Source of the DNA: Bacteroidales bacterium
Lineage (GTDB): Bacteria > Bacteroidota > Bacteroidia > Bacteroidales > UBA10428
DNA: 64,000 nt
NCBI GenBank assembly: GCA_016935615.1
Contig: JAFGQO010000075.1
Span: 1 to 64,000 of the forward strand
Direction: 5' to 3'
The notes beneath the pieces were generated by a model that worked only from the letters and a program-made list of their open reading frames with translations, did no database searches and was not told where the DNA came from. The position numbers and the translations under genes were made by a program. Below are positions 1 to 64,000 of the stretch, piece after piece (positions within the stretch are counted from its first letter, which is position 1; each line of letters begins with the position of its first letter).

Positions 1-24
1 AATCCGCATGTCTATTGTTAAAAA

Positions 25-59
25 AGCTGTAAAACTTTGTTAATTAAAGTTTTACAGCT
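25..59 (+). repeat. Perfect 14-bp stem hairpin upstream of transposase
   Basis: AGCTGTAAAACTTT (25-38) - 7-nt loop - AAAGTTTTACAGCT (46-59). AGCTGTAAAA recurs near the right end (1561-1570). Confidence 0.85.
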
Positions 60-62
60 AAG

Positions 63-1400
63 GTGTTTTCACCTAAATTGGTGATGCTAACAAACACCGA
101 GATGAAAATACTAAATAGCCCAGCCATTTCCTCATTTGGAGGACTAAACTTTGTCATAAAAGAGGCAATCAATTTAAAAATCAATAACTTATTAAACTCT
201 AGCTTACCAGCTTTACCCACTCAATCCCGGTTTAATTGGTTTGATATAATCATGTCTTATTGGTCAGTGTTTTTCTGTGGAGGTGATTGCGCAGAAGATC
301 TATCTATTAATTTAAGAAATGGCTTCCGCAATTCATCAGATATCAAAATACCTAGTCCTGACCGAGTTCTAAATCGGATCAAATCATTGTCAAATCCTGC
401 CCAATTCTTTAATACTGAAAGAGGATATAAAGCACATCATTTTTCAATAGCCAGCAGACTAAATCGTTTGAGCATAAAAATGCTATCGCTTTTACCTGGC
501 TTCAATAAAAAGAATGTTGTATTAGACTATGATAATACTATAATTTTCACAGAAAAGGCTGATGCACAAAGAACCTACAAAAAAGAGAATGGTTATTATC
601 CTGGAGTTGGCATGATAGGTAAGTATATAGTCTATTTGGAGAACAGAAACGGCAGCAGTAATGCCCACATTCTTCAGCATGATACCATTGAAAGAATGTG
701 TTCCTTATTACATGAAGCAGGTATAACTGTTGATGTTATAAGGGCAGATTCTGCATCCTATACTTATGAAATAGTTAAAGCAATGGAAAGAAATGCCAAT
801 CGTATATTCATAAAGGCAAGAATGTCACATGCTTTGGAAAGAGCTATAGCTAGTATCAAAGAGTGGAAAGAGATTAAGATTGATAATGATGTTGTACTCA
901 GAGGATCAGCTACTTTCACTCCATTTATTCGGTATGCCAGAGGGAATACTGAGAAAACAGACTCTTTAAAAGAATATCGCATAGTTGTTACCAAACAAGC
1001 CCGCAAAGACGGGCAAATAAATATGTTTACCGGGGAGGCTTATAATTACAGTCCGATATTAACCAATGATTTTGAAATGACCGATGATGAAGTAGTGCTA
1101 TTCTACAATGCCAGGGGAGCACAGGAAAGAGAGTTTGATGAATTGAAAAATGATTTTGGCTGGAACAATATGCCGTTTTCAAAGCTTGAACAGAATACAG
1201 CATTTCTCCTGATCATGGCTATGTGCAAGAATTTATATGTACATATAATTACAAAGTTCTCTGCCCTTGTAAAATTCTTAGCTCCAAACTTCAGAATTAA
1301 GAAATTCATTTTCCGGTTCATTTGTATCCCTGCTAAATGGGTCTGGAACGGAAGAGAAAGAAAATTGCGTATTTATGGACAGGTAGCTTTCAAAACCTAG
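63..1400 (+). CDS. IS1380-family DDE transposase (GTG at 63, or ATG at 102)
   Basis: IS1380-type motifs VVLDYDNTI (D), VIRADSASY (D), REFDELKNDFGWNNMPF (E); no internal stop. Confidence 0.92.
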   Translation: MFSPKLVMLTNTEMKILNSPAISSFGGLNFVIKEAINLKINNLLNSSLPALPTQSRFNWFDIIMSYWSVFFCGGDCAEDLSINLRNGFRNSSDIKIPSPDRVLNRIKSLSNPAQFFNTERGYKAHHFSIASRLNRLSIKMLSLLPGFNKKNVVLDYDNTIIFTEKADAQRTYKKENGYYPGVGMIGKYIVYLENRNGSSNAHILQHDTIERMCSLLHEAGITVDVIRADSASYTYEIVKAMERNANRIFIKARMSHALERAIASIKEWKEIKIDNDVVLRGSATFTPFIRYARGNTEKTDSLKEYRIVVTKQARKDGQINMFTGEAYNYSPILTNDFEMTDDEVVLFYNARGAQEREFDELKNDFGWNNMPFSKLEQNTAFLLIMAMCKNLYVHIITKFSALVKFLAPNFRIKKFIFRFICIPAKWVWNGRERKLRIYGQVAFKT

Positions 1401-1828
1401 TTTTCCAAACTTAACCTTCATCTTCTAATAAGCTTCAATAGATATGGCATTTGCTAATGGAAATTCTATGCCCAAAAACTAATATTTACTTATTAAAAGG
1501 TCTGTTTTAAAAGCATAAGCTACAAGAATCCTGTAAACAGTTTCTAATTAAATCCGATATAGCTGTAAAATAATCTTGAAAAAATGTAATTTTTATAAGA
1601 CATGCGGATATTAGGTTAAATTGTATGGCAAAGCATACTCAGCAACGAAAAAATACTACTCTCCCGCAATCCGCAGGCTTTTATTTCGTTCCCCGGTGAA
1701 ACGATCTTTTTTTGTCCTCAAGGCCGGACAGGTACAAAATTTAAAGATGTATACTCTTATCCTCATGGTGAGCATATTATTTGTATGTTTGTTACATATT
1801 AAACCAGTTGCGACCAATTGATATTAAA

Positions 1829-2587
1829 ATGAGCCAAAAAGTAATACCCATAGCATTTTTCATTATTTCCTTTCTTGAAATTAATGCTCAACAACTGCAA
1901 TTTGTACATCCTGACAATAAGCACATTTATTGCACAGGATATGAGGATCAATACATGACCAGGATCAACTCTCGCTCTGATCTGTCTGATTCCATCAATG
2001 CAATAGTTAACAAACACCTAAAAACAAAGACAAAAGAACATTACAGGAATTTTACGTTTGTTGATGGTTGCATTTATGACCTGAACAGATATATGAGTGA
2101 CCATCCGGACAAAATTTATAAGAATGACTTTCCTTTACCAAAATATGGATTTACATTTTTATGGAGGGATACCACTCTGGGTATCTCGAAGCAATATGTC
2201 ACTTTAACATTAGATCAACTGGGACAGGCAGTATATTTTTCCTTCCCGAATATGACTCATTTTGAAGATGTAAAATTTGTATCACTGGATAAGGCCAAAG
2301 TCATTGCAGATTCCCTGGTAAGATCTGATTCATTTAAATTTGAGGAGTTCAATTGCTTCCTTGTGTATGACAGGTCAACTTCATTACTGGAATGGGTACT
2401 CTGGTACTCCAGACACCTGGAGAAGGACAAATTAATAACCTGTGAAGTATGTGTTCCTTTACCTGAGAATTATCAATATACTCAATCGATCCAAACATTC
2501 TATTTAGCAGATACCGGAGTGATTGAGGAAGATATCATGCCTGTTGTTAAGACTGATTCAACCGGCCACAACAGCAACGATAGGTAA
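1829..2587 (+). CDS. Hypothetical secreted protein
   Basis: ORF with signal peptide MSQKVIPIAFFIISFLEINAQ; the track's earlier start (1781) precedes it. Confidence 0.6.
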   Translation: MSQKVIPIAFFIISFLEINAQQLQFVHPDNKHIYCTGYEDQYMTRINSRSDLSDSINAIVNKHLKTKTKEHYRNFTFVDGCIYDLNRYMSDHPDKIYKNDFPLPKYGFTFLWRDTTLGISKQYVTLTLDQLGQAVYFSFPNMTHFEDVKFVSLDKAKVIADSLVRSDSFKFEEFNCFLVYDRSTSLLEWVLWYSRHLEKDKLITCEVCVPLPENYQYTQSIQTFYLADTGVIEEDIMPVVKTDSTGHNSNDR

Positions 2588-2728
2588 GCAGGGGAAAAAT
2601 GCTTAATTAAAGATGGATACACAAAACAAACATACTATCGGTTTAACGGGAATGTGATTTGGCCGGTTTTCGCCATAAAAAGTAGAATATCAATTCATCT
2701 TTTGATCAAAAATGAATAGCCATCGGAC

Positions 2729-3454
2729 ATGGAAAGAACAGGCAAACAATTCAAGTCAGTTTATACGATCGGTGCAATAGCCACAATTATAGTATTATGC
2801 GGAATTGTCCTGGATATAATTGTTGGCTCATTTACAGTAAAAGATATTACTTTTCTTCCTGACGGGGCGATAGAAAGATTTGCACAATTTAAAAGTAACT
2901 GGTTGTTGGGATTATATAGTCTTGATTTACTCAATGTTATCAATCAGATTATTTTGATCCCTTCCATTTTTGCTATATACATTGCACATAAAAAGATCAA
3001 TGAAGGAATGGCACTGCTGGCATTGATCCTTTTTTTGGTGGGTACAACACTATTTGTAGCCGGCAATACTGCCCTGTCAATGTTCGATTTAAGTAAAAAA
3101 TACTTTTCTGCTTCTTCGGAAAGTCAGATGATCTTAATAGCTGCAGCAGGAGAAGCAATGTTAGCCAGAGGAGCACATGGCAGTCCGGGAGTATTTATAG
3201 GATTTACATTACCAACGATCGCGAGCGTACTGATGTCATATGTGATGATCAAAGGGCAGGTTTTTAGCAAGGCCAATTCCTATATTGGATTCATCGGAAA
3301 CCTGTTGATGCTGCTTTATCTTGTTTTAGTGACTTTTTTTCCGGCTATTGAGAAACATGCAATACTGATAGCCATACCGGGAGGACTGCTGGTAATGACA
3401 TGGATGATAATGTATACAATAAGATTGTTTAAGATAAGATTGACCGAAAGTTAG
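2729..3454 (+). CDS. Multi-pass membrane protein, DUF4386-like
   Basis: Several hydrophobic segments; overall pattern resembles DUF4386 proteins. Confidence 0.7.
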   Translation: MERTGKQFKSVYTIGAIATIIVLCGIVLDIIVGSFTVKDITFLPDGAIERFAQFKSNWLLGLYSLDLLNVINQIILIPSIFAIYIAHKKINEGMALLALILFLVGTTLFVAGNTALSMFDLSKKYFSASSESQMILIAAAGEAMLARGAHGSPGVFIGFTLPTIASVLMSYVMIKGQVFSKANSYIGFIGNLLMLLYLVLVTFFPAIEKHAILIAIPGGLLVMTWMIMYTIRLFKIRLTES

Positions 3455-3693
3455 AATGCTGGCGGTAACACATGTATATGCAATTGCCGGGCACTGCCTT
3501 TGCTTTAAGCTTCGGCGTGCACAAATGCGATAGCAAAAAATATAAAGCAATGACGGATAAGAACGTGGCTCCGAAACCGGCAGATATTCATACAATAAAC
3601 CGTTGGGGTTCATGTTTTATAATCCTGAAACGGAAACGATAAGTAATATAAAATGTTGAGTTTGTAAATGAGTTATATAAAATCGAACCGGAA

Positions 3694-4266
3694 ATGGAGA
3701 ATGCAAAAGTGATAAAAGACAAACCAATGACAAATTTCATTTTCAGGATGATGACAATAGTCATGAGAATACGGGGAATCTTCCGCAATAAAAAGTATGA
3801 AGTTTTATTAACTGGAATTAAAAACGGAAATATAATTTTGGATTATGGTTGTGGTATAGGATTTAATACAATACCTGCTTCAGAGATAGTTGGAGAGAAA
3901 GGCAAGGTATATGCTTTGGATATCCATCCCTTAGCAATTAAAACCGTAGAGAAGAAAATCAGGAAAAAAGGACTGGTAAATATAGATACAATTATTTCAG
4001 ATTTAGATACTGCACTTCCGGATAAATCGGTAGATATTGTTTTATTGTATAATATACTCCCGATGATTAAAAACCGTCCTGTTTTAATAAAAGAATTATA
4101 TAGAGTGTTAAGAATAGGAGGAATTATTGCCGTTAAAAGTGGTTTAGGTATAAATATATATTCAAGAAAAAAAATTAAGACAGAAGATCTGGAAAAACTT
4201 ATGAAAGATAATGGCCCGTTGAAATTAAAAGAGAAAAAGGGGAAATATTATATTTTCGAAAAATAA
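3694..4266 (+). CDS. Class I SAM-dependent methyltransferase
   Basis: Motif I ILDYGCGIGFNTIPASEIVG, acidic AlDIHP, ELYRVLRIGG. Confidence 0.88.
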   Translation: MENAKVIKDKPMTNFIFRMMTIVMRIRGIFRNKKYEVLLTGIKNGNIILDYGCGIGFNTIPASEIVGEKGKVYALDIHPLAIKTVEKKIRKKGLVNIDTIISDLDTALPDKSVDIVLLYNILPMIKNRPVLIKELYRVLRIGGIIAVKSGLGINIYSRKKIKTEDLEKLMKDNGPLKLKEKKGKYYIFEK

Positions 4267-4282
4267 AAAGAAGTAAGATAAA

Positions 4283-4611
4283 ATGAAAGAAATAAAGATG
4301 TTGGGTTTTCAATTTATATTCAAGCTGTAATTGCCTTTATGTTAATTCACCTTGTGCACAAAATCATTTTTGAGATTCCCCATTTGTTTGATATTGGAGG
4401 TATAGCAGCTATTGTAGTTTCTGTATTTGCAGGTTTGCCTGTTCCATGAATAGTATTGCTTTTTTTCAATATTAAACCTGGACTGATAACAGGACTCATT
4501 GATGGAGCGTTAATGATCCTGTTACTTATTTTGGTTCATGTAATTCCTGCAAAGCCTGACGCCAATAGTATCTGGTGGTACCCTGTATTTCAATGGATAC
4601 AGCAATTTTAA
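4283..4611 (+). pseudogene. Degraded small membrane protein gene
   Basis: Frame from 4321 reads QAVIAFMLIHLVHKIIFEIPHLFDIGGIAAIVVSVFAGLPVP*IVLLFFNIKPGLITGLIDGALMILLLILVHVIPAKPDANSIWWYPVFQWIQQF*. It has an in-frame TGA at 4447, and the plausible ATG at 4283 is in another frame. Confidence 0.5.
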
Positions 4612-4756
4612 TTGTATATTTCCGTGTTTTAGACCGGATTAAGTTTGATTAAATAGTATGGCTCAACTTCATATAATATTGTTCTAAGAGAAAACCAGGC
4701 TTTTCATATATTTAACTTTGGCAACAAACAAAGTGGAAACATAATACTTCAGGGTT

Positions 4757-5353
4757 ATGGCTACTGATATAAGAAAAATAATTGACAATCTCCTTAAATT
4801 CTATGATTTTAATGATCAGACCATCATTTCAGTTGGTTCCGGAGGTGGCCAATTTATTGAGTATGGTCGTAATTCACGACAGGTTATTGCCATTGACAAT
4901 GATGAGGAGGCATTAAGCAGACTCGAAAATGCTTTACTGAATTTGCAGTTTAAGGATAAATTCACTCTTATTCATTCTGATTTTTATGAAGTTCATAAGA
5001 AAGGGGACGTTGTGTTATTTGAGTTTTGCCTTCATGAAATGAAAGATACGGAAGCAGCCATAAATCATGCTTTAACCATGGCTCCTGATATCCTAGTAAG
5101 TGACCACTGGCCCAATTCGGAATGGGCATATATTGTTGATGAAAAGGAAAAAGTAATAAACAGTTGGAAAGCCCTGGAAAGTTATAAATTGAAGAAAGTT
5201 CAACGATACGACACCCTTCAATTCTTTCATGATTATGAAGAGCTCTATCAAAAAGTTAAAGTCCAGGGAAAAAACTCAATCAACAGAATAAAACGGTTTA
5301 AGGATAAAAAAGATTTCACAATACCAATGTCTTATGGATTTGCTTTGATTTGA
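4757..5353 (+). CDS. Class I SAM methyltransferase-like protein
   Basis: IISVGSGGGQFIEYGR...VIAIDNDEEAL...ALI Rossmann signature. Confidence 0.7.
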   Translation: MATDIRKIIDNLLKFYDFNDQTIISVGSGGGQFIEYGRNSRQVIAIDNDEEALSRLENALLNLQFKDKFTLIHSDFYEVHKKGDVVLFEFCLHEMKDTEAAINHALTMAPDILVSDHWPNSEWAYIVDEKEKVINSWKALESYKLKKVQRYDTLQFFHDYEELYQKVKVQGKNSINRIKRFKDKKDFTIPMSYGFALI

Positions 5354-5641
5354 TGCTGTTGTATTGTTGAGTATTATGATAAATAAGTTGCCAGTTGTCA
5401 ATAAGAGGAATACTACAATAAATGCAATTTATATTTTTAACGACTTTCCCGATAGTATGAAAAATATGTTTGAAGATGCGGCCATCGAGGTTGACCGAAG
5501 GGTGAATGAGCTGAGTCGTTAAAACATAAACCTGTTTTCATCAATTCCATATTTCCCGGCAAATCTGTCAATTCCTGATTTTTTATTCATAACTTGCTCA
5601 TAATCATCCTCATTACTATGTCAAACCAAATCCTATCCATT

Positions 5642-6424
5642 ATGAAAACCAAGGCATTTGTGCTCATCGCTTCTTTTATAGGAGGTGCTTTCTTTTCACT
5701 CCATGCTTCAGATACATACAACCATGTAACAGTATCCGGTCTGCAAACTGATAATATAAAAACCGAAGCTTCTGTACTGAAACATTTTGATATCAGAGCA
5801 GGCTTTATGGCTTATTGCACCAGAGATCAGGACTTTTACGGGCATATCGAAGAAGTACATCTTGAAAATGGAAGTAAGACAACATGTTTTAATGGTTCCG
5901 GCACTTTAACCGGTCCGACAATAGGTTTTACCTATTTCTTCAATAATAACTTCGGCCTTTCAGCTGAGCTCAATCCGGTCTCAAACAAAAGAGAAGACGA
6001 TACAAGGTATTTATCTTTTGATACATTAAAAACAGCCCTGTATTCCGCTGAGAGCCATTTTACTTTTTATAAGCTGGGAGCAACCGGCCGGATATCGGGT
6101 GCCGAGTATCCGTTCAAAATTAAACTGACTGCCGGTCTGGGCTGGGCCACTGTTGATGTGAAATTGAAAAAGGAAGAATTCAACAATGATCAATTGGATT
6201 TTGCATTCAATGTTGAAGGCAGGTACGGTAATCCTATGTTTTTTATTCAGAATGAGGTGGCTTTTCCCATCTACAGATCTTTTTATATTTTCGGGCAATT
6301 TGAATACGTATATTTTCCTTTTAAAGAAATAAAATTAGCAGACAGGGATGCATACATCGTTATCTATAAAAATGTAAATCTGGGAGGTTCTGCTTTTAAG
6401 ATCGGCTTGGGTTTTGAGTTTTAA
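5642..6424 (+). CDS. Outer-membrane beta-barrel protein
   Basis: Signal peptide MKTKAFVLIASFIGGAFFSLHAS, alternating beta-strand pattern, C-terminal aromatic F (FKIGLGFEF). Confidence 0.7.
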   Translation: MKTKAFVLIASFIGGAFFSLHASDTYNHVTVSGLQTDNIKTEASVLKHFDIRAGFMAYCTRDQDFYGHIEEVHLENGSKTTCFNGSGTLTGPTIGFTYFFNNNFGLSAELNPVSNKREDDTRYLSFDTLKTALYSAESHFTFYKLGATGRISGAEYPFKIKLTAGLGWATVDVKLKKEEFNNDQLDFAFNVEGRYGNPMFFIQNEVAFPIYRSFYIFGQFEYVYFPFKEIKLADRDAYIVIYKNVNLGGSAFKIGLGFEF

Positions 6425-6897
6425 TCTTTTCTGCGCACAAAGGATTGTTCGTATTCATTTTTGCAATACCATCAATAAAACCGGAAGAAAGCTGCGTTTA
6501 ATCCTGTTGTATGCATAAGGATCTTTATTTGTTGAGAAAATAAAGCGTTATGTTGGGTGATATGGTGTTCTGGCAATAGCGAAGTTATTGGTAGTTTTGA
6601 GCCTTTTACCCCACACCAAAATCATTATACCGGGTTAGGAAGATACTCTCCGCTCGCCACTGAACTTGTCTGCTTTGCACCTGCCAGGTATTTTTCAACT
6701 GCCTTTCAGCAGGTAAGATCTGCCTGACAGGAAATGTACCACGCTTTTTAGTATCTTTCTGATCAAAACCAAATGCGATGCAACCTGCCTGCCGGTATAC
6801 CCGCCTGTGGTTGGCCGGCACCAAAGACATCATACAGCAGGATCATCGTTCGTAATTTATGGAATCTCCAAAGGATATGCATCATATAAATAAAAAC

Positions 6898-7584
6898 ATG
6901 AAAAAGATATTGATTACTATTATTTTGTTACCGGCCCTAACCTTGGTGTATGGAAACAAAGACGACTTTAAAAAGCCTGATTACAATAAGATTAAAAAAG
7001 TGATTACAGACAAGGAATCACAATTTTACTATCCATTATTGTTAGAGAGGTATAAAAATTCCGATACTACTCTTACTATACAGGATTTCAGGGTTCTTTA
7101 TTATGGGTTTCTTTTCAATGATTCTTATTCTGCCTATGGAAATTCTGACTATGTTGACAGTGTGAATAATATAATCTATAAGGATACTTTGACAACGGGT
7201 GATTATAAGGAAATCATTAGATACGAAAAGCTTATACTGGATGTATTCCCCTTCAATTTGCGAGATTTGAACATGCTGGCAAATTCTTATTATCAACTCG
7301 GGGACACACTTTCAACAATTCAAACTGATTTTAAATTGCATAGAATTGTCAATACAATTATGTCAACCGGAGATGGTGAAAGTGAGAAGACCGCGTGGCA
7401 TGTGATCTCAATCAGTCATGAGTATGACATCCTTGGGTATTTTGGATTTCAGTTCGGAGGAAGTCAATCTTTAACAGATAAAGGCTGCGATTATCTTGAG
7501 GTTAGCGAGAATGAGTATGATATTAAGGGTTTCTATTTTGATGTAAACATGATCCTAAGTAAAGAAGCTGAATTATTTAAATAA
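6898..7584 (+). CDS. DUF4919 domain-containing secreted protein
   Basis: Signal peptide MKKILITIILLPALTLVYG; YKNSDTTLTIQDFRVLYYGFLF...GDGESEKTAWHVISISHEYDIL typical of DUF4919. Confidence 0.75.
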   Translation: MKKILITIILLPALTLVYGNKDDFKKPDYNKIKKVITDKESQFYYPLLLERYKNSDTTLTIQDFRVLYYGFLFNDSYSAYGNSDYVDSVNNIIYKDTLTTGDYKEIIRYEKLILDVFPFNLRDLNMLANSYYQLGDTLSTIQTDFKLHRIVNTIMSTGDGESEKTAWHVISISHEYDILGYFGFQFGGSQSLTDKGCDYLEVSENEYDIKGFYFDVNMILSKEAELFK

Positions 7585-7810
7585 ATAAACCACGCACAAT
7601 ACAACATACAGCTCATAGTCTGTTTTTATCAATTTGATTGACAAATAGAAATTATTATTAATTTGCATACTATAAATAAAATAGTAAATAACCACCTTCG
7701 CTATGGCTTAGGCGGGTAAAAATGCCGTTCCTGTTCCTCCACCGGCACTATTATGCCCTATAAGAGAACAGATTAACATTAATATTTGGAAATTACAAAA
7801 ATAAACAGAG

Positions 7811-8308
7811 ATGAAAATGAAAAGAACATTAATGATAAAGAGTATAATTCTCGTACTAATATTAATAACGACTGCATGTTATAATAAAAGAGAAGAAAAA
7901 ACGGATTACGATAATGACATGATACTGATCAAACAGACAATTCATAATAGTATAGCTTGGGCGAAGAACAAAGATTTAAATTTACTGTATAGTGTTATTG
8001 CAGATGATACAGCATTTCTCGAAATTCATCCGGACAATAGTATTGTGAAGGGTATCTCAGAATTCAGAGAAGCTGAGAAATTCTGGATGCATCCTGACTT
8101 TAAGGCAATAAGATATGAGATCAAAGATCTTACTATACAAATTTCCCAATGTGGCACTGTTGCATGGTGGTTCTGCATGCTTGATGATATCAACGAGTGG
8201 AAAGGACAACCGGCAAATTGGGAGAATACCAGATGGACAGGAGTATCTGAAAAACGCGATGGGAATTGGGTAATAGTTCAACAGCATTTCTCAGTTGCTA
8301 TACAGTAA
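7811..8308 (+). CDS. SnoaL/NTF2-like lipoprotein
   Basis: Lipobox LITTAC; NTF2-like motif pattern ending RWTGVSEKRDGNWVIVQQHFS. Confidence 0.75.
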   Translation: MKMKRTLMIKSIILVLILITTACYNKREEKTDYDNDMILIKQTIHNSIAWAKNKDLNLLYSVIADDTAFLEIHPDNSIVKGISEFREAEKFWMHPDFKAIRYEIKDLTIQISQCGTVAWWFCMLDDINEWKGQPANWENTRWTGVSEKRDGNWVIVQQHFSVAIQ

Positions 8309-8391
8309 TAAAATGAATATTGATTGACAGGTCATAACAAATTGTAATTTGTTTTCTGGTTCCCGTTTGAAAGAATAAAATGCATTATTCC

Positions 8392-10650
8392 CTAAAAACT
8401 TCCACTTACCTGTAAACTATAGTTCCGCTGCGGTTGAATATCGCCCGGTCTGCCTATATATTCGGTATTGGTGATGTTTTTAATGCCGAATGATAAGGAA
8501 AAATGTTCATTCAAATGAAAGGTCAGAAAACCATCGAGAAGCACGTACCCCTTATTATCTTGCTGCCAGTACTCATAAAATCCGGGAAGCAGGCTCTCGC
8601 GTGTCAACGGATTCAGGAACACATCGTCGATATTCAGGATCTTTGATCGGAAATACATGTTTAGCCCCAGATCAAATTTCCGGTAGCTGGTTGTTGCAGT
8701 AATACTAAGCGAGTGTTTACGCCGGTATTTCAGGAATTCACCCGTGTTCTGATTTGAGTTGATATCGTATTCTGCCGGATAAATATAGGTATATCCTGCA
8801 TGAATGCCGGTATGAAATGCATTGAAGCTCCTGTTCAGCGCGGTTTCAATTTCAAAACCGTATATGCGCGCGTGTTCTGTATTCACAGCCTGGAAACCAT
8901 AGACCCCTTCATGCGTTACTGGATCAGGATAAATTCCAAAGATGTATTCAATCAGCTTGTCACTCCTCGTATAAAACACAGAAAGGTCGAACTGCCCGGT
9001 ACTGTTTTTTGCATAAATACCCTGTTTCACCCCAATTTCTGCACTCCAGCCCGATTCAGGTTCAATTCCCGGATTTGGAAAAATGCGTATTGATCCGATG
9101 GTAGTGGTGGCAAACTTTTCTGCAATGGAGGGATAGCGGTACCCCTGTCCGAACGATGCTCTCAGGAATGTGAATTTACCGGCCTGGTAATTCAGCCCGG
9201 TTCGGAAAATGGGAATGAGTTTATCGCTTACATCATCCAGACGGTTGTGTTCAACACGCAATCCTGCCTGCAGCTTTAGCCGGTTAAACGGCCGGTAATC
9301 GAGTTGTGTATAGCCGGCCAGGTTCAGTCCGTTGTGATTCTCATAGAAAGGTGAAATAATCCGGCTAAACGTGCCTGCTGCTCCTGCAATCAGGTCGAGC
9401 TTCTGCAGGACAGCATACGATAGCTGGTACTCTGTATAGTAGGATGTGGCGTCGCTGTTGTTCTGGCTACTTTCCGGAAGCCGGTTCCGCGTTTTCTGGT
9501 AGCGCATGCTGAGATCGTGTTTAAAACGTCCATTGTTATCGAAACTTACAAAAGGATCTATGGTGAGCATCAGACCATGCAGGGCATTGGCCGTAGCTTC
9601 GTTTTGTCGTAAAGCTCCTGTGTCGGCATCTTCCCAGAGCAAAAAATCGGTCTTCTCCTGATAACCTGCACTCATACGAGCTCCATAAGTCAATCCTTCG
9701 ATTTTAGCAGCATGCCGTTTGATTTTCAGGTTTAGTGAGCCCAGCTTTTCATCGTTCAGCCGCCGGTATCCGTTATCGTACAGCAACTTCCCTCCAATAC
9801 CAATACCTGTATTACCATAACGGCGGGAAAAGGAAAATGAGACATTGTGATACATCCTGGGAGTATCCCACCAAACCCAACTCTTGTTGCGGGCCTTGTC
9901 GTAAATGCCTGATGAAAGTGAAAACTGTACCGAAGGTTCCGGTGTTGCCTCCTGCGTACGAAAATTTATTATGCCATTCAATGCCGAAGAACCGTATAAA
10001 ACCGACGAGGCGCCCTTAATGATCTCGATCTGCGAAAGATTTTCGAGAGGAAGGAACGACCATTTGATATTGCCTGCATCCGCAGCCAGTGCTGGCATAC
10101 CGTCGATCATTACCAGCACCCGGCTACCCACTCCATAGGCATATCCACTGCCTCCCCTGATGGAAGCCTGACTATCCATGACCTCGATACCCGGCGTCTG
10201 GTTGATGATTTCCTCTGCAGTGACAATATGATTTTCAAGCAATCTGGCCGGCCTGATAAGGATGGTAGATACATTGAGCTCCGATATTTTTTGTTCCGAT
10301 TTGGACGGACTCACCACCAACTCATCAATTTCGCTGAATGCGGGTATAAGACCAATGGTAAGTATCACCGTATCCTTCCTGTTGACAATCAGCGATTGTG
10401 AATGGGTTTGATAGCCCAGGTATTTAAAAACCAACGATATGGTTCCGGGAGTAATCTCAAATGAAAACCATCCTTCCGGAGAAGTGATAGTTCCGTGTCC
10501 TTCGCCGTAGATCACATGTACCCCCGAAAGAGGCGAATGGGTGTTAAGATCAAATACTTCGCCCTGTACCACTGCCTGCTGGGCAGATCCATGCAAAAAG
10601 ACACAAATGCTTAAACTGACGACATGCAGGATACGCTTCATGCCATGCAT
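8392..10650 (-). CDS. TonB-dependent outer-membrane receptor with CarboxypepD_reg-like N-terminus
   Basis: Signal peptide, carboxypeptidase-regulatory-like domain, plug (RGGSGYAYGVGSRVLVMIDGMPALAADAG), beta-barrel, terminal aromatic F. Confidence 0.92.
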   Translation of the reverse strand: MHGMKRILHVVSLSICVFLHGSAQQAVVQGEVFDLNTHSPLSGVHVIYGEGHGTITSPEGWFSFEITPGTISLVFKYLGYQTHSQSLIVNRKDTVILTIGLIPAFSEIDELVVSPSKSEQKISELNVSTILIRPARLLENHIVTAEEIINQTPGIEVMDSQASIRGGSGYAYGVGSRVLVMIDGMPALAADAGNIKWSFLPLENLSQIEIIKGASSVLYGSSALNGIINFRTQEATPEPSVQFSLSSGIYDKARNKSWVWWDTPRMYHNVSFSFSRRYGNTGIGIGGKLLYDNGYRRLNDEKLGSLNLKIKRHAAKIEGLTYGARMSAGYQEKTDFLLWEDADTGALRQNEATANALHGLMLTIDPFVSFDNNGRFKHDLSMRYQKTRNRLPESSQNNSDATSYYTEYQLSYAVLQKLDLIAGAAGTFSRIISPFYENHNGLNLAGYTQLDYRPFNRLKLQAGLRVEHNRLDDVSDKLIPIFRTGLNYQAGKFTFLRASFGQGYRYPSIAEKFATTTIGSIRIFPNPGIEPESGWSAEIGVKQGIYAKNSTGQFDLSVFYTRSDKLIEYIFGIYPDPVTHEGVYGFQAVNTEHARIYGFEIETALNRSFNAFHTGIHAGYTYIYPAEYDINSNQNTGEFLKYRRKHSLSITATTSYRKFDLGLNMYFRSKILNIDDVFLNPLTRESLLPGFYEYWQQDNKGYVLLDGFLTFHLNEHFSLSFGIKNITNTEYIGRPGDIQPQRNYSLQVSGSF

Positions 10651-11066
10651 CACTTGGGTTTAAAGGTGATCCTGATATCGACAGGAAGCGGCTCTTCCTG
10701 TACCGGGAAGCTGGTGACAATTTTAAAATCGGACTCCGTCAACTCCTCTATATAACAGGTGACCGGAATAGTCAACGAATCGGAAGCGATTGTAATATAT
10801 TCGTCGTTGTTGGTCAATGTCCAGTTGCCGGTATACTGGCCAAAGTAACCGGTTCCATCCTCATTGAATTTCGCGTCTCCGGTAAATTTCTCGAGTAATT
10901 CACCCGGGCCGCTGGCATCCTCACCGTTGGCCAGCAGGCTGTCCGATGTCCATAAAGGTGCTGTCAACAGGTTGAAACGCTCTGAAGAAGTAGTGTCTTC
11001 TTTTTTACAGGCAATAAGAAAACAGATACCGGTAATGAGCAGCAGGGAAAAGGTATATTTTTTCAT
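10650..11066 (-). CDS. Lipocalin-like lipoprotein
   Basis: MKKYTFSLLLITGICFLIAC lipobox; GYFGQYTGNWTLTNNDEYITI lipocalin-like pattern. Stop overlaps start of the downstream TBDR (TGATG). Confidence 0.65.
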   Translation of the reverse strand: MKKYTFSLLLITGICFLIACKKEDTTSSERFNLLTAPLWTSDSLLANGEDASGPGELLEKFTGDAKFNEDGTGYFGQYTGNWTLTNNDEYITIASDSLTIPVTCYIEELTESDFKIVTSFPVQEEPLPVDIRITFKPK

Positions 11067-11437
11067 GACTTCGGGTTTTTTTGTGGCATATACAGTGTAC
11101 AAATCAACTGTCAAAAGGTACGAATTTTTCACTAATTGCCGGATATGCATTCCTGTATCCCTTTTTAACAAAGCCGGAAGTATGTTTTTTTAAGACAGAG
11201 TTCTTCATTTATTTTTGTTTCAGCGGCGACATCTCCTTTGTTCAGCGTAAACTTTTTCTATATAACTGATAAAAGTTAGCCCCTGCTTTCGGCAGACAAG
11301 TTCAACGAATATGCATCGGATTATAGATTTTTTATAACTTGCGTATTGAAATCCGGGCGATACAATAACAACAGTTTCATATATTAGTATTTTTATCCAC
11401 CCGATCATACTATTGAAATTTTTTAAAGCCTGATCCT

Positions 11438-12367
11438 ATGAAAAACAAATTGATCATTTTATTCTGGACTCTCGTATTGCTTTTTCCATTAGGGTGTAAT
11501 AAGCCAAATACCGATCCATACAGTATTCAAAAAGAGAACGGTAAAATCATCCTGGCATACAAAGCCTTCGGAGATTTCCTGAATTCCGATAAAAGCTGGG
11601 AAAGTTATAAAGCCCTGTTACTGGATGCCTACCCTGAAGTACAGGAAGTGCATAAACGGCAACTCGAATGGGGAGTGATCGATTCGGTAAAATTCCCAAA
11701 TGAAGTCAGCAAATACAAACCCGAAGATTTTGAATCGTATTTCTCTCAGTACGACAACAAGACTTTAAATTACCTCTACGACTCGATCATACAAAAATCA
11801 CATACCATTCTGGCACCGGTTACTGACAAACAGGTTGATTTGTGTTTTTTTCTGCCTTACGGGAGTTGCTTCGTGGTTCCTGAAACGGATAAAAATACAA
11901 TTTATATTTCCATGCTCATCAATCCTGCCGAGGTAGAAAAGATCATGGCACATGAATACGGTCATGTGCTGCATTTTGAAAGAAGACCTGAGGAACCATT
12001 AACACTAAAGAGGGAAATAGTTGCCGAAGGCATGGCTGTATACCTGACAAATCAAATCATTAAGAATATTAAAGTTTCAAATTCAATACCTTTTATGTCT
12101 GAAAACTCATTTGACTGGTGTATGGAAAACGAGCAGACGATAAAAGATTCAATACAACCTGAGTTAAACGATACTACAATGCAATTATTTATACGATATA
12201 TATCGGATGGCAGCTTTGCAAAACCTCCTGAAGGGTTTGTGCAAAAAACCGGCTACTTTACCGGGTACAGGATCATCGAGGCCTGTGTAAACCAGGGAAT
12301 GTTGCTCGAAGAAATCTGCTCGCTCGATGCAGAAACAGTTATCAGCAAAAGCAACTACTTTCATTAG
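11438..12367 (+). CDS. Predicted Zn-dependent metalloprotease lipoprotein (DUF2268-like)
   Basis: Lipobox FPLGC; MAHEYGHVLHF (HExxH) followed by REIVAEGMAVYLTNQI. Confidence 0.75.
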   Translation: MKNKLIILFWTLVLLFPLGCNKPNTDPYSIQKENGKIILAYKAFGDFLNSDKSWESYKALLLDAYPEVQEVHKRQLEWGVIDSVKFPNEVSKYKPEDFESYFSQYDNKTLNYLYDSIIQKSHTILAPVTDKQVDLCFFLPYGSCFVVPETDKNTIYISMLINPAEVEKIMAHEYGHVLHFERRPEEPLTLKREIVAEGMAVYLTNQIIKNIKVSNSIPFMSENSFDWCMENEQTIKDSIQPELNDTTMQLFIRYISDGSFAKPPEGFVQKTGYFTGYRIIEACVNQGMLLEEICSLDAETVISKSNYFH

Positions 12368-12382
12368 AAAATACACACAACT

Positions 12383-13207
12383 ATGTTAGAAATCCCTGAA
12401 TCAAAAACAGTCAGCCGGCAGGTAACCGACACCTTAGCCGGTAAGCAAATAGCAGAGATCTTTTCTGCCACCAGTCCGCATAAGTTTATGTTTCATTGCG
12501 GTGATCCTGCGGCCTACACTGCCCTGCTCAAAGGCAGACAAATTCTATCAGCCAAAGGGCACGGAATGTTTGTTGATATATTCTGTGATAAGGATACCTG
12601 CATTACCATCAGCGATGGTACGAACATCAGGTATCATAAGCCCTATGAACAGCGTCCTGAAAAATACCAGCTGCTGATCATTTTGGATGACGGCAGTTTT
12701 GTTCCATTCACTATTGCCATGTATGGCGGATTATGGATATATAGGGGTACACTCGATAACTCTTACCACCAGGGTAGCCTGAACAGCATATCCCCACTCG
12801 ATGATGCTTTTGATATATCGCTTTTCGTTAAAATTCTTAACAGGATCACAAAGGACATTTCTGTTAAAGCCATGCTGGCCACCGAACAACGTATTCCGGG
12901 AATCGGTAACGGTGTGCTGCAGGATATTCTGTTCAATGCCGGCATACACCCCAAACAGAAAAAATCCACCCTGACCGATTTCCAGCAGGGAGAATTATTC
13001 CACAGTCTGAAAACCACCTTAACAAAAATGACGGATAAGGGAGGCCGGGATACGGAAAAAGATCTGTTTGGAAATTTCGGGGGATATCATACTATCCTTT
13101 CAAAAAACACATTGAAAAATCCTTGCCCTAACTGCGGTAATGCCATCGTAAAAGAGCAATACATGGGTGGTGCCATTTACTTTTGCCCGGTCTGCCAGAA
13201 GATTTAA
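12383..13207 (+). CDS. Fpg/Nei-family DNA glycosylase-like protein
   Basis: N-term MLEIPESKTVSRQ, H2TH region (RIPGIGNGVLQDILFNAGIHPKQK), C-terminal zinc finger CPNC-x16-CPVC. Confidence 0.85.
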   Translation: MLEIPESKTVSRQVTDTLAGKQIAEIFSATSPHKFMFHCGDPAAYTALLKGRQILSAKGHGMFVDIFCDKDTCITISDGTNIRYHKPYEQRPEKYQLLIILDDGSFVPFTIAMYGGLWIYRGTLDNSYHQGSLNSISPLDDAFDISLFVKILNRITKDISVKAMLATEQRIPGIGNGVLQDILFNAGIHPKQKKSTLTDFQQGELFHSLKTTLTKMTDKGGRDTEKDLFGNFGGYHTILSKNTLKNPCPNCGNAIVKEQYMGGAIYFCPVCQKI

Positions 13208-13684
13208 AATAAGGCTACACGCCCGAAGTCTAAAACTTCGTCATATTACTTTATTGTATGCACGGCATTATGCTGAAACCAGAAGAAAACCTGACTCTGA
13301 AATGACAGTAAAATTTTTTGACTGCTGCGAAGAAAAGACAGCAGAGTACCTGTTTGTGTTTATGCGAACAACATACTGCGGTAATATACCCGGAAATAGA
13401 TGGTATGCCGTATTAAGCAGATTCAAAAGAAATCCGGCTGAAAATAGCAGTTGTATAGTTGAACTGCTTTTCTTTTTACTGACTTTTTGGTTCATCGGGC
13501 CGGCAATATTACAAGTGAAAGACGTAAAAAATTAATCATTTTTGCAATTGACCCGAATAATTCATTCTATTTTTGAATTATTATAACAACAAAGTAAGAC
13601 TAAGGGTTTCTGTTAAACTGCAACCCGGATTTTTCTAAGTCGGGATTGATCGGCTACAAAATTCAGTTCGCGCAATTTCTGAAA

Positions 13685-13715
13685 TTTGAGTCTCACAAAT
13701 AAAATAGTATCTTTA
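13685..13715 (+). promoter_or_regulatory. Bacteroidota-type promoter upstream of ferritin-like gene
   Basis: TTTG (13685-13688), exactly 19 nt, TATCTTTA (13708-13715), close to TTTG-N19-TAnnTTTG consensus. Confidence 0.5.
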
Positions 13716-13734
13716 ATTAATAAAAATAAACAAC

Positions 13735-14247
13735 ATGGGAAAACAAGGTATTAAGATCTCATCTGTTGATGTGGACAAACTTTTAAAAATGTTAAATGCA
13801 GCTCTTTCAGAAGAATGGCTGGCATATTACCAATACTGGATTGGTGCGAGACTAATGGAAGGCCCTATGAGAAGCGAGGTAGAACCTGAACTTTTATTAC
13901 ATGCCGACCAGGAATTAGGTCATGCCGTATTAGTGGTTAACAGGATCATTCAATTGGGAGGAACACCTGTAATAAATCCTGCAGAATGGACTAAGTTGGC
14001 ACATTGTTCATATGACGAACCATCGGACCCTTATATTGAGGTAATTCTGGAACAAAACCTGAAAGGTGAAAGATGTGCAATTCAGCGTTATCAGGAAATT
14101 GCCGATTTTACAAACGGGAAAGACCATTCAACACATCAAATGGCTGTTCAGATTCTTAATGAAGAACTGGAACATGAAAACGATATTGAGGACTGGATTA
14201 CTGATATTGTAAGAATGAAAGAAGAGTGGAAAAAAATCAGGATGTAA
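13735..14247 (+). CDS. Ferritin-like / bacterioferritin-type diiron protein
   Basis: ALSEEWLAYYQYWIGARL, ELLLHADQELGHA, EQNLKGERCAIQRYQEI, LNEELEHENDIEDW: E / ExxH ligand pattern. Confidence 0.85.
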   Translation: MGKQGIKISSVDVDKLLKMLNAALSEEWLAYYQYWIGARLMEGPMRSEVEPELLLHADQELGHAVLVVNRIIQLGGTPVINPAEWTKLAHCSYDEPSDPYIEVILEQNLKGERCAIQRYQEIADFTNGKDHSTHQMAVQILNEELEHENDIEDWITDIVRMKEEWKKIRM

Positions 14248-14270
14248 AACGAACTCGCTGAATATACTGC

Positions 14271-14411
14271 TCACACCGATCGCCATTCTTTGCTGATAAG
14301 TTCGATTAGGATTCGTAAGGATTCCCGGTCAGCTTTTTTTTGTTTTGCTGATTGAAAACCATGTGATGCAATGTTTACAACACATGGTATGAGGCTTTGC
14401 GGAACCAGCAA
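14271..14411 (-). pseudogene. C-terminal gene relic, copy 1 of a repeat pair
   Basis: Open minus-strand frame without start codon: LLVPQSLIPCVVNIASHGFQSAKQKKADRESLRILIELISKEWRSV*; matches copy at 16393. Confidence 0.5.
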
Positions 14412-14802
14412 TTATTTATTTACCTATGGCAAATAAAAAATGATACCGGAATTTTTTCAGAAATTCTAATCATTGAATGATCAACAATAACAACTGACTT
14501 TCACTACCCTGATGCAACAAATCAATATTTTCAGATCTGTTGTATGAAAAAACCTGCTTACAGATAACTGATCAGCGAAGCAAGAATTAAAACTAAAGCT
14601 TGCCTGCTTTAAGAAAAAGCAAATCAGCTATGCCTTTCCTTCGGTTGCATATGATTGAGTTTTATTCTAATTCATTCCGGACATTTTTTTACAATTAATT
14701 ACAATTCCATGACATATCCGTGGATATGATCCGGTATATTTATGGCTTATAACAGAACCTTCAGAGGCAAATGCATATATCCTGTAAATTTTGCACAATA
14801 CA

Positions 14803-16371
14803 ATGAAAAGTATCAGCTATAAATTCAAAAGTTTAAACGTTAAGCTTTCTTCTTTCTGGTTAATAACCTTCGGATTGGTCATTGCCAAACTTACCATTCA
14901 TTTTCTTACCAGCACGACCTACGAATTACACAGGGACGAAATGTTATATTTCGCAATGGGAAATCATTTGCATTTCGGATACGCTTCCACACCGCCTTTG
15001 ATAGCATTTCTTGCATTTGTCAGCAGAATGTTATTCGGTTATTCCGAATTTGGTATAAAACTTTTCCCTGCACTGATCGGAGCCGCTTCAATTGTAATAA
15101 TCGCCCTGATAATAAAAGAGTTTGGAGGAGGAAAACTGGCAGTTCTGATAGCAGGCATCGGATTTCTTGTACCGGGGGCCTTCCTTAGAAGCAACAGCCT
15201 TTTTCAACCTGTATCATTCGACCAGTTTTTCTGGCTGCTTTCTGCTTACCTGGTTATAAGAATGATCAACACGAACAATGTAAAATTTTGGTTATGGATT
15301 GGACTTATTTTCGGATTGGCTTTCTTAAACAAATACGCAATTCTGTTTTTTGCATTTGCTATTCTTGTGGCGCTTCTGATAAGTCCTCATCGAAAACTCC
15401 TGTCTTCAAGATATTTTTTATTTGGAATGCTGATTGCATGTTTAACCGCTTTGCCCAATCTGCTTTGGCAGTATCAACATAACTGGCCTGTGGTGCATCA
15501 CATGCTGGAACTGCAGCGATATCAACTGGTAAACAATACGGTATATAATTTTTTTCTTGATCAATTGCTCAATTGTGCTGCATCAGCTTTCATTTGGTTA
15601 GCGGGTTTGCTCATGATCCTTTTTATTCCGGCAGAAAAAAAATTCAGGTTCATTGCTTACACCTTTCTGTTGGTTTTACTAATAATAGTACTTGGAAGAG
15701 GTAAGTCTTACTACACCCTGGGAGCTTATTCAATGCTGTATGCGGCAGGAGGTTATACAATGGAAAAATACTTTGCCGGAAAATGGGTATATATAAATTA
15801 TATCGTTATTGTTCTTTCTATCATAAGTTCACTGATCTTTTTGCCCTTAGAATTGCATGTAGCATCTTTCAAAACAGTTGAGAAGTATTGCGATCCTGAA
15901 ACCGGCATTCTCCCGCAGCGCTGGGAAGACGGGGAAATACATTCAATACCTCAGGATTATGCAGATATGACAGGCTGGAAAGATTTGGCCGGAATTGTAA
16001 ATCAGGCATACAACAGTCTGGATAGTATCGAACAAAAAAAGTGTTCGATCTATGCTGGAAATTACGGACAGGCCGGTGCTGTTGAATTTTACGGTCATAA
16101 ATATGGATTGCCCAAACCGATCAGTTTTCATGATAGCTATCTTCTGTGGGCACCTGATACTATCACAAACGGACCGCTGATTTATATAAATGATGAAGTT
16201 GGTGATATTGATGAACTGTTTGATAACTATCCTGAAGCGGGCAGGGTCCATAATGAATATTTCAGAGAAAACGGACTCATGGTACTTTTATGTACCAGCC
16301 CCGGAAAACAATGGAAAGAGTTTTATTCAAAAAAAGTGCAAAAACTTAAGGATATTTATCGTAGACCCTGA
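14803..16371 (+). CDS. ArnT/PMT-like glycosyltransferase family 39 protein
   Basis: YELHRDEMLYFAMGNHLHFGYASTPPLIAFLA with multi-TM N-terminal domain (PMT_2). Confidence 0.88.
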   Translation: MKSISYKFKSLNVKLSSFWLITFGLVIAKLTIHFLTSTTYELHRDEMLYFAMGNHLHFGYASTPPLIAFLAFVSRMLFGYSEFGIKLFPALIGAASIVIIALIIKEFGGGKLAVLIAGIGFLVPGAFLRSNSLFQPVSFDQFFWLLSAYLVIRMINTNNVKFWLWIGLIFGLAFLNKYAILFFAFAILVALLISPHRKLLSSRYFLFGMLIACLTALPNLLWQYQHNWPVVHHMLELQRYQLVNNTVYNFFLDQLLNCAASAFIWLAGLLMILFIPAEKKFRFIAYTFLLVLLIIVLGRGKSYYTLGAYSMLYAAGGYTMEKYFAGKWVYINYIVIVLSIISSLIFLPLELHVASFKTVEKYCDPETGILPQRWEDGEIHSIPQDYADMTGWKDLAGIVNQAYNSLDSIEQKKCSIYAGNYGQAGAVEFYGHKYGLPKPISFHDSYLLWAPDTITNGPLIYINDEVGDIDELFDNYPEAGRVHNEYFRENGLMVLLCTSPGKQWKEFYSKKVQKLKDIYRRP

Positions 16372-16392
16372 ATATAAAACTGAAGATTCTTT

Positions 16393-16539
16393 TCATACTG
16401 ATCGCCATTCTTTGCCTATAAGCCCGGCAAGTTCGATAAGAATTCGAATGCTTTCCTGATTATCTGTTTTTTTGTATATTGCTGATTGAACACTATGCGA
16501 TGCAATGCTTGCGACATTATACAACAGGTGCGCTGTGCG
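16393..16539 (-). pseudogene. C-terminal gene relic, copy 2 of a repeat pair
   Basis: RTAHLLYNVASIASHSVQSAIYKKTDNQESIRILIELAGLIGKEWRSV*; homologous to the copy at 14271. Confidence 0.5.
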
Positions 16540-16776
16540 TCATGCAGAAAAAGTCCCCGAACGATAGAAAAGGCAATAAATGAAAACACCTATAATTTTT
16601 TTACGGATTGTAACCAGTGTAAATACATATATCAAACATTGACAATGAATACAAATAGTATAAAACAGTTCATCCGGAAGAAACCTGGCCAGAGCCCAAA
16701 ATATCCTGTATATATAGAAGGATTAAGAACTTTTAAAATTGCAGTTGCAAAATAAATCCGGTTAAAATCAAACAAG

Positions 16777-17628
16777 ATGAGCAATTCAAAAACAAAACGT
16801 AACCTGTTTCTATTTATTATAATCGTAATAGTCTCCGGATGGTTAGGAGTTATCATTGACAAATACCTTCCTCAGCAGGAGAGTGAAAATACATTGGGCA
16901 TGGGTCTTTGGCTGATAAGTCCCCTGATAATCGTTATCATTCTCAGAACATTCCTGGGAGACGGATGGAAAGATGCCGGATTGAAGCTGATTCTTAAAAA
17001 CAATGCCGTCTGGTACTTAGCTTCCTTAATTATCTTCCCGCTGGTAACAGGAATTGTTTTGATCATTGGCAAATGCCTGAATTGGATTGATCTTTCCGGC
17101 TTCAACACATATGCTTTCGCAAATGCATTTGTCGGTTTGCTTGTTATTGCCATTGTTAAAAATATATTTGAGGAATTTGTCTGGAGAGGATATTTAACTT
17201 CAAAACTCATAAAACTGAATACAAATGATATTGCAGTTTATCTGATTGTTGGTCTGGTCTGGTCAATATGGCATCTTCCTTATTACCTCGTATTCTTATC
17301 CGATTCTTCAATGGTTGCCGTTTTGCCTGTCAGCAGGATATTGTTCTTTATTGTTGCTTCGCTGAACATGATGATCTGGACAATTATGTTTGTAGAAATA
17401 TACCGTTTAACAAACTCTGTCTGGCCTGCGGTTTTAATGCATTCTGTAGAAGACTCTTTTATTAATCCGTTGGTCATTGATGGCTATATCAGGATAGCAG
17501 GTAATAAAGAGATATTTATTTCTCCGATTTGTGGAATAATTACAGCCGCACTTTATCTTGCTATCGGATTATGGTTGAGGAAAAGAAGAAAATCAGCATT
17601 CATTCAAAGGAATAGAATTCCTGAATAA
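16777..17628 (+). CDS. CPBP-family intramembrane metalloprotease
   Basis: FEEFVWRGYL (EExxxR), WSIWHLPYYLVF, AVLMHSVEDS motifs in a multi-TM protein. Confidence 0.88.
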   Translation: MSNSKTKRNLFLFIIIVIVSGWLGVIIDKYLPQQESENTLGMGLWLISPLIIVIILRTFLGDGWKDAGLKLILKNNAVWYLASLIIFPLVTGIVLIIGKCLNWIDLSGFNTYAFANAFVGLLVIAIVKNIFEEFVWRGYLTSKLIKLNTNDIAVYLIVGLVWSIWHLPYYLVFLSDSSMVAVLPVSRILFFIVASLNMMIWTIMFVEIYRLTNSVWPAVLMHSVEDSFINPLVIDGYIRIAGNKEIFISPICGIITAALYLAIGLWLRKRRKSAFIQRNRIPE

Positions 17629-17895
17629 TATGAATCAATGAACCTGCTATAACACATGCAACTGTTATACAATCTCTTCCTTTCACGAATGATTCATCGG
17701 GAAATTGACTTCGTCGAGCTCTCCCGATTTTCATCAGGATCGGTTGACTTCCCTGCCAGCCGGTTTAACTGCCTATGGCAGTCATGGCAAGCAAGAAACC
17801 GGCAACCCAATTTATTTCTTTCTTTCATTTCCAATTCTCACTACTTGACTGTATCTTCGCAACTTAATATATATTAGTGATTAAGGGAATATACA

Positions 17896-19653
17896 ATGTA
17901 CAGAACTCATACATGCGGAGAATTAACCGGTAAATCGGTTGGTAAGAATGTTATCTTATGCGGATGGGTGCAGCGTTCGAGAGACCTTGGGGGTATGACC
18001 TTTATCGATTTGCGCGACCGCTATGGTATAACACAACTGGTATTCAATATGGAAACCAATGCAACCCTTTGTAAGCAGGCCAGAAAACTGGGGCGTGAGT
18101 TTGTGATACAGGCAGAGGGTACCGTTGCTGAGCGAAGCAATAAAAACCTGAAAATCCCTACCGGCAAGATAGAAATTATTGTCAACAGGATAGAAATTCT
18201 AAATGCTTCAGAAATACCTCCTTTTACCATTGAAAATGAGACCGATGGCGGAGACGAATTGCGTATGAAGTACCGCTATCTCGACCTCAGGCGAAATATC
18301 GTGAAAGAAGCCCTCGAACTCAGGCACAAAATGACACAGGAGGTAAGGAATTACCTGAGTAGCAAAAAATTCATCGAGGTGGAAACGCCCATGCTCATTA
18401 AATCCACTCCTGAAGGAGCACGTGATTTTCTTGTGCCTTCTCGTTTAAATGCCGGTCAGTTTTATGCATTGCCACAGTCGCCCCAAACATTCAAACAATT
18501 GCTGATGATTGCCTGCTATGACCGCTATTTCCAAATTGTTAAATGCTTCCGCGATGAAGATTTTCGCGCCGATCGTCAGCCGGAATTTACACAAATAGAC
18601 TGTGAGATGGCTTTTGTGGAGCAGGAAGACGTTCTGAATGCATTTGAAGGACTGGTAAAAGATCTGCTGTTAAAAATCAAGGGCGTTGAATTTGATGGCC
18701 CCTTCCCGAGGCTTTCTTACAACGAGGCAGTGGAAAAATACGGCAATGACAAACCCGATATCCGCTTTGGCATGATCATCCGTGAATTGTCTGACCTTGT
18801 AAAAGGCAAAGGATTCAACGTGTTTGATTCAGTGGAATACATTGGTGGAATTTGTGCCGAAGGGTGTGCTGAATACAGCCGGAAACAGATGGATGCTCTC
18901 ACTGATTTTGTAAAAAAACCACAGATCGGGGCCAAAGGACTTGTCTATGTGAAATACAATACCGACGGAACATGTAAGTCTTCTGTTGATAAATTCTATA
19001 GTGAGGTTGAGCTGAAAAAATGGGCTGCCCTTTTGGAAGCCAAACCCGGTGATTTATTATTAGTGCTGGCAGGTGATAAAAATGAGACATTGAATGCACT
19101 TGGCGAGTTACGCCTGGAAATACGTAACATACTTAACCTGATCAGCAAGGAAATATATGCTCCACTTTGGATCCTTGATTTTCCTTTGCTGGAATGGGAT
19201 GAAGAAACGAAACGCTATTATGCAAAACATCATCCTTTCACTTCCCCGAAGTCAGAGGATATTGATCTTCTGGATAAAGATCCTGTTGCAGTGCGCGCCA
19301 ATGCTTACGATATGGTAATAAACGGTATTGAGGTTGGTGGCGGTTCCATAAGGATACACGACCGCCAGTTGCAGCAAAAAATGTTTAATATCCTTGGATT
19401 CACACAGGAAGAGGCGGAAAAACAATTTGGCTTTCTGATGAATGCATTCCGTTACGGAGCACCTCCGCACGGTGGCATAGCATTCGGATTCGACCGACTG
19501 GTGGCTTTATTTGCCGGACACGATTCTATACGGGATGTTATTGCCTTCCCAAAAAACAATTCCGGCAGGGATGTCATGATCGACACACCTGCAACAATTT
19601 CAGACGGGCATTTAAAAGAATTATCATTACAAGTAGTTCATCAGAAAAAATAG
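17896..19653 (+). CDS. aspS: Aspartyl-tRNA synthetase
   Basis: Full-length match: [49 protein letters not shown]. Confidence 0.97.
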
Positions 19654-19692
19654 AGTACATTAAGGTCTTAAGGCAGAATATTCGATCAATCA

Positions 19693-20274
19693 ATGAAAAA
19701 AATTAAGCTTGGAGCATATCCGTATATCTATCCGATGCCCACAGTAATTGTAGGAACATTAATTCATGGCAAGCCAAATTTTATTACCATATCCTACGTA
19801 GGTGTTGTGCAACATAAACCACCTATGGTATCGGTCACACTTGTGAAAGGTCATTATTCCAATACCGGAATTAAAGAAAGCAAAACCTTCAGCATCAACA
19901 TTCCAAACACAAAATTGCTGAAAGAAACAGATTTCACAGGAATGCATTCCGGGGATAAAATTGACAAAGCATCTTTATTTTCGGTGTTTTACGGAAATCT
20001 TAAAACAGCACCAATGATCGCTGAAACTCCTCTTAACCTGGAATGCAAACTGGTGGAAGTGATCAACCTGAAAAATGACAGTGAGATATTCATCGGTGAA
20101 ATTGTGGAAACATACTCATCGAAGAAATTCATCAGGGAAGGATATCCCTATATGAAAAAACTGGATCCTATCCTGTTTTCGATAAATTCCAACAGCTACT
20201 ATAATATTGGCCGGAGAATAGGCTGGGCATGGAAAACCGGGCTAAAGATCAATCCTGCAAAATGTAAAAAATGA
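19693..20274 (+). CDS. Flavin reductase family protein
   Basis: TVIVGTLIHGKPNFITISYVGVVQHKPPMVSVTLVKGHYSNTGIKESKTFSINIPN. Confidence 0.88.
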   Translation: MKKIKLGAYPYIYPMPTVIVGTLIHGKPNFITISYVGVVQHKPPMVSVTLVKGHYSNTGIKESKTFSINIPNTKLLKETDFTGMHSGDKIDKASLFSVFYGNLKTAPMIAETPLNLECKLVEVINLKNDSEIFIGEIVETYSSKKFIREGYPYMKKLDPILFSINSNSYYNIGRRIGWAWKTGLKINPAKCKK

Positions 20275-20284
20275 GAATAATACA

Positions 20285-20824
20285 TCAATCCTCATCAAAT
20301 ACTGTTTCAAGTTCATTCACAAAAGGTGTCACAACGGCAACATTTCTCGGATCGGCCATATCTTTACTCATAGTACTCAGAGTTTGAGAGCTTTGTTTCA
20401 GCATAGCTACCATCTGTTCTTTTTGCTCGGCAGTATAGTTAGGATTACTTTCGATGTCCTTAATAGCTTCCTCAAACTCCGGCTGCGCATTCGCACTTTC
20501 CCGGTTAATTCTGATTGAGCTGTATGTAATTGCAATAGCTGCTGTTTTCACAAGAAAATCGGTATAATCCGTATAGCCGTGCTTTGTTACAATGCTATTT
20601 ACTTTGTTCAGCATTTCAGCAGCCTCAGGAATTGTAAAATCGTAATTGTCATTATCGTATTTGATATCCAGCCTTTCCAGATCTGTTTTGATCTGCGGAA
20701 ATGCATTGATAAATGTTTTTACATCACTTGATTTAAGTACTATTTGTTCACCCTCTTCCTGTGAAAAAGTTTGTCCGAATGCAAAGAAAAGGGTAAAAAA
20801 ACAGGAAATGAATATGCGTTTCAT
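20285..20824 (-). CDS. Hypothetical secreted protein
   Basis: Signal peptide MKRIFISCFFTLFFAFGQTFSQ; no recognised domain. Confidence 0.7.
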   Translation of the reverse strand: MKRIFISCFFTLFFAFGQTFSQEEGEQIVLKSSDVKTFINAFPQIKTDLERLDIKYDNDNYDFTIPEAAEMLNKVNSIVTKHGYTDYTDFLVKTAAIAITYSSIRINRESANAQPEFEEAIKDIESNPNYTAEQKEQMVAMLKQSSQTLSTMSKDMADPRNVAVVTPFVNELETVFDED

Positions 20825-20945
20825 AATGTCAGGTATTTAATGAATGAATAATTTCAAAATTACACGAATAAAGCGATCTATTCAAGCACAAATGAGAATC
20901 CGGTACAGAAAAAATAGAATTTATCCCTTTTTTGTTATTATTTAT

Positions 20946-22859
20946 CTATGGATACAATGGAAGAGTGTCTGCAAGCAGGTTTTTATTTAACCTGTAAAAA
21001 TAATTCTGCAGATAAGCTTTTGTCAGAGTTTCAAGGAATGCATAGTTTGTGTCAGAGGATTGCTTAAGGTTTTCATCCGATAACGAATCCATGAAATGCG
21101 ATTGAACCTGCAATACACTCCGGCCATCGAAAATTATAACAAACGAAGAGTCTATTGCCTGATAGTTAACTCCCGATTTGCTAACTGCAAATTTGTATTC
21201 ATCCCTGAAAATGCTTTCCCCAAAGGATACAAAGGCTTTTGGATAGCCCAAATAGTCCAGAATGGAAGGAACAATATCCAGTTGTTGAGTAATGTCATTG
21301 TATATCCCTGTGAGAGAGCTGTCGGCACTGCAATAATATACAATGGGTATACGGTTCTGAATGAACTTGGATTCATCTTTGAAATGACTTGAGACATGAT
21401 CCGGACAAATTACAAACAATGTATTCTCATACCATTTCATTTTTTTTACAGTTTCGAAAAACTTATACAAGGAATAATCAGTATAGCTAATGCTCCTGAG
21501 TATTTTGTTTTCTTTTGGAAAAAATTCATTTCTGTATCGCTTCGGAATGGGGTATGGCTCATGAGATGACAAAGAAAACAATACGGCCAGAAAGGGTTCT
21601 TTAAACGTATTCACTGTTTCGGCTGTATACTGAAAAAACTCTTCATCGTATATACCCCAGGCACCATCAAAATATTCTTCATTATTGAATTCACTTCGTC
21701 CGTAATACATATCTATGCCTGCCATCTGACAGAATTTGTCAAAACCCATGGTCCCATTCATTCCTCCGTGAAAAAATGCTGTTTGATAGCCTTCATCTTT
21801 CAAAATGGATCCAAGTCCCCGAATGGTATTCACCGAGTATGCCGAACTTACAAAAGCAGTTTTTAAATACGAAGGGAACCCTCCGATAATTGTAGGTAAA
21901 GCATTAATTGAATTGCCTGCATTTGCATAGGCATTACTGCAGAACATACCTTCTTCAGATAAAGTATTGAAAAACGGAGTAAAACTTCTTCCATCCCTGC
22001 TTTTAGCCTCCGTAAAATTTTTTCCGTAACTTTCAAGAATGATGATACACACATTTTTTGGTTTCATATTAACCGATTGATGAAGATCTTTCACCGGACT
22101 ATAGATCCCCGTTAACTCTTCCGGTGAAAAAAAATCGTCAACAGCTTCAGCATGCTGGTTGATCGTGTTCAGAATCACAAAAGGGGTATTGAACAACAAA
22201 GGAATGTATTTCGGTTTTACATAGTTGTTTGCTGAAATGATCCTGACAGGTTTTGCTTCCAAACCCCTGACATAAGCAAAACCAACTCCCAGCAAAACAA
22301 TAGCCAACAGAGGAATACTAATTTTGTTAATCAACGGTTTTGGAAAATCCCTGTAATTCTTAATGATCAGTTTTGGATAAAAGCGTATCAAAAAATATAT
22401 TGACGCTGCCCACATAAGTAAAAGATGCCAGTAGTTGATAATGTAATGAGGAATAAGACTCAATGTATCCTTGCTGCTAATAAGCACATCTATTAAATCC
22501 CAACCGCTGCGTTTTTTACTGAATTCAAAATACTCGATGTCAATAAAATTCGCCATCAGCAAAACTGAATTCACTACTACGAACAACCATTTTAAAAATT
22601 TCTGAAACCCTTGAGTGCCGGTTATCTTAAACGGGAACAAGTGTAACAATATATAAAGTATATTCAAATAGTATACGACAATAAAATCGAACCTGAATCC
22701 GAAAAAGAAGGCTCTAAAAAACTGGTTCCAATCGATCGGGACAAAATACCTCAGAGAAAACAAAAAGAATAATATTCTTGTAACTGAAAACAGGATAAGT
22801 ATCAGAACAAGACGTTTGAGCAATGCAATAAGATGTGTAATAAAAACGGAGATATTCAT
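20946..22859 (-). CDS. LTA synthase-like membrane sulfatase
   Basis: Five-TM N-terminus; NVCIIILESYGKNF, GSILKDEGYQTAFFHGGMNGTMGFDKF, FSLSSHEPYPIP, VICPDHVS. Confidence 0.92.
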   Translation of the reverse strand: MNISVFITHLIALLKRLVLILILFSVTRILFFLFSLRYFVPIDWNQFFRAFFFGFRFDFIVVYYLNILYILLHLFPFKITGTQGFQKFLKWLFVVVNSVLLMANFIDIEYFEFSKKRSGWDLIDVLISSKDTLSLIPHYIINYWHLLLMWAASIYFLIRFYPKLIIKNYRDFPKPLINKISIPLLAIVLLGVGFAYVRGLEAKPVRIISANNYVKPKYIPLLFNTPFVILNTINQHAEAVDDFFSPEELTGIYSPVKDLHQSVNMKPKNVCIIILESYGKNFTEAKSRDGRSFTPFFNTLSEEGMFCSNAYANAGNSINALPTIIGGFPSYLKTAFVSSAYSVNTIRGLGSILKDEGYQTAFFHGGMNGTMGFDKFCQMAGIDMYYGRSEFNNEEYFDGAWGIYDEEFFQYTAETVNTFKEPFLAVLFSLSSHEPYPIPKRYRNEFFPKENKILRSISYTDYSLYKFFETVKKMKWYENTLFVICPDHVSSHFKDESKFIQNRIPIVYYCSADSSLTGIYNDITQQLDIVPSILDYLGYPKAFVSFGESIFRDEYKFAVSKSGVNYQAIDSSFVIIFDGRSVLQVQSHFMDSLSDENLKQSSDTNYAFLETLTKAYLQNYFYRLNKNLLADTLPLYP

Positions 22860-22892
22860 TCTTGAATTCTTACAGAACAAAAGAAGCAATTT

Positions 22893-24680
22893 CTAGTCAA
22901 GTTTCAAAACAGCAAGAAATGCTGATTGTGGAACTTCCACATTCCCAACCTGTCTCATGCGTTTTTTCCCTTTCTTTTGTTTTTCCAGCAATTTACGTTT
23001 TCTGGTTATATCACCACCATAACATTTTGCAGTCACATCTTTCCTCACAGCTTTAACTGTTTCACGGGCAATTATTTTTGACCCGATAGCTGCCTGGATG
23101 GCAATATCAAATTGTTGACGAGGAATCAGTTCTTTCAGTTTTTCACAGATCCTCCTGCCAAAAGAATAGGCATGGTCCCTGTGTATCAGGGCCGATAGTG
23201 CATCTACCATTTCTCCGTTCAGCAGAATATCAAGACGAACAAGATGCGCGGGCCGATACTCTGTTTGGTGGTAATCGAAAGAAGCATATCCTTTTGAAAT
23301 ACTCTTCAGTTTGTCATAAAAATCAAAGACGATTTCAGATAACGGCATGTCAAAAGTTACCTCTACTCTATCGCTTGTCAGGTAGACCTGATTTTTAAGA
23401 GTTCCTCTTTTGTCGATGCACAATTTCATTATGGAGCCGACGTATTCCGATTTTGAAATGATCTGTGCATCAATATAAGGTTCTTCCACATGTTCAAGAA
23501 TATTCGGACCCGGCATGCCTGAAGGATTGTGAACATCTATAACCTCTCCTTTTGTTGTGAAAGCTTTGAATGATACATTGGGAACTGTTGTGATCACATC
23601 CATATCAAATTCACGGTCGAGTCGTTCCTGAACAATTTCCATATGAAGCAGTCCGAGAAATCCGCAACGAAAACCAAAGCCAAGAGCCGCTGAAGATTCG
23701 GGTTCAAAGATCAGGGATGCATCATTTAACTGCAGCTTTTCCATGGAGGCACGCAATTCTTCATAGTCATCGGCATCAACAGGGTAAACACCTGCAAACA
23801 CCATGGGTTTCACATCTTCAAAACCTTCAATTTCCTTATTGCATGGTCGCTCAACATGCGTAATAGTGTCTCCCACTCTTACTTCGCGTGAGCTTTTTAT
23901 CCCTGAAATAATATATCCAACATCACCGGCACTCAGTTCTTTTCTCGGTTCAGGTTTTATCTTCAATATTCCTATTTCATCCGCATCATACTCTTTGCCG
24001 GTGGCCACAAATTTCACATTGTCTCCTGTTCTAATGGTTCCGTTTATTATTTTAAAATAGGCGAAAATTCCTCTGTATGAATTAAAGACAGAATCGAAGA
24101 TCAGGGCCTGAAGAGGTGCATCGGGGGCTCCAACCGGAGGAGGTATTTTTCTTACAATTTCAGCAAGTATGCGATCAACACCCTGGCCGGTCTTTCCACT
24201 GGATTCAATAATATCCTCTGCTCTACAGCCAATCAGATCAACAATCTGATCCCTCACCTCATCGGGCATTGCGCTGGCCATATCCATTTTGTTCATTACA
24301 GGTATAATTTCCAGGTCGTGTTCAATGGCAAGGTATAGATTGGAGATCGTTTGTGCCTGAATTCCCTGGGTTGCATCAACAATTAGCAAAGCACCCTCGC
24401 ATGCGGCAATAGAACGGGAAACTTCATAGGAAAAATCGACATGACCAGGAGTATCTATAAGGTTCAAAATATAATTTTTACCTTCTAGCTCATAGTTCAT
24501 CTGTATTGCATGACTTTTAATTGTAATCCCTCTTTCACGTTCCAGATCCATGCTGTCCAGTACCTGATCCTGAAAATCCCTTTCTTCCAATGTGTTTGTG
24601 GCAAGAAGAAGCCTGTCGGCCAGGGTGCTCTTCCCATGATCGATATGCGCAATGATACAAAAGTTGCGTATGTGGTTCAT
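22893..24680 (-). CDS. lepA: Elongation factor 4
   Basis: [25 protein letters not shown] ... C-terminal [43 protein letters not shown]. Confidence 0.97.
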
Positions 24681-24757
24681 GCAATAAGATGTTTTTTCAG
24701 CGGACAAAGATATTTATTTCGCATAATATCTGATGAGGAACAGAATCTGAATTTATA

Positions 24758-25474
24758 TTATTGCTTCTGCAATGTGAATAAAATTTCGTTCAGATAATTC
24801 ACTGCAATAACACTATCGTTTTCTTTCCTGACATTCAGTTTATTTTTCCTGATAAACTTCCTGAGCTGAACCTTATATTCCGGAAAATTACGGTATAAAA
24901 AATTTCTGCCTAATCTGATATGCAAATATTCATTATTAACCAGAGTAAAGTAGCTGAATCCATTAATAAACTCCTCGATGTATTTACTATTCGCATCATG
25001 AATAGGTAAAATTTCTTTGTAATTCAATTTGTAAAGAGAAACTTTCCCTTCAGTCAATACTTCAAAATAACAACCATCGTATACCTTTGTTTTTGAATTT
25101 ACGTCAAGGATCTTTTTGAAGGTTTTATTAGTATTGTTTATTTCTGCAACGAAACCAGTTATATGTTCTTTTTCAGCAATCACCAATCGTTTTAAATTTT
25201 CCTGATAGATAATGATCCTGTGAGCAAAAGCATCCAGTTTAAATTGAACATCGCCCATCTTATTTCCGTCATCCAGATAAATGGTCCCAAGCATCCAGTC
25301 ATCCAACAGATAAGCTGAACCTTTAACCTGTTTATACTCTGAGAAAAACACTTCCCCTTTCAAAGTGTTGTATTTCAATTCAGGATATACATCAGAGGCA
25401 AGAACCACCTGCTGAGATTTTAAATTTGGAGTCAGCAACAATAAGATAAGAAATAGTGTCAATTGATAGCTCTT
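24758..25474 (-). CDS. Hypothetical secreted protein
   Basis: Signal peptide MKSYQLTLFLILLLLTPNLKSQQ; close to the 3' end of the upstream gene. Confidence 0.7.
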   Translation of the reverse strand, partial: KSYQLTLFLILLLLTPNLKSQQVVLASDVYPELKYNTLKGEVFFSEYKQVKGSAYLLDDWMLGTIYLDDGNKMGDVQFKLDAFAHRIIIYQENLKRLVIAEKEHITGFVAEINNTNKTFKKILDVNSKTKVYDGCYFEVLTEGKVSLYKLNYKEILPIHDANSKYIEEFINGFSYFTLVNNEYLHIRLGRNFLYRNFPEYKVQLRKFIRKNKLNVRKENDSVIAVNYLNEILFTLQKQ

Positions 25475-25493
25475 CATCTGGTTTTTATGTATT

Positions 25494-27839
25494 TTATTCC
25501 ACAACAGAAATCGTTTCTTTTAGAAATACCGGATCACCATTTTCCGAAAATCCACGAATGTCAATGATATATTCACCCAACTCATCAGTGGTAATAAATT
25601 CTATTTCTGATTTATCATTGTTTTTCAAAGTAAGTTCAGGATCCCAGTAAAGTTGATTCTTAAAGTCAGGATGCCTTTCCCATTTATCCGCTTTTTCATT
25701 TATAAGATCCGAAAAGTCAGGAGCATAAGTATATCCGGGTATGGAGTAGGAAGTTCTTTCATCCGGCTGAAAGTTATTCATCCTGTAATCAAGGCTTGTA
25801 TATATAGCAACAAGACCATTATACAAATAGTTGCCTGCTATTCTATACCCCGATTGTACCTCAATTCTCTGAATATCATCGGAATTCAGCATTTGCAGAT
25901 CGCACAAATCGGATACCGGCAATCCGTCAAGAATAATAAGAGGAGTATATGATTTGACTCCATCCTTTATATGATTCACGATCATTTCACAATCGGAATT
26001 GCCTGCTTTGTACCTCGCTCTTGGAACAATTTCGCGAATGATTTCACTAAAATTCGGGAGGAAAAAAAACTCATCCGGAAAAACTGTAAGTGCAGGTTCT
26101 CCATAAAAAGGCACCTGAGAATATGGTATATTGATCAGACTGTCAAATTTATCAGTATTTATATTCCCAAATGCACGCTGTATTAACATTCGCTGGGTTT
26201 CATCCTCGAGTTCATGAAGAAATCTTGAATCAGCATAGCTGGTAATACTTGTTTTCCCATTGTTATGAGAGGAATAATAGAATTTTTCGTCCGGCAAAAT
26301 ATCAAATTTCCCTTTAATGCGGCTACTTGTTCCAAATAAGTCAATAATCCCCGGCTGATTCAGATATTTATCAATAAGAAAAGCAAATCTGCCTTCAGAA
26401 TCGGTTAGACTAGATTGCATATCAGGCAAAGTATCTTTAATGGAAAGAATTGCTTCAATACCTGAAACATCAAATCCTTCGTACTTGTTGTCTATTTTCC
26501 CTGAATAAATGATGCCAATATCTTCCACCGGATATTTTACATTATCTTGTGTAAGTATTCTGTCAATTCTATCATTATGACCTGATCCTGAGATAAGAGG
26601 ATATAGCAAATACATGTTACCAACAAGATCCATAAAGTATTTTGTATTAAAATCGAGAAAAATCAGGTCATTTACCCCTGCATTTACAGAAGGCTCTTTC
26701 TTGTATATTCCAACAGAAACATCCAATACCTTCTCACTGTTCTTATTGTTATTGTAGACTATGAAATCATTTTTTGAATTGCTTTTCACTTCCTTGTCTG
26801 ATGAGGCTATACATACAGTATTGTTTTCAGGCAAAATAAAAGATTGCCTGGCAAGGATTTTCCCTTGATTGTCTTTCAGTGCAAGATCCATTTTCCCATG
26901 AGCGTCTCCCTTTACCGGGATCTTCAGATCTTTTTGAAATTCGTTATTCCGTATCTCTACAGAATGAACCGTTTCATTTCCCTTCATAATTTTCAGAAGT
27001 ACCTGTTTTATGGAAGTACCGCTTTCATTTACCTGCAACGTGATTTCCCGGTCATTTGCTTCAACTATATTAATGAAATACCCTGAATATTGAACTTCCG
27101 GTAAATTTATCCGATAGGTTTCTTCGTGGGAATCCTCAAAAATGAAACTATACCTTGAAGACCATTGAGGTGTTAGTGAAAAACGTGCCAATCCTGTACG
27201 ATCAATGAGTACCTGGTGATAAATCGTGCTATCTTCCATTATTTCGACCAGTTTTCCTGAAATGGTACTGCCAAATAAACCTGGAAAATGAATTACAATT
27301 TCCGTTTGCACATTATGGACCAGGTCCCCTCCTTTGATATAAACATCAGGTTCAGGCTGAAAGAAATATGCCAGGTTTTCAGTTGAATTGTCTTCATCAT
27401 AATTGTTATATATATAAACAGGAACGGAAAAGAAGCGATTTTCATCGAAGTTTTTCATCCAGTTTGTATAGCCCTTTAAAAAATACATTCCTGATGAAAG
27501 AGTATCAGGGATTACAATACATGATGCAGATCTGCCCTCTTTCAATTTTAAAATCTGACCAAGTATGTGTTGCTTTTTATAATTCACAAGTTCAACATAA
27601 AGTACCCGGCTATACACCTGAAAAGGATTTTCCATATTGGAAAGACAATATGCACTATACCAGATCCTTTCGCCCGAAATAAAGCAATCCCGTCCTATAT
27701 TCAGATGTACCTTTTCTTTGTATATTTCAGAAGCTTCTTTTCCAAAAATACATATCGAGAACAGCATGAATGTGCATGACAAAAAACCTATAACCGGCAA
27801 TTTCTTTTTATTCAGGTTCATCTTTTTTATTTCTTTCAA
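25494..27839 (-). CDS. MG2-like secreted protein with C-terminal TonB plug-like segment
   Basis: Signal peptide; MG2-like KVHLNIGRDCFISGERIWYSAYC; plug-like PLIILDGLPVSDLCDLQMLNSDDIQRIEVQSGYRIAGNYLYNGLVAIYTS; no beta-barrel region. Confidence 0.75.
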   Translation of the reverse strand: MKEIKKMNLNKKKLPVIGFLSCTFMLFSICIFGKEASEIYKEKVHLNIGRDCFISGERIWYSAYCLSNMENPFQVYSRVLYVELVNYKKQHILGQILKLKEGRSASCIVIPDTLSSGMYFLKGYTNWMKNFDENRFFSVPVYIYNNYDEDNSTENLAYFFQPEPDVYIKGGDLVHNVQTEIVIHFPGLFGSTISGKLVEIMEDSTIYHQVLIDRTGLARFSLTPQWSSRYSFIFEDSHEETYRINLPEVQYSGYFINIVEANDREITLQVNESGTSIKQVLLKIMKGNETVHSVEIRNNEFQKDLKIPVKGDAHGKMDLALKDNQGKILARQSFILPENNTVCIASSDKEVKSNSKNDFIVYNNNKNSEKVLDVSVGIYKKEPSVNAGVNDLIFLDFNTKYFMDLVGNMYLLYPLISGSGHNDRIDRILTQDNVKYPVEDIGIIYSGKIDNKYEGFDVSGIEAILSIKDTLPDMQSSLTDSEGRFAFLIDKYLNQPGIIDLFGTSSRIKGKFDILPDEKFYYSSHNNGKTSITSYADSRFLHELEDETQRMLIQRAFGNINTDKFDSLINIPYSQVPFYGEPALTVFPDEFFFLPNFSEIIREIVPRARYKAGNSDCEMIVNHIKDGVKSYTPLIILDGLPVSDLCDLQMLNSDDIQRIEVQSGYRIAGNYLYNGLVAIYTSLDYRMNNFQPDERTSYSIPGYTYAPDFSDLINEKADKWERHPDFKNQLYWDPELTLKNNDKSEIEFITTDELGEYIIDIRGFSENGDPVFLKETISVVE

Positions 27840-28943
27840 CTAATAAGGCACCCTGATCCAGTCATCGGGCATTCCCCAATGACAGGTATCCAGATACAAT
27901 TGCGGAAAGCTGTCAATATCAATAGAAGTTGTCAGATTTCTGTAATCAATATAGAAATAGGCATATTTCAAAGATGCATGCGATGCACTAAAAACACCAA
28001 TTGTGTTTTTAGTGGAATCACTCACACACTTTATATTTCCTTTCAATTGTGATGCTACAGGATCGAATAACCGTCCTTCCGCTTCAAGCTGCAATTCAGC
28101 CTCTCTCCAGAATGAATACGCATCATCGGAAATAGACAATTGCTCCAGTCTGAACAATAATCCTTCAAATCTGGAATCTAATAATACATACATTGTATCC
28201 GGAAAAGGTTGAACATAATTTGACATATCTTCGGTCGTAATAAAAACCATTTCACGATTCCTGATGTTATAATCGGCATAATCATCAGCATTCCCCGTTT
28301 TTATAACATCACGATATTTTCTGCTTATTCTATTGTGCCGATAAAAATAAAAATAAGACATCCCCATAGGATCTGTGACAACTGTTACATTTTGAATGTA
28401 TGCATCCCAGCGATAGAAATAATAATTGTGAAAAGGCAATATTCCTGATGTTTCACAAAATATATCAATGCCGCCCATTTTTATTTCATATACATCCCCA
28501 TTGACGTTTTCAGTAAGTATGGTCTCCTGATCATACCTGCATGTCAGTTTTGATAGTTCAGGACTTTCAATCACGGTCTGTGGCGTAGATTCGAAAACAT
28601 CTCCTTCAGGAGTAACAATTCTGAGCACGTATGTTCTGCCAATCTCAGCCTGATAAATATGATTGGTATCCGTTATATATATACCAACCCCGTAATAATC
28701 AAAAGGAATTATTGTTCCCAGATCATCTTCGATCTCAACACGTGCATTATCGACATAATCATAATACGGACGTTCGTTAAAAGAGCGTGTGTAGGTTATT
28801 TTTACCAGGTGATTTTCAGGTAAAGAAGTAAACATCCCCTCAATCATTATGACCGGTTCAGGATCTTCGATTTCCGGAACATAAACTTCCTGGCATCCCG
28901 TCAGCACAATTGCCGATAATACTATGACAATATAATTTCTCAT
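27840..28943 (-). CDS. DUF4249 domain-containing lipoprotein
   Basis: Lipobox VLTGC; VIMIEGMFTSLPENHLVKITYTRSF...ARVEIEDDLGTIIPF typical of DUF4249. Confidence 0.88.
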   Translation of the reverse strand: MRNYIVIVLSAIVLTGCQEVYVPEIEDPEPVIMIEGMFTSLPENHLVKITYTRSFNERPYYDYVDNARVEIEDDLGTIIPFDYYGVGIYITDTNHIYQAEIGRTYVLRIVTPEGDVFESTPQTVIESPELSKLTCRYDQETILTENVNGDVYEIKMGGIDIFCETSGILPFHNYYFYRWDAYIQNVTVVTDPMGMSYFYFYRHNRISRKYRDVIKTGNADDYADYNIRNREMVFITTEDMSNYVQPFPDTMYVLLDSRFEGLLFRLEQLSISDDAYSFWREAELQLEAEGRLFDPVASQLKGNIKCVSDSTKNTIGVFSASHASLKYAYFYIDYRNLTTSIDIDSFPQLYLDTCHWGMPDDWIRVPY

Positions 28944-28951
28944 CTGTGTTT

Positions 28952-31696
28952 TTAAAATCTGATATTATAGGTTATTGATGGAATGGGTACACCAATAATT
29001 GACAATTCATACAAAGCATATATCTTATAATTGTTCAAAGCTGTCGGAAGATTTTTCTTATAGTAGGTCGAATACACATTTTTTCTGCCATAAACATTAT
29101 ACACGGATAAAATCCAACTGCTGTAGAATTTTTTCTTCTTCTTCAGACTGGTATCCCAGGTAATAGAAAGATCCAGCCTGTGATAATCTCTTAGCCGGTA
29201 TTTGTTCCTGTCGGAATAATACACAAGATTGTTGTTGTATACCGAAACATAAGCTTCCGGATAATAGGTCGGCCGTCCTGTACTATAAGTAAAAGATGCT
29301 CCGAATGTAAAACGGCGACTTATCTTGTAACTTGTAACAGCCGACACATCATGAGGTTTATCAAAAGAAGAAGGATATTTTTCTCCTCTGTTAATCAGCT
29401 CATCTTTTTCGGCACCATAAGTTTGAAGAAACGATCTTGATAAAGTGTAACTTATCCATCCTGTTAATCTGCCTGTGTTTTTTCTCACTAAAAATTCAAT
29501 TCCATAGGCTTGCAGATCTGCAGATAAGATATGCTGTTCAATTTGCGGGTTCATAACCAGCACTGCCCCGTCCTTAAATTCCATAATATTGGCAACTTCC
29601 TTATAATACAATTCAACAGATGTTTCCAGTACTCCCTTATTGAAATTTTTAAAATACCCGAACATCACCAGGTCACCAACTGCCGGTTTAATATATGGAT
29701 TGCAGGCTGTCCAGGTATCCGTAGGCATGACAACCGTGCTGTTGGATAAAATATGGAAATATTGATAATTTCTGCTATAGCCAAGTTTTAATGAACTCGA
29801 TGTAGTCAGATTATAACGTACAGAAAGTCTTGGCTCAAAACCTGAATAGTTTTGAATAAGTTTCCCTTTATCGTAATACTCCGTTCCGGTATAGGAAGAA
29901 TTATTAATGTATTCTCCTTCATCATATTGGTTAACAGTTAAGGGTCCGAACAGCATAAAATAAGAGTATCTTAATCCTGCAGAAATTGAAAGCCTGTCTG
30001 TCATATTATAAACATCCTGAACATATCCTGCCATTTCAAGGGCATGCTGCTTCTCCAATTCCTCAAATTCCTCAATGGATCCTTCATCATATATTTCTCT
30101 TTTCCCCGGTTGAAGTAAATAATTGTTCCCTTCCAGCCCCACTTCGAAAGAATGCTTTGTGCCCAGTGAAGATACGATCCTGAATTTCGATCCCATTTGT
30201 TGTATCCCGGTTGCTATCTTAAAGGTATTCTCCTGATTGCTCTGGTCTGTCGTCAATGTTGAGTAATCAGTAATAAACAGATTCAGTGAAAAGGTCAGTT
30301 TATCATTAACAATATGGCTCCATTTCAATGAACCCAGCTTGTTTGAATATTCAAATATATTCCTGTTTGCCAGGTTGAATCTGTCAAAGCTGTAATAGCC
30401 AAATAAACTAACCCTGTTTTTATGATTCAGTGTATAGTTTAATTTCAGATTCAGATCGTAAAAATTGGCCTTACTGGTCCTGATGTCCAGATCAGGAACC
30501 CGTTTCAGTATCCAGTCTGAATATGTTACCCTGCCCCCTATGATAAAAGATGCCTTTTCTTTAATGATTGGACCCTGCAAAGTAAGTTTACTGCTGAATA
30601 ATCCGATACCACCGTTACCTTCCAGTTCTTTTAAATTTCCTTCTTTCAGATTAATATCCATAACAGAGGATATTTTCCCTCCATATCGTGCAGGAGCACC
30701 GCCCTTATACAACTCAAGATTTTGTAATATTCTGGTGTCCATAACAGAAAAAAGTCCGAACAAATGATTGGAATTGTAAATAGGTACCTCATCGATCAGG
30801 ATCAGGTTTTGATCCGAACTACCTCCCCTGACATTGAATCCTGAAGCCAAATCTCCCGAAGACTGTATCCCGGGAAGCAAGGTCATGGATTTCATTAGAT
30901 CCGGCTCACCCATAAGTACGGGTATATTATCGAGAGTCTTTGCATCCAACCTGATGATGCTCATTTCCGTGCCCGAAACATTTGCATCACTATTGCTGGT
31001 AATTACTACCTGATCGATGGCAATGGTACTTTCAAAAAGCTCGATATCAAGCTTACCTGGAGATATCATATTGACCTGGATATTCCTTTCCTCAAAACCA
31101 ACATAAGAATAATGCAAAGCTTGTTTCCCAACGGGTACATCCAAAGAGTAATAGCCGGTAAAATTCGTAACCACCCCGACATCCTGGTTGCGATCATAAA
31201 TAACCGCACCGGGAAGCGGTTCCCCGGTTTTGCCGTTACGTACATATCCGCTTAACCTTGCTACCTTATATTTTCCTGCAAGCACAGGATCTCCTATTTC
31301 GATCAACGTATAATAATCTCCTGTCCCGCCTGCATCAGCACCTGCTACCTGATCGTGCAACTGAAGTTGTTTCCTGTCAACAATTACCAGGTTGGTGCCC
31401 TTATATACAATGTATGTTAATCCTTTCTGCGTTAAAGATCTGTCAAGAAAATCCAATAAAGATTTACCATTATCCTCCTCATAAAGGAATATTCCATCCA
31501 GAATATGATCAGAATAGTAAATATGTACAGCACCTGTTTCAACAATTTCAATAAAATAGTCCTCCAGCAATATACGATCAGTTATTCCACCAATAGTAAT
31601 ATTTTCAAGCCTCTGAGCATGTAAATTTATCTGAAAAAATGTCTGAATTACAAGCGCTACAATCAGAAATCTGGTCTTTCTCAACCACACCATCAT
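28952..31696 (-). CDS. TonB-dependent receptor with STN and CarboxypepD_reg-like domains
   Basis: STN-like N-term (KSLLDFLDRSLTQKGLTYIVYKGTNLVIVD), CarboxypepD_reg-like, plug (GFNVRGGSSDQNLILIDEVPIYNSNHLFGLFSVMD), barrel. Confidence 0.92.
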   Translation of the reverse strand: MMVWLRKTRFLIVALVIQTFFQINLHAQRLENITIGGITDRILLEDYFIEIVETGAVHIYYSDHILDGIFLYEEDNGKSLLDFLDRSLTQKGLTYIVYKGTNLVIVDRKQLQLHDQVAGADAGGTGDYYTLIEIGDPVLAGKYKVARLSGYVRNGKTGEPLPGAVIYDRNQDVGVVTNFTGYYSLDVPVGKQALHYSYVGFEERNIQVNMISPGKLDIELFESTIAIDQVVITSNSDANVSGTEMSIIRLDAKTLDNIPVLMGEPDLMKSMTLLPGIQSSGDLASGFNVRGGSSDQNLILIDEVPIYNSNHLFGLFSVMDTRILQNLELYKGGAPARYGGKISSVMDINLKEGNLKELEGNGGIGLFSSKLTLQGPIIKEKASFIIGGRVTYSDWILKRVPDLDIRTSKANFYDLNLKLNYTLNHKNRVSLFGYYSFDRFNLANRNIFEYSNKLGSLKWSHIVNDKLTFSLNLFITDYSTLTTDQSNQENTFKIATGIQQMGSKFRIVSSLGTKHSFEVGLEGNNYLLQPGKREIYDEGSIEEFEELEKQHALEMAGYVQDVYNMTDRLSISAGLRYSYFMLFGPLTVNQYDEGEYINNSSYTGTEYYDKGKLIQNYSGFEPRLSVRYNLTTSSSLKLGYSRNYQYFHILSNSTVVMPTDTWTACNPYIKPAVGDLVMFGYFKNFNKGVLETSVELYYKEVANIMEFKDGAVLVMNPQIEQHILSADLQAYGIEFLVRKNTGRLTGWISYTLSRSFLQTYGAEKDELINRGEKYPSSFDKPHDVSAVTSYKISRRFTFGASFTYSTGRPTYYPEAYVSVYNNNLVYYSDRNKYRLRDYHRLDLSITWDTSLKKKKKFYSSWILSVYNVYGRKNVYSTYYKKNLPTALNNYKIYALYELSIIGVPIPSITYNIRF

Positions 31697-31816
31697 TGAA
31701 AAATTTGGGACGCAATATACAAAATATACTTACAAAATAAGCTTCAATCATTGTAAAATCCATCAAAACTCAAAATGAACTATTTTTATAGGATCAAATT
31801 GATTCGTATTCGAGTT

Positions 31817-32296
31817 ATGATAGAAATTATTGAATGTGATTTTGAGAAGCCAAAGCATTGCAAGGCTGTAATTGACCTGATGAATCACTATATGACCGAT
31901 AAAATGGGAGGGGAATTACAACCTCATGATGCTGAAAAAGCCAAACGAATGATCGAAGGACTGAAAAATCATCCTTCCAGGCTTGTATTACTTGCAATAT
32001 ATGAAAGAGAATATGTAGGTTTAAGTACCGCCTTTATTAATTATGGTACTTTTGCTGCAAAACCTTTTTTAAATATTCATGATGTTGTGGTTCTTGATCA
32101 ATATCGTGGTATTGGTATTGGCAGAAAACTAATGGAAGCAAATAGTGCGAAAGCAGAACAATTGGACTGCAGTAAAATTACCCTTGAAGTACGTAAGGAT
32201 AATACAACTGCACAAGCTCTTTATAAAAACCTTGGATTTGGTGATTCAGATCCGGTTATGTACTTCTGGACAAAATATAGTAAAAACAACCATTAA
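31817..32296 (+). CDS. GNAT-family N-acetyltransferase
   Basis: LNIHDVVVLDQYRGIGIGRKLMEANSAKAEQLDCSKITLEVRKDNTTAQALYKNLGF. Confidence 0.92.
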   Translation: MIEIIECDFEKPKHCKAVIDLMNHYMTDKMGGELQPHDAEKAKRMIEGLKNHPSRLVLLAIYEREYVGLSTAFINYGTFAAKPFLNIHDVVVLDQYRGIGIGRKLMEANSAKAEQLDCSKITLEVRKDNTTAQALYKNLGFGDSDPVMYFWTKYSKNNH

Positions 32297-32307
32297 TTAG
32301 TAAGTGT

Positions 32308-32784
32308 ATGAATGAATTTAATTCAATCAGCAATGAACTGACTGACCTGATTAATACATGGGAAAAGATATTGTCTTCCCTTCCCGGGGAAACAATTACC
32401 CAAAGACGAAACAGTCAAAACAGGACCATTAAGCAGATCGTCGGGCATATGATCGATTCGGCAACAAATAATACCCATCGGACCGTTCATCTGCAATACC
32501 AGAAAAGTCCCTTTCATTTCCCGAATTATGCTACATTCGGTAACAACGACAGATGGATAGCCATTCAGAATTACCAGGAAGAAGACTGGAATGACCTCAT
32601 TCAGCTATGGAAATATTCCAATTTGCATTTTGCTCATATAATAAAAAACATAAATAAGGAAAAACTGAATAATGAATGGATTGCCTCGGCAGATAGTAAC
32701 ATTTCGCTTAAGGATATGGTATCTGACTTTCCCATGCATTTTAAATTGCATCTCGGGGAGATATCTGAACTAATAAACAGATAA
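32308..32784 (+). CDS. DinB-family protein
   Basis: RTIKQIVGHMIDSATNNTHR ... LKDMVSDFPMHFKLHLGEISEL. Confidence 0.82.
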   Translation: MNEFNSISNELTDLINTWEKILSSLPGETITQRRNSQNRTIKQIVGHMIDSATNNTHRTVHLQYQKSPFHFPNYATFGNNDRWIAIQNYQEEDWNDLIQLWKYSNLHFAHIIKNINKEKLNNEWIASADSNISLKDMVSDFPMHFKLHLGEISELINR

Positions 32785-32807
32785 TTTGCCGCGGCATACC
32801 TAGTGAA

Positions 32808-32926
32808 CGTAAGTTCGACATTAGAAATGGGAATCTTAAATGTATATGCAACGTCTTTGTGGCGTATACAGACTGAATTCTTCGAAATAACAAACAAACT
32901 GTTCCGGATTCTTCTTTTCATATTAG
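32808..32926 (+). repeat. 119-bp dispersed intergenic repeat, copy A
   Basis: CGTAAGTTCGA...TATGCAACGTCTTTGTGGCGTATACAGACTGAATTCTTCGAAATAAC...TTCTTCTTTTCATATTA; direct homologue at 37579-37697. Confidence 0.8.
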
Positions 32927-33080
32927 GGATTGTCTCAAAAGGTAAATATTTTAATATAGCCACAAATTCTCGAAGATCCAAAGAACTCACAAAACTCTGA
33001 TATTCTATTTATATCTAACTTTGTGAGTATTTCGTGAATTAGTGTCTTAGTGGCGAATTTTCAACTTTTAAGACAATCCC
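32926..33080. mobile_element. 155-bp foldback MITE-like element flanked by TTA direct repeats
   Basis: Ends GGGATTGTCTCAAAAG ... CTTTTAAGACAATCCC; TTA at 32923-32925 and 33081-33083; the interior is also an imperfect palindrome (gaactcacaaaact / actttgtgagtattt). Confidence 0.65.
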
Positions 33081-33416
33081 TTAATTATTTCTGCCTTACA
33101 GGAAAATGCTCACAACTTATATTACCCGACAATCGATTTTTCAAATAATTATAACATATATCGAATTCACGCTAATTCGTTTAGTATGCAATTTAAACGG
33201 TACAAATTATATCTTATACTGTAAAAATTTAGTACCCATACCTTTATAAACAGTAGGGTAGTATTTGCATTTCCTTTTCAGGAAAACACTGTACCTTAAG
33301 AATACGATCCGTTCCAATCCCTTCAATAAGCTGCAAGAAAAAACAATTTACAGTAAAATTCGTATAGAGTAATACCACAAAAATCAAAGTACTAACTAAG
33401 TTCAATGCTTACAATC

Positions 33417-34547
33417 ATGAAAAAAATTCTTTTTTCTCAATTGCTTTTGCTTTTTTCCATACTGGTTTTACACGGGCAGCAGGCAATAATTATTGATCAT
33501 AACTACATTGATCTGGCACAACTTCCGGACAACTGGATTGACAGTGCAAAAGCCAAATTATTTATCGGGTACGGTCATACATCTCACGGCAATCAGATTG
33601 CATCAGGAATGAATGCTCTTGAATCCTGTTTTTCAAATGGAAAATTTGACTGGAGTCATGAAGGAGGAGAAGGAGAACTGCACCTTTTTGAAGGATCGGG
33701 ATACAATGAAGGTTATCTTGATCATGATGCAGGGTATGATGGTTGGGATACCAAAACCAGGACCTTTCTGAATGATTTCCCCGAATGCAATGCAATCATA
33801 TGGTCATGGTGCGGACAGGTAAATGAAGTAGATCTCCGGTCGCATTACCTGGGACCAATGGAACAGTTGGAAGAGGATTATCCCGATGTCCGGTTTGTCT
33901 ATATGACAGGCCATCTTGAAGGACTGGGACCTGACGGAAGTTTATACGAAGCAAATCAGGAAATAAGGGATAGCTGTTCAAAGAAAAATAAGATTCTTTT
34001 TGACTTTGCTGATATTGAAAAGTATGAACCTTTCGGCACTACAAATTATCAGGATTATTATGCGGATGACGCTTGTTATTACGATCCTGATGGTCAGGAG
34101 CCGGTAAACAGAACTCAAAACTGGGCTAACAACTGGCTGGCAAATCATTCTGATCATGAACTGGCGCAAATTTCACAGCATTGTGGTTCATGTGATCATT
34201 CTGTAAGTATTAATTGTGTGAAGAAAGGGATTGCCGCCTGGTATCTATGGGTCAGACTGGCCGGTTGGAATGAACCAATTGTAGCTGTGGATAATGCTGA
34301 AACATCAAACAGAATTGAAGTTTATCCAAATCCGGCCGGAGAAACCTTAACTGTTCTTGTTCCCAAGGCTTCTGAAAAAATCTCAGTAAATATTACAGAT
34401 TTGCAGGGCAAGCTGGTTTATTCAAAAGAATTTACGAATACCGGAAAAGAAGTGACTATTACAGATCACAATCTTCCTTCAGGACTCTATATTTTAAGGT
34501 TGTCAGACAATTCACACACTTACACAGGCAAATTGATAAAACAATAG
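33417..34547 (+). CDS. Secreted protein of unknown N-terminal domain with T9SS type A sorting domain
   Basis: Signal peptide MKKILFSQLLLLFSILVLHG; C-term VYPNPAGETLTVLV...LPSGLYILRLSDNSHTYTGKLIKQ. Confidence 0.82.
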   Translation: MKKILFSQLLLLFSILVLHGQQAIIIDHNYIDLAQLPDNWIDSAKAKLFIGYGHTSHGNQIASGMNALESCFSNGKFDWSHEGGEGELHLFEGSGYNEGYLDHDAGYDGWDTKTRTFLNDFPECNAIIWSWCGQVNEVDLRSHYLGPMEQLEEDYPDVRFVYMTGHLEGLGPDGSLYEANQEIRDSCSKKNKILFDFADIEKYEPFGTTNYQDYYADDACYYDPDGQEPVNRTQNWANNWLANHSDHELAQISQHCGSCDHSVSINCVKKGIAAWYLWVRLAGWNEPIVAVDNAETSNRIEVYPNPAGETLTVLVPKASEKISVNITDLQGKLVYSKEFTNTGKEVTITDHNLPSGLYILRLSDNSHTYTGKLIKQ

Positions 34548-34568
34548 AGCTGCGAACTGCATATCAGG

Positions 34569-34603
34569 AAAAGAGCTTTTGAAATCAACAGAAGCTCTTT
34601 TTT
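34569..34603 (+). terminator. Rho-independent-type terminator
   Basis: AAAAGAGCTT - loop - AAGCTCTTTT followed by T run just downstream of the 33417-34547 CDS. Confidence 0.65.
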
Positions 34604-34782
34604 ATAAATACAATTCAAATACAATATTCCTATGTTCGGATGCGAACACCGATTGTTGTGTTATCGTTCACTTTATCACAAACAGCATTCTAAAATTCTA
34701 TTGTATATAATTGATTTATAGATGCTTGAGGTTTTTGGCACAGTTCATGAAAAATAGATATACAGTATAAAAAACCAAAATC

Positions 34783-35220
34783 ATGAAAACATTAACTAAC
34801 ATCCGGGCTCCTGAAAAACACGTGAAAGTTTTGTTGATGATTGTATTCCTGGTTTTTCAGGTAACATTGAAAGCTTCTGAACTTCTTCCTGAGAAAAAGG
34901 AAGTTGTTGAAACGAAAGAAACGGTTGAAGATTGGATGTTGGATCTGTCAACCTGGGCAAAAAACACCAATTCATTTGTACTCACTGAAGAAACTGAAAA
35001 GGAACTCGAAATTGAAGATTGGATGGTAAATCCGAAAGATGAAATCTGGAATAACAGAGACGAAGAAGAACGTAAAATTGAAGAATGGATGTTTGATGTC
35101 AACCACTGTTACTGGGACGATTTTGCCACAAAAGAAAAAGAAATGCCCATTGAAAAATGGATGGTGAATATATCAGACTGGTCAAATGATGAAGTTCTTT
35201 TAAGTACAGTAGTTCACTAA
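34783..35220 (+). CDS. Secreted protein with four E-x-W-M repeats
   Basis: Hydrophobic N-terminus then VEDWMLDLSTW / IEDWMVNPKDEIW / IEEWMFDVNHCYW / IEKWMVNISDW. Confidence 0.75.
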   Translation: MKTLTNIRAPEKHVKVLLMIVFLVFQVTLKASELLPEKKEVVETKETVEDWMLDLSTWAKNTNSFVLTEETEKELEIEDWMVNPKDEIWNNRDEEERKIEEWMFDVNHCYWDDFATKEKEMPIEKWMVNISDWSNDEVLLSTVVH

Positions 35221-35252
35221 CAGATCTCATATAATAGTATAGGTTACTAATT

Positions 35253-35279
35253 CCCCGGTAAAAGCTGCCGGGGTTTTTT
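35253..35279 (+). terminator. Rho-independent terminator between convergent genes
   Basis: CCCCGG TAAAAGCTG CCGGGG TTTTTT. Confidence 0.8.
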
Positions 35280-35610
35280 ATTTTGTATTGTACCCCAGAT
35301 CAGACAGAATCTTCTTTATCTTCTCCCGGAAATCTCCCTGAATGATTATATCTCCGGCTTTCACCGAACCACCTGTTCCGCATTTGGTTTTCAGTAACTT
35401 TCCAAGATCTTTCAGGTCATTATCCTTGCCTGTAAATCCTGACACAAGTGTTACTATCTTCCCTTTCCGATGCTTGCAGTCAGTCGTTATTTTAAGTATT
35501 TGCTCTTCGGGAGAAAGGGTCTCTGATTCCTCAATTCTGTCTGTTTTATATTGATAATCAGGATCTGTTGAAAAAACCACACCTAACCTGTCTTTCCAAT
35601 CTTTCATCAT
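35278..35610 (-). CDS. SUI1/YciH-family translation initiation factor
   Basis: KGKIVTLVSGFTGKDNDLKDLGKLLKTKCGTGGSVKAGDIIIQGDFREKIKKILSDLGY. Confidence 0.92.
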   Translation of the reverse strand: MMKDWKDRLGVVFSTDPDYQYKTDRIEESETLSPEEQILKITTDCKHRKGKIVTLVSGFTGKDNDLKDLGKLLKTKCGTGGSVKAGDIIIQGDFREKIKKILSDLGYNTK

Positions 35611-35717
35611 GACATTACTTTTTTTTCACGAATATCGATGAAAAAGAAATAAACTCATAACTTTATTTTTATTTAAGAAATGTATTTTCAATTTTTTGTT
35701 CACTCAAACCCGTAAAA

Positions 35718-36137
35718 ATGAAAAACCTACTCATCACTTACAATAGTAAAACAGGGAAAACAAAAAAATATGCCGAAGAAATAAACAACTATATTACAAG
35801 TAAAGGAGTCAAAACGGCATTAATTTCCATTGATGAATTCGATATAGCCCTTGTTAAAAATGCGGAGGGAATTCTGTTTGGAGCCTGGACAAACGGATTG
35901 ATGATCTTTCTGCAGCATCCTGACAAACCCTGGGTAAAATTTGCAAAAGATCTTCCTGAAATAAAAGATAAAAAAGTCGGGTTGTTTACAACCTATTTGC
36001 TGGCCACGGGAAGCATGTTTAAAAAGATGAAAATCCACCTTGGTGGAAAGATCTCTGAAAGCATGTTCGAATTGAAATCGAAAAAAGGCAAATTATCAGA
36101 TCATGATAAAGTGCTTCTGGATAATTTTATTAAATAA
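35718..36137 (+). CDS. Flavodoxin-domain protein
   Basis: MKNLLITYNSKTGKTKKYAEEI; GILFGAWTNGLM; KKVGLFTTYLLATGSM. Confidence 0.82.
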   Translation: MKNLLITYNSKTGKTKKYAEEINNYITSKGVKTALISIDEFDIALVKNAEGILFGAWTNGLMIFLQHPDKPWVKFAKDLPEIKDKKVGLFTTYLLATGSMFKKMKIHLGGKISESMFELKSKKGKLSDHDKVLLDNFIK

Positions 36138-36144
36138 ATCTGCC

Positions 36145-36321
36145 ATGTATGAATTGATTTTAACAATTGGGATTGTTGCTTACTCATTGATCCTGATCTC
36201 GTTCCTTACCGGTATGAAACTAATTAAAGTAAAATACAAAGTGCACAAGATAATCGGTATCCTTGGCTTTTCCTGTGCTACAGTTCACGCTTTGTTCATG
36301 CTATATTTTAACCTCTTTTAA
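36145..36321 (+). CDS. Small two-helix membrane protein with a His pair
   Basis: MYELILTIGIVAYSLILISFLTGMKLIKVKYKVHKIIGILGFSCATVHALFMLYFNLF; begins 8 nt after the flavodoxin stop. Confidence 0.68.
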   Translation: MYELILTIGIVAYSLILISFLTGMKLIKVKYKVHKIIGILGFSCATVHALFMLYFNLF

Positions 36322-36332
36322 TACATACTAAT

Positions 36333-36677
36333 ATGAAGACGAACAAGCTCTTATTATTCATTCTGCTGGTATTATTGCCAATGATCGCAATTGCTCATCC
36401 CCCCAAAAAAGTGACTTTGTCCTATGAAAAAGAAACAGGTCTGCTTACCGTCGCTGCAATGCATCCGGTTAAAGATGTCAATGACCATTACATCATTACT
36501 CTTGAAGTTACGGTAAATGGTGAAACAGTTAAAACCGCCGAGTACAAATCCCAAACTTCACCAGAAAGTCAGGACAAAACGATAGAACTTCCTGATCTTG
36601 CAACAGGAGATGAAGTAACTGTAAAGGCTACCTGTAATAAGTTTGGCTCAAAAACTCAATCTTTAACTATTGAATAA
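36333..36677 (+). CDS. Secreted superoxide-reductase-like (SORL fold) small protein
   Basis: Signal peptide; MHPVKDVNDHYIITLEVTVNG ... GDEVTVKATCNKFGS resembles SOR motif order HP..HYI...CNxHG. Confidence 0.55.
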   Translation: MKTNKLLLFILLVLLPMIAIAHPPKKVTLSYEKETGLLTVAAMHPVKDVNDHYIITLEVTVNGETVKTAEYKSQTSPESQDKTIELPDLATGDEVTVKATCNKFGSKTQSLTIE

Positions 36678-36716
36678 CTTGCATTTCAGATTAATCTGAT
36701 AATCTAAATTTCTATC

Positions 36717-36758
36717 CTGATTGCAGCATGATTTATACATGTGCTGCAATCAGATTTT
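36717..36758. terminator. Bidirectional terminator between convergent genes
   Basis: CTGATTGCAGCATG...CATGTGCTGCAATCAG followed by T run. Confidence 0.78.
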
Positions 36759-37555
36759 TATTTTTTATACAAAAAATCGCCAATCTTTTTAATCCTCATC
36801 ATCTCTTCCTCACTCAAAGGGCCCTGATCAAGCACCGTCAGATTCTCTCTCATCTGTTTTAGTGTTGACGGCCCGCTCATACAAACATCAACATGCGGAT
36901 TTGACAAGACAAAACGATAACATTCCGCAGCTGTAAGTGCACGTTCACCTTCCGGCATTCTTTTTTGTTTCAGCAACTGACCCCATCGTGTAGCTGTAAA
37001 AGCAACCACTCCCATCCTTTTTTTCTCTTTCAAATGAGGAAATACATCTGTTTCAGCTCCCCTATTGACAGCATTGTACCGAACATGAAAAACATCCAGA
37101 TCTCCCTGTTCATCGAGCCTCGGAAAGAGTTTTCGGTTATGACCCGTCACCCCGACAAATCGTGTAATTCCCTTCTCTTTCAGCTTTAGTGCACCATTAA
37201 GAACATTTTTACCGGGTTTGTTAGAATAATAACCAAGCAACATTACATCGATACAATCCACACCAAGTGCTTTCAGGCTTTTATACATATAATACCTGTT
37301 GATGAACGGATCGTGTCCATAACTATGCATTGCAATGACCAGTTTGTCACGGTGACCGTTCTTCACAATATTCCTGACAGCCTTTTTCATTTCTTTCGAC
37401 CGGCCACGAATAAAAGTATTCCAGAGAAAATAATTACAACCTCGTTCAAAAGCCTCTTCAAACGCTTCCGCCGGAGCCCTATAACTTGCGGAAACACCCA
37501 AACGACCAACCTTAAGGCCTGTTTTACCCAGACTAACCGGATTGTTAAAGTTCAT
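36758..37555 (-). CDS. Aldo/keto reductase
   Basis: LGKTGLKVGRLGVSASY, LKALGVDCIDVMLLGYY, HVRYNAVNRGAE, VVAFTATRWGQL. Confidence 0.88.
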   Translation of the reverse strand: MNFNNPVSLGKTGLKVGRLGVSASYRAPAEAFEEAFERGCNYFLWNTFIRGRSKEMKKAVRNIVKNGHRDKLVIAMHSYGHDPFINRYYMYKSLKALGVDCIDVMLLGYYSNKPGKNVLNGALKLKEKGITRFVGVTGHNRKLFPRLDEQGDLDVFHVRYNAVNRGAETDVFPHLKEKKRMGVVAFTATRWGQLLKQKRMPEGERALTAAECYRFVLSNPHVDVCMSGPSTLKQMRENLTVLDQGPLSEEEMMRIKKIGDFLYKK

Positions 37556-37578
37556 TTTTCATCCATTTATTAAACACA

Positions 37579-37697
37579 CGTAAGTTCGATATAAAAAATA
37601 AGTATCTTCCATGAATATGCAATGTCTTTGTGGCGCATACAGACTAAATTCTTCGAAATCACAAGCAGAATGCGCCATATTCTTCTTTTCATATTAC
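37579..37697 (+). repeat. 119-bp dispersed intergenic repeat, copy B
   Basis: CGTAAGTTCGATAT...TATGCAATGTCTTTGTGGCGCATACAGACTAAATTCTTCGAAATCAC...TTCTTCTTTTCATATTA; same length as copy A. Confidence 0.8.
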
Positions 37698-37741
37698 CCA
37701 GGGCGATACCTGCCAGTCCGGCAGGCTGGCCCCGGGCTGAA

Positions 37742-40700
37742 TTATTTTTTCTTCACCTCAATTGTACCTGCCCCGTGGTACGAATGGTATTCTCCATTGT
37801 ACATGGCATCAGCACTTACCGGCCCCATTTTGTAGGTTCCTGTTGAAACAACCCTAACAAGATAATAATAGTAATATGTTCCGGATCTTGCTGCAGTGAA
37901 CATATTGATCCGGTCATCACGAATGTCCATGTATTCCGGATAACTTCCTGAATTCGGGTAATTCATTCCGGGAGGCAGGGTTGTAAGCCTGGGATTCTCA
38001 ATTTCAAAGCAGGCAGGCAAAATATCTGTTATTGCAACATTTTCCACATACTGTCCAGATAAACCTGTAAGTGCCAATTCGATCAATACAAGATCATTTT
38101 GTTTGAATTGATTGTTCGTTATCAAATTCCCGTTACGATCATAAAAATTTCTGCGTACCCTGATGTATTTGTCTTCCTCAATATATGATCCGTCGCGACT
38201 GATGCCTTCACTTTCCCAGAAATAATATAGTCTTCCTGTTCCCTGTATGGATAGCTCAACCTTTTTTGTTGCAATATCTGCAATAGCAACTTTCAACTCC
38301 TTGTTTTCAAAAGAGGCAATTTGTTTCCCATTTGCTTTCAATACCCCTTTCGGATCGCTTTCGGCAATGGATCTGGCAAATTTGCCCATAGCCAAAAACC
38401 CAAATGTTCTTTCCTGCGTACTCAAATAGCGTTTGTTTTTAAGAGTTTCCGAAATATGCTTAACCATCATCCCCACCTGTTGATTATCAGGGTCAATTTC
38501 AAGCAATACATTCAAGGCTATTGCTTCATCGCGGATGTATGAATAAAAACTTCCTCCGAAACTGGTGAGGGCCTCTTCACCTTCAAATGCGCGGGGAAGT
38601 ATCTCCGAAGCCTTCTGCATATTTCCCGTAAGGGCATACGCACCTGCCAGGAGATATTTACTGTCAAGACTCAGCTGTTCAGCTCGTGAATTGTAGTAAT
38701 TCAGAAGAGCCGTAGGTCTTTCGCCAGCGAGAGCAAGGACATAAAGAGAGTAAGCAACTTCTTTGGGTGCTATTTCTTTACGTTTGTTTGTATTATAATA
38801 ATAGGTGACAGTTTCTTTTTTCTCCAGTTTTTTCTTCAGATATTTTAATAAATAATTTAGGAAAGATTCATCCACTTCGTATCCTGCTTTTTTGGCTTCC
38901 AGTGCAAAATGCGCTGCATATACCGATCCCCACCACGTTTCAGTGCCATGCCCCGGCCAGTATGTGAGGCCCCCATTATACAACTGCATCAATTTGATCC
39001 GGTCCAAAGCTGTCTGCACATTTCCAACAGCATCTTTCAGCGCTTTCTCTTCAGAATACATTGTTCCGATCAAATCACCAAAATAAAGTTGAGGAAAGGC
39101 ACTTGATATTGTCTGTTCCACACACCCGTATGGATAACGAACAAGATAATCAAGACTTTGAGAATACTGAATCATAGGATTTTTACTAAGAATAAGGTAC
39201 CCATCTACACTTTTCTCAATAAAATCTTTTGTATCGATTTCCAGGGCTTTTGTTTTCCCTGCCTCCACCCATCCGGTTCCTGTACGTTTTTGCAGAGGTG
39301 ATGCAGGCCTTACAGAGATATCCGTTTTGTTGATAAACTCTTCTCCCGGTGCATTTGCTTCAATACGTACGGAAGATTCTCCAAGCTGTTGCTGAGCTTC
39401 AATTTTAAATAGAAGTTCAGCTTCCGTATTTGCCGGAATAGTAACTGTTCCTGTTGATTCACCAACAACATGTAATGGGCCTTCCAACCTGATTCCGGTC
39501 TTGCATTTGGTTTCTTTGTCGGTTGTATTCGTTAGAATCACCGGTACGTTGACCTTATCTCCCGGACTCATAAACCTCGGCAATGCCACACTGATAACCA
39601 ACGGATCGGCAACTTTCATATTCTTCTGTTCCGAACCAAAGATTTTTCCGTTATAAGCAACAGCCATGATCCGCAGGTCGCCTGAAAACTGTGGAATATC
39701 GATTTTATACTCCGCTTCACCCCTGGAATTTGTTTTTATTATACCACTCCAGAATGATACCAGTTTAACCCGGTTATTCTGCATCGGATTCAGACGTTTT
39801 TCCATTTCAGAGCCATCACCTCCTGTATGACTTCTCACCAAACCAATTTCAGGAAAAAGGTATGGATATACATTGCTGGAGCTAACTTCAAGAGCACGTC
39901 TCTGATAGAAATATCCGTAAGGATCGGGTGTATCATACCCGGCAACCTGTAATATTCCTTCATCAACCACAGCTATTGTCAAAGCACTATTCGGTTTTGA
40001 TTTTACCCTGATTACCTGTTCTGAATTTGACCGTGATTTTTCAACTGCAGTAATGTTAACAGGCATTTTATTTCCGGGATCATCCACTTTCATTGGAGCA
40101 TATCCATGAGCTACTGTTAGCGGAATGTCAGATTCTTCATGAGGTCTGAATAAAGTTGCCCCTATATAAACACCTGGTAAATATTCTTCTTTGATATCAA
40201 GAGAAAATGATGCGGCCCGTTTATCTGTTTGAGTGTAAAAATAATCCACCACCTCATCTGTTTCAATTGTTACCAGTATTTTTCCTGAAAAAGGCGTTTT
40301 CATGATCACATTTGCTTTATCGCCAATGTTATAGGTTTTCTTATCGAGTTCAATATCAATCTGCCCTTCATTATTTACTTTAAATGAACTATATCTGGTG
40401 CTGCCCCACCCATATGCATAAATATTGCTTTCTACATAGGTATTTACTCCGGGGGCAGAAATTCTCAGTTCATAATTGCCCGATATATCCGGAATAAAAC
40501 TGAAAACAGTTGATCTTTCATTGATTTTTATTGTCTTCTTCTGTAATACCTTCTCTACCTTTTCCGATTTATAGCGAAAGTATCCTCCCGAACGTGACAA
40601 TACTGTTTTGTATTCATGTCTGATAAGCTTAACCTGGGCATCAACATCACTGAGTTCGTTCCCATTCTTATCTACTGCAATTAAATTGTATTTAACAGGC

Positions 40701-43126
40701 AACCCTGTCCGTACATAATAATCCTCGCATTTCACTCCATAAAAAACATCCTGAGTATAAATCGTGGTTCTTTGCAATCGATTAACAGGTCTTCCGGTTT
40801 CGTCAAATACTGTGCTAAACAGATCTGCCTTTAGCATCCCCATGTTTTTGTATTCACGGGGAATGTCAAATTCTTCACTGGCTTTACCTTGATCATCCGT
40901 TTCAGCTTGCCTTAATATATCTTGAAATGCGCTGTGTGTACCTCTTATATAATAATTATAGCCTGTGTTCTTTTTTGGATAAAAGTTTGCCTGTTTGATT
41001 GACAACTCCACTTCATAATTTCGGTTAGCTGCAGGTGGCCCAAAGAAATTCACAGCCTCAATGTCAACATGTATTTTATCGCCGGGTCTATACTCCTTTT
41101 TATCAAGATCAACTTTAACCTTTATCCGGTCTGGCATAAACTCTTCAACCTTAATCACTTCAGAACCGATCAAAACATCGTTGCTGGTAAATACATTTGC
41201 CACATAGGAGCCTGTTTGTGCCGAGGATGATAGCTCTATCTGAGTTTCAAACGAACCGTATTCATTCAATACCTTTTTGATTGTTTTGTAAACCTTCCCA
41301 TTTGGCGTAATAAATTTCAGGATCAATGGAATGTTTCCCGGAGTATTCCATTCACTATCTCTGATAATCGTCGAAATATTTACTGTTTCACCAGGTCTGT
41401 ACAAATCCCGGTCACCATAAATAAAAGCCTCAAAACCAGAAGGATTCTGATACTTGCCTCCGACATCAAATCTCGAAGTATTTATACGGGTATTGTTAAG
41501 AGGAAGAACATTATAATCGCTATTCAGTTGAGCTGCCACCAGGAATGTTTCAAAACCAGATGCTCTCAGCTCATTAAAAGTATATTCCGCAACTCCTTCG
41601 GCATTGGTTTTTGTAGTATGAGTAACCTGGTTATTTCTTCCAATGAATCTGATCGTTACACCTGCAAGAGGTTTAGCTGATCGAATGGAGTTTGCAAATA
41701 CTGTGACTTTATTTTTCCCTTTTTTCACAATCAACCCGATGTCTGATATGGCTATCATTTTTGATGCTCTGAGCCAATAATCCTCTTTCGATCTGATTTC
41801 AAGAACATAGATCCCTTTGTGATCAGCAAGCTTATCTTCGAAGTCAAGGGTGAGTATTCTATTGGAACCTTTTCTTGGCAATGTGCTGGTTTCTATTTCT
41901 TCGTCATAAACCACATCTCCAAGATTCCCGGGATCACGATAATTGTAATAATAATCATACTCGTAATCATAATCGTAGTAATAACTATTGTTACTCAGAT
42001 AACCAATAATGTTATTTTCATAGATCTTGGTTATTGTAACAGTTACTTTGGGTACATTAATTAAGGCTACCTGTATGTTTCTTGATCCTGAGCCGGATAC
42101 ATAAAACTCTTTCTGATCGATGAAACGTATTGTCGGACTTACCTTTCCGAAAGATATCGGTTGTGAATAATCGTATTTTAACTCCCCACCAATCGTTCCG
42201 GGTAAACCTTTTTGAATACTTATCTCATACTTTTCCTCCATGTTAAAATCTTCGCTTTGTATTGTAAAATAACCCGGTTGAATTTCAATTTCATATTTTA
42301 TAGACGGTACAATAGAAATATATTTCCTGACATTTTCTCCTGCAACCTGTTGTGTGGTGTACAAGGTTATTGTTCCTTCAGTACCATCATGATTTGCCTG
42401 TACGTCTGTTATTTCCAGCTTAAAAGGTGAGGGGATTACAAATTCTTCTTCAAAAGCTTTGCTAGTTTTCTCTCTGCCATTGTAAGGTGCAAGACCTTCG
42501 GCAAGAATGATCTTAACCGGGTAATCCTTATCCTCTTTTTGAATATTTTTAATTGCCAGACTAATGTCATCATCTATTTCTTCAGTAAGAAGATCGAATT
42601 GTGTGTCTTCATTATTTATCATCACCTTAATGAGTCCACCTGCTTCCGATGGCAAGACCGGATAATTAAATCCCAGGTCGATTTTGATACAATGCACACC
42701 TCCATTTTCTTCGGAAAGATGCCAGTAAGCCCTGGTTGATATTAAATCGAGATAGGTTGTATGAAAGTGAATTTGCTTCTCACCGGAAAACCTTAATTTC
42801 TTTGAATATCGAAATATCTCATCTGTAAATTTACCCGTATAGTTCGTTGCCGGTAAAAATGCATCAGCAGGGGTAAATACCAGTGTATTTTTTGTTTGCC
42901 AGTGAAATTTTCCTTCTACTGCAGGTTCAAAATGAATGTATTCTGTTTCTGTCCATATACCTACAATGCTGTCAGGCATGAGGTCTTTGTTAAAAGTGAA
43001 GCTCAATAAGGCTTTAACAGGTATTTCATCTTCGAAATTTTTATCTGTCAGCTTGATTTTTTTTTCACCGGAGCAAGAAAAGAATAAAACGATAATGAGC
43101 ATGAGTAAAGAGAATCTCTGTTTCAT
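37742..43126 (-). CDS. Alpha-2-macroglobulin family lipoprotein
   Basis: Lipobox LFFSC; MG2 region (YGDRDLYRPGETVNIS), A2M region (RLNPMQNNRVKLVSFWSGIIKTNSRGEAEYKIDIPQFSGDLRIMAVAY), thioester motif YPYGCVEQTISSAFP. Confidence 0.95.
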   Translation of the reverse strand: MKQRFSLLMLIIVLFFSCSGEKKIKLTDKNFEDEIPVKALLSFTFNKDLMPDSIVGIWTETEYIHFEPAVEGKFHWQTKNTLVFTPADAFLPATNYTGKFTDEIFRYSKKLRFSGEKQIHFHTTYLDLISTRAYWHLSEENGGVHCIKIDLGFNYPVLPSEAGGLIKVMINNEDTQFDLLTEEIDDDISLAIKNIQKEDKDYPVKIILAEGLAPYNGREKTSKAFEEEFVIPSPFKLEITDVQANHDGTEGTITLYTTQQVAGENVRKYISIVPSIKYEIEIQPGYFTIQSEDFNMEEKYEISIQKGLPGTIGGELKYDYSQPISFGKVSPTIRFIDQKEFYVSGSGSRNIQVALINVPKVTVTITKIYENNIIGYLSNNSYYYDYDYEYDYYYNYRDPGNLGDVVYDEEIETSTLPRKGSNRILTLDFEDKLADHKGIYVLEIRSKEDYWLRASKMIAISDIGLIVKKGKNKVTVFANSIRSAKPLAGVTIRFIGRNNQVTHTTKTNAEGVAEYTFNELRASGFETFLVAAQLNSDYNVLPLNNTRINTSRFDVGGKYQNPSGFEAFIYGDRDLYRPGETVNISTIIRDSEWNTPGNIPLILKFITPNGKVYKTIKKVLNEYGSFETQIELSSSAQTGSYVANVFTSNDVLIGSEVIKVEEFMPDRIKVKVDLDKKEYRPGDKIHVDIEAVNFFGPPAANRNYEVELSIKQANFYPKKNTGYNYYIRGTHSAFQDILRQAETDDQGKASEEFDIPREYKNMGMLKADLFSTVFDETGRPVNRLQRTTIYTQDVFYGVKCEDYYVRTGLPVKYNLIAVDKNGNELSDVDAQVKLIRHEYKTVLSRSGGYFRYKSEKVEKVLQKKTIKINERSTVFSFIPDISGNYELRISAPGVNTYVESNIYAYGWGSTRYSSFKVNNEGQIDIELDKKTYNIGDKANVIMKTPFSGKILVTIETDEVVDYFYTQTDKRAASFSLDIKEEYLPGVYIGATLFRPHEESDIPLTVAHGYAPMKVDDPGNKMPVNITAVEKSRSNSEQVIRVKSKPNSALTIAVVDEGILQVAGYDTPDPYGYFYQRRALEVSSSNVYPYLFPEIGLVRSHTGGDGSEMEKRLNPMQNNRVKLVSFWSGIIKTNSRGEAEYKIDIPQFSGDLRIMAVAYNGKIFGSEQKNMKVADPLVISVALPRFMSPGDKVNVPVILTNTTDKETKCKTGIRLEGPLHVVGESTGTVTIPANTEAELLFKIEAQQQLGESSVRIEANAPGEEFINKTDISVRPASPLQKRTGTGWVEAGKTKALEIDTKDFIEKSVDGYLILSKNPMIQYSQSLDYLVRYPYGCVEQTISSAFPQLYFGDLIGTMYSEEKALKDAVGNVQTALDRIKLMQLYNGGLTYWPGHGTETWWGSVYAAHFALEAKKAGYEVDESFLNYLLKYLKKKLEKKETVTYYYNTNKRKEIAPKEVAYSLYVLALAGERPTALLNYYNSRAEQLSLDSKYLLAGAYALTGNMQKASEILPRAFEGEEALTSFGGSFYSYIRDEAIALNVLLEIDPDNQQVGMMVKHISETLKNKRYLSTQERTFGFLAMGKFARSIAESDPKGVLKANGKQIASFENKELKVAIADIATKKVELSIQGTGRLYYFWESEGISRDGSYIEEDKYIRVRRNFYDRNGNLITNNQFKQNDLVLIELALTGLSGQYVENVAITDILPACFEIENPRLTTLPPGMNYPNSGSYPEYMDIRDDRINMFTAARSGTYYYYYLVRVVSTGTYKMGPVSADAMYNGEYHSYHGAGTIEVKKK

Positions 43127-43340
43127 GTTAATCAATTTTGGTTAAAGTAACTAAATCTAAAAAAAATGTTGGAATTACAGCTCGGAAAGGTGATTTTTAT
43201 TATTCTGTGAATTGAACTTCATGGCAAATGAACAATTATTTCTTTCAGTCTGAATTCTATTATTCTCCAATATTCTTAACTTAAGCTCCTATTTCCCGGA
43301 TTTGGAGAGTAATAATGAATAATCAATTGATTAGGTTGTC

Positions 43341-45662
43341 ATGAAATTTTCTTTTGACAGATTTAAAAAATATGTTGAATATATTCTGGGGTTCATAGTC
43401 TCGTACTACATACTGATCCTATTACTTACTGTTTTTTATCCGTTGGAAATTAACAAAGAGTATAGTACAATTGTACTTTGCCGCAACAATTCATTATTGC
43501 ATGCTTTTCTGACATCCGACGACAAGTGGCGTATGTATACGGAATTGGAAGAGATTACTCCTGAACTGAAATTGGCCATTGTATTCAAGGAAGATAAGTT
43601 TTTTTATTATCACCCGGGTATCAATCCTGTGTCTGTTGCTAGAGCCACAGCAAATAATTTACGAAAAGGCAAAAGGACATCAGGAGCCTCAACGATAACA
43701 ATGCAGGTGGCTCGGTTATTAAAACCCAAAAAAAGAACGTATTTCAATAAACTGAAAGAAGCATTCAGGGCTATGCAGCTGGAAATGCTGCTTTCGAAAG
43801 ATGAAATTCTTCAATTGTACCTTAATCTTGTACCATACGGAAGCAATATCGAAGGAGTTAAATCAGCTTCTGTAATTTACTTCGGGAAAATGCCTGATCA
43901 TTTAAGTATAGGTGAAATAGCCGCTCTGTCAATCATCCCAAACCGGCCAGTCTCCCTGAAACCTGGCCACAACAATGATTATATTGAAAACGAACGGAAC
44001 AAATGGCTGAATCGTTACCGGGAGGCGGGGCTTTTTGAGAGTAAATTCATTGAGGATGCTATAAAAGAACCTTTGACAGCATCCCGAAGAGAAATCCCCC
44101 GATTGGCACCTCATCTTTGTTATCGACTTAAAAATCAATACCCTGATGAAAACAGTATTCGTTCCACTCTCAATACAGAAATTCAATGTCAATCTGAAAA
44201 AATTGTGAAAGAGTACATACAACGCCTCTATTTTCAGAATATCAAAAATGCCACAGCCATTATCATTGATAATTCCACCAGAGAGGTATTGGCTTATGTC
44301 GGTTCTGCCGATTTTGAGAACGAGGAAGACGGTGGCCAGGTAGATGGCATACAGGCTGTGCGTTCACCCGGGAGTACCCTTAAACCTTTGTTGTATGGTA
44401 TTGCCATCGATAAAGGAATAATAACACCAAAAACAATTATCACTGATGTACCTGTAAGTTTTGCCGGTTATGAACCTGAAAATTACAATGAAAAATTTAA
44501 TGGCCTTATCACAATTGAAAATGCATTGGCTGGCTCTCTTAATGTTCCTGCCGTAAAGATCCTTTCGGAAATATCACCGCAGATCCTGATAAATAAACTT
44601 ATTGAGGCAAATTTTTATACCATAAAACAACAAAAGGATGATCTTGGGCTATCCCTTGTATTAGGAGGATGTGGTGTTACACTTGAAGAATTAGCAGGCT
44701 TGTATTCTGCTATAGCCAATCAGGGTATATATAAGTCATTGAAATACAAAAACAGCCAGGAGAAACCGATAACCAGGACGATCCTTTCCAAAGAATCAGC
44801 CTTTATGATAACTGAAATTCTCACTCAGCTTAAACGGCCTGATTTCCCTGTGCACTGGGAAAATACCATGCATACACCAAAAATTGCATGGAAGACCGGT
44901 ACCTCTTATGGCCGAAGAGATGCCTGGAGTATCGGATACAATAAAAACTATACAATCGGTGTATGGTTAGGCAATTTTTCAGGTGAAGGAGTGCCGGAAC
45001 TTAACGGTGCTGAGAAAGCTACTCCATTGCTTTTTCAACTTTTCAACTCGGTTGATTACAATTCCCCGAAAGACTGGTTCAGTATCCCTGATGAACTGGA
45101 CATGCGATATGTATGTTCACAGAGCGGAAAGATACCCGGTGAATTCTGTTCTGACTTAATTATCGACTACTATATACCCGGTATTTCGTCAAATGAAACC
45201 TGTACACATTTAAAAAAGGTATTTATCAATGCCGACAGTACGATCTCTTACTGCACTTCCTGTCTACCTGAAACAGGTTATAAAACAGCCCTTTACCCTA
45301 ATCTGGTTCCCGAAATCATTACCTTTTTCGAAGAAAATAACATTCACTATCTGAAAGTACCTCCGCATAATCCTGATTGTGAAAGGATGCTTAGCGGATC
45401 GAAACCCGTGATCACCTCACCTGTTCATGAAAATGAATATTTTGTGAATGTTACCGATAGTATGGAAATCATGCTAAGCTGTCATACGGCTAACGATGTC
45501 GATAATGTGTTTTGGTACATCAACAAAAAGTTTTACAAATCGGCCACTGCAGGTTTAAACGTTTTCTTTACACCTCCTGAAGGCAAAGTGGAAATAAGTT
45601 GTTCCGATGATAAAGGCAGAAATACTGATATTATTATCTATGTGAAACATACGTCTTTCTAA
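43341..45662 (+). CDS. pbpC: Penicillin-binding protein 1C
   Basis: Transglycosylase EDKFFYYHPGINPVSVARA...GASTITMQVARLL; transpeptidase SPGSTLKPLLYG, KTGTSYGRRDAWSIGY; PBP1C C-terminal domain. Confidence 0.95.
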   Translation: MKFSFDRFKKYVEYILGFIVSYYILILLLTVFYPLEINKEYSTIVLCRNNSLLHAFLTSDDKWRMYTELEEITPELKLAIVFKEDKFFYYHPGINPVSVARATANNLRKGKRTSGASTITMQVARLLKPKKRTYFNKLKEAFRAMQLEMLLSKDEILQLYLNLVPYGSNIEGVKSASVIYFGKMPDHLSIGEIAALSIIPNRPVSLKPGHNNDYIENERNKWLNRYREAGLFESKFIEDAIKEPLTASRREIPRLAPHLCYRLKNQYPDENSIRSTLNTEIQCQSEKIVKEYIQRLYFQNIKNATAIIIDNSTREVLAYVGSADFENEEDGGQVDGIQAVRSPGSTLKPLLYGIAIDKGIITPKTIITDVPVSFAGYEPENYNEKFNGLITIENALAGSLNVPAVKILSEISPQILINKLIEANFYTIKQQKDDLGLSLVLGGCGVTLEELAGLYSAIANQGIYKSLKYKNSQEKPITRTILSKESAFMITEILTQLKRPDFPVHWENTMHTPKIAWKTGTSYGRRDAWSIGYNKNYTIGVWLGNFSGEGVPELNGAEKATPLLFQLFNSVDYNSPKDWFSIPDELDMRYVCSQSGKIPGEFCSDLIIDYYIPGISSNETCTHLKKVFINADSTISYCTSCLPETGYKTALYPNLVPEIITFFEENNIHYLKVPPHNPDCERMLSGSKPVITSPVHENEYFVNVTDSMEIMLSCHTANDVDNVFWYINKKFYKSATAGLNVFFTPPEGKVEISCSDDKGRNTDIIIYVKHTSF

Positions 45663-45771
45663 CGTATGCTATTGAGCAACTATCTTGCTGATAAACAATA
45701 AAGTCTCAGAATCATATCAGCAATAAAACACCAGTAAGCCTATCGGTAAAAAGGGATCAAATCTTATACAC

Positions 45772-46788
45772 TTAATACTTATGAAACAATTGAGAATAAT
45801 TCAGATCATCGTTCTCCAGTTGTATGATATATGTTCCCTGTTCTAACATTCCGACATAAAGATCATACGGTCCGGTATTCTCTCCATCGAATTTGTTGCT
45901 GAGCATCAATCTTCCGTCGAGACTATACACCTTAATATGAATTGCATCGCCAAATGATTCCTTGCTGTCAATATATAAATTACTCTGAGCAGGACTGGGA
46001 TAGATATAAAACGTATTCTCATTTCCGGAAATATCTTCAAAAGATGTCTGTCCGTTATCAATCAGGGTCAATGTTCCAAAAACATCGGCATCCTGCCATG
46101 CGGCGTTCTGATCTTCTTCGGAAACATTCACCGCCCCGATGAAGTTCTCTCTAACTCCTGTTCCGTCGTTATCACAGTATGCAACTGACAATCCCATTTC
46201 CTTTCCTCCTGTGAGAGTAACCGGATTATTGCTGCCCCCTTCATCGTAAGTATCATCAAATATTTTTATGGCTGTCTCCCATGTATAGGTAGCCCCGTTT
46301 TGGGTTATAACAACATCAACATGATCATTTAACAAAACTGTACCTGATGTCCCAATATCGACAGCATCATACAAAGTACTGATATGGTAAGCAAACGCAT
46401 TATAAGCTTCTGCACCACTTTCATGCCATCCACCCGAATGATCCTCATCGAGAAATACTTCAAAGCAATCATCTTCCCAATAACTATCGAACGGATCAGC
46501 ATGCTGATCAGAAAAAACATCGTCTTCTATTTCAGCAAGCACCAGCAAGACATCTGCAGTCCACGCAAGCTTAAACCTGCCGGTGAAGTCTTCGGGTGCA
46601 ACCGTCTCTCCATAAGGTAACCACACATAAGGGATATCGTACCATACTGCCGAAGCCCAGAAGTCTTCATTGCCCTGACCGTCTATTGTATACGCACCGG
46701 CTTTTTGTGCTTCGAAAGTATCATCATAGGCTTTCGATATACCGTTGAGTAATATAATACAAAAAAATACACTGATTATTTTTTTCAT
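45772..46788 (-). CDS. Secreted CBM9-like protein with T9SS sorting domain
   Basis: Signal peptide; FKLAWTADVLLVLAEIEDDVFSDQ...SYWEDDCFEVFLDEDHSGG (CBM9-like); C-term FYIYPSPAQSNLYI...GTYIIQLEND. Confidence 0.83.
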   Translation of the reverse strand: MKKIISVFFCIILLNGISKAYDDTFEAQKAGAYTIDGQGNEDFWASAVWYDIPYVWLPYGETVAPEDFTGRFKLAWTADVLLVLAEIEDDVFSDQHADPFDSYWEDDCFEVFLDEDHSGGWHESGAEAYNAFAYHISTLYDAVDIGTSGTVLLNDHVDVVITQNGATYTWETAIKIFDDTYDEGGSNNPVTLTGGKEMGLSVAYCDNDGTGVRENFIGAVNVSEEDQNAAWQDADVFGTLTLIDNGQTSFEDISGNENTFYIYPSPAQSNLYIDSKESFGDAIHIKVYSLDGRLMLSNKFDGENTGPYDLYVGMLEQGTYIIQLENDDLNYSQLFHKY

Positions 46789-47027
46789 GACAAATAGGTT
46801 AATTCAAAATAATAAATAGAATAAAACGCGAAGATCTCTCATCAAATATAGCATGTTTTCCAATGAGGGCAATGATTTCTTCTCAGAAATGCTGGTGAAC
46901 ATAAATAAATTGACCTCCGGTCTTTTCAAATTAAAGTTTCTATTTTTGATGCAAAGGATTCGGAATACAAAATCTGAAATATCCAATTTTTTTTCATGTC
47001 AAACAAAGAATAATAGTATATTGCACA

Positions 47028-48194
47028 ATGCAAGATTTCAATACCATAATTCAGAATTTACAACGAAAATTCACTGATCTTTTTCAGTTACCACCTGATC
47101 TTTACCAGGCGCCGGGAAGAATAAACCTGATCGGAGAACATACGGATTACAATGACGGATTTGTGCTGCCTGCTGCCATTGATAAAGCAATTTACCTTGC
47201 CATTTTAAAAAACGACCTGGAAAAACTTCGCCTTTTTTCTTATAACATGGATGAATTTTTTGAGATTGATATCCATGAGTTAAAAAAAGTTGAGGTACAA
47301 TGGGCCAATTATCTGATAGGGGTAACAGCGCAATTTCAGAAGAAAGGACTGAATCCCGGTGGCATAGATTGCGTTTTTGGTGGAAACATCCCTCCTGGTG
47401 CCGGTTTATCATCCTCTGCCGCTCTTGAATGTGGATTTGCTGCAGGCATAAATGATCAGTTTGATTTTGGTATTGAAAAAACAGAATTGATACGAATGGC
47501 GCAAAAGGCTGAACATGAATATGCCGGGGTGCTATGCGGCATTATGGATCAGTTTGCAAGTACCTTTGGAAAAGAAGGATACGTAATGAAGCTTGACTGC
47601 CGGAGTCTTGATTACGAATACTTCCCTTTGACCAACCAGGAGGTGGATATAGTATTATGTGATACACGGGTTGAACATTCACTGGCTTCATCAGAGTATA
47701 ACATACGACGTTCAGAATGTGATAAAGGAGTGAAAACTATTCAATCTGTATTTCCTGATGTCAAATCTCTCAGAGATGCTGATCCGGCAATGCTTGACAA
47801 GGTGAAAACCAGGATGAAAACTACTATTTACGATCGATGCCATTATATAATTCATGAAAATATACGTGTTGAAAAAGCATGCAAAGCATTACTTAAAAAC
47901 GATTTTTCTACATTTGGAAAATTAATGTATGAAACCCATGCCGGATTGAGTAAAGAATATATGGTAAGTTGCATCGAACTCGATACTTTGGTAGATATAG
48001 CGAAAAAAAGTCCTGATATTTCAGGTGCAAGAATGATGGGAGGTGGTTTTGGAGGTTGCACAATCAATCTGGTGAAAAAAGGAAAAGCTGAAAAGTTTAT
48101 CTCCCTGGTAAATGAAGAATACAAAAAAACGATCGGAAGTACAATTCAGATTTATCGTGTAAAAACTTCCGATGGAGCAGGGAAACTAAATTGA
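47028..48194 (+). CDS. galK: Galactokinase
   Basis: [55 protein letters not shown]. Confidence 0.96.
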
Positions 48195-48208
48195 CTAAAA
48201 CCTTACGA

Positions 48209-49258
48209 ATGGATGTTTTTAATCTGAAAGACCACCCTCACAGAAGATACAATCCTTTAACTGCCGAATGGGTGCTGGTTTCTCCTCACAGGGCTAAACG
48301 CCCCTGGCAGGGTCAGGTTGAAAAACACGACAACAATATATTGCCTGAGTATGATCCCGATTGCTATCTGTGCCCCGGAAATCTGCGTGCTGGAGGAAAG
48401 CAAAACCCGGATTATACTGATACCTTCATTTTCATAAATGACTTCAGCAGTTTGCTTTCAGATACACCTGCCGGAAAAATTGGTGAGAACGAATTGTTTA
48501 TGGCAGAATCGGAACAGGGAGTTTGCAAAGTCATTTGCTTTTCACCCAGGCATAATCTTACGGTACCGGAAATGAACAATGATGAGATCAAAAGAATTGT
48601 CCGGGTTTGGGTGCAGGAATATGAAGTATTAGGAAAACTGGATTATATAAACCATGTTCAGATCTTTGAAAATAAAGGAAGTATTATGGGTTGTAGCAAT
48701 CCGCACCCACATTGCCAGATCTGGGCGCAGAAAAATCTGCCCGTAGAAGTCGTTAAAGAACAGAAACAGCAAGCAAATTATTATTCTAAACACGGTTCCA
48801 CACTTCTTTTTGACTACGTGGAACTGGAACTTACAAAGCAGGAACGCATAGTATGTACAAATGATTCCTTCGTTGTTCTTGTGCCTTTTTGGGCAGTCTG
48901 GCCCTTCGAAACAATGGTGGTAAGCCGAAAACCAAAAAGTAGTATTGCACAGCTTAATGAAAAGGAGCGAAATGACCTAGCTGATATTTATCAGCAGCTT
49001 ACCATTCGATACGACAATTTATTTGAAACCTCGTTCCCCTATTCTATGGGATTTCATCAGTCGCCAACAGATGGGAAAAATCATCCTGAGTGGCATTTGC
49101 ATATGCACTTTTATCCTCCGCTTTTACGCTCAGCAACAATTAAAAAATTTATGGTGGGTTATGAAATGCTGGCAAATCCCCAGCGTGACATTACGGCTGA
49201 ACAAAGTGCAGAAAAATTAAGGACATTAACAAAAAAACACTATAAAACGAACCATTAA
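48209..49258 (+). CDS. galT: Galactose-1-phosphate uridylyltransferase
   Basis: [53 protein letters not shown]. Confidence 0.96.
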
Positions 49259-49263
49259 TTTAT

Positions 49264-50988
49264 ATGTCTATGAACCAGTTTCAACTATTGGATTACGTCA
49301 TTTTTGGTATTTATGCAATTGTAATCGTATCGGTGGGATTATGGGTTTCCCGCACCAAAAAAGGCAGAGAAAAAACAACAGAGGATTACTTCCTGGCTGG
49401 AAAAGCTCTGCCCTGGTGGGCGATCGGTGCATCACTGATTGCCGCTAATATTTCAGCAGAACAGATCATTGGTATGTCCGGTTCCGGATTTAAGATCGGC
49501 CTTGCCATGGCTTCTTATGAATGGATGGCTGCAATTACTCTGATCATTGTTGCCAAGTACTTTCTGCCTATTTTTATTAAACAAGGTCTCTATACCATCC
49601 CTGAGTTCATTGAAAAACGCTTCAATACAAATCTGAAAACTATTCTTGCCGTTTTCTGGATAGCCTTATTTATTTTCGTTAACCTGACCTCTGTATTATT
49701 TCTCGGAGCCAAAGCTCTGGACACTATAATGGGCAACGGAACAGGGGATACGATCATGTGGTTTATTGTCGGACTGGCTTTTTTTGCTGCTGCTTACTCA
49801 TTGTGGGGAGGGCTTTCAGCTGTTGCATGGACCGATGTTATTCAGGTTTCATTACTTGTATTGGGAGGCTTAATCACAACAATCATAGCGCTTCATCATG
49901 TTACGCCTGAAGGAGGAATGGGAGCCGGTTTGTCACATGTATATAATGTAGCCGGTGAGAAATTCCATATGATACTAAAAAAGGATAATCCGGAATATTT
50001 TAATGTCCCTGGCATTGCTATTTTAATTGGAGGACTCTGGATTGCCAATTTATATTATTGGGGTTTTAACCAGTATATCATTCAGCGTGCCCTTGCTGCA
50101 AAATCACTGCGCGAAGCTCAACGCGGTCTCGCTTTTGCCGCATTTCTGAAATTAATTATACCTTTTATTGCAGTCATACCGGGAATCATAGCCTTTGTTA
50201 TGTTTACACAGGATACTGAAGGTGCCGGATCAATATTTTCAGGAATTGAAGGCGCAAACAATGATCATGCTTATCCCTGGCTGATAGGCAGATTTGTTCC
50301 TGTCGGTTTAAAAGGACTGGTTGTTGCTGCTCTTGCTGCAGCCATCGTTTCTTCGCTGGCTTCTATGCTTAATTCAACAGCCACCATATTTACCATGGAT
50401 ATTTACAAACCTTATATTGCTAAAAGCGCCGGCAATAAACAGTTGGTTAATGTTGGCCGGATAACCGTATTGCTTGCACTTGTCGTTGCATGTTTTGTGG
50501 CTCCGGCTCTGGGCTCAATCGAACAAATGTTTCAATATATTCAGGAGTATACGGGGCTGGTAAGTCCGGGAATTCTTGCTGTATTTTTGATGGGGCTATT
50601 CTGGAAAAAAACCAATACACGAGGTGCTATTGCCGGAGTTCTAAGTTCAATACCGGTAGCTATTGCCCTTAAAATACCTTCCATTGTTGTAAGAGTGTTA
50701 ACAAAGAAACTGGCAACAGGAGGATTTTCAACTGAAGCAGCTGCTGCTATTCAACAAAAAATTGAAAATTTTGCAGGATATGAATTGCCATTTCTTGACC
50801 AGATGATGTACACCTGTATTATCACTATTGTTGTAATATTGGGAGTCAGCCTTGCATCCGGCAAAGGAGATGATAATCCAAAAGCTATTCCATTGCTCAA
50901 AGAGACTTTCTCGACAGGCAAAGCTTTCAATATCTGTGCATATATAATTATGATTATTCTTGCGGTACTTTATACCGTTTTCTGGTAG
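49264..50988 (+). CDS. Sodium:sugar (SSS/SGLT-type) symporter
   Basis: FLAGKALPWWAIGASLIAANISAEQIIGMSGSGF; ~14-TM SSS protein; directly follows galKT. Confidence 0.93.
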   Translation: MSMNQFQLLDYVIFGIYAIVIVSVGLWVSRTKKGREKTTEDYFLAGKALPWWAIGASLIAANISAEQIIGMSGSGFKIGLAMASYEWMAAITLIIVAKYFLPIFIKQGLYTIPEFIEKRFNTNLKTILAVFWIALFIFVNLTSVLFLGAKALDTIMGNGTGDTIMWFIVGLAFFAAAYSLWGGLSAVAWTDVIQVSLLVLGGLITTIIALHHVTPEGGMGAGLSHVYNVAGEKFHMILKKDNPEYFNVPGIAILIGGLWIANLYYWGFNQYIIQRALAAKSLREAQRGLAFAAFLKLIIPFIAVIPGIIAFVMFTQDTEGAGSIFSGIEGANNDHAYPWLIGRFVPVGLKGLVVAALAAAIVSSLASMLNSTATIFTMDIYKPYIAKSAGNKQLVNVGRITVLLALVVACFVAPALGSIEQMFQYIQEYTGLVSPGILAVFLMGLFWKKTNTRGAIAGVLSSIPVAIALKIPSIVVRVLTKKLATGGFSTEAAAAIQQKIENFAGYELPFLDQMMYTCIITIVVILGVSLASGKGDDNPKAIPLLKETFSTGKAFNICAYIIMIILAVLYTVFW

Positions 50989-51002
50989 AATAACAGTCAT
51001 TT

Positions 51003-51043
51003 AAAAAAAAGGGGATACCTGAAATGAATATCCTCTTTTTTTA
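51003..51043. terminator. Bidirectional terminator
   Basis: AAAAAAAAGGGGATA - loop - TATCCTCTTTTTTT between convergent SGLT and FtsX/MacB genes. Confidence 0.75.
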
Positions 51044-51063
51044 TATTATAACTAATGCTGGTA

Positions 51064-53487
51064 TTACTCAACTTTCAGAGCTGCTCCCGGTTTTCTTATT
51101 GAAGCCATTAAACACTGGTACAATACAACCCCAATGGCGAGAGCAAGCGCTATAGCTGAGGCAATGATGAAGTATTTTGGTGACACTGAAATTCTTGAAT
51201 AAAAATCACCAAGCCATATACCTGAGAAAAGATATGCTCCTATCCATGAAATGGCAGAAGCTATTAAAAGCAATACAACAATCTCTTTTAAAAGAAGAAA
51301 TGTAATCTGGTAAAATGTTGCTCCCACCGCTTTTCGTATAGCTATTTCTTTTACTCTTTGGTTGGAAATAAATGACACCAATCCGAAAAGACCGAGACAT
51401 GCAATTAATAATGAAAGAATAGAAAACAGATAAAGTATTTTTCGGGTTCTGATCACCGACGAGTAATTCTGATTAAAATCCTGATCAAGAAAAAAATAGA
51501 CAAACGGATACTCATTGGTATATTTTGTCCATTTCAGCTCAAGAAAATGGATGGATTTATCAATTCCCTGTGAACTCAGCCTTACACTAAGAAAACCTTC
51601 TATGTTGCCAGGCATAAGAGAAATAACCAGGGGTTTTATCTCTTTATCAACTGTCTCGTAATGGAAATCTTTGACAATCCCGATAATTTTATATTTTTCC
51701 CCCTCTTTCATCCAGATACCGGGCATTGCAAGTGTTGCTCCCAAAACAGATCCCGCACCAATCTTTTTTGCTGCTGCCTCATTGATCACACAAACCATGG
51801 TATCTGAGGCAATAGCAGAGGATAAAAACCGGCCTTCAATCATTTTCAGTCCGAAAGTCTCACGAAAGTCATGATTCACAAAGATGTGATTCATTATATA
51901 ATTTTTTCTAACCGAATCTTTCTCAAAAATGTAAGAAGTTGTGAGAAAATCGCGGCCCGGAATGGAATTTGAATTTGTAACGGACTCAATATTAGGATGC
52001 TGAAGTATTTCTTTCTTGAAATCATTGATCTCATCTCCAAGCGCATCAGGTCTTCGAATCACCAGAATACGTTCTGTTTCAAATCCAGGATCTCTGCTTA
52101 ACATATGTTTAACCTGGGCAGCAGCAATAAGTGATATGATAATAATGAAAATTGAAACAGAAAACTGAAAAATAACAAATACGGATCTTATTTTCCTGTT
52201 TTTTATGCCTTTGTTAAGATTCCCATTCAATACTTTCACCGGTTCATAGGAAGAGGTGAAGAATGCCGGATACGATCCTGCCAGGATCCCGAGAAACAAA
52301 GTAAACAAAACAATTGAAAATACAGCAGGTATATTTTTTAAGATACTAAAATGTAAATTTATGCCCAGGTAATTATTAAAATGAGGCATTAAAATTTCGG
52401 TGATCAATAATGCAAAGATCAAGGCTAAAAACCCGAAAATCACTGATTCCGTTAACAATTGCAGAATAAGTACACGTCTGCTTGATCCTATAACCTTTCT
52501 CAACACTATTTCCCGTGCCCTGTCCGGTGAATTTGCAGTGGATAAATTCATAAAATTCAGACATACTATGATCAGAATCAATAGTGCTATTATTCCGAAC
52601 GTATAGATATACAAAGCCTTGGCGTTAGGTTCAATTTCATTATCAAGATCTGAATAGAGATGGATCCGGGTAAGTTTTTGAAGATCATAGTTCAGCGTTT
52701 GATTTCCATCCACCATGTCCTGCAAAGAGATCTCAAGATATTCTTTCAACTGAGGTGCCGTATATTTCCCGACAAATCCATTAATGCTGTTATGAATATC
52801 GGAAAGGTTTGAATTTCTATCCGTTTTAATATAGGTATACAAAAAATGATGTATCCATATAGTATTAAGATGTTTCCTGTGTGTTACCAGAGAACCTAAA
52901 AGCTCAAAATGAAAATGAGAATTGTCCGGAATATCTTCCATTAAGCCTGTGACGATATAAGGGGCACTTTCTGTTTCAACAATCAATTGTTCTCCCACAG
53001 GATCTTTATCTCCAAAGTATTTCTTAGCAGCTGATTCCGTAAGAACAACACTTCTTGGTTCACGAAGAACACTTTCCGGATCTCCGCTTATCAAACGGAA
53101 TGAAAAAAACTTAAAAAAATTCGAGTCAGCAAATACAAAATTGTCTTCATTGAATTTCACATTATCATTAGATACAAGCCAGGATCCAAAATGTCCGATT
53201 CGCAATACATCCTTTACTCCTTCTACTTCCTTAGCAATGGCCGGAGCCATCGGGGCAGGAGTAATTGCAGAATTCAGGTTCATACCTCTTAAATTGCCGT
53301 GAACGGTAACACGATAAATCGTATCTGCATCTTTATGAAATTTATCATAACTTAATTCGTGTAAAACATATATTGCAATAAGAAGAACTGAAGCCATCCC
53401 TATTGCCAGTCCCAGAATATTTATTAAAGTATAGACTTTATGTGTTGCCAGACTTCTTAATGATATGACAATGAAGTTTTTTATCAT
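51064..53487 (-). CDS. FtsX/MacB-like ABC transporter permease
   Basis: N-terminal MIKNFIVISLRSLATHKVYTLINILGLAIGMASVLLIAIYV; repeated MacB_PCD/FtsX halves; RVKEIAIRKAVGA. Confidence 0.93.
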   Translation of the reverse strand: MIKNFIVISLRSLATHKVYTLINILGLAIGMASVLLIAIYVLHELSYDKFHKDADTIYRVTVHGNLRGMNLNSAITPAPMAPAIAKEVEGVKDVLRIGHFGSWLVSNDNVKFNEDNFVFADSNFFKFFSFRLISGDPESVLREPRSVVLTESAAKKYFGDKDPVGEQLIVETESAPYIVTGLMEDIPDNSHFHFELLGSLVTHRKHLNTIWIHHFLYTYIKTDRNSNLSDIHNSINGFVGKYTAPQLKEYLEISLQDMVDGNQTLNYDLQKLTRIHLYSDLDNEIEPNAKALYIYTFGIIALLILIIVCLNFMNLSTANSPDRAREIVLRKVIGSSRRVLILQLLTESVIFGFLALIFALLITEILMPHFNNYLGINLHFSILKNIPAVFSIVLFTLFLGILAGSYPAFFTSSYEPVKVLNGNLNKGIKNRKIRSVFVIFQFSVSIFIIIISLIAAAQVKHMLSRDPGFETERILVIRRPDALGDEINDFKKEILQHPNIESVTNSNSIPGRDFLTTSYIFEKDSVRKNYIMNHIFVNHDFRETFGLKMIEGRFLSSAIASDTMVCVINEAAAKKIGAGSVLGATLAMPGIWMKEGEKYKIIGIVKDFHYETVDKEIKPLVISLMPGNIEGFLSVRLSSQGIDKSIHFLELKWTKYTNEYPFVYFFLDQDFNQNYSSVIRTRKILYLFSILSLLIACLGLFGLVSFISNQRVKEIAIRKAVGATFYQITFLLLKEIVVLLLIASAISWIGAYLFSGIWLGDFYSRISVSPKYFIIASAIALALAIGVVLYQCLMASIRKPGAALKVE

Positions 53488-53627
53488 AAATAATATGAAT
53501 CAATATTCGAGCCATTATATTTAAAATAATGACAATCAAACTATTATCATATAAATATCAGAGAACAAGTGTGCGTTTATGAACAGATGAATGTTCGTTG
53601 ACGTATATGTACATTGATAATAAAGTC

Positions 53628-54179
53628 TTAAGCTGGTTGATTTATCTTTTTTTCTTCCTGATTAACAGCAATCGTCATTCTGAAAACAGAACAATACGGA
53701 TCAACATCAGTAAAGGAAAAATCCAGTTTTCCGTCAGCAACTTTGGCCATTTCAATAATCCCCAATCCGGCGCCTCCTTTCTCAGAAAACTTGCCATCGG
53801 TAATGGTCTCCTTATACAATTCTTTTATTCCGTATTTATCGAGTTCATTCAGCTGGGTCAATTTCTTACTTAACCTGTTGATATCCGTATTTAATATTGC
53901 GTTTGTGGATTCAATAAAAAACTGACCATTTTTAGCATAAATCCTAAATTCAGGAGGGTATTCGGAAAATATTGTGCATTCATTGTCAAGATTGTCATTG
54001 TAACGAATAATATTCTCAAGAGATTCAATCATTATTGTAAGAACCTTCTTATAGGTATTGAAGCGTATATTTCTTTTCTTCATCTTATCTTTTAATGTTT
54101 GTATCAAATCCCCGATACTGTCAAATTCCAGCAAACCATTATAAGATAAAATGATATCTCCCGATGTTTTCTTTAACAT
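53628..54179 (-). CDS. SiaB-family / DUF6272 protein kinase-like protein
   Basis: MIESLENIIRYND; EKGGAGLGIIEMAKVADGKLDFSF. Confidence 0.8.
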   Translation of the reverse strand: MLKKTSGDIILSYNGLLEFDSIGDLIQTLKDKMKKRNIRFNTYKKVLTIMIESLENIIRYNDNLDNECTIFSEYPPEFRIYAKNGQFFIESTNAILNTDINRLSKKLTQLNELDKYGIKELYKETITDGKFSEKGGAGLGIIEMAKVADGKLDFSFTDVDPYCSVFRMTIAVNQEEKKINQPA

Positions 54180-54224
54180 TTTTCTTATTAAAATTCGAGT
54201 GAAAATATAAAATATCTCTGAAAA

Positions 54225-54701
54225 TCACCAAATTGAGTCCTCTTTATCCTCAATTTCATATCCCTTATCAACCAGAAGATTATTACCCTGCGATGCTTTT
54301 ACTGCCAACTCATCACATCTTTCATTTTCAGGAATGTCGGCATGGCCTTTCACCCAATGCAATTTAACATTGTGTATACGATAAAGCTCCAGAAATCGTT
54401 TCCATAAATCTATATTTTTCTTTTTTTTGAATCTTTTCCTTTCCCAATCAAATACCCATCCTTTTTCAACCGAGTCGCACACATATTTTGAGTCAGTATA
54501 AATATCAACAATATTCCCCTTTCTTTTTATTGTATTTAATCCTTCAATTACCGCTAAAAGTTCCATGCGATTGTTGGTGGTTAACCTGAATCCCTTTGTC
54601 AATTCCTTATAATGTTTCCCTGATTTAAGAACAACTCCATATCCTCCGGGCCCCGGATTACCACTGGCTGCCCCATCGGTATAAATGGTAATTTTATGCA
54701 T
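54225..54701 (-). CDS. rnhA: Ribonuclease HI
   Basis: ITIYTDGAASGNPGPGGYGVVL; NNRMELLAVIEGL; YTDSKYV; WVKGHADIPENERCDELA. Confidence 0.95.
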   Translation of the reverse strand: MHKITIYTDGAASGNPGPGGYGVVLKSGKHYKELTKGFRLTTNNRMELLAVIEGLNTIKRKGNIVDIYTDSKYVCDSVEKGWVFDWERKRFKKKKNIDLWKRFLELYRIHNVKLHWVKGHADIPENERCDELAVKASQGNNLLVDKGYEIEDKEDSIW

Positions 54702-55281
54702 CACCAACTAATTTAATGCCGGTATTCGATAAAAATAACCGGATAGCAATTGCCAATAAAATAATTCCAAACACCTTTTTCAATATCTGAATACCTGCAT
54801 CGCCAAGAAGTTTTTCAAAAAAACGTGTGGCCTTCAGGACAAAGAACACAAAAATCATATTCAATGTCAGAGCAATAAGTATTTCAGACATAAGGTATTC
54901 TGTTTTCAACGAGATTAATGTTGTCATGGACCCCGCCCCCGCAATGAGCGGAAACGCAACCGGTATTATTGCGGTTTTGGCATTACTATCATACCGGAAA
55001 AGCTGAATTCCCAATACAAGTTCAACACCAAGAAAAAATAAAACAAAAGATCCGGCGATAGCAAAAGAAGACAAATCGACACCAAAAAGATTCAACAAAG
55101 GTTCGCCTATAAATAAAAATAAAAGCATAAGTATGAATGCAACAATGGTTGTTCGAACAGGAGAAATGTTTCCCGTTCTTTTCTTGATCTCCAGAATTAT
55201 AGGTATAGACCCGGTAATGTCAATTACCGCAAAGAGAACCATAAAAACAGTGAAAATATTAATGAGATTCAAATTCATCAT
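54694..55281 (-). CDS. MarC-family membrane protein
   Basis: FTVFMVLFAVIDITGSIPIILEI; LSSFAIAGSFVLFFLGVELVLG; FPLIAGAGSMTTLI. Confidence 0.9.
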   Translation of the reverse strand: MMNLNLINIFTVFMVLFAVIDITGSIPIILEIKKRTGNISPVRTTIVAFILMLLFLFIGEPLLNLFGVDLSSFAIAGSFVLFFLGVELVLGIQLFRYDSNAKTAIIPVAFPLIAGAGSMTTLISLKTEYLMSEILIALTLNMIFVFFVLKATRFFEKLLGDAGIQILKKVFGIILLAIAIRLFLSNTGIKLVGDA

Positions 55282-55296
55282 CTTAAAAACAAAATG

Positions 55297-57450
55297 CTAA
55301 GGTACTATTTTCAGTTCCTTAATAAGATGACCTGCGTCAGCAAATTTTTCAATTATAAAAAGCACATAACGGATATCAACACAAATACAGCGTTGCAATT
55401 GCGGTTCAAAAGCAATATCGCCACTCATAGCTTCCCAGTTCCCGTCAAAAGCAAGCCCGATCAATTCTCCATCTTTATTTAATACAGGGCTGCCGGAATT
55501 TCCACCCGTGATATCATTATTCGTGATAAAACATACCGGTAACTGTTCTTCTTCTCCGTACATCCCATAGTCTTTTTCGATGAATAGTTTTTTCAACCTG
55601 TCGGGCACGAGAAATTCAAAATTTGATGTGTCTTCTTTTTCAATAACACCTTTCAGGAAGGTTTTATAATCATAATGAACGGCATCACAAGGATAATAGT
55701 CTTTGGCAACTCCATAAGTTAACCTGATTGTTGAATTGGCATCAGGATACTGAATTTTGTCCGGATCCATTTCCATTCGCCCCTGCATATATATCCTTTC
55801 CAGCTTTTCGAGTTCGAGATCAAATTCATCAAGAATAAGATATTCCTCGTAATATGTTTTGAAAATACTGTTTGTTGTTTTAAAGCCGGGATCTTTAACA
55901 AGTGTTTTAATATCAGGATCTTCGAGAAATTCCAGGACCCTGTTTTCATCAATAAAGAAAGTCTTATTAAACATCTTATCCACGTACTTATCTATATCGC
56001 CTCTGAATTTGCCATTGATCTTCGAATAAAAATCAGGTTGCTGATCATATGGAATATCATCCTGATACAATTTGATTATTGCCTTAGCGACTTTTATATC
56101 CGTACTGATATTGTAATCAGTAAAAAAATCTTTTGTGATTTTCTTAAGCTGATCGATTTCCTCAGTCAATTCTTCATTATTTCCACCATTTAATAAAAGC
56201 ATCATATACAAATAGTGAAACTCGCTAATAAAATCAAAAATTTCAGTTGCCTTAAAAAATCCCTCATTCAGATACTGAAAATTATTTTCATGATCTTTCT
56301 TCTTCATGTATAACGTATTAAAATCACTAAGAACATTACCGTATAGTATGTTCCTGAGTGAGTCCTCCAAAGCCCAAGTTTGAAATGACATTTCTTCATC
56401 GCGCTTTTCATTAATAACGTTCAACCGTTTAAGTCCCCTGTTCTGACCAATGCTATACTTCCAATAGTTGCTCGATCTGGAATATTTAGCCGCATACTGA
56501 ATACGTACTTTTGGATCGTCTAACATATCCTGCTGTAAAATTTCCTGTCGGACACCCCGTATTTTTATTCTTATTTCATTGATTATTTTCATGGTTTCAG
56601 TAACTCCGAACGAATTCAGGTAACGTTGTGTCCTTCCGGGATAGCCAACAATAAAAGCAAAATCTCCATTGTTTATCCCTTTCAAGGAAATTGGCAAAAA
56701 ATGTTTTGGTTTTAATGGAATGTTTTCCGGATTGTAATCCGCGGGTGAACCATCCGGGGCAGAATACACACGAAAAATGCTGAAATCTCCCGTATGTCTC
56801 GGCCATACCCAATTGTCCGTATCATAACCAAATTTCCCAATGGAGGAAGGAGGAGTCCCGACCAAACGAACATCTCTGAAAACCTCATAAACAAATAAAT
56901 AATACTTATTACCTGCAAAAAACGGCTTTACAACAGCTTCATATTTGTCCTCCTGAGACGCTTCCACAACAATCTCCTCTGTCACTTTCCTTATTGTATC
57001 TCTCCGGTCTTTTTCCAACATATCACCGGATAATTCCAGCAACACCTTATCGGTTACCTCTTCAATACGAACCAAAAACTTAACTTCCAGATCAGGATTT
57101 GGAAGTTCTTCTTCCTTCGACATAGCCCAAAATCCATCGTTTAAGATATCGTTTTCGACAGAGCTGTGTTTTTGTATTTCGTCATAACCACAATGATGAT
57201 TGGTAAATAAAAGTCCCTCTTCAGAAACAAGTTCCGCTGTGCACCCACCTCCAAAAATCACCACCGCATCTTTAATGCTTGAATTGTTTATGCTGTATAT
57301 TTCCTCAGCAGTAAGCTCACACCCCAACTCTTCCATCTCATTCATATTCAGATCCTCAATAAAAGGCAGCAGCCACATGCCCTCATCAGCCAGTAAAAAG
57401 CTTATATTTATGCAAAAAACAATAATCGATGTAATACTATTCCTTTTCAT
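55297..57450 (-). CDS. S46-family dipeptidyl-peptidase
   Basis: GGGCTAELVSEEGLLFTNHHCGYDEIQ; WVWPRHTGDFSIFRVY; FITNNDITGGNSGSPVLNKDGELIGLAFDGNWEAM. Confidence 0.95.
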   Translation of the reverse strand: MKRNSITSIIVFCINISFLLADEGMWLLPFIEDLNMNEMEELGCELTAEEIYSINNSSIKDAVVIFGGGCTAELVSEEGLLFTNHHCGYDEIQKHSSVENDILNDGFWAMSKEEELPNPDLEVKFLVRIEEVTDKVLLELSGDMLEKDRRDTIRKVTEEIVVEASQEDKYEAVVKPFFAGNKYYLFVYEVFRDVRLVGTPPSSIGKFGYDTDNWVWPRHTGDFSIFRVYSAPDGSPADYNPENIPLKPKHFLPISLKGINNGDFAFIVGYPGRTQRYLNSFGVTETMKIINEIRIKIRGVRQEILQQDMLDDPKVRIQYAAKYSRSSNYWKYSIGQNRGLKRLNVINEKRDEEMSFQTWALEDSLRNILYGNVLSDFNTLYMKKKDHENNFQYLNEGFFKATEIFDFISEFHYLYMMLLLNGGNNEELTEEIDQLKKITKDFFTDYNISTDIKVAKAIIKLYQDDIPYDQQPDFYSKINGKFRGDIDKYVDKMFNKTFFIDENRVLEFLEDPDIKTLVKDPGFKTTNSIFKTYYEEYLILDEFDLELEKLERIYMQGRMEMDPDKIQYPDANSTIRLTYGVAKDYYPCDAVHYDYKTFLKGVIEKEDTSNFEFLVPDRLKKLFIEKDYGMYGEEEQLPVCFITNNDITGGNSGSPVLNKDGELIGLAFDGNWEAMSGDIAFEPQLQRCICVDIRYVLFIIEKFADAGHLIKELKIVP

Positions 57451-57495
57451 TTAATGCCAGATTTAAAACAATAAAATATATTCAAAATTAATAGC

Positions 57496-58107
57496 CTATT
57501 TATCCGTAATAAATTCCATTCCCATTTGAGTATTTATCAGCTGGAATGATCTTCTGTGATAGGAGGTAATCCCAAACTCTGCAATTGCATTCCTATGTTC
57601 TATTGTCGGGTACCCCTTGTTCTTGTTCCATTTATACTTTGCAAACCTTTGATGCAATCCAAGCATAAAATCATCGCGATATGTTTTGGCTAATACCGAA
57701 GCAGCAGCGATAGAAACAAATTTGCCATCACCTTTTACAATGCATGTATGTGGAGTATTCGAATACAAATTAAACTTGTTCCCATCAACCAAAATGTGTT
57801 CAGGCCTGATCTTAAGCTTATCCAATGCATTGTGCATTGCCAGGATGGAAGCCTGTAAAATGTTAATATCATCAATGGTATGGTTATCAACAAAAACCAC
57901 AGCATAATCAAGTGCAACTTTTTCTATTTCTTTTCTGAGAAGAATTCTGTTTTGAGAAGACATCTTCTTGGAATCGTTCAATAAGGGATTTGAATAATCA
58001 GAAGGCATAATAACTGCTGCAGCACATACCGGACCTGCAAGACAGCCTCTCCCAGCCTCATCACATCCTGCTTCTATTGCTTTTTGGTTTAAATAACTCT
58101 TTAACAA
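57496..58107 (-). CDS. rnhB: Ribonuclease HII
   Basis: AGCDEAGRGCLAGPVCAAAVI; LNDSKKMSSQNR; KGDGKFVSIAAASVLAKTYRD. Confidence 0.96.
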   Translation of the reverse strand: MLKSYLNQKAIEAGCDEAGRGCLAGPVCAAAVIMPSDYSNPLLNDSKKMSSQNRILLRKEIEKVALDYAVVFVDNHTIDDINILQASILAMHNALDKLKIRPEHILVDGNKFNLYSNTPHTCIVKGDGKFVSIAAASVLAKTYRDDFMLGLHQRFAKYKWNKNKGYPTIEHRNAIAEFGITSYHRRSFQLINTQMGMEFITDK

Positions 58108-58252
58108 ACCTGTGTAAATAATATCTTTTCTGTTCTCTTCAAATTAGAAAGCATGTGAATATAGAAAAATTACTTAAGTATAGCAATTTACACTTTTCAT
58201 TCCATTAAGGTTCTTTTAATCTTTTTACATTTGCATTTGAAAAATATATACT

Positions 58253-59698
58253 TTGAAAAGAAAATTTCTTACAAATCTTGGGTTCTTTCTTGTATTAAAC
58301 CTTATTGTTAAACCGGTCTATGTATTTGGCATCGATCGTGTTGTACAAAACACAGTTGGTGCAGAGGTTTATGGCCGGTTTTTTACACTGTTCAATATTG
58401 CCATAATTTTTCAGATATTCCTTGATCTTGGCATTGAAACTTTCATCAGAAAAGACGTAGCACAACATCCCAAACATACAAGCAATTATTTATCCGGCAT
58501 CATCACACTTAAATTAATGTTGTTAGTACCTTACTTGCTTGTATGCGTTGTTCTGGCTCTATACAAAGGAATAACTCCCGATGATTACCTGTTGTTGTTT
58601 TTTATACTTCTGAATCAATTCCTAGCTTCTGTTATTTTATATATCAGAGCCAATCTTGGAGGCTTACAATTGTTTAAAACCGAAAGTCTTATTTCTGTTC
58701 TGGATCGATCTCTCATGATTGTAATTGTTGGCTTTTTATTACTTCATCCTATTACACACTACTTGTTCAGGATCAACTGGTTTGTTCTTGCTCAGACAAT
58801 ATCTTATACCGTTACACTGGTAATTGGATTGGTCTTATTACTGAAAAGAACAGGGCATTTTAACTTTCAGTTTCGAATTACACAAATTCTTCCTGTTATT
58901 ATTAAACTCAAGCCCTATGCAACACTTGTCCTTTTAATGGCAATCTATTACAGGGCCGATTCAATAATTCTTGGTATTATGCTGCCTGACGGCGATGAAC
59001 AGGCCGGCATATTTGCTCATGGATTCAGGATTCTCGATTTTATGTCTAACTATGCATTACTTTTTCCTATCCTTCTGCTGCCTATTTTTTCAAAAATTAT
59101 TTTTCAAAAGGAAAAAGTCGATAGCCTGCTTCAATTTTCATCACTGCTTTTAATTGCACCTTCAATTGCTGCCATTGCACCGGCTATTGTTTACAGGTAC
59201 GAACTTTTTAATATACTGTATAATGAACAAGTGAAATTATCTGCCAATGTGTTTGCAATATTAACTATTAGTTATATTGGTATGTGCATCAGTTATACGT
59301 TCGGAGCTCTGCTCACTGCCAATGGTAATTTAAAGCAACTGATTATTATGGCTGCTTCCGCAGTAGTGATAAGTATAAGTTTAAATCTTCTTTTCATCCC
59401 ACAGTATCAGGTTATGGGTGCAGCAATTGCTAATGCGTCAACACAGGTATTTACCATCATAGTACATATTATTTTGGTATGGTACATTTTTAAGTTAAAA
59501 TTCAACCTGAAGATCTTTATTAAATTCATTGCCTATTTGCTTAGTATTCTGGCAGGTGTATTTTTAATAAAGCTACTCCCCATTCACTGGATTGAAGGAG
59601 CCATTATCCTTTTCATTTTCGGTCTTTTGTTTGCTCTTATCACAGGCCTTGTAAGTATAAAAGGCATTCGATCAATTTTGCTGGAAAAAATTCAATAG
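58253..59698 (+). CDS. Polysaccharide flippase / MOP-superfamily membrane protein (TTG start)
   Basis: RVVQNTVGAEVYGRFFTLFNIAIIFQIFLDLGIETFIRKDVA; 12-14 TM pattern. Confidence 0.87.
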   Translation: MKRKFLTNLGFFLVLNLIVKPVYVFGIDRVVQNTVGAEVYGRFFTLFNIAIIFQIFLDLGIETFIRKDVAQHPKHTSNYLSGIITLKLMLLVPYLLVCVVLALYKGITPDDYLLLFFILLNQFLASVILYIRANLGGLQLFKTESLISVLDRSLMIVIVGFLLLHPITHYLFRINWFVLAQTISYTVTLVIGLVLLLKRTGHFNFQFRITQILPVIIKLKPYATLVLLMAIYYRADSIILGIMLPDGDEQAGIFAHGFRILDFMSNYALLFPILLLPIFSKIIFQKEKVDSLLQFSSLLLIAPSIAAIAPAIVYRYELFNILYNEQVKLSANVFAILTISYIGMCISYTFGALLTANGNLKQLIIMAASAVVISISLNLLFIPQYQVMGAAIANASTQVFTIIVHIILVWYIFKLKFNLKIFIKFIAYLLSILAGVFLIKLLPIHWIEGAIILFIFGLLFALITGLVSIKGIRSILLEKIQ

Positions 59699-59924
59699 CT
59701 GATGATAAACTTTTCAACACCCTGATTATTTTGTTGGGTATGAATTGCCCGCATTCATGATCCCGGTTTATCAATTATTTTTCAAACAGTTATAAAATCA
59801 TTACTCACCGGTTAACGGCATTCTGAATTGAATTCATATGATTTAATGTTAATAATTTAAGAGGGAATGGCCGATTAAAACTTCCTATTTTCGAGATTGA
59901 AACTCCGGCAGGACAAAACGGATT

Positions 59925-60146
59925 ATGAGAAAAAGAAAAACTAAAGAAGAAAGTCTAAGAAGAAAAAAAACTCATTCCATAAGATTTAACAACAGGGAAC
60001 AAAGCGCTATTGATCAGTATTGTGAAAAATTCAGAGTGAAAAACAAATCAAAATTTATGCGTGAGGCAATAATAACGGAAGTGCTTCGCAAATTTGATGA
60101 AAACTATCCTACCTTATGGGAAGATGAACAGATGAGGTTATTCTGA
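59925..60146 (+). CDS. Small basic ribbon-helix-helix-like protein
   Basis: KTHSIRFNNREQSAIDQYCEKFRVKNKSKFMREAIITEVLRKF. Confidence 0.65.
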   Translation: MRKRKTKEESLRRKKTHSIRFNNREQSAIDQYCEKFRVKNKSKFMREAIITEVLRKFDENYPTLWEDEQMRLF

Positions 60147-60168
60147 TAAAAACAGGGGAATTTAGAAA

Positions 60169-60341
60169 AGTTGTCTAAAAAGTGAATCCCTTGCCCTCAA
60201 AAACAAACCTGTCTGCCTGCCAGGAAGAGACAGGAAGTCTTACAAAACAAGAATATATCACTAATTAAAATATTGTGTTGCTTTGAGATTTTGAACCTTT
60301 GTGGTGTTTTCTTAATTTCCGGACTTTTTAAACAGTCGCTT
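60169..60341. repeat. Degenerate foldback intergenic repeat
   Basis: GTTGTCTAAAAAGT ... ACTTTTTAAACAGTC imperfect inverted ends; TTGTCTnAAAAG resembles the 32926 element. Confidence 0.4.
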
Positions 60342-60355
60342 TTTTGTCTGTATGC

Positions 60356-60736
60356 TTATGCGTTTAACAATTCACTATATTGAGCTGCATCGAGCAAATT
60401 TTCCATTTCAGAAATATTTTCAACTTTGAGTTTAATAATCCAGCCCTCTCCGAAAGGATCCGAATTAATCAGATCAGGTGAGTCTTCAAGTGCAGAATTT
60501 AGTTCTTTCACAACACCGGTAACAGGCATGAAAAGATCAGAAACTGTCTTTACAGCCTCTATAGTACCAAAAACCCCACCCTGATCAACTTTTTCGCCAA
60601 CCGTCTCTACCTCAATAAAGACAATGTCTCCAAGCTCTCCCTGTGCATAATCTGTAATTCCAACAATTGCCTCTTCTCCATTTAATTTAATCCATTCATG
60701 ATCTTTGGTATACTTTAAATTCTTGGGAATATTCAT
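60356..60736 (-). CDS. gcvH: Glycine cleavage system H protein
   Basis: LKYTKDHEWIKLNGEEAIVGITDYAQGELGDIVFIE; GTIEAVKTVSDL lipoyl-lysine. Confidence 0.97.
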   Translation of the reverse strand: MNIPKNLKYTKDHEWIKLNGEEAIVGITDYAQGELGDIVFIEVETVGEKVDQGGVFGTIEAVKTVSDLFMPVTGVVKELNSALEDSPDLINSDPFGEGWIIKLKVENISEMENLLDAAQYSELLNA

Positions 60737-60858
60737 GATAATTAACTTTTATTATTTGTATTTGTCCTTTCAGATTTTGTCTTTCAAATTTAGACAAACA
60801 CAGTTGTAAAACAAGTATCTCTGCAAATGATTTTTCTCACATTGTGTTCATCTGAAAT

Positions 60859-63800
60859 TTATAATGACAACCGTAAACTAAATCCGACATTAGTCTCTGC
60901 CCTGGGGTAAGTATTGGAGGTAAAAGGTGTATTTACTTCCCGGTCAAAATAAAACTGAATATTGAAATTTTCGCTGAACACATAATCGGCAGTGAAACTT
61001 ATCCTGAATTGTTTCCCTCCTGTAGTGACCCTGTTGTCATTTTCTTCATCCTCATTATCTTCCAGAAAACGAATTATTGTTACATTGTCTTTTATTGAAA
61101 AGTCAAATCGAATATTCAAATCACTTTTTATTGCTCTCTGATTGATCGTGATAGGGACTTCTTTAAATCTGTAACCTGCTCCAACAGTATAGTCCTTATT
61201 CCTTGTCTCATTGACCTGGTTGTTGTTAAGACTCAATGAAATAAGCCTTGTTCTTCCCATTTCAAATTTGGTGATCAGGCTGTTATGCCAGGTCATATCC
61301 ACACCGATCAGGGGACTTATCTGTTCATTTATTGAAACAGAACTGAATTGATATTCCGGTATGAAATTCATCTGGTTGTCCCTTACCAAACCCCTGAATC
61401 CATCCTCTTCTACAGAAGTTAAATAACCTTCTCCAAAATTATCATAATAACTCACATTTGTTCCGAATGAACCAATTGTATAGGTCGATTTATAAGAATG
61501 GGATAAGGTAATATTCTGCAGGAATTTCTGAATGAATTTAATATTCGAAAGCCCGTCAAAAGTAATTCTCCAGTTGGGCATCATCATCCAGTAGAAATTA
61601 GTAAATGTAATTTTATTGGGATCGATTCCGGTATAAGCTGAAAGAAATGCAGGCACCACTACATCCTGCGAAGTCGGACCATATCCATAATAATACCCAT
61701 TATAATAAGGATGTTTAACCGATGATGAATAGTATGGATTCGAACCAACCAAATCATTGTACCGGCGGGCAGAAATAATTTTTCTATACTCACGAAGATC
61801 ATTGAAGGCAGGTGATTCCCAATTGTTACCCCCGGTTGGTTTTTCAAAAGCACTATGAATTGTTATTGTGGAAATGGAAAAGTTACCTCCTTTGTATCTG
61901 TTGTCAACAAAGTATCCGTTATAGTTGGCCAGTTCCATATCTTCCGTATCATGAAAATAAATTTGTTCATTATACTCCGAGTAATTCCGCATTGCTGTCA
62001 GGTCAATTCTGAATCCTTTGAACGGTTCAAAAGTTGTTCTTAAACTGAATTGTTCATTGCGCGTAAATTCAGCTGGTTTGCTGAACAGAGTATCGCTTGT
62101 AACCCATCCGTTATCAATAAAATCATATATAATGTCATCGTTTTGTTGTCCAAATGCAAAAGGAAATCCGGGGGCACCATAAAAATCATGTGTGCTAATC
62201 CCAAAATAATCTGTTTCGGGCAAATATCCCGGCAACATTGTTCCTACTGTCCTCGACCAGGCCACATTCAGATTTTTAAAACCTGTCAGCAACCTTACGG
62301 AATTGTCAACAATGAATACCAATGGACGTTCTCCTTTAGGAATTTTACCGGTTATATATACTGTTACTCCTGTAATGTCTTCAGTTGCTGTAATGGTTAT
62401 CTTATTTTCATTGACTATACTTGTTTTCACTTCAACTTCCTGTCCGTTCTCATCCAATACTCTAACTTCAATATCATCTGTCTTAAGTTTATGAAAAATA
62501 TTTTTTGGCTGGTCTTTCTTAAAGAAAGTTCGTTTTTGATATTCTACAGATTTATATCGTGTGTCTTCCTCAGACTTTTTCCCCCTTCCTGCGTATTTGG
62601 CATCCAGATTCTTCAGATAACCAATCTTATTATACAAAGTCCTTAAAGTTAAATTGGAATTGAGTTTTACCGTATTTGAGTTTTTCAGGGTATGTCCAAG
62701 CTTTTTCCCCGGAATCTTCTCTCCTCGAACCCAGTTGTAAGTACTTCCATACGACGCATTCAGGCTCACCCAATTGAATATTGGTATTTTATTTATCGGC
62801 ACCGTATAACTGACATTGAATTTCTGCGAAAAAGTCATGTTTCTGCCACCTTCTCTTATGCTGCTCCATACAGAGTCCTTCCATTCTTCATTATTGGCTT
62901 TAAATAAATCTGTCTGCCCGGGAGTTTCATCAATTCTGGCGCTATTCGTCGCCGAATAATCCACTTTTAAACCTCGTGTAAGGTCCCATTTTAAATCATA
63001 ATTTCTGTCCCAGTTGAAATCTTTATTAACTGTAGGTTCAATCAGCAATTCCACTTCATCGCTGATATCCCTCATTTTGATCTCCTGGTAATTCCTGTCA
63101 AATATGGTACCGAAGGTAAATCTTGAGGGGTACGGATTAAAATTGAAATCCCGAAGAATACGGAATGCAGGTTTACGCAATGTTTTTGATTGCCGGAATG
63201 GTTGAATATTTTTAGGCCTTGTATTGAATACATAATTCAGGCTTGCCATATATTTCCAAAGATTATTATATTCCGTTGTATAACTCCTGGCTTTGGTATC
63301 GGTATAACCAGCACTTGCACTCAGATTAGCAGGTGAAAAAATATTCCATTTCTTAAATTTTTTATTCCACCTCATGTTGGTTATGTTAATACTCTTACGG
63401 GAAGTATGATCCTGCGATATTTTTTTCAGGCTGTCTCTCTCTGCTTTTGATTCTGCTCCATCCAAGACATCCTTAAATTTAATATCAGGGTCTTTGGGAA
63501 AATATTCAGGAGTAATAATCGTTCTTGAACCTGCAATATAAAATGGTATGGATACCTGGGCTTTTTCAGGAAAGAACTTGCCAAGTTCAAGATTCGATGA
63601 AATATCATACTGATTCACATCTTCCATAGAACGTTCATTAACTTTTTGTTCTATACTTCCAAAACCAGCCCTGCTGGTACTGCCTGCTATATTCAGCACA
63701 CCGAAATCTGCAAGCTGAGCCTGTATCCTTCCGTTTGCTGCCCATCCTCCCCTGTCATTAAAATCTGTAAGTCTCAATTCATTGAACCACACTTCTGCCG

Positions 63801-64000
63801 ATTTACTCAATCCATCGTTCAGTTTATAATAGCTGGAAGCATCACCCGGGTTCCTGATACCTATCATAATTTGTCTTATGTTACTCAAATTCGGATTCCC
63901 TTTAACCTTGATTGTGTTTCTTGTGTTGTGTTGCTTTGTATACACACTCTGAGAAGAGTAATTAAGAGGATCTATTTTTACCATTTCATTTCTTTCTTTT
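60859..64000 (-). CDS. sprA: SprA (Sov) T9SS outer-membrane translocon protein, C-terminal part; 5' end beyond window
   Basis: Late SprA motifs (EVWFNELRLTDFNDRGGWAANGRIQAQLADFGVLNIAGS; GVDMTWHNSLITKFEMGRTR); frame stays open to the window edge; adjacent gcvH. Confidence 0.92.
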   Translation of the reverse strand, partial: KERNEMVKIDPLNYSSQSVYTKQHNTRNTIKVKGNPNLSNIRQIMIGIRNPGDASSYYKLNDGLSKSAEVWFNELRLTDFNDRGGWAANGRIQAQLADFGVLNIAGSTSRAGFGSIEQKVNERSMEDVNQYDISSNLELGKFFPEKAQVSIPFYIAGSRTIITPEYFPKDPDIKFKDVLDGAESKAERDSLKKISQDHTSRKSINITNMRWNKKFKKWNIFSPANLSASAGYTDTKARSYTTEYNNLWKYMASLNYVFNTRPKNIQPFRQSKTLRKPAFRILRDFNFNPYPSRFTFGTIFDRNYQEIKMRDISDEVELLIEPTVNKDFNWDRNYDLKWDLTRGLKVDYSATNSARIDETPGQTDLFKANNEEWKDSVWSSIREGGRNMTFSQKFNVSYTVPINKIPIFNWVSLNASYGSTYNWVRGEKIPGKKLGHTLKNSNTVKLNSNLTLRTLYNKIGYLKNLDAKYAGRGKKSEEDTRYKSVEYQKRTFFKKDQPKNIFHKLKTDDIEVRVLDENGQEVEVKTSIVNENKITITATEDITGVTVYITGKIPKGERPLVFIVDNSVRLLTGFKNLNVAWSRTVGTMLPGYLPETDYFGISTHDFYGAPGFPFAFGQQNDDIIYDFIDNGWVTSDTLFSKPAEFTRNEQFSLRTTFEPFKGFRIDLTAMRNYSEYNEQIYFHDTEDMELANYNGYFVDNRYKGGNFSISTITIHSAFEKPTGGNNWESPAFNDLREYRKIISARRYNDLVGSNPYYSSSVKHPYYNGYYYGYGPTSQDVVVPAFLSAYTGIDPNKITFTNFYWMMMPNWRITFDGLSNIKFIQKFLQNITLSHSYKSTYTIGSFGTNVSYYDNFGEGYLTSVEEDGFRGLVRDNQMNFIPEYQFSSVSINEQISPLIGVDMTWHNSLITKFEMGRTRLISLSLNNNQVNETRNKDYTVGAGYRFKEVPITINQRAIKSDLNIRFDFSIKDNVTIIRFLEDNEDEENDNRVTTGGKQFRISFTADYVFSENFNIQFYFDREVNTPFTSNTYPRAETNVGFSLRLSL

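Follow-up and report, generated by a model that had tools for sequence, protein, structure and literature searches.

The window, a stretch of 64,000 nucleotides of Bacteroidales DNA, contained three open reading frames on the forward strand at 35718-36137, 36145-36321, and 36333-36677, encoding proteins of 139, 58, and 114 amino acids (aa). Gaps of 7 nt (first and second genes) and 11 nt (second and third genes) separated them, in agreement with the three tightly packed, co-directional genes of the original prediction. The start of the 58-aa gene at 36145 was backed by orthologues with the same first residue; a longer in-frame start at 36103 had no such backing. The strong terminator proposed at 36717 was likewise recovered, as a 13-bp stem (36717-36729/36741-36753) followed by a T-run, and its value of -20.4 kcal/mol (z = -5.4) was matched by 0 of 200 shuffles. 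The features of the locus were as follows:

35718-36137, forward strand: short flavodoxin, candidate cytosolic electron donor (three Pfam models above cut-off)
36145-36321, forward strand: 58-aa two-helix membrane hairpin, proposed half-cytochrome b (AlphaFold2, loop charges, half-match to Ferric_reduct)
36244-36246, forward strand: His34 codon, proposed heme ligand at the inside end of helix 2 (invariant, 16/16)
36286-36288, forward strand: His48 codon, proposed heme ligand 14 residues past His34, HX13H (invariant, 16/16)
36333-36677, forward strand: 114-aa secreted protein of the superoxide reductase (SOR) fold (AlphaFold2 sandwich, hhalign to canonical SORs)
36333-36395, forward strand: signal peptide of 21 aa, predicted cleavage A|HPP (from sequence; Ala/Ser before the cleavage in 76/76)
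36396-36398, forward strand: His22 codon, predicted mature residue 1 and possible ligand (His in 65/76)
36462-36464, forward strand: His44 codon, aligns with the HP histidine of SORs (76/76; profile alignment)
36486-36488, forward strand: His52 codon, aligns with the HWI/HHI histidine of SORs (76/76; profile alignment)
36633-36635, forward strand: Cys101 codon, aligns with the axial cysteine of SORs (75/76; profile alignment)
36642-36644, forward strand: Phe104 codon, at the position of the SOR CNxHG histidine (never His in 76 relatives)
36717-36766, forward strand: intrinsic terminator closing the operon (13-bp stem plus T-run)

A conserved upstream promoter motif was also sought, and the alignment of three upstream regions was uninformative. 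A SUI1-like gene of 110 aa (35278-35610, reverse strand) diverges from the operon and likewise precedes the triplet in the two sister genomes. The product of 34783-35220 on the forward strand, 145 aa long and secreted by its looks, has four E-[DEK]-W-M-[LVF]-[DN]-type repeats, and no Pfam model scored above its cut-off; a similar repeat protein lay near the SUI1-like gene in both sister genomes (L043 1537-2076 and L003 172-333).

The AlphaFold2 model of the 114-aa protein was a seven-stranded beta-sandwich (pLDDT 90.9). Its top ten Foldseek matches held SORs (4bff, 4d7p, 4bfj) and SoxZ at E values of about 2e-3, amid generic FnIII/Ig domains; fold alone does not decide between an SOR and a generic Ig-like protein, and profile-profile comparison does. 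Compared by hhalign with canonical lipoprotein-type SORs, the family of the 114-aa protein (group D) matched at 97.6-97.8%, with His44, His52, and Cys101 falling on SOR ligands, while reversed and column-shuffled control targets reached at most 3.2%. The SOR-related fold with an altered site that had been predicted from the sequence was supported by these matches. The window copy lay below all family cut-offs, scoring 17.2 of 61.9 bits against TIGR00332, with no PF01880 match among those listed and a weak match (0.005) to the desulfoferrodoxin iron-binding domain. The relatives scanned reached 13.8-20.5 of 22.2 bits, also below cut-off. Among library models, those of SoxZ matched the window copy best (3e-4 and 9e-4; 19.3 of 25 and 20.6 of 76 bits), and SoxZ membership was rejected, as these scores fell below cut-off and no Sox genes were seen among the open reading frames inspected. 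In sequence searches of the PDB, neither the single protein nor the family profile found anything meaningful.

Residues were counted in 76 distinct group-D proteins. His44, His52, and Gly105 were present in all 76, and Cys101 and Gln74 in 75. The fourth SOR ligand, the histidine of CNxHG, occurred in none of them, its position being held by Met in 31 and Phe in 27; its loss is therefore a family trait and no quirk of the window copy. The signal peptide, mature N-terminal His, HP, HYI, and CNKFG motifs originally read in the window copy were all present as described. Since Ala or Ser always precedes His22, signal peptidase would leave this residue as the first of the mature protein. His22 occurred in 65 of the 76 proteins, and the 11 others had mostly Thr, Asp, or Gln, which weakened the idea of an invariant N-terminal His ligand. 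Motif order and the common H-x-P are the grounds for putatively equating His22 with the first SOR histidine; the profile alignment, which starts at residue 42, does not reach it. Measured against the four His and one Cys of SORs, two His and the Cys were kept, the first His was kept in 65/76, and the fourth in 0/76. Strictly, with a ligand lost and scores below cut-off, the 114-aa protein is no SOR, but it is a member of the SOR superfamily and may act in a similar way.

The 58-aa protein was modeled by AlphaFold2 as a hairpin of two helices (residues 2-23 and 31-57; pLDDT 95.5). Both histidines lie within helix 31-57, and all 16 sequences aligned carry the HX13H-in-one-transmembrane-helix pattern of ferric reductases and cytochrome b. 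In both of these, such a spacing within a helix is well established as that of the two bis-His hemes. Gly23, His34, and His48 were invariant among the 16 hairpin relatives, with the two histidines exactly 14 residues apart in each. No Lys or Arg in this alignment fell outside the loop region, and the positive-inside rule accordingly places the loop on the cytosolic side. The Pfam model Ferric_reduct matched over half the domain at 17.9 of 28 bits (E 0.0034) in the window copy and with E 8.5e-5 in the L003 hairpin, both below cut-off. With this score and one His pair per 58-aa chain, the protein does not amount to a full ferric reductase/cytochrome b domain. A Foldseek search with so small a hairpin gave nothing meaningful. 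One HX13H helix per chain suggests that a homodimer would be needed for two hemes. The minimal cytochrome b half of the original prediction thus gained from the HX13H spacing, the well-modeled hairpin, and the weak match to half the Ferric_reduct domain, and from sequence and model a half-cytochrome b that dimerizes is plausible.

The conserved unit at this locus is the pair formed by the second and third genes, not the triplet. Among relatives of the 114-aa protein, the same triplet was found in L002 and L003, both of the window's genus; elsewhere in the order (L010-L014, L017, L019, and L020), only the hairpin gene lay beside the SOR-like gene. Run on 393 genomes of the order, a hairpin profile found 14 strong matches, 13 of which adjoin a SOR-fold gene; some of the 14 sat in the seed alignment, so that the search is a census and no blind test. 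The fourteenth match was an orphan hairpin of 65 aa with HX13H (G636; L087:1486-1683) that had no SOR-like neighbor. For comparison, a hairpin within 130 nt was looked for at 474 other genes of the fetched regions; 12 had one, and each time it was a hairpin already flanking a SOR-like gene. A hairpin lay upstream of the SOR-like gene in 17 of 79 group-D loci, three of which hold canonical SORs, and downstream, in reversed order, in 13 of 20 distinct loci of a second secreted family (group E). Synergistota hairpins were 67-72 aa long and very divergent, keeping little beyond the architecture and HX13H. Two members from the Desulfobacterota-type phylum of record L009 had a cytochrome b561-like gene in the hairpin's place; one of these exceeded the Pfam cut-off and the other fell just short of it. 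These differences in gene order and hairpin sequence, together with the substitute cytochrome, argue for functional coupling over an inherited neighborhood. The predicted conservation of the membrane protein together with the SOR-like protein holds across phyla, in the census of the order and again in Synergistota and group E. Most Synergistota members had no adjoining hairpin, and neither did two Bacteroidota members inside flexirubin clusters.

Other genes were seen around the SOR-like genes. Peroxiredoxin genes lay beside the SOR-like gene in several Synergistota, and a gene for a rubredoxin-domain protein lay beside the L104 copy. At L053:6640-7266, a 208-aa membrane protein with no Pfam match above cut-off is encoded directly 5' of the hairpin and SOR-like genes. 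In the Synergistota locus L109 (229-1836), the hairpin and SOR-like genes follow in series after genes for a protein with a molybdopterin oxidoreductase domain and a membrane protein of three helices.

The 139-aa product of the first gene is a flavodoxin, with three Pfam models above cut-off (Flavodoxin_3 33.6 bits, Flavodoxin_1 31.7, Flavodoxin_5 30.4), and its sequence contains a P-loop-like SKTGKT. It is not part of the conserved unit. The flavodoxin adjoined the pair only in three genomes, all of the window's genus, and a homologue with unrelated neighbors and no pair was found in six genomes, of which five belong to the window's genus and the sixth to a different genus of the family. The expectation that all three genes would be conserved together consequently failed for the triplet and stood for the pair.

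Group D was found in 54 of 151 genomes in a sample of Synergistota and in several genomes of the phylum to which the deltaproteobacterial record L009 belongs. Within the window's order it was scattered, and among 396 genomes drawn across the window's phylum none had it except the window's own. A canonical SOR was encoded by 7 of 18 carriers or relatives tested, and none was found in the window genome. Group E (A4) is desulfoferrodoxin-like, with tested copies passing the Desulfoferrodox Pfam cut-off, and its profile matched that of group D at 97.6-98.5% by hhalign. Its site was a mirror image of that in group D, with the CNxHG His kept, the first His missing, and a mature start of N-K-[TS]. 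Desulfoferrodoxin domains were also seen in another setting, as C-terminal fusions to a membrane H+-pyrophosphatase (L028:10-1710 and L029:59-1423; H_PPase 507 and 401 bits and Desulfoferrodox 55 bits, both above cut-off).

The SOR-like gene was located inside a flexirubin-type cluster in six genomes of three families, in four of the six with a hairpin, and its position was directly after DarB and ahead of the FabZ-like, DarG, and DarH genes. These loci were L047, L061, L050, L052, L049, and L051, and curated models identified the clusters in the two of them that were scanned. In L049, FlxA scored 751 bits (cut-off 700); in L052, DarB scored 604 (cut-off 550), DarH 468 (cut-off 300), and the DarG family 164 (cut-off 70). 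A group-E pair adjoined similar flexirubin-type genes in genome G018. The passages retrieved from a published flexirubin cluster description name no such SOR-like gene (PMC3992019). In the window genome, no DarB match was found, and a general function as a flexirubin component was therefore rejected for it. The flexirubin link is an association in relatives and not a function at the window locus.

We consider the chances about even that the hairpin and the SOR-fold protein form a two-part redox module of the cell envelope, probably for defense against oxygen radicals. The model starts from the genes, operon layout, predicted folds, invariant residues, cross-phylum pairing, and topology signals described above, and the hemes, dimer, metal, direction of electron flow, and substrate are what we infer. 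In the inner membrane, each hairpin monomer would contribute one HX13H helix, and a homodimer would form a four-helix bundle that holds a bis-His b heme near each face of the membrane, two in all, as cytochrome b and ferric reductases do. The dimer could then pass single electrons from the cytosol to the periplasm. At the window locus, the co-directional flavodoxin would be their simplest donor, and a quinol or a different flavin donor may serve at other loci. The acceptor would be the secreted SOR-fold protein, with a metal, most likely iron, held by His44, His52, Cys101, and usually His22. In place of the lost fourth histidine, the free N-terminal amine may act as a ligand, in a manner resembling a histidine brace, an idea weakened by the 11 of 76 members without His22. 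The likeliest task would be the reduction of superoxide or related reactive oxygen species in the envelope, and the peroxiredoxin genes beside several Synergistota copies support a chemistry that forms peroxide.

An envelope redox module is suggested by the pairing, the HX13H hairpin, the relation to SORs, the conservation of ligands, the context of oxygen defense, and the precedents considered below. Against it stand the loss of a SOR ligand in 76/76 proteins and of His22 in 11/76, the many members without a hairpin, the SOR/Ig ambiguity of the Foldseek matches, the scores of the window copy below family cut-offs, and the place of the flavodoxin outside the conserved unit. The co-occurrence with flexirubin genes may also point to a role other than oxygen defense. 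A narrower proposal is put forward tentatively, its probability being rather less than even: that the half-cytochrome b dimer is a diheme wire dedicated to a SOR-fold metalloprotein with an N-terminal-amine ligand, and that two SOR-like lineages, each missing a different histidine, use the same type of wire in a widespread and undescribed system. Searches of the open-access literature for an SOR paired with a b-type hairpin, or for desulfoferrodoxin together with SoxZ, found none, which is weak evidence.

The conserved core could also belong to an electron carrier. Near-invariance is limited to His44, His52, and Cys101, the fourth site is mostly Met or Phe, and His22 is dispensable, a pattern that would suit a protein shuttling electrons between the hairpin and further redox enzymes of the envelope, with a 2His-Cys core binding copper as in cupredoxins or iron without open-site chemistry. 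A second reductase would moreover be partly redundant where a canonical SOR is encoded, as in the 7 of 18 tested. The cysteine, however, sits in the CN..G context of SORs with no cupredoxin motif, and the peroxiredoxin neighbors fit peroxide formation, so that a pure carrier seems unlikely to us. Electrons might instead run the other way, from an envelope substrate or superoxide oxidized by the SOR-fold protein through the hairpin to quinone or a cytosolic acceptor, or the pair might serve oxidations in pigment biosynthesis. CybB, a small diheme bundle, does oxidize periplasmic superoxide and reduce quinone (PMC11869295), and the position of the six SOR-like genes, four with a hairpin, directly after DarB would suit the pigment variant. 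Reverse flow is nonetheless improbable, given that the flavodoxin operon mate suits a source of reductant, the window genome has no DarB, and the hairpin has no invariant quinone-site residues beyond its two histidines.

The SoxZ models and SoxZ structures that stood among the best library matches (3e-4 and 9e-4, below cut-off) and top Foldseek matches raise the further alternative of a SoxZ-like or purely structural Ig-fold carrier that is metal-free and uses its histidines for another role. The near-absolute His44, His52, Cys101, and Gln74 over 76 proteins and the HX13H of the hairpin are hard to explain without cofactors, and no Sox genes were seen nearby, which makes a metal-free protein very improbable. 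SoxZ (PF08770, TIGR04490) shares a related Ig-like fold with the 114-aa protein and gave its best weak library match, but the conserved His/His/Cys set of the latter follows SORs; SoxZ is not known to have this set.

The proposed envelope redox module shares features with several known systems. The SOR/desulfoferrodoxin iron domain (PF01880) has the same fold class, the order HP...H[YW]I...CN..G, and, in some SORs, an export signal; the SOR classes of SORGOdb include a TAT-SOR (PMC3116461). The 114-aa family differs from it in the missing CNxHG His (76/76), a Sec-type signal followed by a His at the mature N-terminus, a heme-type hairpin as genetic partner, and scores below the curated cut-off. 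Group E is related by profile, secreted, and paired with a similar hairpin, whereas it keeps CNxHG, lacks the first His, has its hairpin downstream rather than upstream, and passes the Pfam cut-off in the copies tested. The hairpin shares HX13H in one transmembrane helix with the ferric reductase-like transmembrane domain (PF01794) and cytochrome b, but with two helices and one His pair per chain it would require a dimer, and its score is below cut-off. CybB resembles the proposed dimer as a small four-helix diheme membrane protein acting on periplasmic superoxide (PMC11869295); unlike it, CybB is a single chain, oxidizes superoxide to reduce quinone, and has no secreted SOR-fold partner. Secreted BcnA is linked genetically to the b-type membrane cytochrome b561 LcoA and protects the envelope against peroxyl radicals (PMC9113575), although BcnA is a lipocalin rather than a SOR fold, and LcoA is a full cytochrome b561 rather than a hairpin. 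A designed diheme membrane cytochrome has also been reduced by flavodoxin reductase (PMC10120048).

If the envelope redox module is correct, it would reveal a route of electron supply to a periplasmic SOR-type protein, and the hairpin would be among the smallest natural transmembrane electron wires proposed. It would also add an altered metal site of the SOR type, shared by Bacteroidota, Synergistota, and a Desulfobacterota-type phylum, for which two very small genes suffice for testing, and it would tie SOR-type chemistry to flexirubin pigment clusters. Two of these clusters contained a further gene, for a radical-SAM protein, between the acyltransferase and DarA-like genes (L052:10733-12088 and L050:2444-3802), and the L052 copy scored 433.6 bits against TIGR04072, above the cut-off of 360 bits for this 'ladder' lipid-biosynthesis model.
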